Source of the DNA: Streptomyces sp. NBC_01198 | GTDB taxonomy: Bacteria; Actinomycetota; Actinomycetes; Streptomycetales; Streptomycetaceae | NCBI RefSeq assembly: GCF_036010485.1 | Contig: NZ_CP108568.1 | Span: 6,742,001-6,806,000 of the forward strand | Length of the DNA: 64,000 nucleotides | Direction: 5' to 3' | Shown: in pieces, positions 1 to 64,000 of the stretch | How the letters are laid out: each line of letters opens with the position of its first letter | Numbering within the stretch: the first letter of the stretch is position 1 | Notes under the pieces: generated by a model | Database searches by the model: none | Seen by the model: only the letters and a program-made list of their open reading frames with translations | What the model was told of the DNA's origin: nothing | Translations under genes and position numbers: made by a program

Positions 1-76
1 CGCCCTTCCTCCGGATCGGCACTCACATCCCGAAACCCAGGCCAGCCACGTTGGCCGTGCGAAGGAACGCCCCACC

Positions 77-559
77 GTGAATCCCCTGATCCTCGTCTTC
101 ATCGTCCTCATCGGCGGCATGCTGCTCATGACCAGGTCGGCGAAGAGCAAGCAGCGCCAGGCCCTGGAGATGCGCAACAAGATGGAGCCCGGCTCCGGCA
201 TCCGCACCATCGGCGGTATGTACGCCGTGGTGAAGGAGGTCAACGAGGAGACGGTCCTGCTGGAGCTCACGGACGGGGTGCACGCGCACTTCACCAAGGG
301 CGCCATCTCCACCGTCCTCAGTGAGCAGGAGTTCAACCGGATCGTGCACGGTATCGAGCCGGAGGACCCGGAGGACGACGTCGAAGCCGTGGACGACGCG
401 GACGAGGCTGTCGAGACCGGCGAGCCGACCCCCGCCGTGGCCTCCGCGGAGACCGTGGTGACGGGCGAGGCGCACGGGCAGGACTCGGCCGAGGATCGCG
501 TGGAGCTGAAGAAGGCCGAGGGCGGGCCGGGGCTGGGCGGCTCCGACGCCACCAAGTAA
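77..559 (+). CDS. yajC: Preprotein translocase subunit YajC
   Basis: Small accessory subunit of the Sec translocon that associates with SecDF at the cytoplasmic membrane. The 160-residue product has one N-terminal membrane helix (about residues 2-18), a conserved YajC core to about residue 95 and a long acidic, Ala/Glu/Val-rich tail typical of actinobacterial versions. A GTG start preceded by GAAGGAA is chosen. It lies 78 bases upstream of secD in the usual yajC-secD-secF order. The 76 bases before it carry no recognisable gene; ruvB would be expected further upstream. The family call is firm; the function of the acidic tail is not known. Confidence 0.95.
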   Translation: MNPLILVFIVLIGGMLLMTRSAKSKQRQALEMRNKMEPGSGIRTIGGMYAVVKEVNEETVLLELTDGVHAHFTKGAISTVLSEQEFNRIVHGIEPEDPEDDVEAVDDADEAVETGEPTPAVASAETVVTGEAHGQDSAEDRVELKKAEGGPGLGGSDATK

Positions 560-637
560 GGGTCCGGTACGCGCAACACTCGTCACCGCCCGTGAGCGCG
601 CAGCCTCCGGTGCGGTCGGACAGGGAGAAACAAGAAG

Positions 638-2443
638 GTGGCAGCAGCCAAGAAGGGCCGCAGGTCCTCGGGGAGTCAGGGATACCCCGAGCGCGCTCTG
701 GCCGTGATCCTCATCGCCCTGGTGGCGATGACCGGAGGCATCTTTCTCTCCGGTGACACCACCCCCCGGCTCGGCATCGACCTGGCGGGCGGCGTCAGCA
801 TCACGCTGACCGCCAAGGAGGGCCAGGGCAGCGCGGTGAACAAGTCGAACATGGACACCGCGGTCAGCATCATCAACAACCGTGTCAACGGTCTTGGCGT
901 CTCCGAGGCGGAGGTGCAGACCGAGGGATCGAAGAACATCATCGTCAACATCCCGAAGGGCACCAACGCCGACCAGGCGGAAAAGCAGGTCGGCACCACG
1001 GCCCAGCTGTTCTTCCGCCAGGTGCTCGCCACCGACATCGGTGTGCCCGCGCCCACCCCGACCCCGTCGGGCAGTGCGACCCCTTCCGGTACTCCCTCCG
1101 GGACCCCCTCCGGTTCGCCGTCGTCCACGCCGAGCGGCAAGGCGACCCCGAAGTCCAGCGCCTCCGGCAGCCCGTCCGCCAGTTCCAGCGCCCAGGGCCG
1201 CGCCGTCACCGGCGCGCTGACCTCCGGCGTCAACAAGGCGCCGACCCCGCTGCCGACCTCGCCGCCGGCCACCGCCCCGGGCACCGTCCCCGGCACCACC
1301 ACCCCGGGCGCCACGGGCGGCAGCACGGACGTGTCGATCCCGACCGACATGCAGGCCAAGTTCGCCGCGCTCGACTGCTCCAACGTCAAGCAGCGCACCG
1401 CGATCACCCAGGGTGCCGCGCCGAAGGAGAAGGTCATCGCCTGCGGCCAGCAGAGCGGCCAGTGGGAGAAGTACGTGCTCGGCCCCTCCCTGATCGACGG
1501 CAAGCGCATCTCGGGCGCCAACGCCTCCTTCGACACCCAGCAGGGCAACGGCTGGGTGGTGAACCTGACCTTCGACTCCGCGGGAGCCGGCCAGTTCACC
1601 AAGGTCACCGGTGACCTGTCCAGCCAGGCCGAGCCGAACAACCGCTTCGCCATCGACCTGGACGGCAACGTCCAGTCCGCGCCCTCCGTGCACGAGGCGC
1701 TGCCCGGCGGCAGCGCCCAGATCTCCGGCGGGTTCAAGCAGGGCGAGGCCGAGGACCTGGCCAACGTGCTGAAGTACGGTTCGCTGCCGCTGACCTTCCA
1801 GACCCAGGACCGCACCACGGTCTCGGCCGCACTCGGCGGCGAGCAGCTGCGCGGCGGTCTGATCGCCGGCGCCGTGGGCCTCGCCCTGGTCGTGATCTAC
1901 ATGTTCGCCTACTACCGCGGCCTGAGCTTCGTCGCCATCGCGAGCCTGGTGATGTCGGCGGCCCTCACGTACACGATCATGTGCCTGCTCGGCCGGGCCA
2001 TCGGCTTCGCGCTGAACCTGCCGGCGGTCGCCGGTGCCATCGTGGCCATCGGTATCACCGCCGACTCCTTCATCGTGTTCTTCGAACGCATCAGAGACGG
2101 GTTGCGGGAGGGCCGGTCGCTGCAGCCGGCCGTGGCCACCGGCTGGCCGCGTGCCCGGCGCACCATCCTGGTGTCGGACTTCGTGTCCTTCCTGGCCGCC
2201 GCGGTCCTCTACGTGGTCACCGTCGGCAAGGTCCGCGGGTTCGCGTTCACCCTCGGTCTGACGACGCTGCTCGACGTCGCCGTGGTCTTCCTGTTCACCA
2301 TGCCGCTGATGACGATCCTGGCTCGCCACAAGTTCTTCGCCCAGGGCCACAAGTGGTCCGGTCTCGACCCGAAGAGCCTCGGAGTCAAGGCGCCGCTGCG
2401 CCGCGTCCGCCGTACTCACAGCTCCGAGACGAAGGAAGCCTGA
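638..2443 (+). CDS. secD: Protein translocase subunit SecD
   Basis: Proton-motive-force-driven partner of SecF that helps complete protein translocation across the membrane. The 601-residue protein has TM1 at about residues 20-38, the LGIDLAGGV motif at about 45, a periplasmic head, and a five-helix membrane block from about residue 407. A Pro/Ser/Thr-rich low-complexity stretch at about 135-227 (TPTPSGSATPSGTPSG-like) is inserted in the first extracytoplasmic domain, as in other streptomycetes. The GTG start follows GGGAGAAA. The TGA stop shares its last base with the secF ATG, so the two are probably translationally coupled. Confidence 0.97.
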   Translation: MAAAKKGRRSSGSQGYPERALAVILIALVAMTGGIFLSGDTTPRLGIDLAGGVSITLTAKEGQGSAVNKSNMDTAVSIINNRVNGLGVSEAEVQTEGSKNIIVNIPKGTNADQAEKQVGTTAQLFFRQVLATDIGVPAPTPTPSGSATPSGTPSGTPSGSPSSTPSGKATPKSSASGSPSASSSAQGRAVTGALTSGVNKAPTPLPTSPPATAPGTVPGTTTPGATGGSTDVSIPTDMQAKFAALDCSNVKQRTAITQGAAPKEKVIACGQQSGQWEKYVLGPSLIDGKRISGANASFDTQQGNGWVVNLTFDSAGAGQFTKVTGDLSSQAEPNNRFAIDLDGNVQSAPSVHEALPGGSAQISGGFKQGEAEDLANVLKYGSLPLTFQTQDRTTVSAALGGEQLRGGLIAGAVGLALVVIYMFAYYRGLSFVAIASLVMSAALTYTIMCLLGRAIGFALNLPAVAGAIVAIGITADSFIVFFERIRDGLREGRSLQPAVATGWPRARRTILVSDFVSFLAAAVLYVVTVGKVRGFAFTLGLTTLLDVAVVFLFTMPLMTILARHKFFAQGHKWSGLDPKSLGVKAPLRRVRRTHSSETKEA

Positions 2444-3636
2444 TGTCCAAGCTCGGCACTCTCGGTCACCGGCTGCACCGGGGCGAGGTCAGTTACGACT
2501 TCGTGGGCAAGCGCAAGCTCTGGTACGGGGTCTCGCTGCTGATCACGGTCGTCGCGGTCGTCGGACTCGTGGTGAACGGCCTCAAGCTCGGCATCGAGTT
2601 CTCCGGCGGCGCGGTCTTCACCACGCCCAAGACCTCGTTCTCCGTCTCCGAGGCGCAGGACAAGATCGCCGGCGACACCGCGGGCCACCACGCCACCGTC
2701 CAGCGGCTGGGCTCCGGCAAGCTGCGTATCCAGGTCAGCGACATCTCGACGTCGACCTCGAAGGAGGTCCAGCAGAAGATCGCCGGCGACCTCAAGCTCG
2801 ACACCACGAAGATCGACGCCGAGATCGTCGGCCCCAGCTGGGGCAAGGAGATCTCGCAGAAGGCCCTGAAGGGTCTGATCATCTTCCTGGTGCTGGTGGT
2901 CATCTACCTGGCCGTCGCCTTCGAGTGGCGGATGGCGGTGGCGGCGCTGGTCGCGCTGCTGCACGACATCACGATCACCACCGGTGTCTACGCCATCGTC
3001 GGCTTCGAGGTCAGTCCCGGTACGGTGATCGGTCTGCTGACCATCCTCGGTTACTCCCTGTACGACACCGTCGTGGTCTTCGACGGTCTCAAGGAAGCCA
3101 CCAGGAACATCACCAAGCAGAACCAGCGCACCTACAGCGAGTACGCCAACCGCAGCCTCAACGGCACGCTGGTGCGGTCGATCAACACCACCGTGGTGGC
3201 GCTGCTGCCGGTCGCCGCGCTGCTGTTCATCGGCGGTGGCCTGCTCGGGGCGGGCGTGCTCAACGACATCGCGCTCGCGCTGTTCGTCGGCCTCACCGCC
3301 GGCGCCTACTCCTCGATCTTCATCGCGACCCCGATCGTGGCGGACCTCAAGGAGCGCGAGCCGCAGATGCGCGCGCTGCACAAGCGGGTGCTCGCCAGGC
3401 GCGCGTCCGACGTGCAGAAGGCCAAGGAGGCCGTGGCCCGCGGCGAGGACCCGGCGGCCGCGGCCGAGGACGACGACGTGCTCGACCGGGACGGCGGCGA
3501 CGAGGAGGCCACCGCCTCCGCGGCGGCCGGCGTGGTCGGCCCCCGCTCGCAGGCCGGCACCACCCGCAGCCCGCGCACCCAGCCGGGCAGCCGGGGCAGC
3601 CGCGGCCGGAACCGCCCCTCCGGCAAGCGGCGCTGA
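2443..3636 (+). CDS. secF: Protein translocase subunit SecF
   Basis: Membrane partner of SecD in post-translational protein export. The product is 397 residues, with TM1 at about residues 27-46, the LGIEFSGG motif just after it, an extracytoplasmic domain, then five membrane helices including the segment around GLLTILGYSLYDTVVVFD. The C-terminal 80 residues are a charged Arg/Ala/Gly-rich cytoplasmic tail. The ATG overlaps the secD stop (TGATG). The open frame extends upstream inside secD, but SecD homology there and the overlap fix the start here. A strong hairpin follows the stop. Confidence 0.97.
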   Translation: MSKLGTLGHRLHRGEVSYDFVGKRKLWYGVSLLITVVAVVGLVVNGLKLGIEFSGGAVFTTPKTSFSVSEAQDKIAGDTAGHHATVQRLGSGKLRIQVSDISTSTSKEVQQKIAGDLKLDTTKIDAEIVGPSWGKEISQKALKGLIIFLVLVVIYLAVAFEWRMAVAALVALLHDITITTGVYAIVGFEVSPGTVIGLLTILGYSLYDTVVVFDGLKEATRNITKQNQRTYSEYANRSLNGTLVRSINTTVVALLPVAALLFIGGGLLGAGVLNDIALALFVGLTAGAYSSIFIATPIVADLKEREPQMRALHKRVLARRASDVQKAKEAVARGEDPAAAAEDDDVLDRDGGDEEATASAAAGVVGPRSQAGTTRSPRTQPGSRGSRGRNRPSGKRR

Positions 3637-3655
3637 ACGGAGCACCAGCGGTCAC

Positions 3656-3692
3656 CACGAGCCGCCCGGCCGTCACGGCCGGGCGGCTCGTG
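3656..3692 (+). terminator. Intrinsic terminator after secF
   Basis: Perfect 17-bp inverted repeat with a TCA loop, 20 bases after the secF stop. No T-tract follows, as is usual in streptomycetes. It probably separates yajC-secDF from apt. Confidence 0.8.
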
Positions 3693-3754
3693 CGTGCCGC
3701 AGGGGGCACAATGCGGGGAGAGACGTCCATCAGGAAGCCGAGGAAAACAGCGCG

Positions 3755-4315
3755 ATGACCACCACGCAGACCGCGTCCGCCGAGTTGCGCGAGCTGCTGC
3801 TCGCCCACATCAGGGACGTACCGGACTACCCGGAGCCCGGAGTGACGTTCAAGGACATCACCCCGCTGCTGGCCGACGCGACCGCCTTCGGCGCCCTGGT
3901 GGAGGCACTGGCCGCGCTGTGCGCCGAGCGCGGTGCCACCAAGGTCGTCGGCCTGGAGGCACGCGGCTTCATCCTTGCCGCCCCGGCGGCCGCCCGCGCG
4001 GGCCTGGGCTTCGTACCGGTGCGCAAGGCCGGCAAGCTGCCCGGCGACACCCACGGCACGGCCTACCAGCTGGAGTACGGCACCGCGGAGATCGAGGTCC
4101 ACACCGACGCCTTCGCCCCCGGCGACCGGGTGCTGGTGATCGACGACGTGCTGGCCACCGGCGGCACCGCGGAGGCCAGCCTGGAACTGGTCCGCCGTAC
4201 CGGCGCCACCATCGCCGGCGTGGCCGTGCTGCTTGAGCTGACCTTCCTCGGCGGCCGCGAGCGGCTGCTGCCGGCCCTGGGGGACGCCCCGCTGGACGCG
4301 CTGGTCACCGTCTGA
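3755..4315 (+). CDS. apt: Adenine phosphoribosyltransferase
   Basis: Purine salvage enzyme that converts adenine and PRPP to AMP and pyrophosphate in the cytoplasm. The 186-residue product matches the usual family size. The N-terminal FKDITPLL motif and the PRPP-binding loop VLVIDDVLATGGTA are intact, as is the VGLEARGFI segment. The ATG preceded by GGAAGCCGAGG is chosen; the frame is open further upstream into the secF tail but has no homology there. It lies between secF and relA, the standard actinobacterial order. Confidence 0.96.
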   Translation: MTTTQTASAELRELLLAHIRDVPDYPEPGVTFKDITPLLADATAFGALVEALAALCAERGATKVVGLEARGFILAAPAAARAGLGFVPVRKAGKLPGDTHGTAYQLEYGTAEIEVHTDAFAPGDRVLVIDDVLATGGTAEASLELVRRTGATIAGVAVLLELTFLGGRERLLPALGDAPLDALVTV

Positions 4316-4502
4316 GACCTGCGCGGCCCCCGGGGCCCGGCGGCCCGCCACGCGGCCGTACAACGCCGTACAGCGCCGTACGGCCCCTCGCACCCTCCGC
4401 CCGGACGCCGCCGGCCGGGTCCGGGGCGCCCGGGGGCTCCGCGCGCCCGGGTGTCGGCGCAGGTCGATACCATGGAAGTTCTACCCCGCGTGAGGAGTGC
4501 TC

Positions 4503-6962
4503 TTGCCAGACCAGGCCCAGCCACTCGACGCCGCGGGCGGTACGGAACCGGCCGCGCGCGGCACGGACACGCCCGCTGACGCCGCGACCGCGGAGGCCGA
4601 GCCCCAGCCCGACGCTCCCGCCGTCCGTCCGGTGCGCACCCCGGGCAGTGTCGCGCCGACCCGCCCCGGCGCGTCCTCCAGCCGGGTCCGCGCCCGGCTG
4701 GCCCGGCTCGGCGTGCAGCGCTCCAGCCCGTACAACCCGGTGCTCGAACCGCTGCTGCGGGTCGTCAGGGGCAACGACCCCAAGGGCGACAGCGCGCAGC
4801 TGCGGCAGATCGAGAGCGCGTACCAGGTCGCCGAGCGGTGGCACCGCGGCCAGAAGCGCAAGAGCGGCGACCCGTACATCACGCACCCGCTGGCCGTCAC
4901 CACCATCCTGGCCGAGCTGGGCATGGACCCGGCCACCCTGATGGCCGGACTGCTGCACGACACGGTCGAGGACACCGAGTACGGCCTGGACCAGCTGCGC
5001 AGGGACTTCGGTGACCAGGTCGCGCTGCTGGTGGACGGCGTCACCAAGCTGGACAAGGTCAAGTTCGGCGAGGCCGCGCAGGCCGAGACGGTCCGCAAGA
5101 TGGTCGTCGCCATGGCCAAGGACCCGCGCGTCCTGGTCATCAAGCTCGCCGACCGGCTGCACAACATGCGCACGATGCGCTACCTGAAGCGGGACAAGCA
5201 GGAGAAGAAGGCCCGCGAGACGCTGGAGATCTACGCCCCGCTGGCCCACCGGCTGGGCATGAACACCATCAAGTGGGAGCTGGAGGACCTGGCCTTCGCC
5301 ATCCTCTACCCCAAGATGTACGACGAGATCGTCCGGCTGGTCGCCGAGCGCGCGCCCAAGCGGGACGAGTATCTGGCCGTCGTCACCGACCAGGTCCAGC
5401 AGGACCTACGGGCCGCCAGGATCAAGGCCACCGTCACCGGCCGACCGAAGCACTACTACAGCGTCTACCAGAAGATGATCGTCCGCGGCCGGGACTTCGC
5501 GGAGATCTACGACCTGGTCGGCATCCGGGTGCTGGTCGACACGGTCAGGGACTGCTACGCGGCGCTCGGCACGATCCACGCGCGATGGAATCCGGTCCCC
5601 GGCCGGTTCAAGGACTACATCGCGATGCCGAAGTTCAACATGTACCAGTCGCTGCACACCACCGTGATCGGCCCCAGCGGCAAGCCCGTCGAGCTGCAGA
5701 TCCGTACGTTCGACATGCACCGCCGCGCCGAGTACGGCATCGCTGCGCACTGGAAGTACAAGCAGGAGGCCGTCGCCGGGGCGTCCAAGGTGCGCACCGA
5801 CAGCCCGCGCTCGGACAAGAAGGACGACGCGGTCAACGACATGGCCTGGCTGCGCCAGCTGCTCGACTGGCAGAAGGAGACCGAGGACCCGGGCGAGTTC
5901 CTGGAGTCGCTGCGCTTCGACCTGTCGCAGAGCGAGGTCTTCGTCTTCACGCCCAAGGGCGACGTCATAGCGCTGCCGGCCGGCGCCACCCCGGTGGACT
6001 TCGCCTACGCGGTGCACACCGAGGTCGGCCACCGCACCATAGGCGCGCGGGTCAACGGCCGGCTGGTCCCGCTGGAGTCCACCCTGGACAACGGCGACCT
6101 GGTCGAGGTGTTCACCTCCAAGGCGGCCGGCGCCGGCCCGTCCCGCGACTGGCTGGGCTTCGTCAAGTCGCCGCGGGCGCGCAACAAGATCCGCGCCTGG
6201 TTCTCCAAGGAGCGCCGCGAGGAGGCCGTCGAGCACGGCAAGGACGCCATCGCGCGGGCCATGCGCAAGCAGAACCTGCCGATCCAGCGGGTGCTGACCG
6301 GCGACTCGCTGGTCACCCTGGCGCACGAGATGCGCTACCCCGACATCTCCGCGCTGTACGCGGCGATCGGCGAGGGCCACATCACCGCGCAGTCCGTGGT
6401 GCAGAAACTGGTCGACGCGCTCGGCGGCGAGGAGGGCGCGACCGAGGACGTCGAGGAGATCACCGCCCCGTCTCCCGGCCGCAGCAAGCGCCGGGCCAAC
6501 GCCGACCCCGGGGTCGTGGTCAAGGGCACCAGCGACGTGTGGGTCAAGCTCTCGCGATGCTGCACCCCGGTGCCCGGCGACCCGATCATCGGCTTCGTCA
6601 CCCGGGGCAACGGCGTCTCGGTGCACCGCGCCGACTGCGTCAACGTCGACTCGCTGTCCCAGCAGCCCGAGCGGATCATCGACGTCGAGTGGGCTCCGAC
6701 CCAGTCCTCGGTCTTCCTGGTCGCCATCCAGGTCGAGGCGCTTGACCGGTCGCGGCTGCTGTCCGACGTCACCCGGGTGCTCTCCGACCAGCACGTCAAC
6801 ATCCTGTCCGCGGCCGTGCAGACCTCCCGCGACCGGGTCGCCACCTCGCGCTTCACCTTCGAGATGGGCGACCCCAAGCACCTCGGCCACGTGCTGAAGG
6901 CCGTCCGCGGCGTGGAGGGCGTCTACGACGTCTACCGCGTCACCTCGGGCCGCCAGCGCTAG
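4503..6962 (+). CDS. relA: Bifunctional (p)ppGpp synthetase/hydrolase RelA/SpoT
   Basis: Long Rel-family protein that makes and hydrolyses (p)ppGpp in the stringent response. The 819-residue protein has, in order, a low-complexity N-terminus, an HD hydrolase domain (THPLAV at about 120, HDTVED at about 151), a synthetase domain (about 309-412, with [17 protein letters not shown]), a TGS domain (about 475-540), a Cys-containing region ([10 protein letters not shown], about 685) and a C-terminal ACT domain (about 737-817). A TTG start is preferred because TGAGGAG lies 5 bases upstream; a GTG 6 bases earlier overlaps that Shine-Dalgarno. The 187-base gap before it holds three 10-base GCCGTACARC-like repeats at about 4355-4384. 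Confidence 0.96.
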
Positions 6963-6996
6963 CTCCCCGGCGCGCCAGCCGCGTCCGCACAACGCT

Positions 6997-7036
6997 GAAC
7001 GGCCCCGGCACCTCGCAAGAGGTGCCGGGGCCGTTC
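6997..7036. terminator. Bidirectional terminator between relA and the DUF349 gene
   Basis: Perfect 18-bp stem closed by a GCAA tetraloop, placed between the stops of two convergent genes, so it can serve both strands. Confidence 0.9.
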
Positions 7037-7049
7037 ACCGCGTGCGACA

Positions 7050-8279
7050 CTAGCCGCCGAACTCCTGCAGGCCCTTGAGCGCCTGGTCCAGCAGCGCCTG
7101 GCGGCCCTCCAGCTCGGCCGCGAGCTTGTCGGCCTTCGCCGTGTTGCCCGCCGAGCGTGCCGCGTCGACCTGGTCGCGCAGCTTGTCCACCGCCGCCTGG
7201 AGCTGGCCGGTCAGGCCCGCCGCCCTGGCCCGCACCTCGGGGTTGGTGCGCCGCCACTCGGACTCCTCGGAGTCCGCCAGCGCCCGCTCCACGGTGTGCA
7301 TACGGCCCTCGATCCGCGGCCTGGCGTCCCGCGGCACGTGGCCGATGGCCTCCCAGCGCTCGTTGATCGTGCGGAAGGCGGCACGCGCCGCCTTGAGGTC
7401 GGTCACCGGCAGCAGCTTCTCGGCCTCCACGACCAGCTGCTCCTTGGCCGCCAGGTTGTCCCGCTGCTCGCCGTCGCGCTCGGCGAACACCTCGGCGCGG
7501 GCGGCGAAGAAGACGTCCTGGGCACCGCGGAAACGATTCCACAGATCGTCCTCGGCCTCGCGCTGCGCGCGCCCGGCCGCCTTCCACTCCGTCATCAGCT
7601 CCCGGTAGCGGGCCGCGGTCGGCCCCCAGTCGGTGGAAGCCGACAGCGCCAGCGCCTCGGTGACCAGCTTCTCCTTGGCCCGCCTGGCGTCCTCGCGCTG
7701 CGCGTCGAGCGACGCGAAGTGCGCCTTGCGGCGCTTGGAGAACACCGACCGCGCGTGGCTGAAACGGTGCCACAGCTCGTCGTCGGCCTTGCGGTCCAGA
7801 CGCGGCAGACCCTTCCAGGTGTCCACCAGCGCCCGCAGCCGCTCGCCGGCGGTGCGCCACTGCTCGCTCTCGGCCAGCTGCTCGGCCTCGGCGACCAGTT
7901 GCTCCTTGGCCGCCTTGGCCTCCTCGCTCTGCCTGGCCTTGGCCGCCCGGCGCTCCTCGCGCCGCGAGTCCACCAGCGCGACCAGCGCGTCGAGCCGGAC
8001 GCCGAGCGCCGCGAGATCGCCCACCGCGTGCGCCTCGGTCACCGAGGCCCGCAGGTGCTCGATCGCGGCCAGCGCGTCCTTCGGGGCGAGGTCGGTGGTC
8101 TGCACCCGCCGCTCCAGGAGGCCGATCTCCACCACGAGCCCCTCGTACTTGCGCTCGAAGTAGGCCAGCGCCTCCGCGGGAGAGCCCGCCTGCCACGAAC
8201 CGACCTCCCTCTCCCCGTCGGCCGTACGCACGTACACGGTCCCCGTCTCATCGACGCGGCCCCACGGGTCGCTGCTCAC
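7050..8279 (-). CDS. DUF349 repeat protein, function unknown
   Basis: A 409-residue, highly charged and largely helical protein carrying several copies of the DUF349 repeat, recognisable by recurring W-x5-R/LP and LW.RF/LWNRFR segments separated by about 70-80 residues. It lacks a signal peptide or membrane segment and is probably cytoplasmic. The family is widespread in actinobacteria and its biochemical role is not established. A GTG start preceded by GGAGGAGG is chosen over an in-frame ATG 18 codons upstream. It lies downstream of the cyclophilin gene on the same strand, with a candidate terminator between them. Confidence 0.88.
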   Translation of the reverse strand: MSSDPWGRVDETGTVYVRTADGEREVGSWQAGSPAEALAYFERKYEGLVVEIGLLERRVQTTDLAPKDALAAIEHLRASVTEAHAVGDLAALGVRLDALVALVDSRREERRAAKARQSEEAKAAKEQLVAEAEQLAESEQWRTAGERLRALVDTWKGLPRLDRKADDELWHRFSHARSVFSKRRKAHFASLDAQREDARRAKEKLVTEALALSASTDWGPTAARYRELMTEWKAAGRAQREAEDDLWNRFRGAQDVFFAARAEVFAERDGEQRDNLAAKEQLVVEAEKLLPVTDLKAARAAFRTINERWEAIGHVPRDARPRIEGRMHTVERALADSEESEWRRTNPEVRARAAGLTGQLQAAVDKLRDQVDAARSAGNTAKADKLAAELEGRQALLDQALKGLQEFGG

Positions 8280-8297
8280 AGCGCCTCCTCCACGTGA

Positions 8298-8325
8298 TGC
8301 CCTGCCGGCCGTCGGCCGGCGGGCA
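8298..8325 (-). terminator. Probable terminator after the cyclophilin gene
   Basis: A 12-bp stem with one bulged base and a GTC loop, located between the cyclophilin stop and the downstream DUF349 start on the same strand. Confidence 0.5.
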
Positions 8326-8425
8326 TCGTCCACAGTGTCTCTCCGGCCGGGCTGTGCGCACTGGCCGGTCCAACGCCAACATAGGCGACCATCGCCCCGG
8401 CTGTCCGCATCCGATGCGGGGGGAA

Positions 8426-9268
8426 TCAGGATTTGGTGACGGTCGCCTTGTTGATCACGGCGGTGGCGTTCGGAGCGCCGTCGCCCTGCCCGCCGCTGTT
8501 GTCACCCGCGGCGGCGATCTTGTTCAGCACCTTGAGACCGTCGGCGCTCATCGTGCCGAACGGAGTGTAGTTGGGCTGCAGCGGGCTGTCCTTGTAGACC
8601 AGGAAGAACTGGCTGCCCCCGGTGTTGGGGCCGCTGTTGGCCATCGCCACCGTCCCGGCCGGGTAGGTGACGCTGCCGCTGGGGTCGGCCTTGCCGAACG
8701 CGGTCAGGTTCTCGTCCGGGATCTTGTAGCCGGGGCCGCCGCTGCCCGTCGCGGTCGGGTCGCCGCACTGGAGCACGTAGATGCCGTTGGTGGTCAGCCG
8801 GTGGCAGCGGGTGTGGTCGAAGAAGCCCTTGTCCGCGAGGAACTTGAAGGAGTTCACCGTCGCGGGCGCCTTGGCCGCGTCCAGCGCGATCGGGATGGCG
8901 CCGCAGGTCGTCTGGAGCGTGAAGGTGTACTTCGCGCTCTTGTCGATCGTCGTCGCCGGTGCCTTCTTCCACGACGCGGTGCCGGGCTTGCCCGCGGCCG
9001 GCTTGGCGCACGGGTCCTTGACCGCCGGGGCCGTGGTGGGCGCCGTGGCGCTGGGGGTGGCGCCCGCCGCGTCGTCCTGCTTCTTGCTGCTGCCGTCGAA
9101 GGCGCCGGCCGCCACCGCGATGCCGCTCGCGGCGAGCAGCGCCACGACGACCCCGGCGATCAACAGGTTCCGGTGGCGCGACCTGCGGTGGACATCCACC
9201 CTGCGCGCCTGCTGCCGCTCGAACTTCTCCCGGGCGAGCTGCCGCCGCCGCTGATCCTTGGTGACCAC
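8426..9268 (-). CDS. Membrane-anchored peptidyl-prolyl isomerase (cyclophilin type)
   Basis: Predicted 280-residue cyclophilin that would catalyse proline cis-trans isomerisation outside the membrane. It has a charged cytoplasmic N-terminus, one membrane helix (about residues 33-55), an Ala/Thr/Pro-rich linker and a C-terminal cyclophilin domain from about residue 110. The domain contains FFDHTRCHRL, an AMANSGPNTGGSQFF segment and the YTPFG motif. The GTG start is supported by GGAGA 8 bases upstream; the frame is open upstream without homology. The adjacent DUF349 gene lies downstream on the same strand. Confidence 0.9.
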   Translation of the reverse strand: MVTKDQRRRQLAREKFERQQARRVDVHRRSRHRNLLIAGVVVALLAASGIAVAAGAFDGSSKKQDDAAGATPSATAPTTAPAVKDPCAKPAAGKPGTASWKKAPATTIDKSAKYTFTLQTTCGAIPIALDAAKAPATVNSFKFLADKGFFDHTRCHRLTTNGIYVLQCGDPTATGSGGPGYKIPDENLTAFGKADPSGSVTYPAGTVAMANSGPNTGGSQFFLVYKDSPLQPNYTPFGTMSADGLKVLNKIAAAGDNSGGQGDGAPNATAVINKATVTKS

Positions 9269-9561
9269 TTCGCCGTCTCCCGGTCGCTCGTGTCGTCTGC
9301 CGTCTGATGCGTCTGATGCGGGGTTTCCCTCGCCCCGTGGCGTATTGTGCCGCAGGCCATGTGAGCTGTGCGTTCGCTGTGTTCGCACGTCGTGGTCGCG
9401 AGTCGCGGCACGGTGTGTGCGCAAATCTTGGCGCCCGGTGGCGGGTCCAGTCCAGTCCGCCAACGCGCCGATGCGCGCCCGATACGTGTTCGCGACCGCG
9501 ATGTGCTCGCCGGTAGGCTCGTGAACCGCCGACACCGCCCGCGGACGACATAAGGACGAAC

Positions 9562-10275
9562 GTGCTCATTGCCGGGTTCCCCGCCGGGGCCTGGGGGACC
9601 AATTGTTATGTGGTCGCCCCCGCCGCCGGTGAGGAGTGCGTGATCATCGACCCGGGCCACCTCGCGACCCAGGGTGTCGAGGACGCGCTCGCCAAGCACC
9701 GCCTCAAGCCGGTCGCCGTCATCCTCAGCCACGGCCACATCGACCATGTCGCCTCGGTGATCCCGGTGTGCGGCGCGCACGACGTGCCCGCCTGGATCCA
9801 CCCGGAGGACCGCTACATGCTCGGCGACCCGGAGAAGGCACTCGGCCGGGCCATCGGCGAGCCGCTGATGGGCGAGCTGACCGTCGGCGAACCCGACGAC
9901 CTGCGGGAGCTGGCCGACGGCGGCACCCTGCCGCTGGCCGGCCTGGAGTTCGGCGTCGCGCACGCGCCCGGCCATACCAGGGGGTCGGTGACCTTCAGGC
10001 TGCCGGAGGCCGCGGACATCCCGTCCGTGCTGTTCTCCGGCGACCTGCTCTTCGCCGGCTCCGTCGGACGCACCGACCTGCCCGGAGGCTCCATGGAGCA
10101 GCTGTACGAGTCGCTGGCACGGGTGTGCCTGCCGCTCGACGACTCCACCGTGGTCCTGTCGGGACACGGCCCCCAGACGACCATCGGCCGCGAGCGCGCC
10201 GCCAACCCCTTCCTGGGCGAGGCGGCCCGCGGCTCAGGAGCCCCGCACACGGCGGCTCCACGACGAGGATTGTGA
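9562..10275 (+). CDS. Metallo-beta-lactamase-fold hydrolase (glyoxalase II-like)
   Basis: A 237-residue hydrolase of the metallo-beta-lactamase superfamily, probably a glyoxalase II-type thioesterase. The HGHIDH metal-binding motif follows a SHG sequence; further ligands are expected at the AHAPGHTRG histidine, the FSGDLLF aspartate and the SGHGPQT histidine. The GTG start follows AAGGACG. Its stop lies just before hisS, and the pair probably forms one transcript. The exact substrate cannot be told. The 293 bases between this gene and the divergent cyclophilin gene contain no further gene; a TAGGCT hexamer at 9514 is a weak -10 candidate. Confidence 0.9.
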
Positions 10276-10286
10276 CGACTGCTGAC

Positions 10287-11549
10287 GTGAGCACGTTCCA
10301 GGCCCCCAAGGGCACCTACGACCTGCTGCCGCCGGACTCCGCGGTCTATCTCGCGGTGCGCGAGGCGATCGCGGCCCCGGCCCGCCGCGCGGGCTACGGC
10401 TATGTCGAGACCCCCGGTTTCGAGACCGTCGAGCTGTTCTCCCGCGGGGTCGGCGAGTCCACCGACATCGTGACCAAGGAGATGTACACCCTCACCACCA
10501 AGGGCGGCACCCAGCTCGCGCTGCGCCCCGAGGGCACCGCGTCGGTGCTGCGCGCGGCCCTTGAGGCCAATCTGCACAAGGCAGGCAACCTGCCGGTCAA
10601 GCTCTGGTACTCGGGCTCGTACTACCGCTACGAGCGCCCGCAGGCCGGCCGCTACCGGCACTTCTCGCAGGTCGGCGCCGAGGCGATCGGCGCGGAGGAC
10701 CCCCTGCTGGACGCCGAGCTGATCATCCTGGCCGACGAGGCGTACCGCTCGCTCGGCCTGCGCGGCTACCGGCTGCTGCTGAACTCGCTCGGCGACCGGG
10801 AGTGCCGCCCCGCCTACCGGACCGCGCTGCAGGACTTCCTGCGCGGCCTGGACCTCGACGAGGAGACCCGCCGGCGGATCGAGATCAACCCGCTGCGGGT
10901 GCTGGACGACAAGCGCGAGTCGGTGCAGCGTCAACTCGCCGCCGCCCCGCTGATCGCCGATCACCTGTGCGAGGCCTGCAAGGCCTACCACGAGCAGGTG
11001 CGCGAGCTGCTGGCCGCGGCCGGGGTGGCGTACGAGGACGACCCGCGGCTGGTGCGCGGCCTGGACTACTACACCCGCACCACCTTCGAGTTCGTCCACG
11101 ACGGCCTCGGCTCGCAGGCCGCGATCGGCGGCGGCGGGCGCTACGACGGCCTGTCGGAGATGATCGGCGGCCCGTCGCTGCCGTCGGTGGGCTGGGCGGT
11201 CGGTGTGGACCGCACCGTGCTGGCGCTCAAGGCCGAGGGCGTCGACCTGGCGCTGCCCGCGGTCACCGACGTCTACGCGGTGCCGCTCGGCGAGGAGGCC
11301 AGGCGGGCGCTGTTCACCGTGGTCACCGCGCTGCGCAGGGCGGGGGTGGCGGCGGACTTCGCCTACGGCGGCAAGGGCATGAAGAACGCGATGAAGTCGG
11401 CGAACCGCTCCGGCGCCCGCTTCGCGCTGGTCGCCGGCGACCGGGATCTGGCCGAGGGCGTCGTGCAGGTCAAGAACCTGGAGAGCGGGGACCAGGAACC
11501 GGTGGCCCTCGGCGGGGTCGTGGCGGCCGTCAAGGAGCGGCTGGCGTAG
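10287..11549 (+). CDS. hisS: Histidine-tRNA ligase
   Basis: Class II aminoacyl-tRNA synthetase that charges tRNA-His. The 420-residue protein begins with [13 protein letters not shown] and contains motif 2 ([17 protein letters not shown]), the histidine A motif [14 protein letters not shown] and motif 3 (GGGRYDGL), followed by an anticodon-binding domain. The GTG chosen matches the family N-terminus; a GTG 15 bases upstream, overlapping the stop of the preceding hydrolase gene, is an alternative. A 10-bp inverted repeat at 11567-11603 downstream of the stop could be a weak terminator. Confidence 0.96.
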
Positions 11550-11650
11550 ACCCCTCGTCCGTGTATCAGGGCGGTCCGGGCTTATTCCAACCTGACCGCC
11601 CTGGTGCACAATGAGGGGTGCCCGCCCCACGGACCTAGAGATCGGCCATC

Positions 11651-12307
11651 ATGACCACTACCGCCCTGGACGAGACGCGAACGGACGGCGAGAGCGAGCA
11701 CCGCCCGGCCGACGGCATCGCGGCGGGCAAGGCCTTCAGCTGGCTGCTGCTGATCTGCGGTGCGCTGGGCCTGGTCGCGTCCTTCGTCATCACCGACGAC
11801 AAGTTCCGGCTGCTGCAGGCGAAGGTCGACCACAAGACGCTGCACCTGTCCTGCAGCCTCAACCCGGTGATCTCCTGCGGCGACGTCATGCAGAGCGACC
11901 AGGCGCACGTCTTCGGCTTCCAGAACCCGATCATCGGCCTGGTCGCCTTCCCGGTGCTGATGACGCTGGCCATGGGCATGTTCGCCGGCGCCCGTTACAA
12001 GCCGTGGTTCTGGTACGGCCTGCAGGCCGGCGGCCTTTTCGGTGTGTGCTTCATCTCCTGGCTGCAGTATCAGACGATCTACAACATCAACGCGGTCTGC
12101 CTGTGGTGCTGCCTGGCCTGGGTCGTCACGATCGCCGCGTTCTGGTACACGGCGGTGCACAACATCAAGCACGGCCTGATCAAGGTCCCGGCCAAGGCCC
12201 GCGCCCTGGTGCTCGAATTCCACTGGGTCGTGCCGGTGCTGTGGTACGGCGTGATCGCCATGCTGATCCTGGTGCACTTCTGGTACTACTGGAAGACCGT
12301 CATCTGA
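11651..12307 (+). CDS. Vitamin K epoxide reductase family membrane protein
   Basis: Predicted integral-membrane thiol oxidoreductase of 218 residues. It has about four or five membrane helices, a conserved SCSLNPVISCGDVM segment with two cysteines, and an active-site CLWCC sequence (CxxC) near residue 155. Bacterial VKOR homologues re-oxidise DsbA-like partners using quinone, so a role in extracytoplasmic disulfide formation is the likeliest function. It follows hisS by 100 bases and precedes rarA in the same orientation. The start ATG has no strong Shine-Dalgarno. Confidence 0.9.
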   Translation: MTTTALDETRTDGESEHRPADGIAAGKAFSWLLLICGALGLVASFVITDDKFRLLQAKVDHKTLHLSCSLNPVISCGDVMQSDQAHVFGFQNPIIGLVAFPVLMTLAMGMFAGARYKPWFWYGLQAGGLFGVCFISWLQYQTIYNINAVCLWCCLAWVVTIAAFWYTAVHNIKHGLIKVPAKARALVLEFHWVVPVLWYGVIAMLILVHFWYYWKTVI

Positions 12308-12386
12308 CCCCTGCCGCGCCCCGCCGGTGACCGGTGCCCGCGGCCGGCCGGCGCGGCTGTCGTAGCGGTGACCTACGCTGCAAGTT

Positions 12387-13742
12387 GTGGAGCCAGACCT
12401 TTTCACCGCCGCAGCCGAGGACCTCAGGGAGCGCGACCCCGGGGCCAGCCCGCTCGCCGTCCGGATGCGCCCGCGCGTCCTGGACGAGGTCGTCGGGCAG
12501 CAGCACCTGCTCAGGGCCGGATCGCCGCTGCGCCGGCTGGTGGGGGAGAGCGGCGGGGGTCCGGCAGGCCCCTCCTCGGTGATCCTGTGGGGACCGCCGG
12601 GCACCGGCAAGACCACGCTGGCGTACGTGGTCAGCAAGGCCACCAACAAGCGCTTCGTGGAGCTCTCGGCGATCACCGCCGGCGTCAAGGAGGTCCGCAC
12701 GGTCATCGAGAGCGCCAAGCGCCAGTCCGGCGGCTACCAGCGCGAGACCGTGCTCTTCCTCGACGAGATCCACCGCTTCAGCAAGGCGCAGCAGGACTCG
12801 CTGCTGCCCGCGGTGGAGAACCGCTGGGTGACGCTGATCGCGGCGACCACCGAGAATCCGTACTTCTCGGTGATCTCCCCGCTGCTGTCCCGCTCGCTGC
12901 TGCTGACCCTCGAACCGCTCACCGACGACGACCTGCGCGGGGTGCTGCGCCGGGCGCTGGACTCCGACCGGGGCCTGGCGGGGGCGGTGAGCCTGCCGCA
13001 GGACGCCGAGGAGCACCTGCTGCGGATCGCCGGCGGTGACGCCCGCCGGGCGCTGACCGCGCTGGAGGCCGGCGCGGGCTCGGCGCTCGCCAAGGGCGAG
13101 GACACCCTCACGCTGGCCACCCTGGAGGAGTCCGTCGACCGGGCCGCGGTGAGCTACGACCGCGACGGCGACCAGCACTACGACGTGGCCAGTGCCCTGA
13201 TCAAGTCCATCCGCGGCTCCGACGTGGACGCGGCGCTGCACTACCTGGCCCGGATGATCGAGGCCGGCGAGGACCCGCGCTTCATCGCCCGCCGGCTGAT
13301 GATCTCGGCCAGCGAGGACATCGGGCTCGCCGACTCCACCGCGCTGCCCACCGCGGTCGCCGCCGCGCAGGCGGTGGCGATGATCGGCTTCCCCGAGGCG
13401 TCGCTGATCCTCTCGCACGCCACCATCGCGCTGGCGCTGGCCCCGAAGTCCAACGCCGCCACCACCGCGATCGGCGCCGCGCTCGCCGACGTCCGCACCG
13501 GCAAGGCGGGCCCGGTGCCGGCGCACCTGCGCGACGGGCACTACAAGGGCGCGGCCAAACTCGGCCACGCCCAGGGCTACGTGTATCCGCACGACGTGCC
13601 GGGCGCGGTCGCCGCCCAGCAGTATCTCCCGCAGGAGCTGTCCGGCCGCCGCTACTACGAGCCGACCCGCTACGGGGCGGAGGCGCGCTACGCCGACGTC
13701 CTGGAGTGGGTCCGCGAACGCCTGGCGGGCCGGGGCGAATAG
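12387..13742 (+). CDS. rarA: Replication-associated recombination protein A (AAA+ ATPase)
   Basis: AAA+ ATPase of the RarA/MgsA/WRNIP1 family that acts at stalled replication forks. The 451-residue protein has Walker [10 protein letters not shown] at about residue 68, Walker [10 protein letters not shown], sensor motifs (AATTENP, SRSLLL) and the C-terminal oligomerisation region with [15 protein letters not shown] and [10 protein letters not shown]. The GTG start lies 7 bases after a TACGCT hexamer and lacks a Shine-Dalgarno, so a leaderless transcript is possible. Confidence 0.95.
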
Positions 13743-13772
13743 CCGCGGCCCGCACACCGCGGCGGGGCCGGC

Positions 13773-14567
13773 TCAGTCCTGGCCGGCCGCCGCGAAGAGG
13801 TCGCGCATCGCGCGCTGGGCGCCTTCGAGACCGTCGACGGGGGCGGGGAAGTCGAAGCGCGCGTCGAAGGCGCCGTCCTCGCCGCGGAAGCGCACCCGCA
13901 GGCCGAAGCGGTCCAGCGCGACCGGCACCGCCCCGGTGGTGCAGCGGCCCGCGCCGGACACCAGGGTGCACAGTGTTCCCACCTCGTCGGCGTGCGCGGC
14001 CGCCAGGTGCTGCAGGATCTCCGTCTCATGCGCCGCCAGCGGGTCCGCGGCGGCGTCCGCGAACTCGTCGGGGTCCACCAGGGCCGCACCCCACAGGTCG
14101 TCCAGCGAGATCTCGCCGACCTCCAGGCGCAGCAGTTCGGAACCCGCCTCGAAGGATCCGCCGGGCACCGCCGTCAGCCAGCCGGCCACCGACGCCCTGC
14201 CGCGGATCCGCTGCGGCACCGCGACGGGCGCCACATCAGTGATCTCCAGCACAGCGGCCGCCTCGTCGCCGGCCGCCGCGCGCACCGCGCGGACGGCGGG
14301 CGAATCGCGCGGGAACAGCAGGAAGACGTCGCCGGCCGGTCCGACCGAGTGACGCAGCGGCACCAGCGGGCCGGTGGGGGCGGGGGCCAGACCGGGAACG
14401 ACCAGCGCGAGGGACGAGTTACCCTCGACCAGGGTGCGTGCGCGTTCGGCGGCCGAGGGCTGCCGGGGCGCTTCCTCCACTTCGGGACGCGGCTGACCGT
14501 GCGGCGACCGCTCCGCCTGCTCCTGCGGGCCGGACACGTCGGGTACGGGGTTCCCGGGTCGAATCAT
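13773..14567 (-). CDS. DUF2470 domain protein, probably iron-regulated
   Basis: A 264-residue protein whose N-terminal half resembles flavin/PPOx split-barrel proteins and whose C-terminus (about 180-262, HETEILQHLAAAHADEV followed by VDLDRFGLRVRF-like sequence) is a DUF2470 domain. This domain is found in HugZ-like haem-utilisation proteins, so a link to haem or iron metabolism is plausible but not proven. The ATG is chosen because GAGGAG sits 5 bases upstream; a GTG two codons earlier overlaps that Shine-Dalgarno. A perfect iron box lies immediately upstream. The N-terminal 40 residues are Pro/Gln/Glu-rich. Confidence 0.75.
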   Translation of the reverse strand: MIRPGNPVPDVSGPQEQAERSPHGQPRPEVEEAPRQPSAAERARTLVEGNSSLALVVPGLAPAPTGPLVPLRHSVGPAGDVFLLFPRDSPAVRAVRAAAGDEAAAVLEITDVAPVAVPQRIRGRASVAGWLTAVPGGSFEAGSELLRLEVGEISLDDLWGAALVDPDEFADAAADPLAAHETEILQHLAAAHADEVGTLCTLVSGAGRCTTGAVPVALDRFGLRVRFRGEDGAFDARFDFPAPVDGLEGAQRAMRDLFAAAGQD

Positions 14568-14581
14568 GCGCACTCCTCAGT

Positions 14582-14600
14582 TAAGGTAAGCCTTACCTAA
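14582..14600. promoter_or_regulatory. DmdR/IdeR-type iron box between the DUF2470 gene and rpsD
   Basis: The 19-base site TAAGGTAAGCCTTACCTAA matches the recalled actinobacterial consensus TWAGGTWAGSCTWACCTWA at every position and contains the inverted repeat AGGTAAG-C-CTTACCT. On the minus strand it starts inside a TAAATT -10 candidate (14604-14599) and ends two bases before the CTGAGGAG ribosome-binding region of the DUF2470 gene, so a bound Fe-repressor would block that promoter. It is 22 bases upstream of the rpsD start. Confidence 0.85.
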
Positions 14601-14622
14601 TTTACACGGAGGTTCGACGCAC

Positions 14623-15237
14623 GTGAATCAGTCGCGTCCCAAGGTCAAGAAGTCCAGGGCGCTGGGCATCGCGCTCACCCCGAAGGCGGTCAAGTACTTC
14701 GAGGCCCGCCCGTACCCGCCGGGTGAGCACGGCCGTGGTCGCAAGCAGAACAGCGACTACAAGACCCGCCTGCTGGAGAAGCAGCGGCTGCGTGCGCAGT
14801 ACGACATCAGCGAGCGGCAGATGCTGCGCGCCTACGACCGGGCCAAGAAGGCCGCGGGCCTGCGCACCGGCGAGGCGCTGATCATCGAGCTGGAACGCCG
14901 CCTCGACGCCCTCGTGCTGCGCTCCGGCCTGGCCCGCACCATCTACCAGTCCCGGCAGATGGTCGTCCACGGCCACATCGAGGTCAACGGCCGCAAGGTC
15001 GACAAGCCCTCCTTCCGGGTCCGCCCCGACGACGTCGTCCAGGTCCGCGAGCGCTCACGGGACAAGACCCCGTTCCTGGTCGCCCGCGAGGGCGGCTGGG
15101 CCGGCGACGGCGAGTCGCCGCGCTACCTGCAGGTCAACCTGCAGGCGCTGGCCTTCCGGCTGGACCGCGACCCGAACCGCAAGGAGATCCCGGTGATCTG
15201 CGACGAGCAGCTGGTCGTGGAGTTCTACGCCCGCTGA
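14623..15237 (+). CDS. rpsD: 30S ribosomal protein S4
   Basis: Primary 16S rRNA-binding protein of the small ribosomal subunit. The 204-residue protein has the long S4 N-terminal region and the S4 RNA-binding domain (about residues 90-150, [25 protein letters not shown]). It lacks the four-cysteine zinc motif found in some S4 proteins. The GTG start follows GGAGG. In this group rpsD commonly stands apart from the main ribosomal operons, as it does here. The 55 bases to the divergent DUF2470 start contain the iron box. Confidence 0.96.
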
Positions 15238-15267
15238 GGCCCCGCTGACCCCGCGCGCACCGCTCCC

Positions 15268-17421
15268 TCAGCCCGCCGCCTCAGGAGAGGCGGCGGGCTT
15301 GTGCGTACGCGCCGCCGGCGCCCGTACCGCGCCGCGCTGCTCGCCGCGCACCGCGGCGCGGGGCCGGTTCAGCGCCCGCCGGGCCGCCGCGTCCAGGCCC
15401 AGCCGGCCGCCCTCGCCCAGCGCCGCGGTGTATCCCGCCTCGCCCAGCGCCGCCCGCACCCGCTGCTCGCACACCGCGTGCGGGGCGTTGAAGTACCGCG
15501 AGCCGAACAGCCGCAGGCCCACCGACTCCCACAGCCGCCCCGCAGCGCCCTGCAACACCGCCGCCTCGTAAGGGGCGCCCTCGGCCTCGGTGATCAGCGC
15601 GAGCAGTTCCAGCGCGAGCACCGCGCCCACCAGGTCGTCGAAGGCGTGGTCGATGGCCAGCGACTCCTCGGTCAGCCGCCTGGCCCGGTCCGGCTCGCCG
15701 GCCAGCCAGGCCGCGTACCCCAGCACGTACAGCGCGTACGCCAGCGTCCAGCGCTCCCCGTGGTCCCGGCAGATGTCCCTGACCTCCTCGGCCAGCCGCA
15801 CCGCCTGGTCCAGATCGCCCTGGAAGGCAACCGACATGGCCAACTCCACCTGCGCCATCAGCACGTTGCTGTTCAGCTCGCCGATCGAGCGGTAGCGCAG
15901 CAGCGCGTCGTCGATGAACCGCTCGGCGCGCGGCATGTCGTCCGAGACCAGCGCCAGGCAGCCGAGACGGTGCAGCGCGTAGGCCTCCGCCACCGCGTTG
16001 CCCGCCGCCCGCGCCTCGTCGCGGCACTCCTGGAGCACCGCGAGCGCCGCCGCCGAGTCACCCTGGAGCAGCGCCACATAGCCGTACACCCACATCACCT
16101 TGGCGCGGGCCTCCGAGGGCTCGGCGGGGAGTTCCAGGGCCCGGCCCAGCCAGTGCCTGCCCTCCGCGAGCCGCCCGCAGCCCACCCAGCAGAACCACAG
16201 CGTGCCCGCCAGGTACTGGCCGACCGCCGGGTCCTCCGCGGGCTCGCCCGGCACCCCGTCCAGGCTGAACTCCAGCGCCAGCCGCAGGTTCGGCAGGTCC
16301 GCGGCGACCCGCGCGGCGACCTCCGCCTGCCGCGGGCTGAACCAGTCCAGCTCGCACCAGGTGGCGACGCCCAGATACCAGTCCCGGTGCCTGCGCCGGA
16401 CCCTGGCCTCCTCGCCCAGCGCCGCCAGCCAGCCGGCGCCGTACTCGCGGACGCTGGCCAGCATCCGGTAGCGCACCGGCCCGTCCCCGCCGCCCTCCTG
16501 CCGGCTCAGCACCGACTGGTCGACCAGCGCGGCGACCGCCTCCACAACCTCGTCCTCGGCCAGGCCGCTGCCCGCGCACACGTACTCGACCGCCTCCAGG
16601 TCGAACCGCCCGGCGAAGACCGACAGCCGCGCCCACAGCAGCCGCTCGGCCGGCCCGCACAGCTCGTGGCTCCAGCCGATCGCGGTACGCAGCGCCCGGT
16701 GCCGCACCGGCGCGCTCGGGTCGCCGCCGGTCAGCAGCCGGAACCGGTCGTCGAGCCGTTCGAGCACCTGCTCCACCGACAGGGCGCGCAGCCGCACCGC
16801 GGCCAGCTCCAGTGCCAGCGGCAGACCGTCAAGCCGGGTGCACAGCTCGGCCACCGCCGCGGAGTTCGCCGCCGTCACGGCGAAACCGGGCAGCACCGCG
16901 GCGGCCCGCTCGCTGAACAGCTGCACCCCCTCGGAGTCGGCGGGCAGCGGCTCCAGCGGCAGCAGCCGCTCACCGGTGATGCCCAGCGGCCGCCGGCCCA
17001 CCGCGAGCACCCGCAGCCCCGGCGCCCGGCGCAGCAGATCGGCGACCAGCCCCGCGCACTGCTCCGCGAGACCGTCGAACCCGTCGAGCACCAGCAGCAG
17101 TTCGCGGTCGGCCAGATGCTCGACCAGCGCCTGGCGCGGCACCCTGGTGGTGTGGTCGGGCAGCCGCAGCGCCTCGGCGACGGTGTGGTCCACCAACTCG
17201 GCGCCGTGCAGACCGATCAGCTCGACGAGCCAGACACCGTCGCAAAAACGGTCCTGCAACAGCCGGGCCGTGCGCAGTGCGAGCCGGGTCTTGCCCACGC
17301 CGCCCGCGCCGGTGACCGTCGCCAGCCGCGAACCGGTCACCATCAGTGCCAGCCGGTCGAGTTCCGACACCCTGCCGACAAAACCGGTCAGCTCGGACGG
17401 GAGGTTACCCGCAGTCTCCAT
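15268..17421 (-). CDS. AfsR/LuxR-like NB-ARC ATPase with TPR region, no DNA-binding domain
   Basis: A 717-residue signal-transduction ATPase. The N-terminus has a Walker A (GAGGVGKTRLA, about residue 39), Walker B (LLLVLDGFD) and a GLPLALELAA motif, the pattern of NB-ARC ATPases in AfsR-like and LuxR-like regulators. The C-terminal half is TPR-like helical repeat. The C-terminus (GYTAALGEGGRLGLDAAARRAL) resembles the segment that precedes an HTH in related regulators, but no HTH follows. The ATG lies 10 bases after a TACGCT hexamer on this strand and lacks a Shine-Dalgarno, so it may be leaderless. The partner or target is unknown. Confidence 0.82.
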   Translation of the reverse strand: METAGNLPSELTGFVGRVSELDRLALMVTGSRLATVTGAGGVGKTRLALRTARLLQDRFCDGVWLVELIGLHGAELVDHTVAEALRLPDHTTRVPRQALVEHLADRELLLVLDGFDGLAEQCAGLVADLLRRAPGLRVLAVGRRPLGITGERLLPLEPLPADSEGVQLFSERAAAVLPGFAVTAANSAAVAELCTRLDGLPLALELAAVRLRALSVEQVLERLDDRFRLLTGGDPSAPVRHRALRTAIGWSHELCGPAERLLWARLSVFAGRFDLEAVEYVCAGSGLAEDEVVEAVAALVDQSVLSRQEGGGDGPVRYRMLASVREYGAGWLAALGEEARVRRRHRDWYLGVATWCELDWFSPRQAEVAARVAADLPNLRLALEFSLDGVPGEPAEDPAVGQYLAGTLWFCWVGCGRLAEGRHWLGRALELPAEPSEARAKVMWVYGYVALLQGDSAAALAVLQECRDEARAAGNAVAEAYALHRLGCLALVSDDMPRAERFIDDALLRYRSIGELNSNVLMAQVELAMSVAFQGDLDQAVRLAEEVRDICRDHGERWTLAYALYVLGYAAWLAGEPDRARRLTEESLAIDHAFDDLVGAVLALELLALITEAEGAPYEAAVLQGAAGRLWESVGLRLFGSRYFNAPHAVCEQRVRAALGEAGYTAALGEGGRLGLDAAARRALNRPRAAVRGEQRGAVRAPAARTHKPAASPEAAG
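15270..15299 (+). terminator. Terminator after rpsD
   Basis: Perfect 13-bp stem with an AGGA loop, 32 bases after the rpsD stop. It lies within the last codons of the convergent ATPase gene, so termination signal and coding sequence overlap. Confidence 0.8.
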
Positions 17422-17587
17422 GGTGCACGGAGCGTACTTGACCGCTAGCGCTACGTACAGCGGGCCGCCGGCCCCCGGGGCCCCTCGCGCGGGACGCGCG
17501 CCGCCCGGGAAAGCGGTACGGCGCCGAGCGCGGGGCGCGATAAGGTCGGAAGACAACCGACCTGGCGACGAGAGGGAGCGCGGCAAG

Positions 17588-18022
17588 GTGTCCGGTGGAG
17601 AAGTGGCCGGCGTGGCCGGCCTCGTCGTCGCGGTGTTCTGGGCGATCCTCGTGTCGTTCCTCGCCGTCGTGCTCGCGCGCCTGGCAGGCACCCTGCGGCG
17701 CACCACGGAGCTGGTCGCCGGCATCACCGAGCAGGCCGTGCCGCTGCTCGGCGAGGCCACCGACGCGCTGCGCTCCGCGCACACCCAGCTCGACCGGGTC
17801 GACACGATCACCGCGGACATGGCAGAGGTGACCGCCAACGCCTCCGCGCTGTCCTCCACCGTCGCCAGCACCTTCGGCGGCCCGCTGGTGAAGGTCGCCG
17901 CCTTCGGCTACGGCGTGCGGCGCGCGATCGGGCTGCAGGCCGGCGGCGCCGGCAAGGTGCTGCCCGGGCCGGCGCCCGCCACCCGGCGCGGCGGCCGCCG
18001 CCGCAACCGCTCGAAGGACTGA
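17588..18022 (+). CDS. DUF948 membrane protein
   Basis: A 144-residue protein with one N-terminal membrane helix (about residues 8-28, [20 protein letters not shown]), a coiled-coil-prone segment with T/L-rich heptads (about 35-85) and a basic C-terminal tail rich in Arg. The pattern fits the DUF948 family, whose function is unknown. The GTG start is preceded by GAGGGAG at some distance. It forms a short cluster with the next small protein and alaS, an arrangement common in Streptomyces. Confidence 0.8.
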
Positions 18023-18028
18023 GGCCTC

Positions 18029-18358
18029 ATGTTCCGCCGTATGTTCTGGTTCCTGACCGGTGCCGCCACCGGAGTCTGGGCGACCACCAAGGTCAACCGC
18101 GCGCTGCGCCGGCTCAGCCCGGAGAGCCTGGCCGCGACCGCGGCGGACCGGGCGCTGGAGACCGGCGCGCGGCTGCGGACCTTCGCCCACGACGTGAAGG
18201 CCGGCATGGCACAGCGCGAAGGGGAACTGCACGACGCCCTCGGGCTGACCGGCGCGGACGACACCCGCCGCGCCGCCCCGCTGGAACTGGACACCGACCT
18301 CCCGGCACCGCGCCGGGGCATTGCGTACAACGCGTACGACCGGAAGGACGAACACTGA
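18029..18358 (+). CDS. Small DUF6167-like protein of unknown function
   Basis: A 109-residue protein beginning with [17 protein letters not shown], a short hydrophobic N-terminus that may insert in the membrane, followed by a charged helical region (about 30-75) and a polar C-terminus ending YDRKDEH. It starts 6 bases after the preceding stop and its own stop overlaps the alaS ATG (TGATG), so expression is probably coupled to alaS. The family name is from memory and the function is unknown. Confidence 0.75.
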
Positions 18359-21027
18359 TGGAGTCGGCAGAAATCCGCCGCCGCTGGCTGCGCTTCTTCG
18401 AGGAGCGCGGGCACACCGTTGTGCCGTCGGCGTCCCTCATCGCCGACGACCCCACGCTGCTGCTGGTCCCGGCGGGCATGGTGCCCTTCAAGCCGTACTT
18501 CCTCGGCGAGGTCAAGCCGCCCTTCGCCCGCGCCACCAGCGTCCAGAAGTGCGTCCGCACCCCGGACATCGAAGAGGTCGGCAAGACCACCAGGCACGGC
18601 ACGTTCTTCCAGATGTGCGGCAACTTCTCCTTCGGCGACTACTTCAAGGAAGGCGCCATCCGCTACGCCTGGGAGCTGCTCACCACGCCCCAGGACCAGG
18701 GCGGTTACGGCCTGGAGCCGGAGAAGCTCTGGATCACCGTCTACGAGCAGGACGACGAGGCCGAGCAGATCTGGCGCGACGTCATCGGCGTGCCCGCCGA
18801 GCGCATCCAGCGGCTCGGCATGGGCCCCAACTTCTGGTCCATGGGCGTCCCCGGCCCCTGCGGCCCCTGCTCCGAGATCAACTACGACCGCGGCCCCGAG
18901 TTCGGCGCCGAGGGCGGCCCGGCCGTCAACGACGAGCGCTACGTGGAGATCTGGAACCTGGTCTTCATGCAGTACGAGCGCGGCGCGGGCGAGGGCAAGG
19001 AGGACTTCCCGATCCTCGGCGACCTGCCCGCCAAGAACATCGACACCGGCCTCGGCCTCGAACGCCTCGCGATGATCCTGCAGGGCGTGCAGAACATGTA
19101 CGAGACCGACACCCTGCGGGTGGTGATCGACAAGGCCACCGAGCTGACCGGCGTCCGCTACGGGCACTCCCACGACACCGACGTGGCCCTGCGGGTCGTC
19201 GCCGACCACATGCGCACCTCCATGATGCTGATCGGCGACGGCGTCACCCCCGGCAACGAGGGCCGCGGCTACGTGCTGCGCCGGATCATGCGCCGCGCCA
19301 TCCGCAACATGCGGCTGCTCGGCGCCCACGACCCGGTCGCCGCCGACCTGATCGACGTGGTGCTCACGTCGATGGGCGAGCAGTACCCGGAGCTGCTCAC
19401 CGACCGCAAGCGGATCGAGACCGTCGCCCTCGCCGAGGAGGCCGCCTTCCTGAAGACGCTCAGGGCCGGCACCAACATCCTCGACACCGCCGTCACCGAG
19501 ACCAAGCAGGCCGGCGGCAGCGTGCTGTCCGGCGACCAGGCCTTCCTGCTGCACGACACCTGGGGCTTCCCGATCGACCTCACCCTGGAGATGGCCTCCG
19601 AGCAGGGCCTGTCGGTGGACGAGGACGGCTTCCGCCGGCTGATGAAGGAGCAGCGCGACCGCGCCAAGGCCGACGCCCGCGCCAAGAAGACCGGCCACGC
19701 CGACCTGTCCGCCTACCGCGAGGTCGCCGACCGCTCCGGCGGCACGCTCTTCACCGGCTACACCGACGACCAGAACGAGGCCACCGTCGTCGGCCTGCTG
19801 GTCGACGGCCTGTCATCGCCGGCCGCCACCGAGGGCGACGAGGTCGAGGTCGTGCTCGACCGCACCCCGTTCTACGCCGAGGGCGGCGGCCAGCTCGCCG
19901 ACACCGGCCGGATCCGGGTCGAGGGCGGCGCCGTCGTCGAGGTCCGCGACGTCCAGCAGCCGGTGCCCGGGGTCAGCGTCCACAAGGGCGTCGTCCAGGT
20001 CGGCGAGATCACCGTGGGCGCCACCGCGCTCGCCCAGATCGACCTCGTACGCCGCCGCGCCATCGCCCGCGCCCACAGCGCCACCCACCTCACCCACCAG
20101 GCGCTGCGCGACGCCCTCGGCCCGACCGCCGCCCAGGCCGGCTCGGAGAACTCCCCGGGCCGCTTCCGCTTCGACTTCGGCTCGCCGACCGCCGTGCCCG
20201 GCACGGTGCTGACCGACGTCGAGCAGAAGATCAACGAGGTGCTGGCCCGCGAACTGGACGTCACCGCCGAGGTGCTGCCGATCGCCGAGGCCAAACGGCA
20301 GGGCGCCATCGCCGAGTTCGGCGAGAAGTACGGCGAGCACGTCCGGGTGGTCACCATCGGCGACTTCTCCAAGGAGCTGTGCGGCGGCACCCACGTGCAC
20401 AACACCGCGCAGCTCGGCCTGGTCAAGCTGCTCGGCGAGTCCTCGATCGGCTCAGGAGTGCGCCGGGTCGAGGCCCTGGTCGGCGTGGACGCCTACAACT
20501 TCCTGGCCCGCGAGCACACCGTCGTCGCCCGGCTGACCGAACTGGTCAAGGGCCGGCCCGACGAGCTGCCGGAGAAGATCTCCGGCATGCTCGCCAAGCT
20601 CAAGGACGCCGAGAAGGAGATCGAGCGCTTCCGCGCCGAGAAGGTGCTGCAGGCCGCCGCCGGGCTGGCCGAGACCGCCCAGGACATCAAGGGCGTCGCC
20701 CTGGTCACCGGTTCGGTGCCCGACGGCACCGGCGCCGACGACCTGCGCCGGCTGGTGCTCGACGTCCGGCAGCGGGTCACCGGCGGGCGGCCGGCCGTCG
20801 TGGCGCTGTTCACGGTGGCGGGCGGCCGTCCGCTGACCGTGGTCGCCACCAACGAGGCCGCCCGCGAGCGCGGCATCAAGGCCGGCGAGCTGGTCCGCAC
20901 CGCAGCCAAGGCGCTCGGCGGCGGCGGTGGCGGCAAGGACGACGTCGCCCAGGGCGGCGGGCAGAATCCGGCCGCGGTCCAGGAAGCCGTCGAGGCCGTG
21001 CAGCGGCTCGTCACCGGGAAGGCCTGA
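18358..21027 (+). CDS. alaS: Alanine-tRNA ligase
   Basis: Class II synthetase that charges tRNA-Ala and edits mischarged Ser/Gly. The 889-residue protein has the catalytic core at the N-terminus ([48 protein letters not shown]), the editing domain with HSATHLTHQ (about 572) and CGGTHVHNT (about 674), and a C-terminal C-Ala domain ending in a Gly-rich segment. The ATG overlaps the previous stop, and the ruvX GTG follows two bases after the stop. No T-box or other leader was found. Confidence 0.97.
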
Positions 21028-21028
21028 C

Positions 21029-21541
21029 GTGCCCGACACGCCGGAAGGCGACGGCGCCGGGTCCGTCCGCCCCGCCATACGGCGGGGCCGGCGGCTCGGC
21101 GTCGACGTCGGGGACGCCAGGATCGGGGTCGCCTCCTGCGACCCCGACGGCATCCTGGCGACCCCGGTCGAGACGGTGCCGGGCCGCGACGTCCCCGCGG
21201 CCCTGCGCAGGCTCGCCGAGATCGTCACCGAGTACGAGCCGATCGAGGTCGTCGTGGGACTGCCGCGGTCGCTCAACGGCTCGGAGGGACCGGCCGCGGC
21301 CAAGGTGCGGACCTTCGCGCAGGGTGTGGCGAAAATCATCACGCCGGTGCCGGTGCGCCTGGTGGACGAGCGGATGACCACCGTGACGGCCGCACAGGGG
21401 CTGCGCGCTTCCGGCGTGAACGCGAAGAAGGGACGCTCCGTGGTCGACCAGGCAGCGGCCGTCATCATCCTGCAGAGCGCGCTGGAGACCGAACGGGTGT
21501 CGGGTAGAGCTCCCGGAGAGAGCGTCCAATCCTCTATCTGA
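21029..21541 (+). CDS. ruvX: RuvX/YqgF RNase H-like nuclease
   Basis: Putative pre-16S rRNA nuclease or Holliday-junction resolvase-like protein of the YqgF family. The 170-residue product contains GVDVGDARIGVA (first catalytic Asp), EVVVGLPRSLNG, VDERMTTVTA (Glu) and VVDQAAAVIILQ (Asp). The GTG start lies two bases after the alaS stop, the conserved alaS-ruvX arrangement. A hairpin terminator follows 30 bases after the stop. A basic N-terminal extension of about 22 residues precedes the core. Confidence 0.93.
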   Translation: MPDTPEGDGAGSVRPAIRRGRRLGVDVGDARIGVASCDPDGILATPVETVPGRDVPAALRRLAEIVTEYEPIEVVVGLPRSLNGSEGPAAAKVRTFAQGVAKIITPVPVRLVDERMTTVTAAQGLRASGVNAKKGRSVVDQAAAVIILQSALETERVSGRAPGESVQSSI

Positions 21542-21570
21542 TCGCGATACGGTAACGTTCCGCGCGGCAC

Positions 21571-21592
21571 GGCGGCGCCTCCTGGCGCCGCC
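21571..21592 (+). terminator. Terminator after ruvX
   Basis: Perfect 9-bp GC stem with a TCCT loop followed by CGTTTCG, between ruvX and mltG. Confidence 0.65.
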
Positions 21593-21642
21593 CGTTTCGC
21601 AAGGTCGGCAGACCCGATGCCGACCGCGTAGCAAGGGGACCG

Positions 21643-23616
21643 ATGACTGACTATGGCCGGGGCTCCGGCTCCGAACCGTGGCACCCGGACGACCCGCTGT
21701 TCGGCGACGCCTACGACCGGGGTCAGGGCTACCAGCAGCCGCAGCAGCAGCAGCCTCCGCCGCCGCAGGGAGGCGAGTGGCAGGACCCGTACGCCACCGG
21801 TCAGCATCAGCAGCAGTACCCCCAGCAGGGCACCGGCCAGTACCCCCAGCAGCACCAGCAGCAGTATCCGCAGCAGCAGTACCCGGCGCAGCAACCGCAG
21901 CAGGGCACGGGGCAGTACCCGCAGCAGCAGTACCCGCAGCAGGGCGGCTACGGCTACGATCCCGGCGCCCAGCAGCCCTACGACAACGGCGCGCACGGCA
22001 CGTACGACACCGGCTCGCACTCCACCGGCGGCTACGGCAACGACACCGGCTCGCACTCCACCGGCGGCTACGGCAACGACACCGGCTCGCACTCCACCGG
22101 CGGCTACGGCAACGACACCGGCTCGCACTCCACCGGCGGCTACGGCAACCAGGACCCCTACGCCGGCCAGCAGCAGCCCGACTACTACGGCCAGGGCGGC
22201 GGCTACCAGCAGCAGCCCCAGCAGCCGCAGCAGTACCGCCAGCAGCCGGTCGGCCCCGGGATGCAGCAGCCGCAGCAGCCCGGTGGCCCGGGCATGCAGC
22301 AGCCGCAGCAAGGCGGCCAGCCCGGCCAGCCCGGCAGGCCCGCGCCCGGTCAGGGGCGACTCCAGCAGCCCGCCCCCGGCGCCCGCCCGCAGGAGCCCGG
22401 CGTCAGGCCGCTGCGGACCGCCCCGGCCGAGACCGGCGAGTGGGACCCGGAGGGCGAGGCCGACCCGCGCGAGCACGCCTTCTTCTCCGGCCACGACGAC
22501 GACGATGACGACGACGTCCCGGCCACCGGCGAGGCCGGCGGGCGGCGGGCCGGCCGCAACCAGCCCAAGGGCGGCAAGAAGCGGCGCAGTGGCTGCGCCT
22601 GCCTGACCGTGCTGCTGGTGCTCGGCGGCGGTCTCAGCGGCGCCGTCTACTACGGCTACGGCGTCTATCAGGACCACTTCGGACCGGCCCCCGACTACTC
22701 GGGCGAAGGCACCGGCTCGGTCCAGGTCGACGTCCCCAAGGGCGCGACCCTGGTGATCATGGGCAACCTGCTGAAGAACGCCGGCGTGGTCAAGAGCGTC
22801 GACGCCTTCACCGCCGCGGCCCGCAACAACCCCAAAGGCCAGAGCATCCAGGCCGGCGTCTACTCGCTGAAGAAGAACATGTCCGCCAAGTCGGCCGTCG
22901 TGATGATGCTCGACCCGAAGTCGCAGAGCGCCATGATCATCCCCGAGGGGTGGCGGGCGACCCGGATATACGCCGCGATCGACTCCAAGCTCGGCCTGAA
23001 GACGGGCACCACCGCCGCCCAGGTCAAGGGGGTCAACCTCGGCCTGCCCGCGTGGGCGAAGGGAAACCTGGAGGGCTTCCTCTTTCCCGCCAAGTACAGC
23101 GTGGGCAAGAGCATGAAGCCGGTCGACATCGTCAAGCAGATGGTCAACCAGGCCCAGGCCGAGTACACCAGGGACGGCATCGAGGCCGCCGCGTCGAAGG
23201 CGGGCAGGACGCCCCTGGAGATCGTCGAGATCGCCAGCCTCATCCAGGCCGAGGCACAGGAGGCCGACGACTTCGGCAAGGTCTCCCGGGTCATCTACAA
23301 CCGGCTCGACCAGGGCATGAAGCTCCAGTTCGACTCGACCATCAACTACGCGATGGGCCGCTCGACCCTCACCACCAGCAACAGCGACATCCACTACAAG
23401 TCGCCGTACAACACCTACGACAACAAGGGGCTGCCGCCCGGCCCGATCGACAGCCCCGGGCACCAGGCCGTCGAGGCGGCGCTCAACCCGACGAGCGGCA
23501 ACTGGCTGTACTTCGTGACGGTCAAGCCCGGTGACACCCGCTTCACGAACAACTTCGCGACGCACCAGAAGAACGTGCAGGACTTCAACGACTACCAGAA
23601 GGAGCACGGCGGGTGA
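21643..23616 (+). CDS. mltG: Endolytic peptidoglycan transglycosylase MltG
   Basis: Membrane-bound lytic transglycosylase that cuts nascent glycan strands. The 657-residue protein has an unusually long cytoplasmic N-terminus (about 1-320) rich in Gln, Pro, Tyr and Gly, including four perfect DTGSHSTGGYGN repeats, then one membrane helix (about 321-340) and an extracytoplasmic YceG/MltG domain. The domain contains the SLIQAEAQE catalytic-Glu segment, VIYNRLDQGMKLQFDSTINY and YNTYDNKGLPPGPIDSPG. The ATG follows AAGGGGACC. Its stop overlaps the aroE GTG. The long repetitive N-terminus is typical in kind for streptomycetes but variable. Confidence 0.94.
   Translation: MTDYGRGSGSEPWHPDDPLFGDAYDRGQGYQQPQQQQPPPPQGGEWQDPYATGQHQQQYPQQGTGQYPQQHQQQYPQQQYPAQQPQQGTGQYPQQQYPQQGGYGYDPGAQQPYDNGAHGTYDTGSHSTGGYGNDTGSHSTGGYGNDTGSHSTGGYGNDTGSHSTGGYGNQDPYAGQQQPDYYGQGGGYQQQPQQPQQYRQQPVGPGMQQPQQPGGPGMQQPQQGGQPGQPGRPAPGQGRLQQPAPGARPQEPGVRPLRTAPAETGEWDPEGEADPREHAFFSGHDDDDDDDVPATGEAGGRRAGRNQPKGGKKRRSGCACLTVLLVLGGGLSGAVYYGYGVYQDHFGPAPDYSGEGTGSVQVDVPKGATLVIMGNLLKNAGVVKSVDAFTAAARNNPKGQSIQAGVYSLKKNMSAKSAVVMMLDPKSQSAMIIPEGWRATRIYAAIDSKLGLKTGTTAAQVKGVNLGLPAWAKGNLEGFLFPAKYSVGKSMKPVDIVKQMVNQAQAEYTRDGIEAAASKAGRTPLEIVEIASLIQAEAQEADDFGKVSRVIYNRLDQGMKLQFDSTINYAMGRSTLTTSNSDIHYKSPYNTYDNKGLPPGPIDSPGHQAVEAALNPTSGNWLYFVTVKPGDTRFTNNFATHQKNVQDFNDYQKEHGG
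22006..22149 (+). repeat. Four perfect 36-bp tandem repeats inside mltG
   Basis: Units at 22006, 22042, 22078 and 22114 are identical at the DNA level and encode DTGSHSTGGYGN. They are in frame within the disordered N-terminus and followed by Gln/Pro-rich sequence. Confidence 0.97.
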
Positions 23617-24443
23617 CGGTGGTCCGCCGCGCCGCCGTCCTCGGCTCGCCCATCGCGCACTCGCTCTCCCCGGTGCTGCACCGGGCCGCGTACGCCGCGA
23701 TGGGCCTGGACGGCTGGCACTACGACCGCTTCGAGGTCGACGAGGCCGCGCTGCCCGGCTTCCTGGCCGGGCTCGACCCGGCCGGGTGGGCCGGCCTGTC
23801 GCTGACGATGCCGCTCAAGCGGGCGGTGATCCCGCTGCTCGACACCGTCAGCGACACCGCGGCCGCCGTGGAGGCCGTGAACACCGTGGTGTTCGCCGCG
23901 GACGGCCGCCGGGCCGGCGACAACACCGACATCCCCGGCATGCTCGCGGCCCTGCGGGAGCGCGGCATCACCACGGTGCCCTCCGCCGCGGTGCTTGGCG
24001 CCGGCGCCACCGCCTCCTCCGCGCTGGCCGCGCTGGCCAGGATCTGCACCGGCGAGGTGACGGCGTACGTCCGCGGTCCGGCGCGCGCCGCCGAGATGCG
24101 GCAGTGGGGGACGCGCCTCGGCGTCACCGTACGCGCCGCCGACTGGGCCGACGCCGCCAAGGCGCTGGCCGAGCCGCTGGTCGTCGCCACCACCCCGGCC
24201 GGCGCCACCGACCACCTGGCCGCCGCCGTACCCGACCACCCCGGCGCCCTCTTCGACGTGCTCTACCACCCCTGGCCGACCCCGCTGGCCGCCGCCTGGT
24301 CCGGCCGGGGCGCCCCGGTGGTCAGCGGCCTCGACCTGCTGGTCCACCAGGCCGTCCTGCAGGTCGAACAGCACACCGGACGCGACGGCGTACCGCTGGC
24401 CGCGATGCGCTCTGCGGGCGAGGCGGCCCTCGGCGCGCACTGA
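23613..24443 (+). CDS. aroE: Shikimate dehydrogenase
   Basis: NADPH-dependent reduction of 3-dehydroshikimate to shikimate. The 276-residue protein has the N-terminal substrate domain (VLGSPIAHSLSPVLHRAAY, then LSLTMPLK with the catalytic Lys), EAVNTVV, GDNTDIPG, and a nucleotide-binding VLGAGATASS glycine loop. The GTG start overlaps the mltG stop (GTGA), implying coupling to mltG. It heads the shikimate cluster; a 111-base gap separates it from aroC. Confidence 0.94.
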   Translation: MTVVRRAAVLGSPIAHSLSPVLHRAAYAAMGLDGWHYDRFEVDEAALPGFLAGLDPAGWAGLSLTMPLKRAVIPLLDTVSDTAAAVEAVNTVVFAADGRRAGDNTDIPGMLAALRERGITTVPSAAVLGAGATASSALAALARICTGEVTAYVRGPARAAEMRQWGTRLGVTVRAADWADAAKALAEPLVVATTPAGATDHLAAAVPDHPGALFDVLYHPWPTPLAAAWSGRGAPVVSGLDLLVHQAVLQVEQHTGRDGVPLAAMRSAGEAALGAH

Positions 24444-24554
24444 GCCGCGGCCCGCCGCGGACCCGTCCCGCACCCTGGACGCCGGTCCTGGCGGGACGGC
24501 GAAACGTGGGAGGATCGGGGCGAGAGACGGCTGGGCGTTTTCGAGGGAGCACCG

Positions 24555-25739
24555 TTGAGCAGGTTGCGCTGGCTGACCGCGGGGGAGTCGCACGGACCCG
24601 CACTCGTGGCGACGCTGGAGGGGCTGCCCTCCGGGATTCCCGTCACCACCGACCTGGTGGCCGACGCGCTCGCCCGCCGCCGGCTCGGCTACGGACGCGG
24701 CGCCCGGATGAAGTTCGAGCGCGACGAGGTCACCTTCCTCGGCGGCGTACGCCACGGCCTGACCATGGGCAGCCCGGTGGCGGTGATGGTCGGCAACACC
24801 GAGTGGCCCAAGTGGGAACAGGTGATGGCCGCCGACCCGGTCGACCCCGAGATCCTCGCCGGCCTCGCCCGCAACGCGCCGCTGACCCGACCGCGCCCCG
24901 GGCACGCCGACCTGGCCGGCATGCAGAAGTACGACCTGGACGAGGCCCGCCCGGTGCTGGAGCGGGCCAGCGCCCGCGAGACCGCCGCCCGGGTCGCGCT
25001 CGGCGCCGTCGCCCGCTCCTACCTCAAGGAGACCGCGGGCATCGAGATCGTCTCCCACGTGGTGGAACTGGCCGGCGCCAAGGCGCCCTACGGCGTGCTG
25101 CCGGTGCCCGCCGACCAGGCCAGGCTCGACGCCGACCCGGTGCGCTGCCTCGACGCCGACGCCAGCGAGGCGATGGTCGCCGAGATCGACCAGGCCCACA
25201 AGGACGGCGACACCCTCGGCGGGGTCGTCGAAGTCCTCGCCTACGGCGTGCCGGTCGGCCTCGGCTCGCACGTCCACTGGGACCGCAGGCTCGACTCCCG
25301 GCTGGCCGGGGCGCTGATGGGCATCCAGGCGATCAAGGGCGTCGAGGTCGGCGACGGCTTCGGCCTCGCCCGAGTCCCCGGCTCCCAGGCGCACGACGAG
25401 ATCCTGCCGGGACCCGACGGTGTCCGCCGCGCCACCGGGCGCTCCGGCGGCACCGAGGGCGGCATGAGCACCGGCGAACTGCTCAGGGTCCGCGCCGCGA
25501 TGAAGCCCATCGCGACCGTCCCGCGCGCGCTGGCCACCATCGACGTCGTCACCGGCGAGGCCGCGCAGGCCCACCACCAGCGCTCCGACGTCTGCGCGGT
25601 GCCCGCCGCCGGCATCGTCGCCGAGGCGATGGTCGCCCTGGTGCTCGCCGACGCGGTGGCCGAGAAGTTCGGCGGCGACTCCGTCGCGCAGACCCGGCGC
25701 AGCATCGAGAGCTACCTCGACCACCTGGTCGTCCGGTGA
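24555..25739 (+). CDS. aroC: Chorismate synthase
   Basis: Last common step of aromatic amino-acid synthesis, converting EPSP to chorismate with reduced FMN. The 394-residue protein begins [17 protein letters not shown] and contains [13 protein letters not shown], the [12 protein letters not shown] segment and [15 protein letters not shown] start is chosen because GGGAG lies 5 bases upstream and it gives the family N-terminus. The stop overlaps the aroK GTG, so aroC-aroK-aroB-aroQ appear to be one translationally coupled unit. Confidence 0.97.
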
Positions 25740-26263
25740 ACGCCCCGGCCGGCCCCCCCGCGGTCGTCCTCGTCGGCCCGCCCGGAGCGGGCAAGACCAC
25801 CGTCGGCCGGATCCTCGCCGACCGGCTCGGCGTCGGCTACCGCGACACCGACGCCGACATCGAGGCCACCGCGGGCTGCCCGATCCCGGAGATCTTCATC
25901 GACCAGGGCGAAGCGCACTTCCGCGACCTGGAACGTACCGCCGTGCGCGAGGCGCTGGCCGGCCACGACGGGGTGCTGTCGCTGGGCGGCGGCGCGATCA
26001 TGGACGGCGGCACCCGGGCGCTGCTCGCCGGACTGCCGGTGGTCTTCCTCGACGTCGGCCTGCACGCCGCCGTCCACCGGGTCGGCCTCGACGCCCCCCG
26101 CCCGCTGCTCGCGGTCAACCCGCGGCAGAGCTGGCGCGAGCTGATGGAACGGCGCCGCCCGCTCTACACCGAGGTCGCCAGGGCCGTGGTCGGCACCGAC
26201 GACGGCACCCCCGAGGACGTGGCCGAAGCCGTCCTCGACGCACTCCAGTTGAAGGACGCATGA
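25736..26263 (+). CDS. aroK: Shikimate kinase
   Basis: Phosphorylates shikimate with ATP. The 175-residue protein has Walker [10 protein letters not shown] (about residues 13-21), the substrate-binding [16 protein letters not shown] and LGGGAIM motifs and the lid-region Arg-rich PRPLL segment. The GTG start overlaps the aroC stop, and the stop overlaps the aroB ATG. The frame is open far upstream as a shadow of aroE and aroC; only this part has kinase motifs. Confidence 0.96.
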
Positions 26264-27366
26264 GCGAGAACCACCCCCTGATCGACCCCCCCGTCCGGAT
26301 CTCCGTCGCCGGGACCGCGGGCACGCACGCGTACGACGTGCTCATCGGCCGCCAGCTGCTCGGCGAGCTGCCCGGGCTGATCGGCCCGGCCAGGCGGGTG
26401 GCCGTGCTGCACCCCGAGGCGCTGGCCGGCACGGGTGAGGCGGTACGCGAGGACCTCGCCGAGCAGGGCTTCGAGGCCATCGCGATCCAGCTGCCCAACG
26501 CCGAGGAGGCCAAGACCGCCGAGGTCGCCGCCTACTGCTGGAAGGCACTCGGCCAGTCCGGCTTCACCCGCACCGACGTCATCGTCGGCGTCGGCGGCGG
26601 CGCCACCACCGACCTGGCCGGCTTCGTCGCCGCGACCTGGCTGCGCGGGGTGCGCTGGATCGCCGTCCCCACCACCGTGCTCGGCATGGTCGACGCGGCC
26701 GTCGGCGGCAAGACCGGCATCAACACCGCCGAGGGCAAGAACCTGGTCGGCGCCTTCCACCCGCCCGCCGGCGTGCTCTGCGACCTGGCCGCACTCGACT
26801 CGCTCGGCGAGCACGACTACGTCAGCGGGCTCGCCGAGATCATCAAGGCCGGCTTCATCGCCGACCCGGCGATCCTCGACCTGATCGAGGCCGACCCGCA
26901 GGCCGCCCGCAGCCCGCGGTACGCGCACACCGCCGAGCTGGTCGAGCGCGCGATCCGGGTCAAGGCCGAGGTCGTCTCCGGCGACCTCAAGGAGTCCGGG
27001 CCGCGGGAAGTCCTCAACTACGGCCACACGCTCGCGCACGCCATCGAGAAGAACGAGCGCTACAACTGGCGGCACGGCGCCGCCGTCTCCGTCGGCATGG
27101 TCTTCGCCGCGGAGCTCGGCCGGCTCGCCGGCCGGCTGGACGACGCCACCGCCGACCGGCACCGCGCCGTCCTCGGCGCGGTCGGCCTGCCGCTGACCTA
27201 CCGCGGCGACCAGTGGCCCCGGCTGCTGGAGACCATGAAGGTCGACAAGAAGTCCCGCGGCGACCTGCTGCGCTTCATCGTCCTCGACGGCCTGGGCAAG
27301 CCCGCCGTCCTGGAGGGCCCCGACCCGGCGGTGCTGCTCGCCGCCTACGGGGAGGTGTCCGGGTGA
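26260..27366 (+). CDS. aroB: 3-dehydroquinate synthase
   Basis: NAD- and metal-dependent cyclase that turns DAHP into 3-dehydroquinate. The 368-residue protein has the nucleotide-binding [13 protein letters not shown] segment, [18 protein letters not shown], and metal ligands in LAEIIKAGF (Glu), [11 protein letters not shown] (His) and HGAAVSVGM (His). It is coupled to aroK upstream and aroQ downstream by ATGA/GTGA overlaps. Confidence 0.97.
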
Positions 27367-27803
27367 CCCGCCCCGTCCTGGTGCTCAACGGCCCCAACCT
27401 CGGCCGCCTCGGCTCCCGCGAGCCCGACGTCTACGGCTCCACGTCCTACGCGGGCCTGGTCGAGGAGTGCCGCAAGGCGGGCGCGGACCTCGGCTTCGAC
27501 GTGGAGGTCCGCGAGACCAACGACGAGGCCGAGCTCATCGGCTGGCTCCACGAGGCCGCCGACGGCCGCGTTCCCGTGGTCCTCAACCCCGGTGCCTTCA
27601 CCCACTACTCCTACGGCCTGCGCGACGCGGCGGCGCAGCGCACCGCGCCGCTGATCGAGGTGCACATCTCCAACCCCTACGCCCGCGAGGCCTTCCGGCA
27701 CACCTCGGTGATCGCGGCGGTGGCCTCGGGCACGATCGCCGGCTTCGGGCTCGGCTCCTACCGGCTCGCCCTCCAGTCGCTGGCGGACGCCGCCCCGGCG
27801 TAG
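27363..27803 (+). CDS. aroQ: Type II 3-dehydroquinate dehydratase
   Basis: Dehydrates 3-dehydroquinate to 3-dehydroshikimate. The 146-residue size and the [26 protein letters not shown] and [16 protein letters not shown] motifs mark the type II (dodecameric) class. The catalytic Tyr in VYG and His in RHTS are present. The GTG start overlaps the aroB stop. A hairpin follows the stop, marking the end of the shikimate unit. Confidence 0.95.
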
Positions 27804-27820
27804 CCGGGCACCCGGAGGAT

Positions 27821-27850
27821 TCCCGGGCGTTCAGCAAAGAGCGCCCGGGA
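27821..27850 (+). terminator. Terminator after aroQ
   Basis: A 9-bp TCCCGGGCG stem with a loop of about 12 bases, 17 bases after the aroQ stop. Confidence 0.6.
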
Positions 27851-27863
27851 ACGGTACCGTTCC
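27848..27863. promoter_or_regulatory. 16-bp perfect palindrome upstream of a P-loop gene
   Basis: GGAACGGTACCGTTCC is fully self-complementary and sits 49 bases before the next start, overlapping the right arm of the preceding terminator by three bases. It could be an operator; no known regulator consensus was recognised. Confidence 0.45.
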
Positions 27864-27912
27864 ATGTCAACCCGCGCGGCAGCGCACACCGCACGAGATG
27901 GAGTCGGCCGAG

Positions 27913-28614
27913 ATGCAGCACGCTGTGGGGGCGCCGCAGCCCGGCGGAGGGCCGACGCCGCCCGCCGTAAGCGTCACAGGGCAGTTCCCGCTGCCCGCCG
28001 CGGCCCCCGTGCACCTGCCGGCCCCCGACGGCAACGGCTCGCTGTCCGGCGGCGCGCACGGCCCGGTGGCCGTCCTGCTGATCGGCGCGGCCGGCGCGGG
28101 CAAGACGACGATCGCCCGGCACTGGGCGGACAACCGCGGCGCCCCGACCGCGCACATCAGCCTGGACGACGTACGCGAGTGGGTACGGTCCGGCTTCGCC
28201 GACCCGCAGGCCGGCTGGAACGAGCACTCCGAGGCGCAGTACCGCCTCGCCCGCCGCACCTGCGGCTTCGCCGCCCGCAACTTCCTGGCCAACGGGGTGT
28301 CCTGCATCATCGACGACGCCGTCTTCCCCGACCGCCCCGCGGTCGGCCTCGGCGGCTGGAAGCGGCACGTCGGCCCCGGCCTGCTCCCGGTGGTCCTGCT
28401 CCCCGGCCTCGACATCGTCCTGACCCGCAACGCCGAACGCAGCGGCAACCGGCGTCTGTCCGACGAGGAGGTCGCCCGCATCCACGGCCGCATGGCCGGC
28501 TGGTACGGATCCGGCCTCCCGATCATCGACAACTCCCACCTCGACGTGCCGGCCGCCGCCGCAGCCCTCGACCGCGTAGTGGCCCGCAGCATCCAGGGCC
28601 CCCCGGTCTGGTAG
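27913..28614 (+). CDS. P-loop kinase-like ATP-binding protein
   Basis: A predicted 233-residue P-loop protein of unknown substrate. After a Pro/Gly-rich N-terminus of about 50 residues it has Walker A (LIGAAGAGKTTIARHW), a SLDDVREWVR segment, a Walker B-like CIIDDAVFPD and a basic LTRNAERSGNRRLSDEEVARIHGRM lid-like region split by conserved residues. This is the pattern of AAA-like polynucleotide or small-molecule kinases. The ATG with GGAG 10 bases upstream is chosen; an ATG 15 bases earlier lacks a Shine-Dalgarno. It stands alone between the shikimate unit and the M24-like gene. Confidence 0.75.
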   Translation: MQHAVGAPQPGGGPTPPAVSVTGQFPLPAAAPVHLPAPDGNGSLSGGAHGPVAVLLIGAAGAGKTTIARHWADNRGAPTAHISLDDVREWVRSGFADPQAGWNEHSEAQYRLARRTCGFAARNFLANGVSCIIDDAVFPDRPAVGLGGWKRHVGPGLLPVVLLPGLDIVLTRNAERSGNRRLSDEEVARIHGRMAGWYGSGLPIIDNSHLDVPAAAAALDRVVARSIQGPPVW

Positions 28615-28630
28615 CCCCCTACGCAAGAGG

Positions 28631-28647
28631 GCGCCCCACAGGGGCGC
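28631..28647 (+). terminator. Terminator after the P-loop gene
   Basis: A 7-bp GCGCCCC stem with an ACA loop, 17 bases after the stop. The rest of the 222-base gap to the next gene shows no gene. Confidence 0.5.
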
Positions 28648-28836
28648 GCGCCCAGCCCCCACCGGCCCGTCGTCCGGAGACGACCGCAGCTGCCCCCTCC
28701 CGGTGGCGACGCGGTCCCCCGCGCCCGGGGGAAGAGAAGAGAGGGGCCCTCTGGGGCCAAGGTGCCAGGAGGGGCTTGGCAACCCTTCGGGGGGCGAAAA
28801 CGGGCGGAGGGTGAGTGGGCGCCATAAGCTCACGGC

Positions 28837-29943
28837 ATGGCCGAGGTGCATGCGACCCGCAGGGACCGGCTGCGCGAGCGGTGCGCGGCGGCAGGGCTGG
28901 GTGCCGCGCTGGTGACGCGACCGGCGAACGTACGGTATCTGGCCGGCTACGCGCCGCCCGGCTCCGCGCTGCTCGTCGGCCCCGGTCCTGAGGACACCTT
29001 GGTGCATCTGCGGCCGCCGCCGGAGGACCAGGCCGCCGCCGACCCCGCCGACCTGCGCTCGACGGTGCTGCCGTCACCGGACGGCGACGCGGCCGTCGCC
29101 GCGGCGACCCTGGCCCGGGAGCGCAACGCCGACTCCCTCGCCGTCGAGGAGCACCACCTCACCGTGGCGCGCCACCGCGCCATCGGCTCGGTGGCCGACG
29201 CCCTGCCGCTCTCCGACCTCGGCGGAGCCGTCGAGCAGCTGCGCCTGGTCAAGGACGAGCACGAGATCGCCGCCCTGCGGATAGCAGCCGAGATCGCCGA
29301 CCAGGCACTCGGCGAGCTGCTGGAGTCGATCCTGGTCGGCCGCACCGAGCGGCACCTCGCGCTGGAGTTGGAGCGCCGCCTGGTCGACCACGGCGCCGAC
29401 AGCGCCGCCTTCCCCACCTCCGTGGGCACCGGCCCGCACTCCGGCACCCCCCGCCACGTGCCGACCGACCGGCGGGTCGAGGAGGGCGACTTCCTGACCG
29501 TCCGCCTCGGCGCGTGCTACCGCGGCTACCGGTGTGAGGTGGGCCGTACTTTCGTCATCGGCACGGCTCCGGCGGGCTGGCAGATCGATCTGTACGACCT
29601 GGTCTTCAACGCCCAGCGGGCCGGCCGCGAGGCCCTGGCACCGGGTGTGGCCTGCCGTGACGTCGACCGGGCGACCCGCCAGCCACTGCTCGCCGCGGGC
29701 CACGGCGGCGGGGTGGCGACGTGGACCGGCCACGGTGTGGGCCTGGAAATCGACGAGGACCCTCAGTTGTCCCCTGCGGCCATGGGTAAACTGGACGCTT
29801 GCGTGCCGGTCACCGTCGAGCCGGGGGTCCACCTTCCGGGCCGCGGCGGTGTCCGCATCGACGACACGCTCGTCGTACGCCCCCTGGCGGACGGCGGGCC
29901 CGAGCTCCTCACCATCACGACCAAGGAACTCCTCGCCCTGTGA
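28837..29943 (+). CDS. M24 (Xaa-Pro peptidase) family protein with altered metal ligands
   Basis: A 368-residue pita-bread-fold protein upstream of efp, the usual position of pepQ in many bacteria. It has the N-terminal creatinase domain and C-terminal M24 fold. The usual five ligands (Asp, Asp, His, Glu, Glu) align with Arg223, Glu234, His299, Glu328 and Asp342: the first motif reads [18 protein letters not shown], the next [13 protein letters not shown], the last GGVRIDD. With the first Asp missing, dinuclear metal binding is doubtful. It may be a pseudo-peptidase or have a different activity. Reported family position next to efp is from recall. The 55 bases to efp hold its ribosome-binding site. 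Confidence 0.82.
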
Positions 29944-29998
29944 CGGGGCGCGGGTCTCCGCGGTCCCCGAAGCAGCACTTTCAGGAGATTCCGCAACC

Positions 29999-30565
29999 GT
30001 GGCCACCACGAACGACCTCAAGAACGGCCTCGTGCTCAAGCTCGACAGCGGCCAGCTCTGGACCGTAGTCGAGTTCCAGCACGTCAAGCCCGGCAAGGGC
30101 CCCGCCTTCGTGCGCACCAAGCTGAAGCACGTGCTCTCCGGGAAGGTCGTCGACAAGACCTTCAACGCGGGTGTGAAGGTCGAGACCGCCAACGTCGACA
30201 AGCGCGGCATGCAGTTCTCCTACAAGGACGGCAGCGACTTCGTCTTCATGGACACCGAGACCTACGACCAGATCACGGTCACCCCCGAGGTCGTCGGCGA
30301 CGCCGCCAACTACCTGCTCGAAGGCTTCGAGGCCGTCGTCGCGATGTACGAGGGCTCGCCGCTGTACATCGAGCTGCCCGCCTCCGTCGAGCTGGTCATC
30401 GAGTACACCGAGCCCGGCGTGCAGGGCGACCGCTCCACCGGCGGCTCCAAGCCGGCCCGGCTGGAGACCGGCTACGAGATCGGCGTCCCGCTGTTCATCA
30501 CCACGGGTGAAAAGGTGAAGGTCGACACCCGCACCGGCGACTACCTCGGCCGGGTGAACAGCTAA
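29999..30565 (+). CDS. efp: Translation elongation factor P
   Basis: Relieves ribosome stalling at proline runs. The 188-residue protein has three beta-barrel domains; the domain I loop carries [10 protein letters not shown], the palindromic PGKGP form typical of actinobacterial EF-P, whose lysine is thought to work without modification. No modification-enzyme gene (EpmA, YmfI or EarP-like) is present in the window. The GTG follows CAGGAGATT. It is separated from nusB by two bases, so efp-nusB is one unit. Confidence 0.97.
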
Positions 30566-30567
30566 CC

Positions 30568-30993
30568 GTGGCTGCCCGGAACAAGGCCCGCAAGCGTGCC
30601 TTCCAGATCCTCTTCGAGGCGGACCAGCGGGGTGCAGACCCGGTGACCGTCATGGCGGACTGGATCCGGCTCGCCCGGACCGACGACCGGCAGCCGCCGG
30701 TCACCGAGTACACGATGCAGCTGGTCGAGGGGTACACGGCGCACGCCGACCCGATCGACGACCTGCTGTCCACGCACGCGGTGGGCTGGACGCTGGACCG
30801 TATGCCGGTCGTGGACCGCAACGTGCTGCGCCTCGGCGCGTACGAGCTGATCTGGGAGGACGGCGTCCCCGACGCGGTCGTGCTGGACGAGGCGGTGCAG
30901 CTGGCCAAGGAGTTCTCCACCGAGGAGTCCCCGTCGTTCGTCAACGGGCTGCTCGGGCGTCTGATGGAGCTCAAGCCGACCCTGCCGCGCTAG
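30568..30993 (+). CDS. nusB: Transcription antitermination factor NusB
   Basis: All-helical RNA-binding factor of the rRNA antitermination complex. The 141-residue protein starts MAARNKARKRAFQILFEAD and has the DRNVLRLGAYELIWEDGVP and FVNGLLGRL segments typical of NusB. The GTG lies two bases after the efp stop. A long imperfect hairpin follows. In S. coelicolor the next gene is recalled to be bldD; here two additional genes intervene. Confidence 0.96.
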   Translation: MAARNKARKRAFQILFEADQRGADPVTVMADWIRLARTDDRQPPVTEYTMQLVEGYTAHADPIDDLLSTHAVGWTLDRMPVVDRNVLRLGAYELIWEDGVPDAVVLDEAVQLAKEFSTEESPSFVNGLLGRLMELKPTLPR

Positions 30994-31023
30994 CCCGCGT
31001 CTCTGGCCCGCGTACCACCCCTG

Positions 31024-31071
31024 ACCAGGCCCGACAGCAGAAGGTGAACAATATTCTGCTTCGGGCCTGGT
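31024..31071. terminator. Long hairpin after nusB
   Basis: Arms of 19 and 18 bases (ACCAGGCCCGACAGCAGAA and its complement with a one-base gap) enclose an AT-richer 11-base loop. It lies 31 bases after nusB and 35 bases before the next start, so it may end the efp-nusB transcript or act on the following promoter. Confidence 0.6.
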
Positions 31072-31105
31072 GTGTGCCGCGGGTCCTGGCCTAGATTCCT
31101 GCCGC

Positions 31106-32557
31106 ATGGACCATGCGGCAGGCGACGACGACACGATCCTGGCCCGGCTCGCCGAGCTGCGGGCGGCCGACCTGCCGGTACGCGGCGGCCGCACCATGGC
31201 GTACGTCTACGACTCCGGGCTCGCCGGCCTCGACGAGCTGGCCGCCGCGGCGCAGGCCGCCTTCGCCGGCGTCAACGGCCTGGACATGACCGCCTTCCCC
31301 AGCGTCGTCACGCTGGAGAACGACATCGTCGGGCAGGCCGCCCGGCTGCTCGGCGGCGGCCCGGCCACCGCGGGCACCTTCACCAGCGGCGGCACCGAGA
31401 GCTGCCTGCTCGCCGTGCTGACCGCCCGCGAGCACGCCGCGAGGACCCGCGGGGTCACCGCCCCGGAGATCGTGCTGCCGCAGACCGCGCACGCCGCCTT
31501 CCACAAGGCCGCCGCGCTGTTCGGGCTCGCCACCGTGACCGTCCCCGTCGACCCCGGCACCTTCCGCGTCCGGCCGCAGGACGTCGCCGCCGCCCTCACC
31601 CCGCACACCGCCCTGGTCGTGGCCTCCGCGCCCTCGTACGCGCACGGCGTCGTCGACCCGGTGCGGGACGTCGCCGCCGCGGCCGCCGAGCGGGACGTGC
31701 TGTGCCACGTCGACGCCTGCATCGGCGGCTGGTACCTGGGACACCGCAGGCTCGCGGACGGCATCGCGCCGCCACCGCCGTTCGACCTGTCCGTGCCGGG
31801 CGTCAGCTCCCTGTCGGTCGACCTGCACAAGTACGGCTACACCCCCAAGGGCGCCTCCGTGCTGCTGTTCCGGGACGCGGAACTGCGCCGGCACGGCTGG
31901 TTCGCGCACGCCTCCTGGCCCGGCTACCCGGTGGTCAACGCGACGCTGCAGGGCACCAAGTCCGCCGGGCCGCTCGCCGCCGCCTGGGCGGTGCTGCACA
32001 AGGTCGGCACCACCGGATACGTCGAGCTGTCCCGGCGGGTCCACGAGGCGACCGGGCGGCTGGTGGACGGCATCGGGCGGATCGACGGCCTGCGGGTGCT
32101 CGGCGCCCCCGACGCCTCGCTGGTCGCGGTCGCCGCCGACGAGCCGGGGCTCGACCCCTTCGTCGTCGCCGACGAGATGCGGCTGCGCGGCTGGTATCTC
32201 CAGCCGCAGCCCGCCTTCGCCGGGTCACCGGCGAACCTGCACCTGACGGTGACCGCGGCGGTCGCCGACCCGGCCCGGATCGCGGACCTGCTGGCCGAGC
32301 TCGCCGCGGCGGTGGACCGGGCCCGCGCCCTCGGCCCGGTCACCGTCGACCCGGGCATCGCGCAGATCGCCGCCGCCCTCGACCCGGCCACCCTCGGCCC
32401 GGCCGAGGTCGCGCTCGCCCTGGAGGTCGCCGGCGTCGGCGCGGACGGTTCCCTCCCGCAGCGGATGGCACCGGTGCTCGCCGTACTCCAGGCGCTGCCC
32501 GCACCCCTGACGGAACGTCTGCTGCCCGAAGTGATCTCCCGGCTCTACGCGGGCTGA
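31106..32557 (+). CDS. PLP-dependent decarboxylase / sphingosine-phosphate lyase-like enzyme
   Basis: A 483-residue pyridoxal-phosphate enzyme of the group II decarboxylase or sphingosine-1-phosphate lyase type. Evidence includes FTSGGTESCLLAVL (phosphate-binding), HVDACIGGWY (Asp that pairs with the pyridine ring) and SVDLHKYGYTPKGASVLLF, in which the Lys of HKYG should hold PLP. The ATG is chosen; no Shine-Dalgarno is seen, and a TAGATT hexamer at 31092 lies 9 bases upstream, so the mRNA may be leaderless. The substrate cannot be deduced. The gene sits between nusB and an EF-G paralogue, away from any obvious pathway partner. Confidence 0.87.
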   Translation: MDHAAGDDDTILARLAELRAADLPVRGGRTMAYVYDSGLAGLDELAAAAQAAFAGVNGLDMTAFPSVVTLENDIVGQAARLLGGGPATAGTFTSGGTESCLLAVLTAREHAARTRGVTAPEIVLPQTAHAAFHKAAALFGLATVTVPVDPGTFRVRPQDVAAALTPHTALVVASAPSYAHGVVDPVRDVAAAAAERDVLCHVDACIGGWYLGHRRLADGIAPPPPFDLSVPGVSSLSVDLHKYGYTPKGASVLLFRDAELRRHGWFAHASWPGYPVVNATLQGTKSAGPLAAAWAVLHKVGTTGYVELSRRVHEATGRLVDGIGRIDGLRVLGAPDASLVAVAADEPGLDPFVVADEMRLRGWYLQPQPAFAGSPANLHLTVTAAVADPARIADLLAELAAAVDRARALGPVTVDPGIAQIAAALDPATLGPAEVALALEVAGVGADGSLPQRMAPVLAVLQALPAPLTERLLPEVISRLYAG

Positions 32558-32573
32558 GCCGCACCTGCGGCGA

Positions 32574-32610
32574 AAACCGGGTGCCCGGCGCGACGGCCGT
32601 CGGCTACTCT
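32574..32610 (+). promoter_or_regulatory. Weak promoter candidate upstream of the leader ORF
   Basis: A TACTCT -10-like hexamer at 32605-32610 lies about 19 bases after GGTGCC, and an AAAA stretch sits just upstream. An A-rich patch before the -35 is a feature of WblC/WhiB7-dependent promoters, but the match is too weak to call. Confidence 0.25.
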
Positions 32611-32675
32611 CCCGGTGGAATCGCGCGCCGACGACACCGTGTGGCGCGCGCGTCGACGAGTGAGGGGAGCCGGCC

Positions 32676-32780
32676 GTGCGCAACCGCAGCGCTGCCGTCG
32701 TCCCCCCGTCACGGCACAAGGTGATTCTGGTGTCTTCGCGCCTCCGGCGCCGGCTGCGCGGCCGGCCCCGGACCCCCTGA
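32676..32780 (+). CDS. Arginine-rich 34-residue leader peptide
   Basis: A short ORF in the 330-base region before the EF-G-like gene. It has a GTG start with a strong GAGGGGAG Shine-Dalgarno 6 bases upstream, better than that of the downstream gene. The product ends in SRLRRRLRGRPRTP, with several Arg-X-Arg triplets of the kind associated with macrolide-dependent ribosome stalling. The Arg-rich part overlaps RNA segments able to form alternative hairpins. It is followed by a 107-base spacer to the main gene. Interpreted as a regulatory leader, not an independent functional protein. Confidence 0.65.
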   Translation: MRNRSAAVVPPSRHKVILVSSRLRRRLRGRPRTP

Positions 32781-32819
32781 CGTACCCCCGCCCCTGACCC
32801 GCCGGCCCACCGCCGGCGG
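32749..32819 (+). promoter_or_regulatory. Candidate attenuator with four GCCGGC blocks
   Basis: GCCGGC occurs at 32749-32754, 32761-32766, 32801-32806 and 32812-32817. Blocks 1 and 2 can pair, as can 3 and 4 (extended to an 8-bp stem 32799-32819 with a CCACC loop), while 2 and 3 form an alternative. Blocks 1 and 2 lie in the Arg-rich end of the leader ORF and the 3:4 hairpin begins 19 bases after its stop. Confidence 0.6.
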
Positions 32820-32887
32820 CTGGAGCCCGGTGCGCCCGGGGAATCGCGCCCGCCCTTCTCCCCTGATCACCAGAAAGGCCCAGGGCC

Positions 32888-34948
32888 GTGCGCAGCACCC
32901 ACGACCGCCAGACCGCCAACCCGCTCGCCGCCGTCCGCAACCTCGGCATCCTCGCCCATGTGGACGCGGGCAAGACCACCGTCACCGAGCGGGTCCTCTA
33001 CCTCACCGGCGCCACCCACAAGCGCGGTGAGGTCCACGACGGCACGACCGTCACCGACTTCGACCCGCAGGAGCGCGACCGTGGCATCACCATCTTCGCG
33101 GCGGCCGTCAGCTGCGACTGGGCCGGCCATCGGATCAACCTGATCGACACACCGGGACACGTCGACTTCGCCGACGAGGTCGAACGCGCGCTGCGGGTGC
33201 TCGACGGCGCCATCGCCGTCTTCGACGCCGTCGCGGGCGTCGAACCGCAGAGCGAGTCGGTGTGGCGGCAGGCCGACCGGTACGGCGTACCGCGGATCGC
33301 CTTCGTCAACAAGCTGGACCGGGCGGGCGCCGACCTCGACACCGCGGTCGACTCCATCCGGCGGCGGCTGCACACCGTACCGCTGGTCGTCCAGCTGCCG
33401 ATCGGCCGCGAGGACGGCTTCACCGGCGTGGTCGACCTGATCGCGATGCGCGCGCTGGTCTGGGCGGACTGCGCCGACACCTACGCCGTGAGCGAGGTGC
33501 CCGACGACCTGCTGGCCGAGGCGCGGCGGCGCCGCCGGCTGCTGGAGGAGACGGCGGCGGAACTGCACCCGGCCGCGCTGGAGGAGTTCTGCGCGGGCGG
33601 CCCGGTGAGCGCGGCGACGCTGACCACCGCACTGCGCGACCTCACCCGCAGCGGCGAGGCCGTGGTCGTGCTGTGCGGCTCGGCCTACCGCAACCGCGGT
33701 GTCGAGCCGCTGCTCGACGCCGTCACCGCCTACCTGCCGTCACCGCTGGACGTCCCGGCGGTCAGCGGCACGGCCGGCGGCCTGCCCGCGGAACGGCCCG
33801 CCGACCCGGCGGCGCCCTTCGCCGGGCTGGTGTTCAAGGTCACCGCGAGCGCCACCGGGCGGCTGACGTATCTGCGGATCTACTCCGGAACGCTGAGGAA
33901 GGGGGACACCGTGCTGGACGCAGGACCGCGCAGGAACGAACGGATCGGCCGCATCCTGCGGGTCCAGGCCGACCGGCACGCGGAGATGGACCGGGCGGTG
34001 GCCGGTGACATCGTCGCCGTCGTCGGGCCCAAGTCCGCAGGAGCCGGCGCCACGTTGTGCGCGCCGGCCGCTCCGCTGGTGCTCGAACCGCCGGCGGCGG
34101 CCGCGCCCGTGGTCTCGCTGGCCGTCGAGGCCGGCCGCAACGCCGACACCGAGCGGCTGGTCGCCGCGCTGGCCCGGCTGGTCGAGGAGGACCCGTCGCT
34201 CGCGGTACGCACCGACCGGGAGACCGGCCAGCTGGTGCTGGCCGGGATGGGCGAACTCCACCTGGAGGTCGCGGTGGAGAAGATCCGCCGCGCCCACGGG
34301 CTGCAGATCGCGGTCGGCCGCCCGCAGGTCGCCTACCGGGAGACCGTGTTGCGCGGGGTGACCGGCCACGTCCACCGGCACGTCAAGCAGGACGGCGGGG
34401 CCGGGCAGTTCGCGCACATCGTCATCGACGTCGCGCCGCATGTCGCGGCCGCGGGGGAGGAGGAGTTCGTGTTCACGTCCACGGTGACCGGTGGGCGGGT
34501 GCCGCGCGAGTACGTGCGGGCGGTCGAGAACGGCTGCCGGGACGCGCTCGCCGAGGGGCCCCTCGGCGGTCACCCGGTGACCGGCGTGCGGGTCACGCTG
34601 ACGGACGGCGCGACCCACCAGAAGGACTCCTCGGAGATGGCCTTCCGCACGGCCGGCCGGGCCGGCCTCCAGGAGGCGCTGCGGGCGTCCGTGATGCAGC
34701 TGCTCGAACCGGTCGTCGAGGTCACCGCCACGGTGCCGGACGAATCGGTCGGCGGTGTCCTGGGCGACCTCGCGGCCCGCCGCGGCCGGGTCTCCGGCTC
34801 CGTCGCCCTGGCGGGCAGCACGGTCGTCTCGGCGACGGTGCCACTGGCTGAGCTCTTCGGCTACGCCGGGTCCCTCCGCGGGCGCACGCAAGGCCGCGGC
34901 ACCTTCTCGACCCACCCGCGCGGCTACGCCCCTACCAGGCCTTCCTAG
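32888..34948 (+). CDS. EF-G-like GTPase (second elongation factor G / ribosome-protection type)
   Basis: A 686-residue translational GTPase. G1 (AHVDAGKTT, about residues 23-31), the switch [10 protein letters not shown] and G4 NKLD motifs are intact, and domains II to V follow, including the [14 protein letters not shown] segment and a C-terminal [16 protein letters not shown]. It resembles the additional EF-G (FusB-type) proteins of streptomycetes and is shorter than canonical EF-G. Related proteins include Tet(M)/OtrA ribosome-protection factors, so antibiotic rescue is possible but not shown. The GTG start has a moderate GAAAGG. Leader ORF and hairpins upstream suggest regulation by ribosome stalling. 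Confidence 0.85.
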
Positions 34949-35045
34949 GCCCCAGCCCCTTCCCCCGACCCGGGGGGAGGGGCCGCCCCTCGCGGGGGCG
35001 GACCGCCCCTGGGCGGGTGGCTGCCTGTCGCGCCGTTCTCCCCGC

Positions 35046-35077
35046 GGCTCCGCGTGGGGGTACCCCCACGCGGAGCC
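35046..35077. repeat. 32-bp perfect palindrome with GGGGGTACCCCC centre
   Basis: Arms of 15 bases (GGCTCCGCGTGGGGG) flank a central TA. It is fully self-complementary and could form a cruciform or act as a terminator for either strand. Confidence 0.85.
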
Positions 35078-35121
35078 CTGGGTGGGTGGCCCTTGGGGTT
35101 GTTTGCCGCCTTTGGGTCGGT

Positions 35122-35256
35122 CGTGGCTGGTCGCGCAGTTCCCCGCGCCCCTGAAGCTTGCCCTCTGCGGCAGAGGGCGCCCCTGCCAGGCACGCATCCT
35201 CTGCGGGGGAGGACACGAGCCCCGCAGGGGCGCGGGGAACTGCGCGAACAGCCACG
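35122..35256. repeat. Inverted repeat of the GCGCAGTTCCCCGCGCCCC family
   Basis: Left arm 35122-35153 and right arm 35225-35256 are 32 bases each and differ at one position. The core GCGCAGTTCCCCGCGCCCC recurs in three other gaps of this window. Confidence 0.9.
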
Positions 35257-35462
35257 GTGGCGCGGCAGGCGAGTGCGGGCCGCACGGGGCACTCACCCCG
35301 GGGCGCGGGGGCGTGCGCGGTCGGCCAGGGGGGTGGTGAGGGCGACGGCTCGCCGCACGTGGCGCGCGGGGGAAGGGTGGGGCCGCCCGGGGCGGAGCCC
35401 CGGGGGACGGGGTCGGGCCGGGCGGCGGGACGTTTCTGCAGGTTTGCGGATAAAGCCGGGCG

Positions 35463-35963
35463 CTAGCCCTCTTCGTGCTGGACAGCCCGCCTGGCGTCCG
35501 CGTCGAGGACACCCCACCCGATGAGCTGCTCGGTGAGGACCGACGGCGACTGGTCGTAGATCACGGCGAGCGTACGAAGATCGTCCTGCCGGATCGACAG
35601 CACCTTGCCGTTGTAGTCGCCGCGCTGGCTCTGGATCGTGGCCGCGTACCGCTGCAGCGGCCCGGCCTTCTCCGGCGGGACCTGGGACAGCCGCTCAAGG
35701 TCGAGTACGAGCTTCGGCGGCGGCTCTGCGGCCCCGCCGGGGGTCGTACCCGGCAGCAGTTCCTGCACGGGCACGCCGTAGAAATCGGCGAGCTCGGCGA
35801 GGCGCTGCACGGTCACGGCACGGTCGCCGCGCTCGTACGACCCCACGACCACTGCCTTCCAGCGGCCCTGGGACTTCTCCTCGACACCGTGCAGAGAAAG
35901 GCCCTGCTGCGTGCGGATGGCGCGGAGCTTGGCTCCGAGCTGTTTGGCGTAATCGCTGGACAT
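35463..35963 (-). CDS. bldD: Developmental master regulator BldD
   Basis: Xre-type repressor that, bound to tetrameric cyclic-di-GMP, dimerises and represses sporulation genes during vegetative growth. The 166-residue protein has an N-terminal HTH (about 10-66) and a C-terminal c-di-GMP-binding domain. The signature RGD at 114-116 and RQDD at 125-128, separated by 8 residues, is complete. The ATG with GGGGAG upstream is chosen. A well-formed promoter and a BldD-box-like operator lie just upstream, consistent with known autoregulation. Two genes not in the recalled S. coelicolor order separate it from nusB. Confidence 0.97.
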   Translation of the reverse strand: MSSDYAKQLGAKLRAIRTQQGLSLHGVEEKSQGRWKAVVVGSYERGDRAVTVQRLAELADFYGVPVQELLPGTTPGGAAEPPPKLVLDLERLSQVPPEKAGPLQRYAATIQSQRGDYNGKVLSIRQDDLRTLAVIYDQSPSVLTEQLIGWGVLDADARRAVQHEEG

Positions 35964-35987
35964 ATGGCTCCCCGGACGGAAACTCGG

Positions 35988-36029
35988 TGACTCACTGTGA
36001 GGTTACGCAGCGTAATCCGTGCTCGTCAA
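35988..36029 (-). promoter_or_regulatory. bldD promoter with a BldD-box-like operator
   Basis: On the minus strand, TTGACG (36029-36024) and TAACCT (36005-36000) are 18 bases apart. TCACAGTGAGTCA (36000-35988) matches the recalled BldD consensus TNACNCNGNGTNA except at one position and overlaps the -10 and likely start point. TTACGC-A-GCGTAA (36003-36015) is a further inverted repeat in the spacer. Confidence 0.75.
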
Positions 36030-36110
36030 GCCGAAAGGGTCCGACCGGTCTCTGACCTGGGCGGTCTGCGGCACCTGATAGCGTTTAGCTGTACCCCCGA
36101 CGTCCTTTAA

Positions 36111-36131
36111 CGCCCGTCCCGTGAGGCGGGG
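36111..36131 (+). promoter_or_regulatory. PyrR-binding RNA loop in the pyr leader
   Basis: The leader contains TCCCGTGAGG (36117-36126) in a loop closed by a CCCG/CGGG stem, matching the conserved UCCNGNGAGG PyrR-binding element. The pyrR Shine-Dalgarno GAAGGAGG follows at once (36130-36138), so PyrR bound to uridine nucleotides could repress translation of the operon. Confidence 0.7.
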
Positions 36132-36148
36132 AAGGAGGTCCCCGACCC

Positions 36149-36745
36149 ATGGTCGAAGACCGCACGACAGCAGGCCCGCAGGACCGCCCGGTGCTCGAAG
36201 CACCCGATATCGCCCGCGTCCTGACCCGTATCGCCCACGAGATCGTCGAACGCGCCAAGGGCGCCGACGACGTGGTGCTGCTCGGCATCCCCACCCGAGG
36301 GGTGTTCCTGGCCCGCCGGCTGGCCGGCAAGCTCGCCGAGATCACCGGCCGCGAGGCCGCCGTCGGCTCGCTGGACACCACGATGTACCGCGACGACCTG
36401 CGGCTGCACCCGCCCCGGGCACTGGCGGCCACCGACATCCCCGGCGACGGCATCGACGGCCGGCTCGTCGTCCTGGTGGACGACGTGCTCTTCTCCGGCC
36501 GCACCATCCGCTCCGCGCTGGACGCGCTCAACGACATCGGCCGCCCCCGCGCGGTGCAGCTGGCCGTGCTGGTCGACCGCGGGCACCGCGAGCTGCCGAT
36601 CAGGGCCGACTACGTCGGCAAGAACCTCCCGACCTCGCAGCGCGAGACCGTCAGGGTCCTGCTTGCCGAGCACGACGGGCGCGACAGCGTCCTGCTCGGC
36701 CAGCGCGAGCCCGGCGCGCGCACCGGCACTGCCGCGGACGAATAG
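36149..36745 (+). CDS. pyrR: Pyrimidine operon regulator / uracil phosphoribosyltransferase PyrR
   Basis: RNA-binding regulator of pyrimidine synthesis with phosphoribosyltransferase fold. The 198-residue protein has [23 protein letters not shown], the PRPP loop [18 protein letters not shown] and a [15 protein letters not shown] segment. The ATG has a strong GAAGGAGG. It heads the operon pyrR-pyrB-pyrC-membrane protein-carA-carB-pyrD-pyrF, divergent from bldD. The leader carries a PyrR-type RNA element. Confidence 0.96.
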
Positions 36746-36835
36746 CGCCGCCACGCCAGGGCCCCGGCCAGGGGTCCTGCGCCGCCGCATGCCCGCTCGC
36801 CGCCCCGCCAGGCCCAAGCACCCCCGGAGACCCCG

Positions 36836-37819
36836 ATGAAGCACCACCTGATCTCGGCCGCCGACCTCACCCGTGACGACGCCCTGCTGATCCTCGACAC
36901 CGCCGAGGAGATGGCCCGCGTCGCCGACCGGCCGATCAAGAAACTGCCGACCCTGCGCGGCCGCACCGTCGTCAACCTGTTCTTCGAGGACTCGACGCGG
37001 ACGCGTATCTCGTTCGAGGCGGCCGCCAAGCGGCTGTCCGCCGACGTGATCAACTTCTCCGCCAAGGGCTCCTCGGTGTCCAAGGGCGAGTCGCTCAAGG
37101 ACACCGCCCTGACCCTGGAGGCGATGGGCGCCGACGCCGTCGTCATCCGGCACCACTCCTCCGGCGCCCCGCACCGGCTGGCGACCTCAGGCTGGATCAA
37201 CGCCTCCGTCGTCAACGCCGGCGACGGCACCCACGAGCACCCCACCCAGGCGCTGCTCGACGCCTTCACCATGCGCCGCCACCTGTCCGCTGTCGGCCGC
37301 GACCTGGACGGCCGCCGGGTCACCGTCGTCGGCGACATCCTGCACAGCAGGGTCGCCCGCTCCAACGTGCTGCTGCTGACCACCCTCGGCGCCCGGGTCA
37401 CCCTGGTCGCGCCGCCCACCCTGCTGCCGATCGGCGTCGAGAACTGGCCCTGCGAGGTCTCGTACGACCTGGACGCGGTGCTCGCGAAGTCCGACGCGGT
37501 GATGATGCTGCGGGTGCAGAGCGAGCGGATGAACGCCGCCTACTTCCCCACCGAGCGCGAGTACGCCCGCCGCTACGGCCTGGACGGCCAGCGGATGGCG
37601 GTGCTGCCCGAGCACGCCATCGTCATGCACCCCGGGCCGATGAACCGCGGTATGGAGATCACCGCCGAGGTCGCCGACTCGCCGCGCTGCACCGCGGTCG
37701 AGCAGGTCGCCAACGGCGTCAGCACCCGGATGGCGGTGCTCTACCTGCTGCTCGGCGGCTCCGAGCCGGCCATCAGCACCGACCGATCCGACAGCGCCCG
37801 CACCGAGGAGAGCAAGTAA
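36836..37819 (+). CDS. pyrB: Aspartate carbamoyltransferase catalytic subunit
   Basis: Condenses carbamoyl phosphate and aspartate, the committed step of pyrimidine synthesis. The 327-residue protein has [13 protein letters not shown] (carbamoyl-phosphate site), [21 protein letters not shown] and [10 protein letters not shown] motifs. No regulatory subunit gene (pyrI) is present, as expected for this group. The ATG follows a 90-base gap after pyrR and the stop lies two bases before the pyrC ATG. Confidence 0.97.
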
Positions 37820-37821
37820 CC

Positions 37822-39108
37822 ATGAGCGACACCCTGATCCGCGGGGCGAAGATCCTCGGCGGCGCCATCCAGGACGTGCTGATCAGCGGCGGCACCGTCA
37901 CCGAGGTCGGCGCGGACCTCGACGCGGGCGAAGCCACCGTCGTCGAGGCCGCCGGGTACGTCCTGCTGCCCGGCCTGGTCGACCTGCACACCCATCTGCG
38001 CGAGCCCGGCCGCGAGGACTCAGAGACCGTGCTGACCGGCACCCGGGCCGCCGCGGCCGGCGGCTACACCGCCGTGCACGCCATGGCGAACACCTTCCCG
38101 GTCGCCGACACCGCCGGCGTGGTCGAGCAGGTCTGGCGGCTCGGCAGGGAGTCCGGCTACTGCGACGTCCAGCCGGTCGGCGCCGTCACCGTCGGCCTGG
38201 AGGGCAAGCAGCTCGCCGAGCTGGGCGCGATGGCCGACTCCGCCGCCCAGGTGCGGGTCTTCTCCGACGACGGCAAGTGCGTGGACGACGCCGTCATCAT
38301 GCGCAGGGCGCTGGAGTACGTGAAGGCCTTCGGCGGCGTCGTCGCCCAGCACGCCCAGGAGCCGCGGCTCACCGAGGGCGCCCAGATGAACGAGGGCACC
38401 GTCTCCGGCGAGCTGGGCCTGACCGGCTGGCCGGCGGTCGCCGAGGAGTCGGTCATCGCCCGTGACGTGCTGCTGGCCGCCCACGTCGGCTCCCGGGTGC
38501 ACATCTGCCACCTGTCCACCGCCGGTTCGGTGGAGATCGTCCGCTGGGCCAAGTCCAAGGGCTGGGACGTCACCGCCGAGGTCACCCCGCACCACCTGCT
38601 GCTGACCGACGAGCTGGTCCGCTCGTACAACCCGGTCTACAAGGTCAACCCGCCGCTGCGCACCGAGGCCGACGTCATGGCGCTGCGCGAGGCGCTCGCC
38701 GACGGCACCATCGACTGCGTCGCCACCGACCACGCCCCGCACCCGCACGAGGACAAGGACTGCGAGTGGGCCGCGGCCGCGATGGGCATGGTCGGCCTGG
38801 AGACCGCGCTGTCGGTGGTCCAGCACACCATGGTCGACACCGGCCTGCTGGACTGGGCCGGCGTCGCCGACCGGATGTCGTCCCGGCCCGCCGCCATCGG
38901 CCGGCTCGCCGGGCACGGCCGGCCGGTCGCCGCCGGTGAGCCCGCGAATCTGGTGCTGCTCGATCCCGCATACCGTGGGGTGGTCAATCCCGCGGGCTTC
39001 GCCTCCCGCAGCCGCAACACCCCGTACGCGGGCCGCGAGCTGCCGGGCCGCGTCGTCGCCACCTTCCTGCGGGGCCGCGCCACGGTCATGGACGGGAAGC
39101 TCACATGA
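37822..39108 (+). CDS. pyrC: Dihydroorotase
   Basis: Zinc amidohydrolase that cyclises carbamoyl aspartate to dihydroorotate. The 428-residue (type I) protein has [12 protein letters not shown] with the first two metal His, a [11 protein letters not shown] segment, [10 protein letters not shown] and [13 protein letters not shown]. The ATG follows the pyrB stop by two bases and the stop overlaps the next gene (ATGA), so translation is coupled within the operon. Confidence 0.96.
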
Positions 39109-39737
39109 CACCTGTTACGCAGCTCGCCACCGCGCTCGCCTCCGCACAGGGCGACGGGAAGCACTCGGCGAAGGTCACCGACTGGACCGACAGGATCGGC
39201 TGGATCGTCGGCCTGCTCCTCTTCGTCGGCCTTGTCTACTGGCTGATGCGGCAGGGCTGGCAGTGGCGCCGCACCCTGCAGGGCGGCCTGCCCGCCCTCC
39301 CGCAGGCCCCCGAAACCCCCGGCGAGGCGCTGCTGTCGACGGAGGGCCGCTACCACGGCAGCACCACCGCGGGGCAGTGGCTGGACCGGATCGTCGCCCA
39401 CGGCCTCGGCGTCCGCAGCCGGGCCGCGCTCACCCTCACCGAGCAGGGCCTGGACGTGGACCGCACCGGCGCCCCCGGCTTCTTCGTACCCGTCGCCGCC
39501 CTGCGCGGCGCCCGGCTCGACAAGGGCATCGCGGGCAAGGTGCTCACCGAGGGCGGCCTGCTGGTCGTCACCTGGGAGCACGGCGGCACCCTCATCGACT
39601 CCGGCTTCCGCTCCGACCGGTCCGCCGAGCACCCGGCGTGGGTCGAGCAGATCAACCGGCTCAGTGGCGACAGCGTCGTCGTCTTCACCGACACCAGGCC
39701 GGGCAGCAGGCAACACGAGAAGGAAGGCGCACAATGA
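39105..39737 (+). CDS. Membrane protein with PH-like domain in the pyrimidine operon
   Basis: A 210-residue protein with one membrane helix (about residues 30-48, [19 protein letters not shown]) and a C-terminal region (about 70-190) resembling a PH-like domain ([34 protein letters not shown]). Both ends overlap the flanking pyrC and carA genes by the ATGA pattern, so it is an integral part of the operon. Similar genes at this place are recalled from other actinobacteria. The role is unknown; no transport motif was recognised. Confidence 0.8.
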
Positions 39738-40859
39738 CGACCTCCACCCGGGCGGCCACCGCACCCGCCGTACTCGTCCTGGAGGACGGCCGCATCTTCC
39801 GCGGCCGCGCCTACGGAGCGGTGGGGGAGACCTTCGGCGAGGCGGTCTTCTCCACCGGCATGACCGGCTACCAGGAGACGCTGACCGACCCCTCGTACCA
39901 CCGCCAGGTGGTCGTCATGACCGCCCCGCACGTCGGCAACACCGGCGTCAACGACGAGGACCCCGAGTCCTCCCGCATCTGGGTCGCCGGCTACGTCGTA
40001 CGCGACCCGGCGCGCGTGCCGTCCAGCTGGCGCTCCCGGCGCTCCCTGGACGACGAGCTCACCGCACAGGGCGTCGTCGGCATCAGCGGCGTCGACACCC
40101 GGGCCCTGACCCGGCACCTGCGCGAGCGCGGCGCCATGCGGGTCGGCATCTTCTCCGGCGACTCCCTCGCCGACGACGAGACCATGCTCGCCCGGGTCCG
40201 GCAGGCCCCCGAGATGACCGGCGCCGACCTGTCCGCCGAGGTCGCCACCGAGCAGGCGTACGTCGTCCCGGCGATCGGCCCGCGGCGCTTCACCGTCGCC
40301 GCCCTCGACCTCGGCATCAAGGGCATGACCCCGCACCGGATGGCCGAGCGCGGCATCGAGGTGCACGTGCTGCCCGCGACCGCGACCGTCGAGGACGTCT
40401 ACGCCGTCGCCCCGGACGGCGTCTTCCTGTCCAACGGCCCCGGCGACCCGGCCACCGCCGAACTCGGCGTCATCCAGGAGGTGTTGGGCCGCAGCACCCC
40501 GCTGTTCGGCATCTGCTTCGGCAACCAGCTGCTCGGCCGGGCGCTCGGCTTCGGCACCTACAAGCTCAAGTACGGCCACCGCGGCATCAACCAGCCCGTG
40601 CAGGACCGCGCCACCGGCAAGGTCGAGGTCACCGCGCACAACCACGGCTTCGCCGTGGACGCACCGCTCGACCGGGTCAGCGACACCCCCTTCGGGCGCG
40701 CCGAGGTCAGCCATGTCTGCCTCAACGACCAGGTGGTGGAAGGGCTGCGGCTGCTCGACCGGCCGGCCTTCAGCGTCCAGTACCACCCCGAGGCCGCCGC
40801 GGGCCCGCACGACGCCGCGTATCTGTTCGACCGCTTCATCGAGCTCATGGAGGCCCAGC

Positions 40860-40867
<8 letters not shown>
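39734..40867 (+). CDS. carA: Carbamoyl-phosphate synthase small subunit
   Basis: Glutaminase subunit that delivers ammonia to CarB. The 377-residue protein has an N-terminal small-subunit domain ([32 protein letters not shown]) and a class I glutamine amidotransferase domain with FLSNGPGDP, the nucleophile Cys in LFGICFGNQ, and [11 protein letters not shown] with catalytic His and Glu. The ATG overlaps the previous stop. The stop overlaps the carB start by 8 bases. Confidence 0.96.
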
Positions 40868-44171
<3,304 letters not shown>

Positions 44172-44189
44172 CCTCCGGCTGGGCCGGCT

Positions 44190-44320
44190 GTGCGGCTCCC
44201 CTTGCGCAGGGGGTGCGCTTCCACCGGCCGCGGTGGTCGGTGGGTCCCTTTTGCGCAGGGGGAGTGCGCTTCCGCGGGCCGCGGTGGCTGGTGCGGTCCC
44301 CTTGCGCAGGGGGGTGCCCA
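44190..44320. repeat. Three imperfect ~50-bp direct repeats
   Basis: Units starting near 44190, 44241 and 44291 share a CCCCTTGCGCAGGGGG hairpin core, a GTGCGCTTCC segment and GGCCGCGGTGG. The third is truncated at about 30 bases. Confidence 0.8.
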
Positions 44321-44321
44321 C

Positions 44322-44520
44322 CAGGGGCGCGGGGAACTGCGCGACCGGCCCCCACCGGGGGCGCGGGTCGTCACCGGCCGAAAGGGGCTGCTCGGTCCGT
44401 GCCGGACCACCGGCCGGTGGTGGGTTGCGCGCGAAGTTCCCCGCGCCCCTGCGGGGCGCAACGAGCCGCTCGGACAGCGCGCCACCGTTCGGGCTGGGCG
44501 CGTAGTTCCCCGCGCCCGTG
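44322..44520. repeat. Three copies of the GTTCCCCGCGCCC element
   Basis: One copy on the minus strand (from 44322, with GCGCGGGGAACTGCGCGA) and two on the plus strand (about 44430-44451 and 44497-44519), degenerate in the GCGCAGTT part (GCGAAGTT and GCGTAGTT). Confidence 0.8.
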
Positions 44521-44601
44521 GTGGGGTGCACCCCGCCGTGAGGGGGAATCGCGGAATCGTCGCGCCCGGAGGGGCGCATCGTAGGAGACAAAGGTGAGGG
44601 C

Positions 44602-45711
44602 GTGTACGACCTGTTCTTTCGGGTGGTGTTCCGGCGGATGGACGCCGAATCCGCCCACCGGACGGCCTTCCGGTGGATCCGGGCCGCGGCCAGGATCCCC
44701 GTGGTGCGGGCGGCGGTCGCCGCGGCCGCGGCTCCGCGGCACCCGGGGCTGCGGACCCTCGCGTTCGGGCGGGAGATGCGCGGCCCGTTCGGCCTGGCCG
44801 CCGGCTTCGACAAGAACGCCGTCGCGATCGACGGCATGTCCATGCTCGGCTTCGACCACGTCGAGATCGGCACCGTCACCGCCCGGCAGCAGCCGGGCAA
44901 CCCGGCCCCCCGGCTGTTCCGCCTGGTCGGCGACCGCGCGCTGATCAACCGGATGGGCTTCAACAACGACGGCTCCGCCGCCGTCGCCGCCCGGCTCGCC
45001 GCCCGGCGGGTGGTCTTCCCGACCACCGTCGGCGTCAACATCGGCAAGACGAAGGTCGTCCCGGAGGGCGAGGCCGTACAGGATTACGTGACCTCCGCCG
45101 AGCGGCTGGCCCGATACGCCGACTACCTGGTCGTCAACGTGTCCTCGCCCAACACCCCCGGGCTGCGCGACCTGCAGGCCACCGCGGCCCTGCGGCCGCT
45201 GCTCACGGCCGTACGGGAGGCCGCCGACCGTACGGTCACCGAGCGCCGGGTGCCGCTGCTGGTCAAGATCGCACCCGACCTCGCCGACGCCGACGTGGAC
45301 GCGGTGGCCGACCTCGCGGTGGAGCTGGGTCTCGACGGCATCATCGCCACCAACACCACGATCGCCCGCGAAGGCCTCGGACTGACCTCGGACCCGGCGG
45401 TGGTCGCGGAGACCGGCGGGCTGTCCGGCGCCCCGCTGGAGGACCGCTCGCTGGACGTGCTGCGGCGGCTGTACGCGCGGGTCGGCGACCGGATCACGCT
45501 GGTCGGCGTCGGCGGCATCGAGAACGCCGAGGACGCCTGGCGGCGCATCCTCGCCGGTGCCACGCTCGTACAGGGATACAGCGCCTTCATCTACCAGGGC
45601 CCCTTCTGGATGCGCGCGGTCCACCGGGGGCTGGCGGCCCGGCTGGCCGCGAGCCCGTACGCCACCCTCGCCGACGCGGTCGGCGCCGACACCAGGAAGG
45701 CCACCTCATGA
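44602..45711 (+). CDS. pyrD: Dihydroorotate dehydrogenase (quinone), class 2
   Basis: Oxidises dihydroorotate to orotate with a quinone acceptor at the membrane. The 369-residue protein has the class 2 N-terminal extension ([19 protein letters not shown]) and the FMN-barrel motifs [36 protein letters not shown] with the catalytic Ser region, and [12 protein letters not shown] is chosen by the family N-terminus. The stop overlaps the pyrF ATG. Confidence 0.96.
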
Positions 45712-46556
45712 CGACCGAGCACCCGGAGGCGTTCGGCGCGCGGCTGCGCCGTGCCATGGACACCCGCGGCCCGTTGTGCGTGGGCATCGACCCGCACGCC
45801 TCGCTGCTGGCGGACTGGGGTCTCGGCGACGGCGTCGTGGCGCTGGAGCGCTTCACGATGACCGTGGTGGAGGCGCTGGGGGAGCAGGTCGCGGTCGTCA
45901 AACCGCAGTCCGCGTTCTTCGAGCGTTTCGGCTCCGCCGGTGTCGCGGTGCTGGAACGGGCGGTGTCCGCGGCCCGGCAGGCGGGCGCGCTGGTGCTGAT
46001 GGACGCCAAGCGCGGCGACATCGGCTCGACGATGGCCGCCTACGCCGCCACGTATCTGGACAAGGACTCGCCGCTGTTCAGCGACGCGCTCACCGTCAGC
46101 CCCTACCTGGGCTTCGGCTCGCTGCGGCCCGCGCTCGACGCGGCGCGGATCTCCGGCTCCGGCGTCTTCGTGCTGGCGCTGACCTCGAACCCGGAGGGCG
46201 CGCAGGTGCAGCGGGCGACGGCGGGCGACGGCCGTTCGGTCGCGCAGTTGATGCTCGACGACATCAAGGCGGAGAACGCCGGCGCCGTTCCGCTCGGCTC
46301 TGTCGGCGCGGTCGTCGGCGCGACGCTCGGCGAGGCCGGCGTGGACCTGGCGGTGAACGGGCCGTTGCTGGCCCCCGGCGTCGGCGCCCAGGGTGCGACC
46401 CCGACCGATCTTCCCGGGGTCTTCGGCGCCGCCCTCGGCAATGTGCTGCCGAGTGTGAGTCGCGGAGTGCTCAGCCGGGGCCCCGACGTGTCCGCTCTGC
46501 GCGATGCGGCTTCGCGATACGCGGACGAGGTGCGCGCGGCCTTCGAAGGGGCCTGA
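45708..46556 (+). CDS. pyrF: Orotidine 5'-phosphate decarboxylase
   Basis: Last step of UMP synthesis. The 282-residue protein belongs to the long type 2 family. The catalytic Lys lies in LMDAKRGDIGSTM, and CVGIDPH, PQSAFFERFG, VFVLALTSNPEG and the phosphate-binding LLAPGVGAQG segment are present. The ATG overlaps the pyrD stop (ATGA). It ends the operon; the following 323-base region carries no gene apart from promoter-like DNA for the sIHF gene. Confidence 0.95.
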   Translation: MTTEHPEAFGARLRRAMDTRGPLCVGIDPHASLLADWGLGDGVVALERFTMTVVEALGEQVAVVKPQSAFFERFGSAGVAVLERAVSAARQAGALVLMDAKRGDIGSTMAAYAATYLDKDSPLFSDALTVSPYLGFGSLRPALDAARISGSGVFVLALTSNPEGAQVQRATAGDGRSVAQLMLDDIKAENAGAVPLGSVGAVVGATLGEAGVDLAVNGPLLAPGVGAQGATPTDLPGVFGAALGNVLPSVSRGVLSRGPDVSALRDAASRYADEVRAAFEGA

Positions 46557-46741
46557 AGCGATCTTCGGAAGGCCCGAAGGGCGGGGCAATAGTGCGGTAA
46601 TACCCTCCGGTAATCCGGTCGAATATCGAACCGAAAAAGGGCCGGTTTCAACCACCTGCGACATTGGGCCTGCGACCTGTTCCGCTTTGTCCCAAATATC
46701 CCGTCGGATGAAGGCTGACCAGGACTTTTCGTCTGTTCTCG

Positions 46742-46770
46742 CTGACTTGAGCCGTCCGGACCGCTAGTCT
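46742..46770 (+). promoter_or_regulatory. Candidate promoter upstream of the sIHF gene
   Basis: CTGACT and TAGTCT are 17 bases apart, about 110 bases before the native sIHF start, in the 323-base AT-richer gap after pyrF (46557-46879). The gap also has a GTGTG-TTT-CACAC inverted repeat at 46827-46839. No other gene is seen there. Confidence 0.4.
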
Positions 46771-46879
46771 CCGACAGGAGCGCGCAGTTCACCCGCGCGG
46801 CTCTTCATCCCGCAGGTGCGGGGTGAGTGTGTTTCACACGGTCCATATCCGATTGCTCTACATCCGAGGTGACGTAGGC

Positions 46880-46898
46880 GTGGCTCTTCCGCCCCTTA
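46880..46898 (+). pseudogene. Detached first six codons of the sIHF gene
   Basis: GTG GCT CTT CCG CCC CTT A, preceded by GAGG, encodes MALPPL, the expected sIHF N-terminus. Joined to the sequence after the IS (removing one TTA copy) it reads MALPPLTPEQ, i.e. the intact gene. The frame runs on into the element without meaning. Confidence 0.85.
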
Positions 46899-46935
46899 GA
46901 AGTCGTCTCATTTGGAAGTTCGGTAATCTGCGGTC

Positions 46936-47289
46936 GTGGGGATCGTGGAGCGCCTGGTGCCAGATGAACTGTGGGAGTTTTTCCAGAGGGTCGTGCCGCC
47001 TGCGCCGTCGCGGCCGCAGGGTGGCGGCCGGCGTCGGTACGGAGACCGCGAGGTGCTGGCGGCCATCGTGTTCGTCGCCACCTCCGGCTGTACCTGGAGG
47101 CAGTTGCCGCCTTCCTTCGGACCATCGGGACCCACGGCCCACCGCCGGTTCACCGAATGGAGCAAGGCCCGGGTGTGGGCCAAGCTTCACCGCCTGGTCC
47201 TGGACGAACTCGGCGCACGCGGCGGGCTGGACTGGAGTCGCTGCGCGATCGACTCGGTGAACATGCGGGCTCTGAAAAGGGGGACCTGA
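46936..47289 (+). CDS. IS5-family transposase, upstream frame (OrfA)
   Basis: N-terminal part of the transposase, 117 residues from a GTG start (MGIVERLVPDELWEFFQRVVP). It contains the DUF4096-like helical domain (WRQLPPSFGPSGPTAHRRFTEW) and the first catalytic Asp in AIDSVNM. It ends at a TGA just after CTGAAAAGGGGGACC. A -1 slip on the run of five G at 47279-47283 would join it to the downstream frame as ...ALKRGDLTGPNPVDRG, restoring a continuous IS427-type sequence. Confidence 0.88.
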   Translation: MGIVERLVPDELWEFFQRVVPPAPSRPQGGGRRRYGDREVLAAIVFVATSGCTWRQLPPSFGPSGPTAHRRFTEWSKARVWAKLHRLVLDELGARGGLDWSRCAIDSVNMRALKRGT

Positions 47290-47738
47290 CAGGTCCGAAT
47301 CCTGTCGATCGGGGCAAGTACGGCTCGAAGATCCACTTGATCACCGAGCGGACCGGTCTGCCCATATCCGTCGGGATCTCGGGGGCGAACCTGCACGACA
47401 GCCAGGCCCTCATCCCACTGGTCTGCGGCATTCCGCCGATCCGCTCCCAGCGCGGTCCGCGTCGCCGGCATCCCGCCAAACTGCACGCGGACAAGGGCTA
47501 CGACTACAACCACCTGCGCAGATGGCTCGCCTTACGCGGGATCACGCACCGCATTGCCCGCAAAGGCATCGAGTCCTCCCAACGCCTCGGTCGTCATCGC
47601 TGGACCGTCGAACGCACCATGGCCTGGCTGGCCGGATGCCGCCGTCTGCACCGCCGGTACGAACGCAAAGCCGAGCACTTCCTCGCCTTCGCCAGCATCG
47701 CCTGCACTCTCATCTGCTACCGCAGACTCACCAAATGA
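47283..47738 (+). CDS. IS5-family transposase, downstream frame (OrfB)
   Basis: C-terminal part of the transposase, expected to be made as a fusion by -1 frameshifting (total about 267 residues). It holds GPNPVDRGKYGSKIHLI, the second catalytic Asp in HADKGYDYNHLRRWL and the Glu in RRWTVERTMAWL, so the DDE triad is complete. The frame is open back to 46971, but upstream it is a shadow of the first frame. Its TGA overlaps the ATG that reopens the sIHF gene (ATGA), so transposase and sIHF translation may be coupled. Confidence 0.88.
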   Translation, partial: DLTGPNPVDRGKYGSKIHLITERTGLPISVGISGANLHDSQALIPLVCGIPPIRSQRGPRRRHPAKLHADKGYDYNHLRRWLALRGITHRIARKGIESSQRLGRHRWTVERTMAWLAGCRRLHRRYERKAEHFLAFASIACTLICYRRLTK

Positions 47739-48055
47739 GACGACTTTTTACCCCTGAACAGCGCGCTGCCGCGCTCGAAAAGGCCGCTGCGGCTCGCCGG
47801 GAGCGCGCCGAGGTCAAGAACCGGCTCAAGCACTCCGGCGCCTCCCTGCACGAGGTCATCAAGCAAGGCCAGGAGAACGACGTCATCGGCAAGATGAAGG
47901 TCTCCGCCCTGCTCGAATCCCTCCCCGGTGTCGGGAAAGTGCGCGCCAAGCAGATCATGGAACGGCTCGGCATCTCCGAGAGCCGCCGAGTGCGCGGTCT
48001 TGGCTCGAACCAGATCGCGTCCCTGGAGCGCGAGTTCGGCGGTACCCCCGCCTGA
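47735..48055 (+). CDS. Integration host factor sIHF/mIHF with IS-derived start
   Basis: Actinobacterial nucleoid-associated protein involved in chromosome condensation and development. The normal N-terminus MALPPLTPEQ has been split off by the IS. Beyond the element the frame starts at an ATG supplied by the IS right end, giving MRRLFTPEQ and then the complete protein (106 residues). The H2TH/helix-hairpin-helix region ([22 protein letters not shown], about 59-80, read as two blocks) is intact. No Shine-Dalgarno precedes the new ATG; it overlaps the transposase stop, so reinitiation is the likely route of expression. A 37-base gap leads to gmk. Confidence 0.85.
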
Positions 48056-48080
48056 GGTCCCGGCACGTCCGGGAACCAGG

Positions 48081-48086
48081 GATAAT
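48081..48086 (+). promoter_or_regulatory. -10 element (GATAAT) for gmk
   Basis: GATAAT ends 6 bases before the gmk ATG, and no Shine-Dalgarno lies between, so gmk may be transcribed from a leaderless promoter separate from the IS-affected sIHF gene. No clear -35 was found. Confidence 0.5.
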
Positions 48087-48092
48087 CGCTCC

Positions 48093-48716
48093 ATGAGCTC
48101 TGCAGTCTCCCGGGGGGCAACACGCCCCCTCGCTTCGCAGGGGGTCGCTCCGACCCCCCCGGTCAGACGTCCGCGGCTGACCGTGCTCTCCGGCCCCTCC
48201 GGGGTCGGCAAGAGCACGGTCGTCGCGCACCTGCGCACGGTGCACCCCGAGGTCTGGCTCTCGGTGTCGGCGACCACCCGCAGGCCGCGCCCCGGCGAAC
48301 AGCACGGTGTGCAGTATTTCTTCGTCGACGATGACGAGTTCGACAAACTCGTCGCGAACGGCGAACTGCTGGAGTGGGCGGAATTCGCCGGCCACCGCTA
48401 CGGCACCCCGCGTCGCGCGGTGCTCGACAAGCTCGCCGCGGGCGAGCCGGTGCTGCTGGAGATCGACCTCCAGGGTGCCCGGCTGGTCCGCGAGTCGATG
48501 CCCGACGCCCATCTGGTCTTCCTCGCCCCGCCCAGCTGGGACGAGCTGGTCCGCAGGCTCACCGGCCGCGGCACCGAGTCGCCCGAGGTGATCGAGCGGC
48601 GACTGGTCACCGCGAGGGTCGAACTGGCCGCCGAGTCCGAGTTCGACCGGACCCTTGTCAACACCTCCGTCGAGGATGTAGCACGTGAGCTGCTAGCCTT
48701 GATGGAGATTGTCTGA
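48093..48716 (+). CDS. gmk: Guanylate kinase
   Basis: Phosphorylates GMP to GDP. The 207-residue protein has an N-terminal extension of about 27 residues and then [16 protein letters not shown] (Walker A), [21 protein letters not shown], the GMP-binding [10 protein letters not shown] segment and [10 protein letters not shown]. The ATG is chosen by position after GATAAT; the frame is open upstream in sIHF DNA. In this group gmk follows sIHF and precedes rpoZ. Confidence 0.95.
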
Positions 48717-48786
48717 ACGATCTTGTGTTCGTCCCAGCCGGTCTTTCACCGGCCGGCATCATCCAATCAGTAGGGGTAGGTAGAGC

Positions 48787-49059
48787 GTGTCCTCTTCCAT
48801 CACCACGCCCGAGGGCATCATCAACCCGCCGATCGACGAGCTGCTCGAAGCCACCGACTCCAAGTACAGCCTGGTGATCTACGCGGCCAAGCGTGCCCGC
48901 CAGATCAACGCGTACTACTCCCAGCTGGGCGAGGGCCTGCTGGAATACGTCGGCCCCCTGGTGGACACCCACGTCCACGAGAAGCCGCTCTCGATCGCGC
49001 TGCGCGAGATCAACGCGGGTCTGCTGACCTCGGAGGCTGTGGAGGCCCCCGCACACTGA
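48787..49059 (+). CDS. rpoZ: RNA polymerase omega subunit
   Basis: Small subunit that helps assemble RNA polymerase around beta-prime. The 90-residue product contains [30 protein letters not shown] split by the conserved SKYSLV and AKRARQIN motifs, and ends with [10 protein letters not shown]. The GTG start follows GGGGTAGGTAGAGC. It lies 70 bases after gmk; the gap contains a small GCCGGT/ACCGGC hairpin. A strong terminator follows. Confidence 0.96.
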
Positions 49060-49120
49060 GCGCTCGCGCTCACAGGACATTCCGTACGGCTTCGGTACAG
49101 CACGTCCTTACGGCATCACC

Positions 49121-49153
49121 CACGGGCCCGGCGGCGCGACCGCCGGGCCCGTG
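49121..49153 (+). terminator. Terminator after rpoZ
   Basis: Perfect 14-bp stem (CACGGGCCCGGCGG) with a CGCGA loop, 62 bases after the rpoZ stop. Confidence 0.85.
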
Positions 49154-49199
49154 GTGTGTCATGGGAGGAGCGGTTCCTTCGACACCGGCGGGAGAGACG

Positions 49200-50468
49200 A
49201 TGACGCGCGAGGCTGACGGCGGGCACACGGCGGGCGGCAGGCCACGGGTGGTGCTCGGGGTGGGCGGCGGAATCGCCGCCTACAAGGCCTGCGAGTTGCT
49301 GCGCCGCTTCACCGAGTCCGGGCACGACGTCACGGTGGTGCCGACCGACTCCGCCCTGCACTTCGTCGGCGAGGCCACCTGGTCCGCGCTGTCCGGCAAC
49401 CCCGTCTCCACCCGGGTCTGGGACGGCGTCCACGAGGTGCCGCACGTCAGGATCGGCCAGCACGCCGACCTGGTGGTGGTCGCCCCCGCCACGGCCGACC
49501 TGCTGGCCAGGGCCGCCCACGGCCTGGCGGACGACCTGCTCACCAACACCCTGCTCACCGCCCGCTGCTCGGTCGTCTTCGCCCCCGCGATGCACACCGA
49601 GATGTGGGAGCACCCGGCCACCCAGGAGAACGTCGCCACCCTGCGCCGCCGCGGCGCCGTCGTGATCGAGCCCGCGGTCGGCCGGCTCACCGGTGTCGAC
49701 ACCGGCAAGGGCCGGCTGCCCGACCCCGCCGAGATCCACCAGGTCTGCCGCCGGGTGATGGCCCGCGGCGCCCTGCCGCGGGATCTGGCCGGCCGCCACG
49801 TGGTGGTCAGCGCGGGCGGCACCAGGGAACCCCTCGACCCGGTTCGCTACCTCGGCAACCGCTCCTCGGGCAAGCAGGGCTACGCGCTGGCCCGTACCGC
49901 GGTCGCCCGCGGCGCCCGGGTGACCCTGGTCGCCGCCAACACCGCGCTGCCCGACCCGGCCGGCGCCGACGTGGTGGCCGTCGGCACCGCGGCCCAGCTG
50001 CGCGAGGCGGTGTTCAAGGCCGCGGGCGACGCGGACGCGGTCGTGATGGCGGCGGCGGTCGCCGACTTCCGGCCCACCGTCTACGCCACCGCCAAGATCA
50101 AGAAGAAGGACGGCGAGGAGCCCGCGCCCATCGCGCTGACCCGCAACCCCGACATCCTCGCCGAGCTGTCCGGGGACCGGCCGCGTACCGGACAGGTGGT
50201 CGTCGGCTTCGCCGCCGAGACCGACGACGCGCTGGCCAACGGCCGCGGGAAGCTCGCCCGCAAGGGCTGTGACCTGCTGGTGGTCAACGAGGTGGGGGAG
50301 GACCGGGCGTTCGGCAGCGAGGACAACGAGGCGGTGGTGCTGGGCGCCGACGGCAGCGAGACCCCGGTCCCGTTCGGCCCGAAGGAAGCGCTCGCCGACA
50401 CGGTGTGGGACCTGGTCGCGGCCCGGCTGCCGGCGGGGTCCGGGCGGAATTCCTCCGATCGGCCGTAG
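49200..50468 (+). CDS. coaBC: Bifunctional phosphopantothenoylcysteine decarboxylase/synthase
   Basis: Two successive steps of coenzyme A synthesis. The 422-residue protein has the flavoprotein CoaC domain (VVLGVGGGIAAYKACELLR, APATADLLARAAHG, APAMHTEMWEHPA) and then the CoaB synthase domain (VVVSAGGTREPLDPVRYL, NRSSGKQGYALA, MAAAVADFRP, and a K-K-rich segment followed by ALTRNPDIL). The ATG is supported by GGAGAGACG; an in-frame ATG 13 codons upstream is less likely. It follows the rpoZ terminator, so it has its own promoter. Confidence 0.95.
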   Translation: MTREADGGHTAGGRPRVVLGVGGGIAAYKACELLRRFTESGHDVTVVPTDSALHFVGEATWSALSGNPVSTRVWDGVHEVPHVRIGQHADLVVVAPATADLLARAAHGLADDLLTNTLLTARCSVVFAPAMHTEMWEHPATQENVATLRRRGAVVIEPAVGRLTGVDTGKGRLPDPAEIHQVCRRVMARGALPRDLAGRHVVVSAGGTREPLDPVRYLGNRSSGKQGYALARTAVARGARVTLVAANTALPDPAGADVVAVGTAAQLREAVFKAAGDADAVVMAAAVADFRPTVYATAKIKKKDGEEPAPIALTRNPDILAELSGDRPRTGQVVVGFAAETDDALANGRGKLARKGCDLLVVNEVGEDRAFGSEDNEAVVLGADGSETPVPFGPKEALADTVWDLVAARLPAGSGRNSSDRP

Positions 50469-50678
50469 CGAAACGGGCAAATCACCTGATGTATCCGCTC
50501 TTCGGGATCTATCGTCGTACTGCCGGACGCGGCGGTGCGCAGGTTGGCATATCCAAGGAACGAGATGCCGTGCCCGCCCGGGCGGTGCGACCGATAAACT
50601 GGCGCCGGAGCGCCGGGCGCAGCCCTGTGTGCTCCGCCAAAGATTCAGCCAGCAGCCGCTGCAACCCCAGGGAGCGAT

Positions 50679-51893
50679 GTGTCCCGCCGCCTCTTCACCT
50701 CGGAGTCCGTCACCGAGGGCCACCCCGACAAGATCGCTGACCAGATCAGCGACACGATCCTCGACGCACTCCTGACGGCCGACCCGACATCCCGGGTCGC
50801 CGTGGAGACGATGATCACGACCGGCCAGGTGCATATCGCGGGCGAGGTGACGACGACCGCCTACGCGGACATCGCCACCCTGGTACGCAACAAGATCCTC
50901 GACATCGGCTACGACTCGTCGAAGAAGGGCTTCGACGGCGCCTCCTGCGGCGTCTCGGTGTCCATCGGCGCGCAGTCCCCCGACATCGCGCAGGGCGTCG
51001 ACACCGCGTACGAGAAGCGGGTCGAGGGCGCCGCCGACGGCGACGACCTGGACAAGCAGGGCGCCGGCGACCAGGGCCTGATGTTCGGCTACGCCTCCGA
51101 CGAGACGCCCGAACTGATGCCGCTGCCGATCACCCTGGCCCACCGGCTCTCCCGGCGCCTCACCGAGGTCCGCAAGAACGGCACCATCCCGTATCTGCGC
51201 CCCGACGGGAAGACCCAGGTCACCATCGAGTACGACGGCGACAAGGCCGTCCGCCTCGACACCGTCGTGGTCTCCTCGCAGCACGCCTCCGACATCGACC
51301 TGGAGTCGCTGCTCGCCCCCGACATCCGCGAGTTCGTGGTGGAGGTCGAGCTCAAGGCGCTGCTCGACGACGGCATCAAGCTCGACACCGAGGGCTACAA
51401 GCTGCTGGTCAACCCGACCGGACGCTTCGAGATCGGCGGCCCGATGGGTGACGCGGGCCTCACCGGCCGGAAGATCATCATCGACACGTACGGCGGCATG
51501 GCCCGCCACGGCGGCGGTGCCTTCTCCGGCAAGGACCCGTCCAAGGTCGACCGCTCCGCCGCGTACGCGATGCGCTGGGTGGCCAAGAACGTGGTGGCGG
51601 CCGGCCTCGCCGCCCGCTGCGAGGTCCAGGTCGCCTACGCCATCGGCAAGGCGGAGCCGGTCGGGCTCTTCGTGGAGACGTTCGGCACGGAGAGTGTCGA
51701 CGTCGAGAAGATCGAGCAGGCCATCGGCCAGGTCTTCGACCTGCGGCCGGCCGCGATCATCCGCGATCTCGACCTGCTGCGGCCGATCTACGCGCAGACG
51801 GCGGCGTACGGGCACTTCGGCCGTGAGGTCCCCGACTTCACGTGGGAGCGCACCGACCGCGTCGACGCCCTCCGCCTGGCCGCGGGCCTCTAG
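50679..51893 (+). CDS. metK: S-adenosylmethionine synthase
   Basis: Makes S-adenosylmethionine from methionine and ATP. The 404-residue protein starts [18 protein letters not shown] and has the signature [12 protein letters not shown] and [19 protein letters not shown] segments (P-loop-like). The GTG has a strong AGGGAGCGAT. The 210-base upstream gap shows no SAM riboswitch fold that I could recognise. A long palindromic repeat follows the gene. Confidence 0.97.
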
Positions 51894-51960
51894 GCCCCCG
51901 GCGCCCCCGCCCCACCCGGCGCGGGGGCGCCCCGCTGCTCCCTCCGAGCCCCTGCGTGGG

Positions 51961-52130
51961 TGCCACTTGCGGTGGCGTTTCGCCTGCAGCACCGTCGTGG
52001 CTTGTCGCGCAGTTCCCCGCGCCCCCTGGTGGCTTGCCCTCTGCGCAGAGGGTGCGCGTTTTTCGCGGGCGCGGGGAACTGCGCGCTCAGCCCCCGTGGC
52101 GGGAAAGGCGCGACGCCACCGCAAGTGGCA
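51961..52130. repeat. Composite palindromic repeat between metK and priA
   Basis: Outer perfect 17-base arms (TGCCACTTGCGGTGGCG at 51961-51977 and its complement at 52114-52130) enclose inner arms of the GCGCAGTTCCCCGCGCCCC family (about 52003-52025 and 52068-52087). It fills most of the 298-base gap between metK and priA, where no gene was seen; a -10-like GTAAGAAT precedes priA. Confidence 0.9.
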
Positions 52131-52191
52131 ACCCCCTTAGGCGCCCCAGGACAAAAAACGTCGTGTCGGTGCGGTCTGTAAGAATCGGACG

Positions 52192-54255
52192 GTGACCGCC
52201 GAAGAAGGCCCTGCGCCCGAGCAGCTGGCTCTGATCCGCGCCACGGCGCGCGAAGCCAAGGCCAAACCCCGCACCTGGCGCGGAGCGCAGTTGGCCGAGG
52301 GGCTCCCGGTGGCGCGGGTGCTGGTCGACAAGGGGCTGCTGCACCTGGACCAGTTCTTCGACTACGCCGTACCCGCCGCGATGGACGCGGACGCCCAGCC
52401 CGGGGTCCGGGTGAGGGTGCGGTTCGGCGCCCGGGTGGTGAAGGGGCGCCGGGAGGGCGGCACCCTCCATGACGGCTTCGTCGTCGAGCGCCGGGCCGAC
52501 AGCGACTACACCGGCCCGCTCGCACCGCTGGCCCAGGTGCTGTCCGCCGAGGTCGTGCTGACCCCGTCGCTGCTGGCGCTGTGCCGGCAGGTCGCCGACC
52601 GTTACGCGGGCGCCCTCGCCGACGTCGTCCAGCTCGCCGTACCGCCGCGGATGGCCCGCGCCGAGCGGGACCCCTCGCCCGATCCGCTGCCGGCGCCGCC
52701 GGTGCCGGAGCCCGACAGCTGGGCCCGTTACGCCACCGGGCCCGCGTATCTGCAGGCCCTCGCCCGCGGCGACATCCCCCGGGCGGTCTGGCTGGCGCTG
52801 CCGGGTCCGCACTGGCCCGCCGAGCTGGCCCGCGCCATGGCGGCCACGCTCGCCTCGGGGCGCGGCGCGCTGGCCGTGCTGCCCGACGGGCGCTCCGTGG
52901 CCCGCGCCGACGCCGCACTCACCGACCTGCTCGGTGACGGCCGGCACGTGATGCTCACCGCCGACGCCGGCCCGGAGGAGCGGTATCGCCGCTGGCTGGC
53001 GGTCAGCCGGGGCGCGGTCCGCGCGGTCGTCGGCACCCGGGCGGCGATGTTCGCGCCCGTCGCCGACCTGGGCCTGGTCGCGCTCTGGGACGACGGCGAC
53101 TCCAGCCACGCGGAACCGCACGCCCCGCAGCCGCACGCCAGGGACGTCCTGCTGCTGCGGGCCGCGGAGGAGCGCACCGCCTTCCTGCTCGGCGGCCTCA
53201 CCGGCACCGTCGAAGGCGCGCAGCTCGTCGACAGCGGCTGGGCGCTGCCGCTGGCCGCCGCCCGCGAGCAGGTACGGGCCGCGGCGCCGCTGATCCGTAC
53301 CGTCGGCGACGCCGACCAGGCCAGGGACGCCGCCGCCCGCGCGGCCCGGCTGCCCTCGCTGGCCTGGCAGGTCACCCGTGACGCCCTCGCCCGCGGCCCG
53401 GTCCTCGTCCAGGTGCCCAGGCGCGGCTACGTCCCCAGGCTCGCCTGCGACTCCTGCCGCGCGGCCGCCAGGTGCGCGGCCTGCGCCGGTCCGCTGGAGC
53501 TGCGTGACAAGGGTGGTACGCCGTCCTGCGGGTGGTGCGGGCGGCCCGCGGCCGACTGGCACTGCCAGGAGTGCGGCGGGTTCCGGCTGCGGGCCCAGGT
53601 GGTGGGGGCCAGGCGGACCGCGGAGGAGCTGGGCCAGGCCTTCCCCAAGGTGCCGGTGCGGACCTCGGGGCGCGACACCGTGCTCGCCTCGGTCGGCGCC
53701 GCGCCCGCCCTGGTCATCGCCACGCCGGGCGCCGAGCCGGTGGCCGACGCCCCCGGCTACGCGGCCGCCCTGCTGCTCGACGGCTGGGCGCTGCTCAGCC
53801 GGCCCGACCTGCGCGCCGGGGAGGAGGCGCTGCGCCGCTGGGCCGCGGCGGCCGCGCTGGTGCGCTCGGCGGAGGAGGGCGGCACGGTGCTGGTGCTCGC
53901 CGAGCCGACGCTGCGGCCCGTGCAGGCGCTCGTACGGTGGGATCCGGCCGGGCACGCGGTGCGCGAACTGGCCGAACGCGCCGAGCTGCGCTTCCCGCCG
54001 GTGTCGCGGATGGCGTCGGTCAGCGGACCGGCCGCCGCCGTGGCCGAGCTCCTCGCACTGGTGCGGCTGCCGCCAGGCACCGACCAGCTCGGGCCGGTGC
54101 CGACGCCGTCCGGCGGCGAACGCCTGCTGCTGCGCGTCCCCCCGGGGAACGGCGCCGCGCTGGCCGCGGCGCTCAAGTCCGGGCAGGTGGCCCGTGCCAC
54201 CCGGGGCGGCGGCGACCCGGTCGCCGTCCGCCTCGACCCGACGGACATCGGGTAG
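52192..54255 (+). CDS. priA: PriA-like primosomal protein lacking helicase motifs
   Basis: Primosomal protein N' homologue involved in replication restart. The 687-residue protein keeps the N-terminal DNA-binding domain (LDQFFDYAVP, VRVRFGARVVKGR), the four-pair zinc cluster (CDSC, CAAC, CGWC, CQEC) and the C-terminal PriA domain (FPPVSRMASV). The Walker A lysine loop is absent (the region reads LPGPHWPAELARAMAATL) and the DEEH box reads LWDDGDSSHAEP, so helicase activity is unlikely. The same degeneration is recalled in other actinobacterial PriA proteins. The GTG lies after a -10-like sequence and may be leaderless. Confidence 0.92.
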   Translation: MTAEEGPAPEQLALIRATAREAKAKPRTWRGAQLAEGLPVARVLVDKGLLHLDQFFDYAVPAAMDADAQPGVRVRVRFGARVVKGRREGGTLHDGFVVERRADSDYTGPLAPLAQVLSAEVVLTPSLLALCRQVADRYAGALADVVQLAVPPRMARAERDPSPDPLPAPPVPEPDSWARYATGPAYLQALARGDIPRAVWLALPGPHWPAELARAMAATLASGRGALAVLPDGRSVARADAALTDLLGDGRHVMLTADAGPEERYRRWLAVSRGAVRAVVGTRAAMFAPVADLGLVALWDDGDSSHAEPHAPQPHARDVLLLRAAEERTAFLLGGLTGTVEGAQLVDSGWALPLAAAREQVRAAAPLIRTVGDADQARDAAARAARLPSLAWQVTRDALARGPVLVQVPRRGYVPRLACDSCRAAARCAACAGPLELRDKGGTPSCGWCGRPAADWHCQECGGFRLRAQVVGARRTAEELGQAFPKVPVRTSGRDTVLASVGAAPALVIATPGAEPVADAPGYAAALLLDGWALLSRPDLRAGEEALRRWAAAAALVRSAEEGGTVLVLAEPTLRPVQALVRWDPAGHAVRELAERAELRFPPVSRMASVSGPAAAVAELLALVRLPPGTDQLGPVPTPSGGERLLLRVPPGNGAALAAALKSGQVARATRGGGDPVAVRLDPTDIG

Positions 54256-54317
54256 CCCGCCCCCCCGTTCCGGGCGACGGGGCGACGGGGCGGCGGGGCA
54301 GCAGGGAGTCCGGCGGC

Positions 54318-54890
<573 letters not shown>

Positions 54891-54891
54891 C

Positions 54892-54897
54892 TAGAAT
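54892..54897 (+). promoter_or_regulatory. -10 element (TAGAAT) for def
   Basis: TAGAAT lies 35 bases before the def start and suits a HrdB-type -10. No convincing -35 was found at 17-18 bases. Confidence 0.4.
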
Positions 54898-54932
54898 CGG
54901 CAGCCGTCCCCGTCCGGCAGGAGAAGCCCCCC

Positions 54933-55478
54933 GTGACCGTCAAGCCCATCCGCCTGTTCGGTGACCCGGTGCTGCGCATGACCGCGCAGCCGGTCACGAC
55001 CTTCGACGCGGAACTGCGGACCCTGGTCAAGGACCTGACCGAGACGATGCAGGCCGCCCCGGGCGCGGGCCTGGCCGCTCCGCAACTGGGCGTGTCGCTG
55101 CGGGTGTTCACCTACTTCGTGGACGGCGAGCTGGGCCATCTGATCAACCCGGAGCTGACCTTGACCGAGGAGGAGCAGGACGGCCCCGAGGGCTGCCTGT
55201 CGCTGCCCGGGCTGAGGTACGACTGCCGGCGGGCGTTCGGCGTGGTCGCCCGGGGCGTCGACATGTGGGGCGAGCCGGTCACCGTGGAGGGCACGCAGCG
55301 GCTGGCCCGCTGCATCCAGCACGAGACCGACCACCTGGACGGCATCATCTTCGTCGACCGGCTCGATCCCGAGCAGCGGGCGGCGGCGATGCTGGCGATC
55401 CAGCAGGCCGAGTGGGCGGGGGAGTCCGCGCCGCAGGTCAGGATCTCCCCGCACGGCACGCCGGGCCTTGCTCTGTGA
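54933..55478 (+). CDS. def: Peptide deformylase
   Basis: Removes the formyl group from nascent proteins. The 181-residue metalloenzyme has all three motifs: [19 protein letters not shown] (Cys ligand) and QHETDHLDG (two His ligands and catalytic Glu). GTG ([15 protein letters not shown]) is chosen with GGAG 9 bases upstream. It is followed 31 bases later by fmt, with which it works in the formylation-deformylation cycle. Confidence 0.97.
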
Positions 55479-55509
55479 CACCGTCGATCCGAGAGGCACA
55501 CCCCGCACG

Positions 55510-56442
55510 ATGAAGCTCGTCTTCGCCGGCACCCCCGAGGTCGCCGTACCCGCGCTCGACGCCCTGATCGCCTCCGGGCGGCACGAGGTCGCCGCCGTCG
55601 TGACCCGGCCGGACGCGACGGCGGGCCGCGGGCGCAAGCTCGTCGCCAGCCCCGTCGCCGAGCGGGCGGCGGCCGCCGGGATCGAGGTGCTCAAGCCGGC
55701 CAGGCCCCGGGACGAGGACTTCCTCGCCCGGCTGCGGGAGATCGCCCCCGACTGCTGCCCGGTCGTCGCCTACGGTGCGCTGCTGCCCAAGGTCGCGCTC
55801 GACGTGCCCGCCCGCGGCTGGGTCAACCTGCACTTCTCGCTGCTGCCTGCCTGGCGGGGCGCCGCCCCGGTGCAGCACTCGGTGATGGCCGGCGACGAGG
55901 TCACCGGGGCGTCGACCTTCCTGATCGAGCAGGGGCTCGACTCCGGCCCGGTCTACGGGGTCGTCACGGAGGAGATCCGCGGCACCGACACCAGCGGCGA
56001 CCTGCTGGGACGGCTCGCGGTGAGCGGGGCGGGACTGCTGGTGGCCACCATGGACGGCATCGAGGACGGGCGGCTGTCCGCGAGGCCGCAGCCCGACGAG
56101 GGCATCACGGTGGCGCCCAAGATCACCGTCGAGGACGCGGCCGTCGACTGGGCGGCGCCCGCGCTGCGGGTCGACCGCCTGGTCAGGGGCTGCACTCCGG
56201 CGCCCGGCGCCTGGACCCTCATCAACGGTGAGCGCCTCAAGCTCGGCCCCGTCTCCCCGGCGCCCGAGCGTACGGACCTGGCACCTGGTGAGCTGTCGGC
56301 CGGCAAGAACGCCGTGCACGTCGGCACCGGGAGCCACGCGGTGCTGCTCGGCGAGGTCCAGCCCCAGGGCAAGAAGCGGATGCCCGCCGCCGACTGGGCC
56401 CGCGGCACCCACCTGCCCGCGGGCACGGTCCTCGGCCGCTAG
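55510..56442 (+). CDS. fmt: Methionyl-tRNA formyltransferase
   Basis: Formylates initiator Met-tRNA. The 310-residue protein begins [20 protein letters not shown] and contains the catalytic [20 protein letters not shown] segment and the GLDSGPV aspartate region, then a C-terminal OB-like tRNA-binding domain. The ATG has GAGAGG upstream. It sits in the conserved def-fmt-rsmB order. Confidence 0.96.
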
Positions 56443-56540
56443 GCGGTGCCGGGCGCCGGGGCCGGACGCCGGGGCCAGCGGCCCTGTGCCGGACAAGGCC
56501 CGGCGCCCAGGACGTAGGCTGGCCGGGGTCGAGGACGAGG

Positions 56541-58010
56541 ATGCGGAGCACATTGAACGTGAAAGACCAGCAGCGCCGCCCACAGGGCACACCGTACCGG
56601 CGCCCGCAGCGGGACCCGGTACGGGTGCTCGCGTTCGAGGCGCTGCGGGCCGTCGACGAGCGGGACGCCTACGCCAACCTCGTGCTGCCGGGGCTGCTGC
56701 GTGCCGCCGAGCGGGAAGCGGTGGCCAAGGGCCGGGAGTTCGACCGGCGGGACGCGGCGCTCGCGACGGAACTGGTCTACGGCACGCTGCGGCACCAGGG
56801 GACGTACGACGCGGTGCTCGCCGCCTGCGTGGACCGGCCGCTGCGCGAGGTCGACCCTCCGGTGCTCGACGTCCTGGCCCTGGGGGCGCACCAGCTGCTC
56901 GCGACCCGGATCCCGGCCCACGCGGCGGTCTCCGCGACCGTCGACCTGGCACGGGTGGTGCTGGGGGAGGGCCGGGCGCGCTTCGTCAACGCCGTGCTGC
57001 GGCGGGTCGCCGCGCAGGACCTGGCCGGCTGGCTCGACCAGGTGGCGCCGCCCTACGACGAGGACGCAGAGCAGCACCTCGCCGTCGTGCACTCGCACCC
57101 CCGGTGGGTCGTCTCCGCGCTGTGGGACGCGCTCGGCGGCGGCCGGGCCGGCATCGAGGACCTGCTGACCGCCGACAACGAGCGGCCCGAGGTCACGCTG
57201 GTGGCCCGGCCCGGCAGGGCCACGGCCGCCGAGCTCGCCGCGTCGCTGCCCGACGGCTCGACCGAGCCGGGCCGCTGGTCGCCCTACGCCGTACGCCTCG
57301 CCGAAGGCGGCGACCCCGCCGCGGTGGACGCGGTACGCGAGGGCCGGGCGGGCGTCCAGGACGAGGGCAGCCAGCTGGTGGCCGCCGCGCTGGCCGCGGT
57401 GCCGCTCGCCGGCCGCGACGAGCGCTGGCTCGACGGATGCGCCGGGCCCGGCGGCAAGGCCGCCCTGCTGGCCGGACTCGCGGCCGGGCGCGGTGCCACG
57501 CTGGTCGCCGCGGAGAAGCAGCCGCACCGGGCGAGGCTGGTGTCCCGCGCGCTGGCCGGCAATCCCGGCCCCTACCAGGTCGTGGTGGCCGACGGTACGC
57601 GTCCCGCGTGGGCGCCGGGGTCCTTCGACCGGGTGCTGGTCGACGTGCCCTGCACCGGTCTGGGCGCGCTGCGCCGCAGGCCCGAGGCGCGGTGGCGGCG
57701 GCGCGAGCAGGACGTGAAGAACTTCGCGCCCCTGCAGCGCGGGCTGCTTGCGGAGGCGTTGCGCGCGGTGCGGGTGGGCGGGGTCGTGGCCTACGCCACC
57801 TGCTCGCCGCATCCGGCCGAGACCGCCGCGGTCGTCCGGGACGTCCTCGGTGCGGCCTCCGCCTCCGGCGACGGTGCCGCCGACTGGCTCGACGCCCGCC
57901 CCTTCTTCCCGGGCGTCCCCTCCCTGGGCCCCGGCCCCGACGTCCAGCTCTGGCCCCACCTCCACGGCACGGACGCGATGTATCTCTCCCTCCTCCGCCG
58001 CACCGCCTGA
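56541..58010 (+). CDS. rsmB: 16S rRNA m5C967 methyltransferase RsmB
   Basis: Methylates C967 of 16S rRNA using SAM. The 489-residue protein has an N-terminal NusB-like domain (about 28-170, LATELVYGTLRHQGTYD, FVNAVLRRVA) and a C-terminal Rossmann methyltransferase domain (WLDGCAGPGGKAALLAGLA, VDVPCTGLGALRRRPEARW with the first catalytic Cys, and YATCSPHPAE with the second). The ATG is chosen; a GTG at 56559 is also possible. A composite repeat follows. Confidence 0.95.
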   Translation: MRSTLNVKDQQRRPQGTPYRRPQRDPVRVLAFEALRAVDERDAYANLVLPGLLRAAEREAVAKGREFDRRDAALATELVYGTLRHQGTYDAVLAACVDRPLREVDPPVLDVLALGAHQLLATRIPAHAAVSATVDLARVVLGEGRARFVNAVLRRVAAQDLAGWLDQVAPPYDEDAEQHLAVVHSHPRWVVSALWDALGGGRAGIEDLLTADNERPEVTLVARPGRATAAELAASLPDGSTEPGRWSPYAVRLAEGGDPAAVDAVREGRAGVQDEGSQLVAAALAAVPLAGRDERWLDGCAGPGGKAALLAGLAAGRGATLVAAEKQPHRARLVSRALAGNPGPYQVVVADGTRPAWAPGSFDRVLVDVPCTGLGALRRRPEARWRRREQDVKNFAPLQRGLLAEALRAVRVGGVVAYATCSPHPAETAAVVRDVLGAASASGDGAADWLDARPFFPGVPSLGPGPDVQLWPHLHGTDAMYLSLLRRTA

Positions 58011-58038
58011 GCCTGCGGCCCGCGCTCCCGGGGGTGAG

Positions 58039-58207
58039 TGCCACCTGCGGTGAGCGTCCGCCTGCCGCGCCGTCGTGGCTAGTCGCGCAGTTCCCCGCGC
58101 CCCTGACAAACGCTCACCCTCTGCCCACAGGCCAAGCCCCCAGGGGCGCGGGGAACTGCGCGCTCAGCCCGGGACGCCGGAAGGAGGCGCCGCCACCGCA
58201 GGTGGCA
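58039..58207. repeat. Composite palindromic repeat between rsmB and the MMPL gene
   Basis: Outer 14-base arms TGCCACCTGCGGTG (58039-58052) and complement (58194-58207) enclose inner arms of the GCGCAGTTCCCCGCGCCCC family (about 58083-58104 and 58141-58161). Same architecture as the element after metK. It lies between convergent genes. Confidence 0.9.
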
Positions 58208-58213
58208 CCCCCC

Positions 58214-60319
58214 TCAGGGGTGCGGGGAGGTGCGCGTCAGGTGTGAGGGGAGCCAGATGCGGTCACCCAGGTCGAGCGCAATCGCAGAGACCAGCACCGA
58301 CCGCACGACAAACGTGTCGAGCAGCACCCCGAAAGCCACGGCGAAGCCGATCTCCGCGAAGCCCACCACCGGCAGTGTGCCGAGCACGGCGAACGTCCCG
58401 GCCAGCACCAGACCGGCCGAGGTGATGACGCCGCCGGTGGCGGCGAGCCCGGTGCGCACCCCCTCCCGCGTGCCCAGCGCAGCGCTCTCCTCCCGGATAC
58501 GGGTCATCAGGAAGATGTTGTAGTCGATGCCGAGGGCGACCAGGAAGACGAACACGAACAGCGGGAAGGCGGTGTCCTCGCCGGCGTATCCGAGGACGTG
58601 CCGGAAGACGAGGGAGCTGACGCCGAGCGCCGCGGCGAAGGACAGCACCACCGTCGCGATCAGTACCAGCGGTGCGACCAGGGCGCGCAGCAGCAGCCCC
58701 AGGATCACCAGCACGACCAGCAGGATCAGCGGGATGAGCAGCTTGTCGTCCCGGGTGGACGCGTGCGCGGTGTCCTTCTGGACGGCGGTGCCGCCGCCGA
58801 CCTCGGCGTCGGCGCCGGGGATCTTGTGCAGGGCGGCGCGCGCCCGGCCCACGGTGGCGGCCGCGGCCTTGCTGTCGGGGCGGTCGGCGAGGGTGGCCTC
58901 CAGGTAGACCCGGCCGTTCTTCTGGGTGGTGATGCCCTGCGGGGTGCCGACGGAGGCGGGGACGACGCCCGGGAGCGCCCGGAGCGCGGCGCCCACCTGG
59001 GCGGCGGTGCCCGCGCTGGCGACGACGACCATCGGCTGGCCGCCGCCGGCCGGGAAGTAGCGGTCCTGGACGCGCTGCCCGACGACCGAGTCGGGGGTGT
59101 TGGTGAAGGTGTCCGCACCGGACAGGCCGTCTGCCTTGAGGGCGAAGAGGCCGAGGGCGAGCCCGCCGAGCACCACCACCGTGGTCACCCAGACCATGCG
59201 CGGCCGGACGCTGATCCGGCCGCCGATCCGCGCCCACACCCCGGTCCTGGTCGGCTCGGGGGTGCCGACGTGCGGGACGGCCGGCCAGAAGACCCAGCGC
59301 CCGACGATCACCAGCAGCGCGGGGAAGAGCGTGATCATCGCGAGCAGGGCGACCGCGACGCCGACCGCGGCGACCGGCCCGAGGCCCGAGGTGGAGTTCA
59401 TGTCCGCGGCCAGCAGGCACAGCATGCTCAGCGCGACGGTCGCCGCGCTGGCGATGACCGCGGGGCCTGCCCGGTGCAGGGCGAGCGCCATCGCCTCGTG
59501 CCGGTCGTCGTGGCGGCGCAGTTCCTCCCGGTAGCGGGCCACCAGCAGCAGCGCGTAGTCCGTACCGGCGCCGAAGACCAGCACGGTGAGGATGCCCGCG
59601 CTCTGCCCGTTGACCACCAGGCCTGCGTGCCTGGCCAGCAGGTAGATGAGCGCCTCGGCGGTGAAGAGGGCCGCGACCACCGAGAGCACCGGCATCAGCA
59701 GCAGGCTGAGGCTGCGGTAGGTGATCAGCAGGATCACCACGACCACGCCGAGTGCCGCATAGAGCAGGGTGCCGTCGATGCCGGCGAAGGCCTTGCTGGA
59801 GTCGGCGGCGTAACCGCCGGGCCCGGTGATGTGCGCCTGGAGCCCGCCGGAGTCCTTCGTCGCGGTGGCCCGCAGGTCGTCGACCGCGTCCTGGAGCGAG
59901 GTCCAGCCGCTCTTCTCGACGGTGATCGGCACGATGACCTGGGCGGCGCGCGGCGCCGCCTTGCGGTCGAGCAGCGGGCCGACGGTTCGGGTGCCGGTGA
60001 TGCCGTGGGCGGTCATCGCGCGCATCGTGGCGGTGTTCCGGCCGATGGCGGCGACATCGGCCGGGGTGAGGCCGCCGGGCCGGGTGTAGACGATCACCGC
60101 GGGGGAGGTCTCGGGGACGAAGTCCTTCTGGAGGGCGAGGACCTTGGTCGACTCCGCCTTGCCCGGCAGCCAGCTGGCCGCGTCGTTCTTCTCCGCGTCC
60201 GTCAGCTTCTGCGCTAGCGGCGCGAGCGCCACCAGCACGATCAGCCACAGCGCCAGGACGACCCATTTGCCGCGCCGCCCGCACACCAGGTGTGCCATCC
60301 GTCCCGCTCCGCCCGCCAT
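58214..60319 (-). CDS. MMPL/RND-type membrane transporter
   Basis: A 701-residue RND-superfamily protein of the actinobacterial MMPL group. It has about 12 membrane helices in two blocks, an extracytoplasmic loop after TM1, and the signature segments [16 protein letters not shown] and [15 protein letters not shown] with charged residues of the proton pathway. Substrate is probably a lipid or hydrophobic compound but cannot be told. The ATG preceded by GGGGGA 8 bases upstream is chosen; a second ATG seven codons later is possible. It is divergent from rpe across 204 bases that contain no further gene. Confidence 0.9.
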
Positions 60320-60523
60320 CCGCGTGATCCCCCAGATCCGCTCGGTGGTGCCCCCGTGCCCCCCGGTGCGTGTGCGGCGGAGGGCGGCAGGGCCACAGCA
60401 TCGCACCGGCGTGCGCTTCCCGTCCGGGAGTTCGCGGATGCGCCAGGAGCCGGTCACGCAGCGCGTTCGGCGGGGCGGTGGACCGGGTTTTCCCGGGGGT
60501 CCGGGATCTGGTTTGCTGGGCGT

Positions 60524-61189
60524 ATGAGCGTGCAGATCAGCCCCAGCATCCTTTCCGCGGACTTCGCCCGGCTCGCCGAGGAGGCGAAGGCCGTCGAGGG
60601 CGCTGACTGGCTCCATGTCGACGTGATGGACAACCACTTCGTGCCGAACCTGACGCTGGGTCTGCCGGTCGTGGAGTCGCTGCGCAAGGCGACGGGTACG
60701 CCACTCGACTGCCATCTGATGATCGAGAACCCGGACCGCTGGGCGCCGGCCTACGTCGAGGCGGGCGCCTCCTCGGTGACCTTCCACGCCGAGGCGGCCG
60801 CCGCCCCGGTCCGTATCGCCCGGGAGATCCGCGCCAAGGGCGCCCGCGCCGCGATGGCACTCAGGCCCGCCACGGCGATCGAGCCGTACGAGGACCTGCT
60901 GCCGGAGCTGGACATGCTGCTGATCATGACCATCGAGCCGGGCTTCGGCGGCCAGCAGTTCCTGGACATCATGCTGCCCAAGATCCGCCGCACCCGGGCG
61001 CTGATCGAACGGCACGGTCTCGACCTGTGGCTGCAGGTGGACGGCGGGGTGTCCGCCGAGACCATCGAGCGCTGCGCCGAGGCGGGCGCCGACAACTTCG
61101 TGGCCGGCACCGCGGTCTACGGCGCCGACGACCCGGCGGCGGCGGTACGGGCGTTGCGCGAGCAGGCCGCCGGGGTCCACCGGCACTGA
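60524..61189 (+). CDS. rpe: Ribulose-phosphate 3-epimerase
   Basis: Interconverts ribulose 5-phosphate and xylulose 5-phosphate in the pentose phosphate pathway. The 221-residue TIM-barrel protein has [51 protein letters not shown] and LWLQVDGGV with the metal and catalytic residues. The ATG follows no clear Shine-Dalgarno. It precedes a SorC-type sugar regulator, as in many streptomycetes. Confidence 0.96.
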
Positions 61190-61279
61190 CCGCGGACCTT
61201 TGGGCTACGCGCCCGTAACCCCCGGCGTCTGCGAGGATGGGCAGGGAGCCGATCAGCTGGGCAACTGGGGAGAACCGAC

Positions 61280-62293
61280 GTGAGCACAGGTCGCACGCAC
61301 GTGCGCATGGGCCCCGGAGAGATGGTCCAGGCGGCGGCGATGGCGCGTCGCTTCTACCTGGAGGGCAAGTCCAAGATCCAGATCGCCGAGGAGTTCGGCG
61401 TCAGCCGCTTCAAGGTGGCCCGGGTGCTGGAGACCGCCCTCGAACGCGACCTGGTGCGGATCGAGATCCGGGTCCCCGCCGAGCTGGACGCCGAGCGCTC
61501 CGACGCGCTGCGCGCGCACTACGGGCTGCGGCACGCGGTCGTCGTGCAGACCCCGGCCGACCAGGCGGACGCGCCCGACCCGGAGAATCTGGGCGCGGTG
61601 GCCGCCGGCCTGCTCGGCGAGCTGGTCAGTGACGGCGACGTCCTGGGACTGGCCTGGGGGCGCTCCATCATCACCATGGCCAACGCGCTGGACCGGCTCG
61701 CCCCCTGCACTGTCGTCCAGCTCACCGGGGTCTACGACGTGGGCACCGCCGAGCGCGGCTCGGTCGAGGCGGTACGCACCGCGGCGGCGGTCTCCGGCGG
61801 CGAGGCGCACCCGCTGTACGCCCCGATGGTGCTCGCCGACCCGGCGACCGCGGCCGCGCTGCGGGCCCAGAGCGGCATCGCGGCGGCGATGGGCTACTAC
61901 GACAAGGTGACCGTCGCGGTGGTCTCGGTCGGCTCGTGGGAGGCCGGCATCTCCACCGTGCACGACGCGCTCACCGACGCCGAGCGGGAGCACTACGCCG
62001 GGCTCGGGGTGGCCGCCGAGATGTCCTCCCACCTCTTCGACTCCCAGGGCCGCCGGGTCGGCCGTGACCTGGGCGAACGCTGCATCACCATCGACGCGGA
62101 CCGGCTGCGGCGCATCCCCGAGGTGCTGGCCATCGCGGGCGGTACGCGCAAGGCCGCCGCGATCGACGCGGTGCTGCGCTCCGGCCTGGTCACCAGCCTG
62201 GTCACCGACACCGCGGCCGCCGACCAGCTGCTGCGCTCCACCGCGGCCGCCCGCCGCCCGGCGCTGGACCGCGCCGACCCCGACGGGTCCTGA
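61280..62293 (+). CDS. SorC/DeoR-type sugar-binding transcriptional regulator
   Basis: A 337-residue regulator with an N-terminal HTH (MARRFYLEGKSKIQIAEEFGVSRFKVARVLETAL, read as KSKIQIAEEFGVSRFKVARV) and a C-terminal SorC sugar-phosphate-binding domain (LGLAWGRSIITMANAL, LTGVYDVGTAERGS, IAGGTRKAAAIDAVLRSG). The GTG has GGGGAGAA upstream. It follows rpe, so a sugar phosphate of central carbon metabolism is a plausible effector; this is inference. Confidence 0.88.
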   Translation: MSTGRTHVRMGPGEMVQAAAMARRFYLEGKSKIQIAEEFGVSRFKVARVLETALERDLVRIEIRVPAELDAERSDALRAHYGLRHAVVVQTPADQADAPDPENLGAVAAGLLGELVSDGDVLGLAWGRSIITMANALDRLAPCTVVQLTGVYDVGTAERGSVEAVRTAAAVSGGEAHPLYAPMVLADPATAAALRAQSGIAAAMGYYDKVTVAVVSVGSWEAGISTVHDALTDAEREHYAGLGVAAEMSSHLFDSQGRRVGRDLGERCITIDADRLRRIPEVLAIAGGTRKAAAIDAVLRSGLVTSLVTDTAAADQLLRSTAAARRPALDRADPDGS

Positions 62294-62361
62294 GAGCCCC
62301 CCGCCGCACCGGCGCGAAGAGCGCCCCGCCGCACCCGGGCGCGCTGCCGCGCCGCCGGTGA

Positions 62362-64000
<1,639 letters not shown>

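Follow-up and report, generated by a model that had tools for sequence, protein, structure and literature searches.

What kind of element is the nested palindrome that follows metK in this genome, and what has kept its parts in place? We addressed this question in a 64,000-nucleotide stretch of DNA, the window, which belongs to a 7.9-Mb genome in one contig. The gene names metK, priA and rsmB are assumed ones, taken from the initial annotation or suggested by the translations. The outer arms after metK, TGCCACTTGCGGTGGCG (51961–51977, +) and its perfect reverse complement (52114–52130, −), form the exact 17-bp inverted repeat that the initial annotation had described, and they enclose the inner 19-mer pair that it had reported: an exact match at 52007–52025 (+) and an inverted copy with 1 mismatch at 52066–52084 (−). 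We refer to this 19-mer as the core, K. A single 67-nt inverted repeat, 78% complementary, spans 51958–52024 and 52067–52133. On the left side, an outer small hairpin, a variable linker and K make up a unit, U (51958–52026, +), which elsewhere in the genome occurs as a 73–74-bp tandem unit. The hub between the two cores (52032–52063, +) consists of a CCCTCT/AGAGGG stem hairpin followed by TTTTT and resembles an intrinsic terminator when read towards +. Directly 3' of metK lies an ordinary G+C-rich hairpin with 14-bp arms and a 4-nt loop (51900–51931, +); most relatives that lack K also carry a strong hairpin here.

The nested layout is found again after rsmB (58039–58207), as had been noted, and the palindrome is indeed a recurring composite with a REP-like layout. 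In this second element, arm-motif searching located the outer arms, TGCCACCTGCGGTG, at 58039–58052 (+, a C variant) and 58194–58207 (−), and 19-mer searching located the cores at 58085–58103 (+) and 58143–58161 (−); the hub (58104–58142, −) lies the other way round, its T-run being read towards −. A further degenerate K (58217–58235, −; 3 mismatches) overlaps the 3' end of the adjoining minus-strand reading frame, which we take to be transporter-like. The final residues of this frame (58214–58235), RTSPHP, are encoded by the degenerate K remnant, and the stop codon follows immediately. A third element (35133–35245) has two K copies facing inward (35133, +; 35227, −) around a longer hub, and a fourth (44324–44518) combines a tail-to-tail K pair (44324, −; 44431, + with 1 mismatch) with a tandem K (44500, +; 2 mismatches). 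When as many as 3 mismatches are tolerated, the 19-mer has 11 matches in the window versus 0.35 expected from shuffles; the arm motif taken by itself, at a tolerance of 2 mismatches, matches 5 times versus 1.97 expected, a count that 2 of 100 shuffles also attained. In some K-like cores, GGGGCGC and GGAAC are separated by a hairpin insertion of roughly 30 nt (CTTCGCCTGGGGGTACCCCCA type), another recurrent small repeat, seen in the window (35037–35090), elsewhere in this genome (6404900) and in the relatives G005, G004 and G030. When folded, the strands of the two nested copies have energies of −129.4 and −132.6 kcal/mol, which correspond to z-scores of −9.35 and −9.65 relative to dinucleotide shuffles. 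The sole Rfam match in the window is the Streptomyces-metK RNA (RF03063; 50560–50674, 87.4 bits), just upstream of metK. An Rfam search of the element itself returned just one chance-level match (E 1.2) and none above the gathering score, which rules out a known Rfam RNA family as its identity.

The metK palindrome is the smallest form, with one unit per side (n = m = 1), of a dispersed mosaic element. K, GCGCAGTTCCCCGCGCCCC, occurs in 168 exact copies in this genome, and the 182-bp element used as a query gave at least 176 matches there (40 of 214 candidates scored). The architecture was worked out by reading 30 loci and further stretches of the genome. Copies of K are connected by three kinds of joint: head to head through the hub, a CCCTCT/AGAGGG hairpin frequently followed by a T-run; head to tail through U, 73–74 bp long and bearing the outer small hairpin GCCACTTGCGGTGGC; and tail to tail through a different linker. 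Spacings between neighbours were taken from 159 cores in 57 clusters, a set drawn at up to 3 mismatches from K that hence includes some chance matches. They are 72–75 in 31 of 38 ++ pairs, 73–74 in 23 of 25 −− pairs, 55–59 in 23 of 34 +− pairs and 107–108 in all five −+ pairs, two of these five stretches having been chosen because the 107–108 spacing had already been noticed there. Arrays are mainly mirrored, (U)n–hub–(U′)m, and one cluster (6852124) reads −++−. Within K, internal pairing amounts to just 4 bp, GCGC/GCGC, and a CGTC stretch lies upstream, its four positions being kept in 97, 94, 78 and 79 of 116 units.

One array holds six K units on one side of the hub (G000:C1:1799457-1799953; loci L010 and L070), three unit copies being identical; it is the clearest recent tandem expansion observed. 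Of the 26 pieces of this genome, 25 fall outside a 466-kb contiguous region and had been selected for holding K, so these 25 are uninformative on K density. Near the left chromosome end, six K-like places lie at G000:C1:222379-369813, below 0.4 Mb, and the next one listed is at 1.68 Mb, which hints at a K-poor chromosome arm region.

Are the two halves of the palindrome held complementary? The initial annotation had argued that changes between arm versions, CTT/AAG against CCT/AGG, keep pairing, which would imply that one long stem, as a cruciform or in RNA, is under selection. The strong fold (z about −9) and the matching arms of both window copies are what this explanation predicts, and comparison across the genome contradicts it. 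Among 28 elements, same-element arms are 0.692 identical versus 0.715 for re-paired arms; the probability of an equal or higher value is 0.997, about 0.3% of permutations being lower. This test used the 116 of 172 units with a recognisable outer hairpin, and a pair was counted when the arms to the left and right of the hub could both be scored. Summed over arm columns, concordance is 795 versus 827.6 expected. The CTT/CCT site behaves as chance would have it: 20 of 28 pairs agree versus 19.3 expected (P = 0.40), and the sole C–C pair is the second window copy, after rsmB. Because the outer arm carries its own 5-bp hairpin (GCCAC-TTGCG-GTGGC), the difference at this site sits in a local loop, where a partner is possible only in the distant arm. 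The perfect stem running outward from K averages 12.6 nt versus 14.1 nt when permuted (P = 0.012; 34 pairs), and the small arm hairpin has all five pairs formed in just 54 of 116 units. Checked for compensatory change, the nested copies of this genome show substitution without pairing in their arms. Arm identity, column concordance, the CTT/CCT site and stem length together rule out arm compensation, and selection for one long stem is hardly credible. Pairing in both window copies arises because both arms are copies of one conserved unit.

The hub stem is a real stem. In 27 regular hubs, hubs of at least 56 letters and unscored ones being left out, 85.2% of cells are paired, compared with 85.5% after shuffling and 43–67% after sliding. 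These 27 hubs show no excess of double changes beyond shuffles, and with shuffles equal, hub covariation is ruled out. Across the hub, the arms of one element are less alike than re-paired arms (28–34 hub-spanning pairs in this genome), a hint that matching arms are avoided, possibly through the instability of long perfect palindromes. The three-letter class next to K is alike in 4 of the 34 pairs versus 5.9 expected (P = 0.25), with no significant avoidance.

K itself is much better kept than the linkers in this genome. Of 34 elements located by the hub alone, 26 carry K with 0–1 mismatch on the right and 24 on the left, most of these stretches having been picked for holding the element; of those located by the outer hairpin alone, 84 of 131 carry such a K. 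In the unselected contiguous region only, the counts are 7 of 9 (right) and 5 of 9 (left) by hub and 17 of 31 by outer hairpin. The middle of the unit has a mean identity of 50% between loci. We infer selection on K, through hairpin function or through a putative K-binding protein, and binding of such a putative protein to the DNA could equally be the cause. In that case a protein that organises the chromosome or controls its topology (gyrase or a nucleoid protein) would recognise K in the DNA, and the hairpin would be incidental. This putative DNA-binding role is the main rival to the terminator or stabiliser reading that we favour; we regard it as possible, if doubtful. It accommodates a K sequence that is kept while the linkers drift, and an exact 19-mer in nine genera, K having been an exact search key across genera, such that the scans show occurrence rather than variation and identity there is by construction. 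It also has a parallel in the BIMEs of E. coli, for which the accessible part of one source describes mosaic features together with binding of gyrase and IHF (PMC2817692).

Do the elements still move? Within genomes (52 elements in this genome, 16 in G004 and 18 in G030), the closest pieces at different loci are 91.3% identical over at least 90 nt and 88.0% over at least 150 nt, so recent copying is not seen. The lack of near-identical copies at different loci in these sets rules out recent transposition of whole elements there. Positions are conserved between species: of the 12 K-bearing gaps of this genome conserved with G030, 11 hold K there as well, and over all 252 conserved gene pairs K is in both genomes in 11, in this genome only in 1, in G030 only in 4 and in neither in 236. 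The counts for both, this genome only and relative only are 3, 3 and 1 of 102 for G005, 3, 1 and 3 of 92 for G004, 1, 1 and 1 of 37 for G011, and 1, 2 and 3 of 60 for G027. One orthologous gap holds K in all five relatives compared and lacks it in this genome; at another, G005 has a relic with hub and outer hairpin and without K. Nine orthologous gaps were read for a fresh insertion with target duplication, and they revealed losses, the relic and restructuring, with no clear insertion. Arrays at orthologous gaps vary between species in unit number and orientation. Neighbouring tandem units are more alike than permuted ones (44 pairs; identity 0.779 versus 0.718, with 0 of 2,000 permutations as high), which indicates that arrays grow by local duplication. 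The best reading is that the elements are old and mainly inherited in place, that is, vertically.

The same observations bear on a neutral explanation, in which an extinct MITE-like family decays in place and owes its gene-end position to exclusion by promoters and genes. Restructuring between species, losses and the relic would all follow from decay, as would the lack of recent copies and the anchors that have no K altogether. Neutral decay would nevertheless not leave K near-identical in most elements while the linkers fall to about 50% identity, and exclusion from promoters alone does not explain the excess between convergent genes described below. We therefore consider this explanation improbable.

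How widely is the repeat distributed? Exact K is present in 172 of 297 genomes of Streptomycetaceae and in 9 of 17 genera, at 0–542 copies per genome; the reversed pattern, used as a control, gave 0 or 1 per strand. Of the 35 genomes from the genus studied here, 25 carry it; of 384 genomes sampled outside the family, 26 of them from the same class, none does. The sample from across the phylum comprised 396 genomes, of which 8 match K, all of them among the 12 family members included. The outer arms are clade-specific. With at most 1 mismatch, the outer arm occurs in 13 of the 35 genus genomes and reaches at least 10 copies in seven, this one included (138, 118, 113, 85, 34, 18 and 10); because the reversed control there reaches 7 to 19, the two lowest counts are at about control level. 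Among named records, all 12 stretches holding the composite unit are from Actinacidiphila, ten of these from A. bryophytorum. In the other genera examined, the same K surrounds different hubs. Exact head-to-head K pairs 4–60 nt apart occur in 8 of 10 K-rich genomes, G115 and G170 having none, so the hub form is not universal. One other genus (G037, locus L198) carries an alternating K array, and in a relative (G016:C2:36051-36846) exact K occurs at alternating steps of about 79 and about 180 bases, a different regular array.

The usual explanation for REP-type repeats is a Y1 transposase. If this held here, the element would be genuine mobile DNA of the REP/REPIN type, mobilised by a REP-associated tyrosine transposase (RAYT), a lead that the initial annotation had suggested following. 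The layout fits, with a short core, inverted pairs, fixed spacings, intergenic location and hundreds of copies as in REPINs and BIMEs, and the enzyme does not. Y1_Tnp (PF01797) has 0 matches in this genome; the control search matches in E. coli, showing that the model works. In the genus, Y1 occurs in 7 of 35 genomes, in 1 of 25 with K versus 6 of 10 without (Fisher P = 8 × 10⁻⁴, in the wrong direction). Across the 297 family genomes there is no association with K: Y1 is present in 98, made up of 54 of the 172 K-bearing and 44 of the 125 K-free genomes (Mann–Whitney P = 0.49), and in 9 of the 30 K-richest. K was found in none of the 20 Y1 flanks fetched, just 4 of which come from a K genome (G029, one of the 54 that have both). 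Absence from this genome and lack of family-wide association rule out a RAYT link, the flanks being partly covered. With no near-identical copies at unrelated loci either, Y1-driven mobile DNA appears very unlikely. Plasmid and phage records gave no blastn match to the 182-bp element at E 1e-8 or 1e-4, which rules out its carriage by them.

Comparison with known systems places the element close to, and outside, the described classes. REP cores are clear imperfect palindromes beside a GTAG or CGTC tag, and the binding partners of BIMEs are gyrase, IHF or Pol I. REPINs of Pseudomonas and E. coli are described, in the accessible part of the source, as having a short core, inverted hairpin pairs at set spacings, many copies and an intergenic location, with some tandem clusters (PMC3116915). 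The K element shares the core, pairing, spacing, copy-number and intergenic traits: its core is extragenic and exceeds 100 copies (168 exact; one cluster in 52 lies within a called gene), and it forms hairpins as inverted pairs at fixed spacing. Unlike REPINs, which are REP doublets with a RAYT, its abundance does not follow RAYT; one core serves nine genera with hubs that differ in the genera examined; no recent copies were found; and head-to-tail arrays are mirrored about one hub. As in E. coli BIMEs, one intergenic unit is joined by recurrent linkers of three classes, distinct for head-head, tail-tail and head-tail joints. In contrast to BIMEs, arrays in this genome are mostly mirrored rather than alternating, the array at locus L198 of G037 being alternating. 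Because the RAYT link and, in this genome, alternating orientation are lacking, we do not file the element as a REPIN or a BIME. K also shares 12 letters, AGTTCCCCGCGC, with the E. coli CRISPR repeat of type I-E, and several of the matches listed for this string concern CRISPR. Unlike CRISPR spacers, the linkers of K arrays are homologous to each other; we take the sharing as coincidence and do not favour CRISPR kinship.

Among the open-access matches listed, with subscription journals outside this scope, we found no description of the repeat. The accessible parts of three Streptomyces transcript-end studies do not mention such a repeat (PMC8780764, PMC8269248, PMC6742748), that of a further paper holds nothing on it (PMC11678152), and in another, Streptomyces and actinobacteria do not occur (PMC3733652). 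Short Streptomyces transcripts have been mapped to palindromes, many in 3' UTRs and some likened to E. coli REPs, with no repeat named in the accessible part of that study (PMC4681348).

Where do the elements lie with respect to genes? In this genome, 51 of 52 clusters are outside called genes. With called genes on both flanks (n = 50; clusters whose best K has more than 1 mismatch and the 2 of 52 rows without a called gene on one side are omitted), 15 lie between convergent and 2 between divergent genes, versus 20 and 56 of 200 background gaps (convergent excess P = 9 × 10⁻⁴, divergent deficit P = 1.2 × 10⁻⁴). Background gaps were at least 100 bp long, and genes were called by codon composition. 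The unselected contiguous region of 466 kb gives 7 of 18 convergent (P = 0.003) and 1 of 18 divergent (P = 0.047). In G030, 6 of 17 are convergent (P = 0.043) and 3 of 17 divergent versus 57 of 199 in the background (P = 0.41, not significant). Sixteen loci from other genera, two from each of 8 genomes and picked on exact head-to-head K pairs rather than at random, include 8 convergent (P = 5 × 10⁻⁴) and 1 divergent (P = 0.08) against a pooled background. The median distance to the flanking stop codon is 75 nt (n = 64). A chromosome-organising or topology protein binding K would not, alone, account for this convergent-gene bias, nor for K lying directly after metK where relatives carry other hairpins.

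K lies within 700 nt after metK in 9 of 30 genomes, this one included, and starts 8, 15, 52 and 56 nt after the metK stop in G005, G030, G004 and G012. At the other five of the nine loci, including the one studied here, the start of K is over 100 nt from the stop and a different hairpin precedes it, so K is not the sole candidate terminator there. Among relatives without K, 18 of 21 have a raw folding energy of −41 kcal/mol or below over the first 80 nt after metK. Two traits of intrinsic terminators can be compared: a stable hairpin after the stop codon is present, and a U-tract oriented with the upstream gene is absent, the hub T-run agreeing with gene direction in 12 of 20 codirectional cases (P = 0.50). 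Hub polarity is thereby ruled out as a directional terminator signal. The element resembles bidirectional intrinsic terminators in placing a hairpin between convergent stops and in combining a hub hairpin with a T-run; it differs from them in a core sequence that is kept, in hundreds of dispersed copies and in a T-run polarity unrelated to gene direction.

On balance, we favour, with some reserve, an old, mainly vertically inherited, REPIN/BIME-like gene-end element in which the K–hub–K′ hairpin is a predicted two-way terminator or 3'-end stabiliser. The modular anatomy, the spread through the family with none found outside it, the placement at gene ends and the conservation of position between species are observed; we infer the terminator or stabiliser function of K–hub–K′. 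The element would be a mosaic gene-end repeat of Streptomycetaceae, its K copies joined via the hub, the 73–74-bp unit U and the 107–108-bp tail-to-tail linker. Transcribed from either strand, K–hub–K′ would form a long RNA hairpin enclosing a small hairpin, often with a T-run, and this long hairpin would most likely end transcription, or stabilise 3' ends, for the genes on both sides. The outer units may be clade-specific passengers that grow and shrink via tandem duplication. A bolder proposal, which we hold to be rather unlikely, is that a REP/BIME-type system arose independently in Streptomycetaceae: K would be the putative recognition site of a family-conserved, non-RAYT factor that keeps K the same across genera and has spread interchangeable hubs to gene ends.

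What emerges is a REP-like system that extends across a family, with up to 542 exact cores per genome and without a Y1 link; given that lack, what spread the repeat and what maintains its core becomes a testable question. Were the factor-driven proposal true, whole lineages would have re-equipped many of their transcription ends with one module. If, as in our preferred reading, K–hub–K′ is a terminator module, it would offer a compact two-way insulator part and would show where transcripts end in many relatives of the antibiotic-producing streptomycetes.
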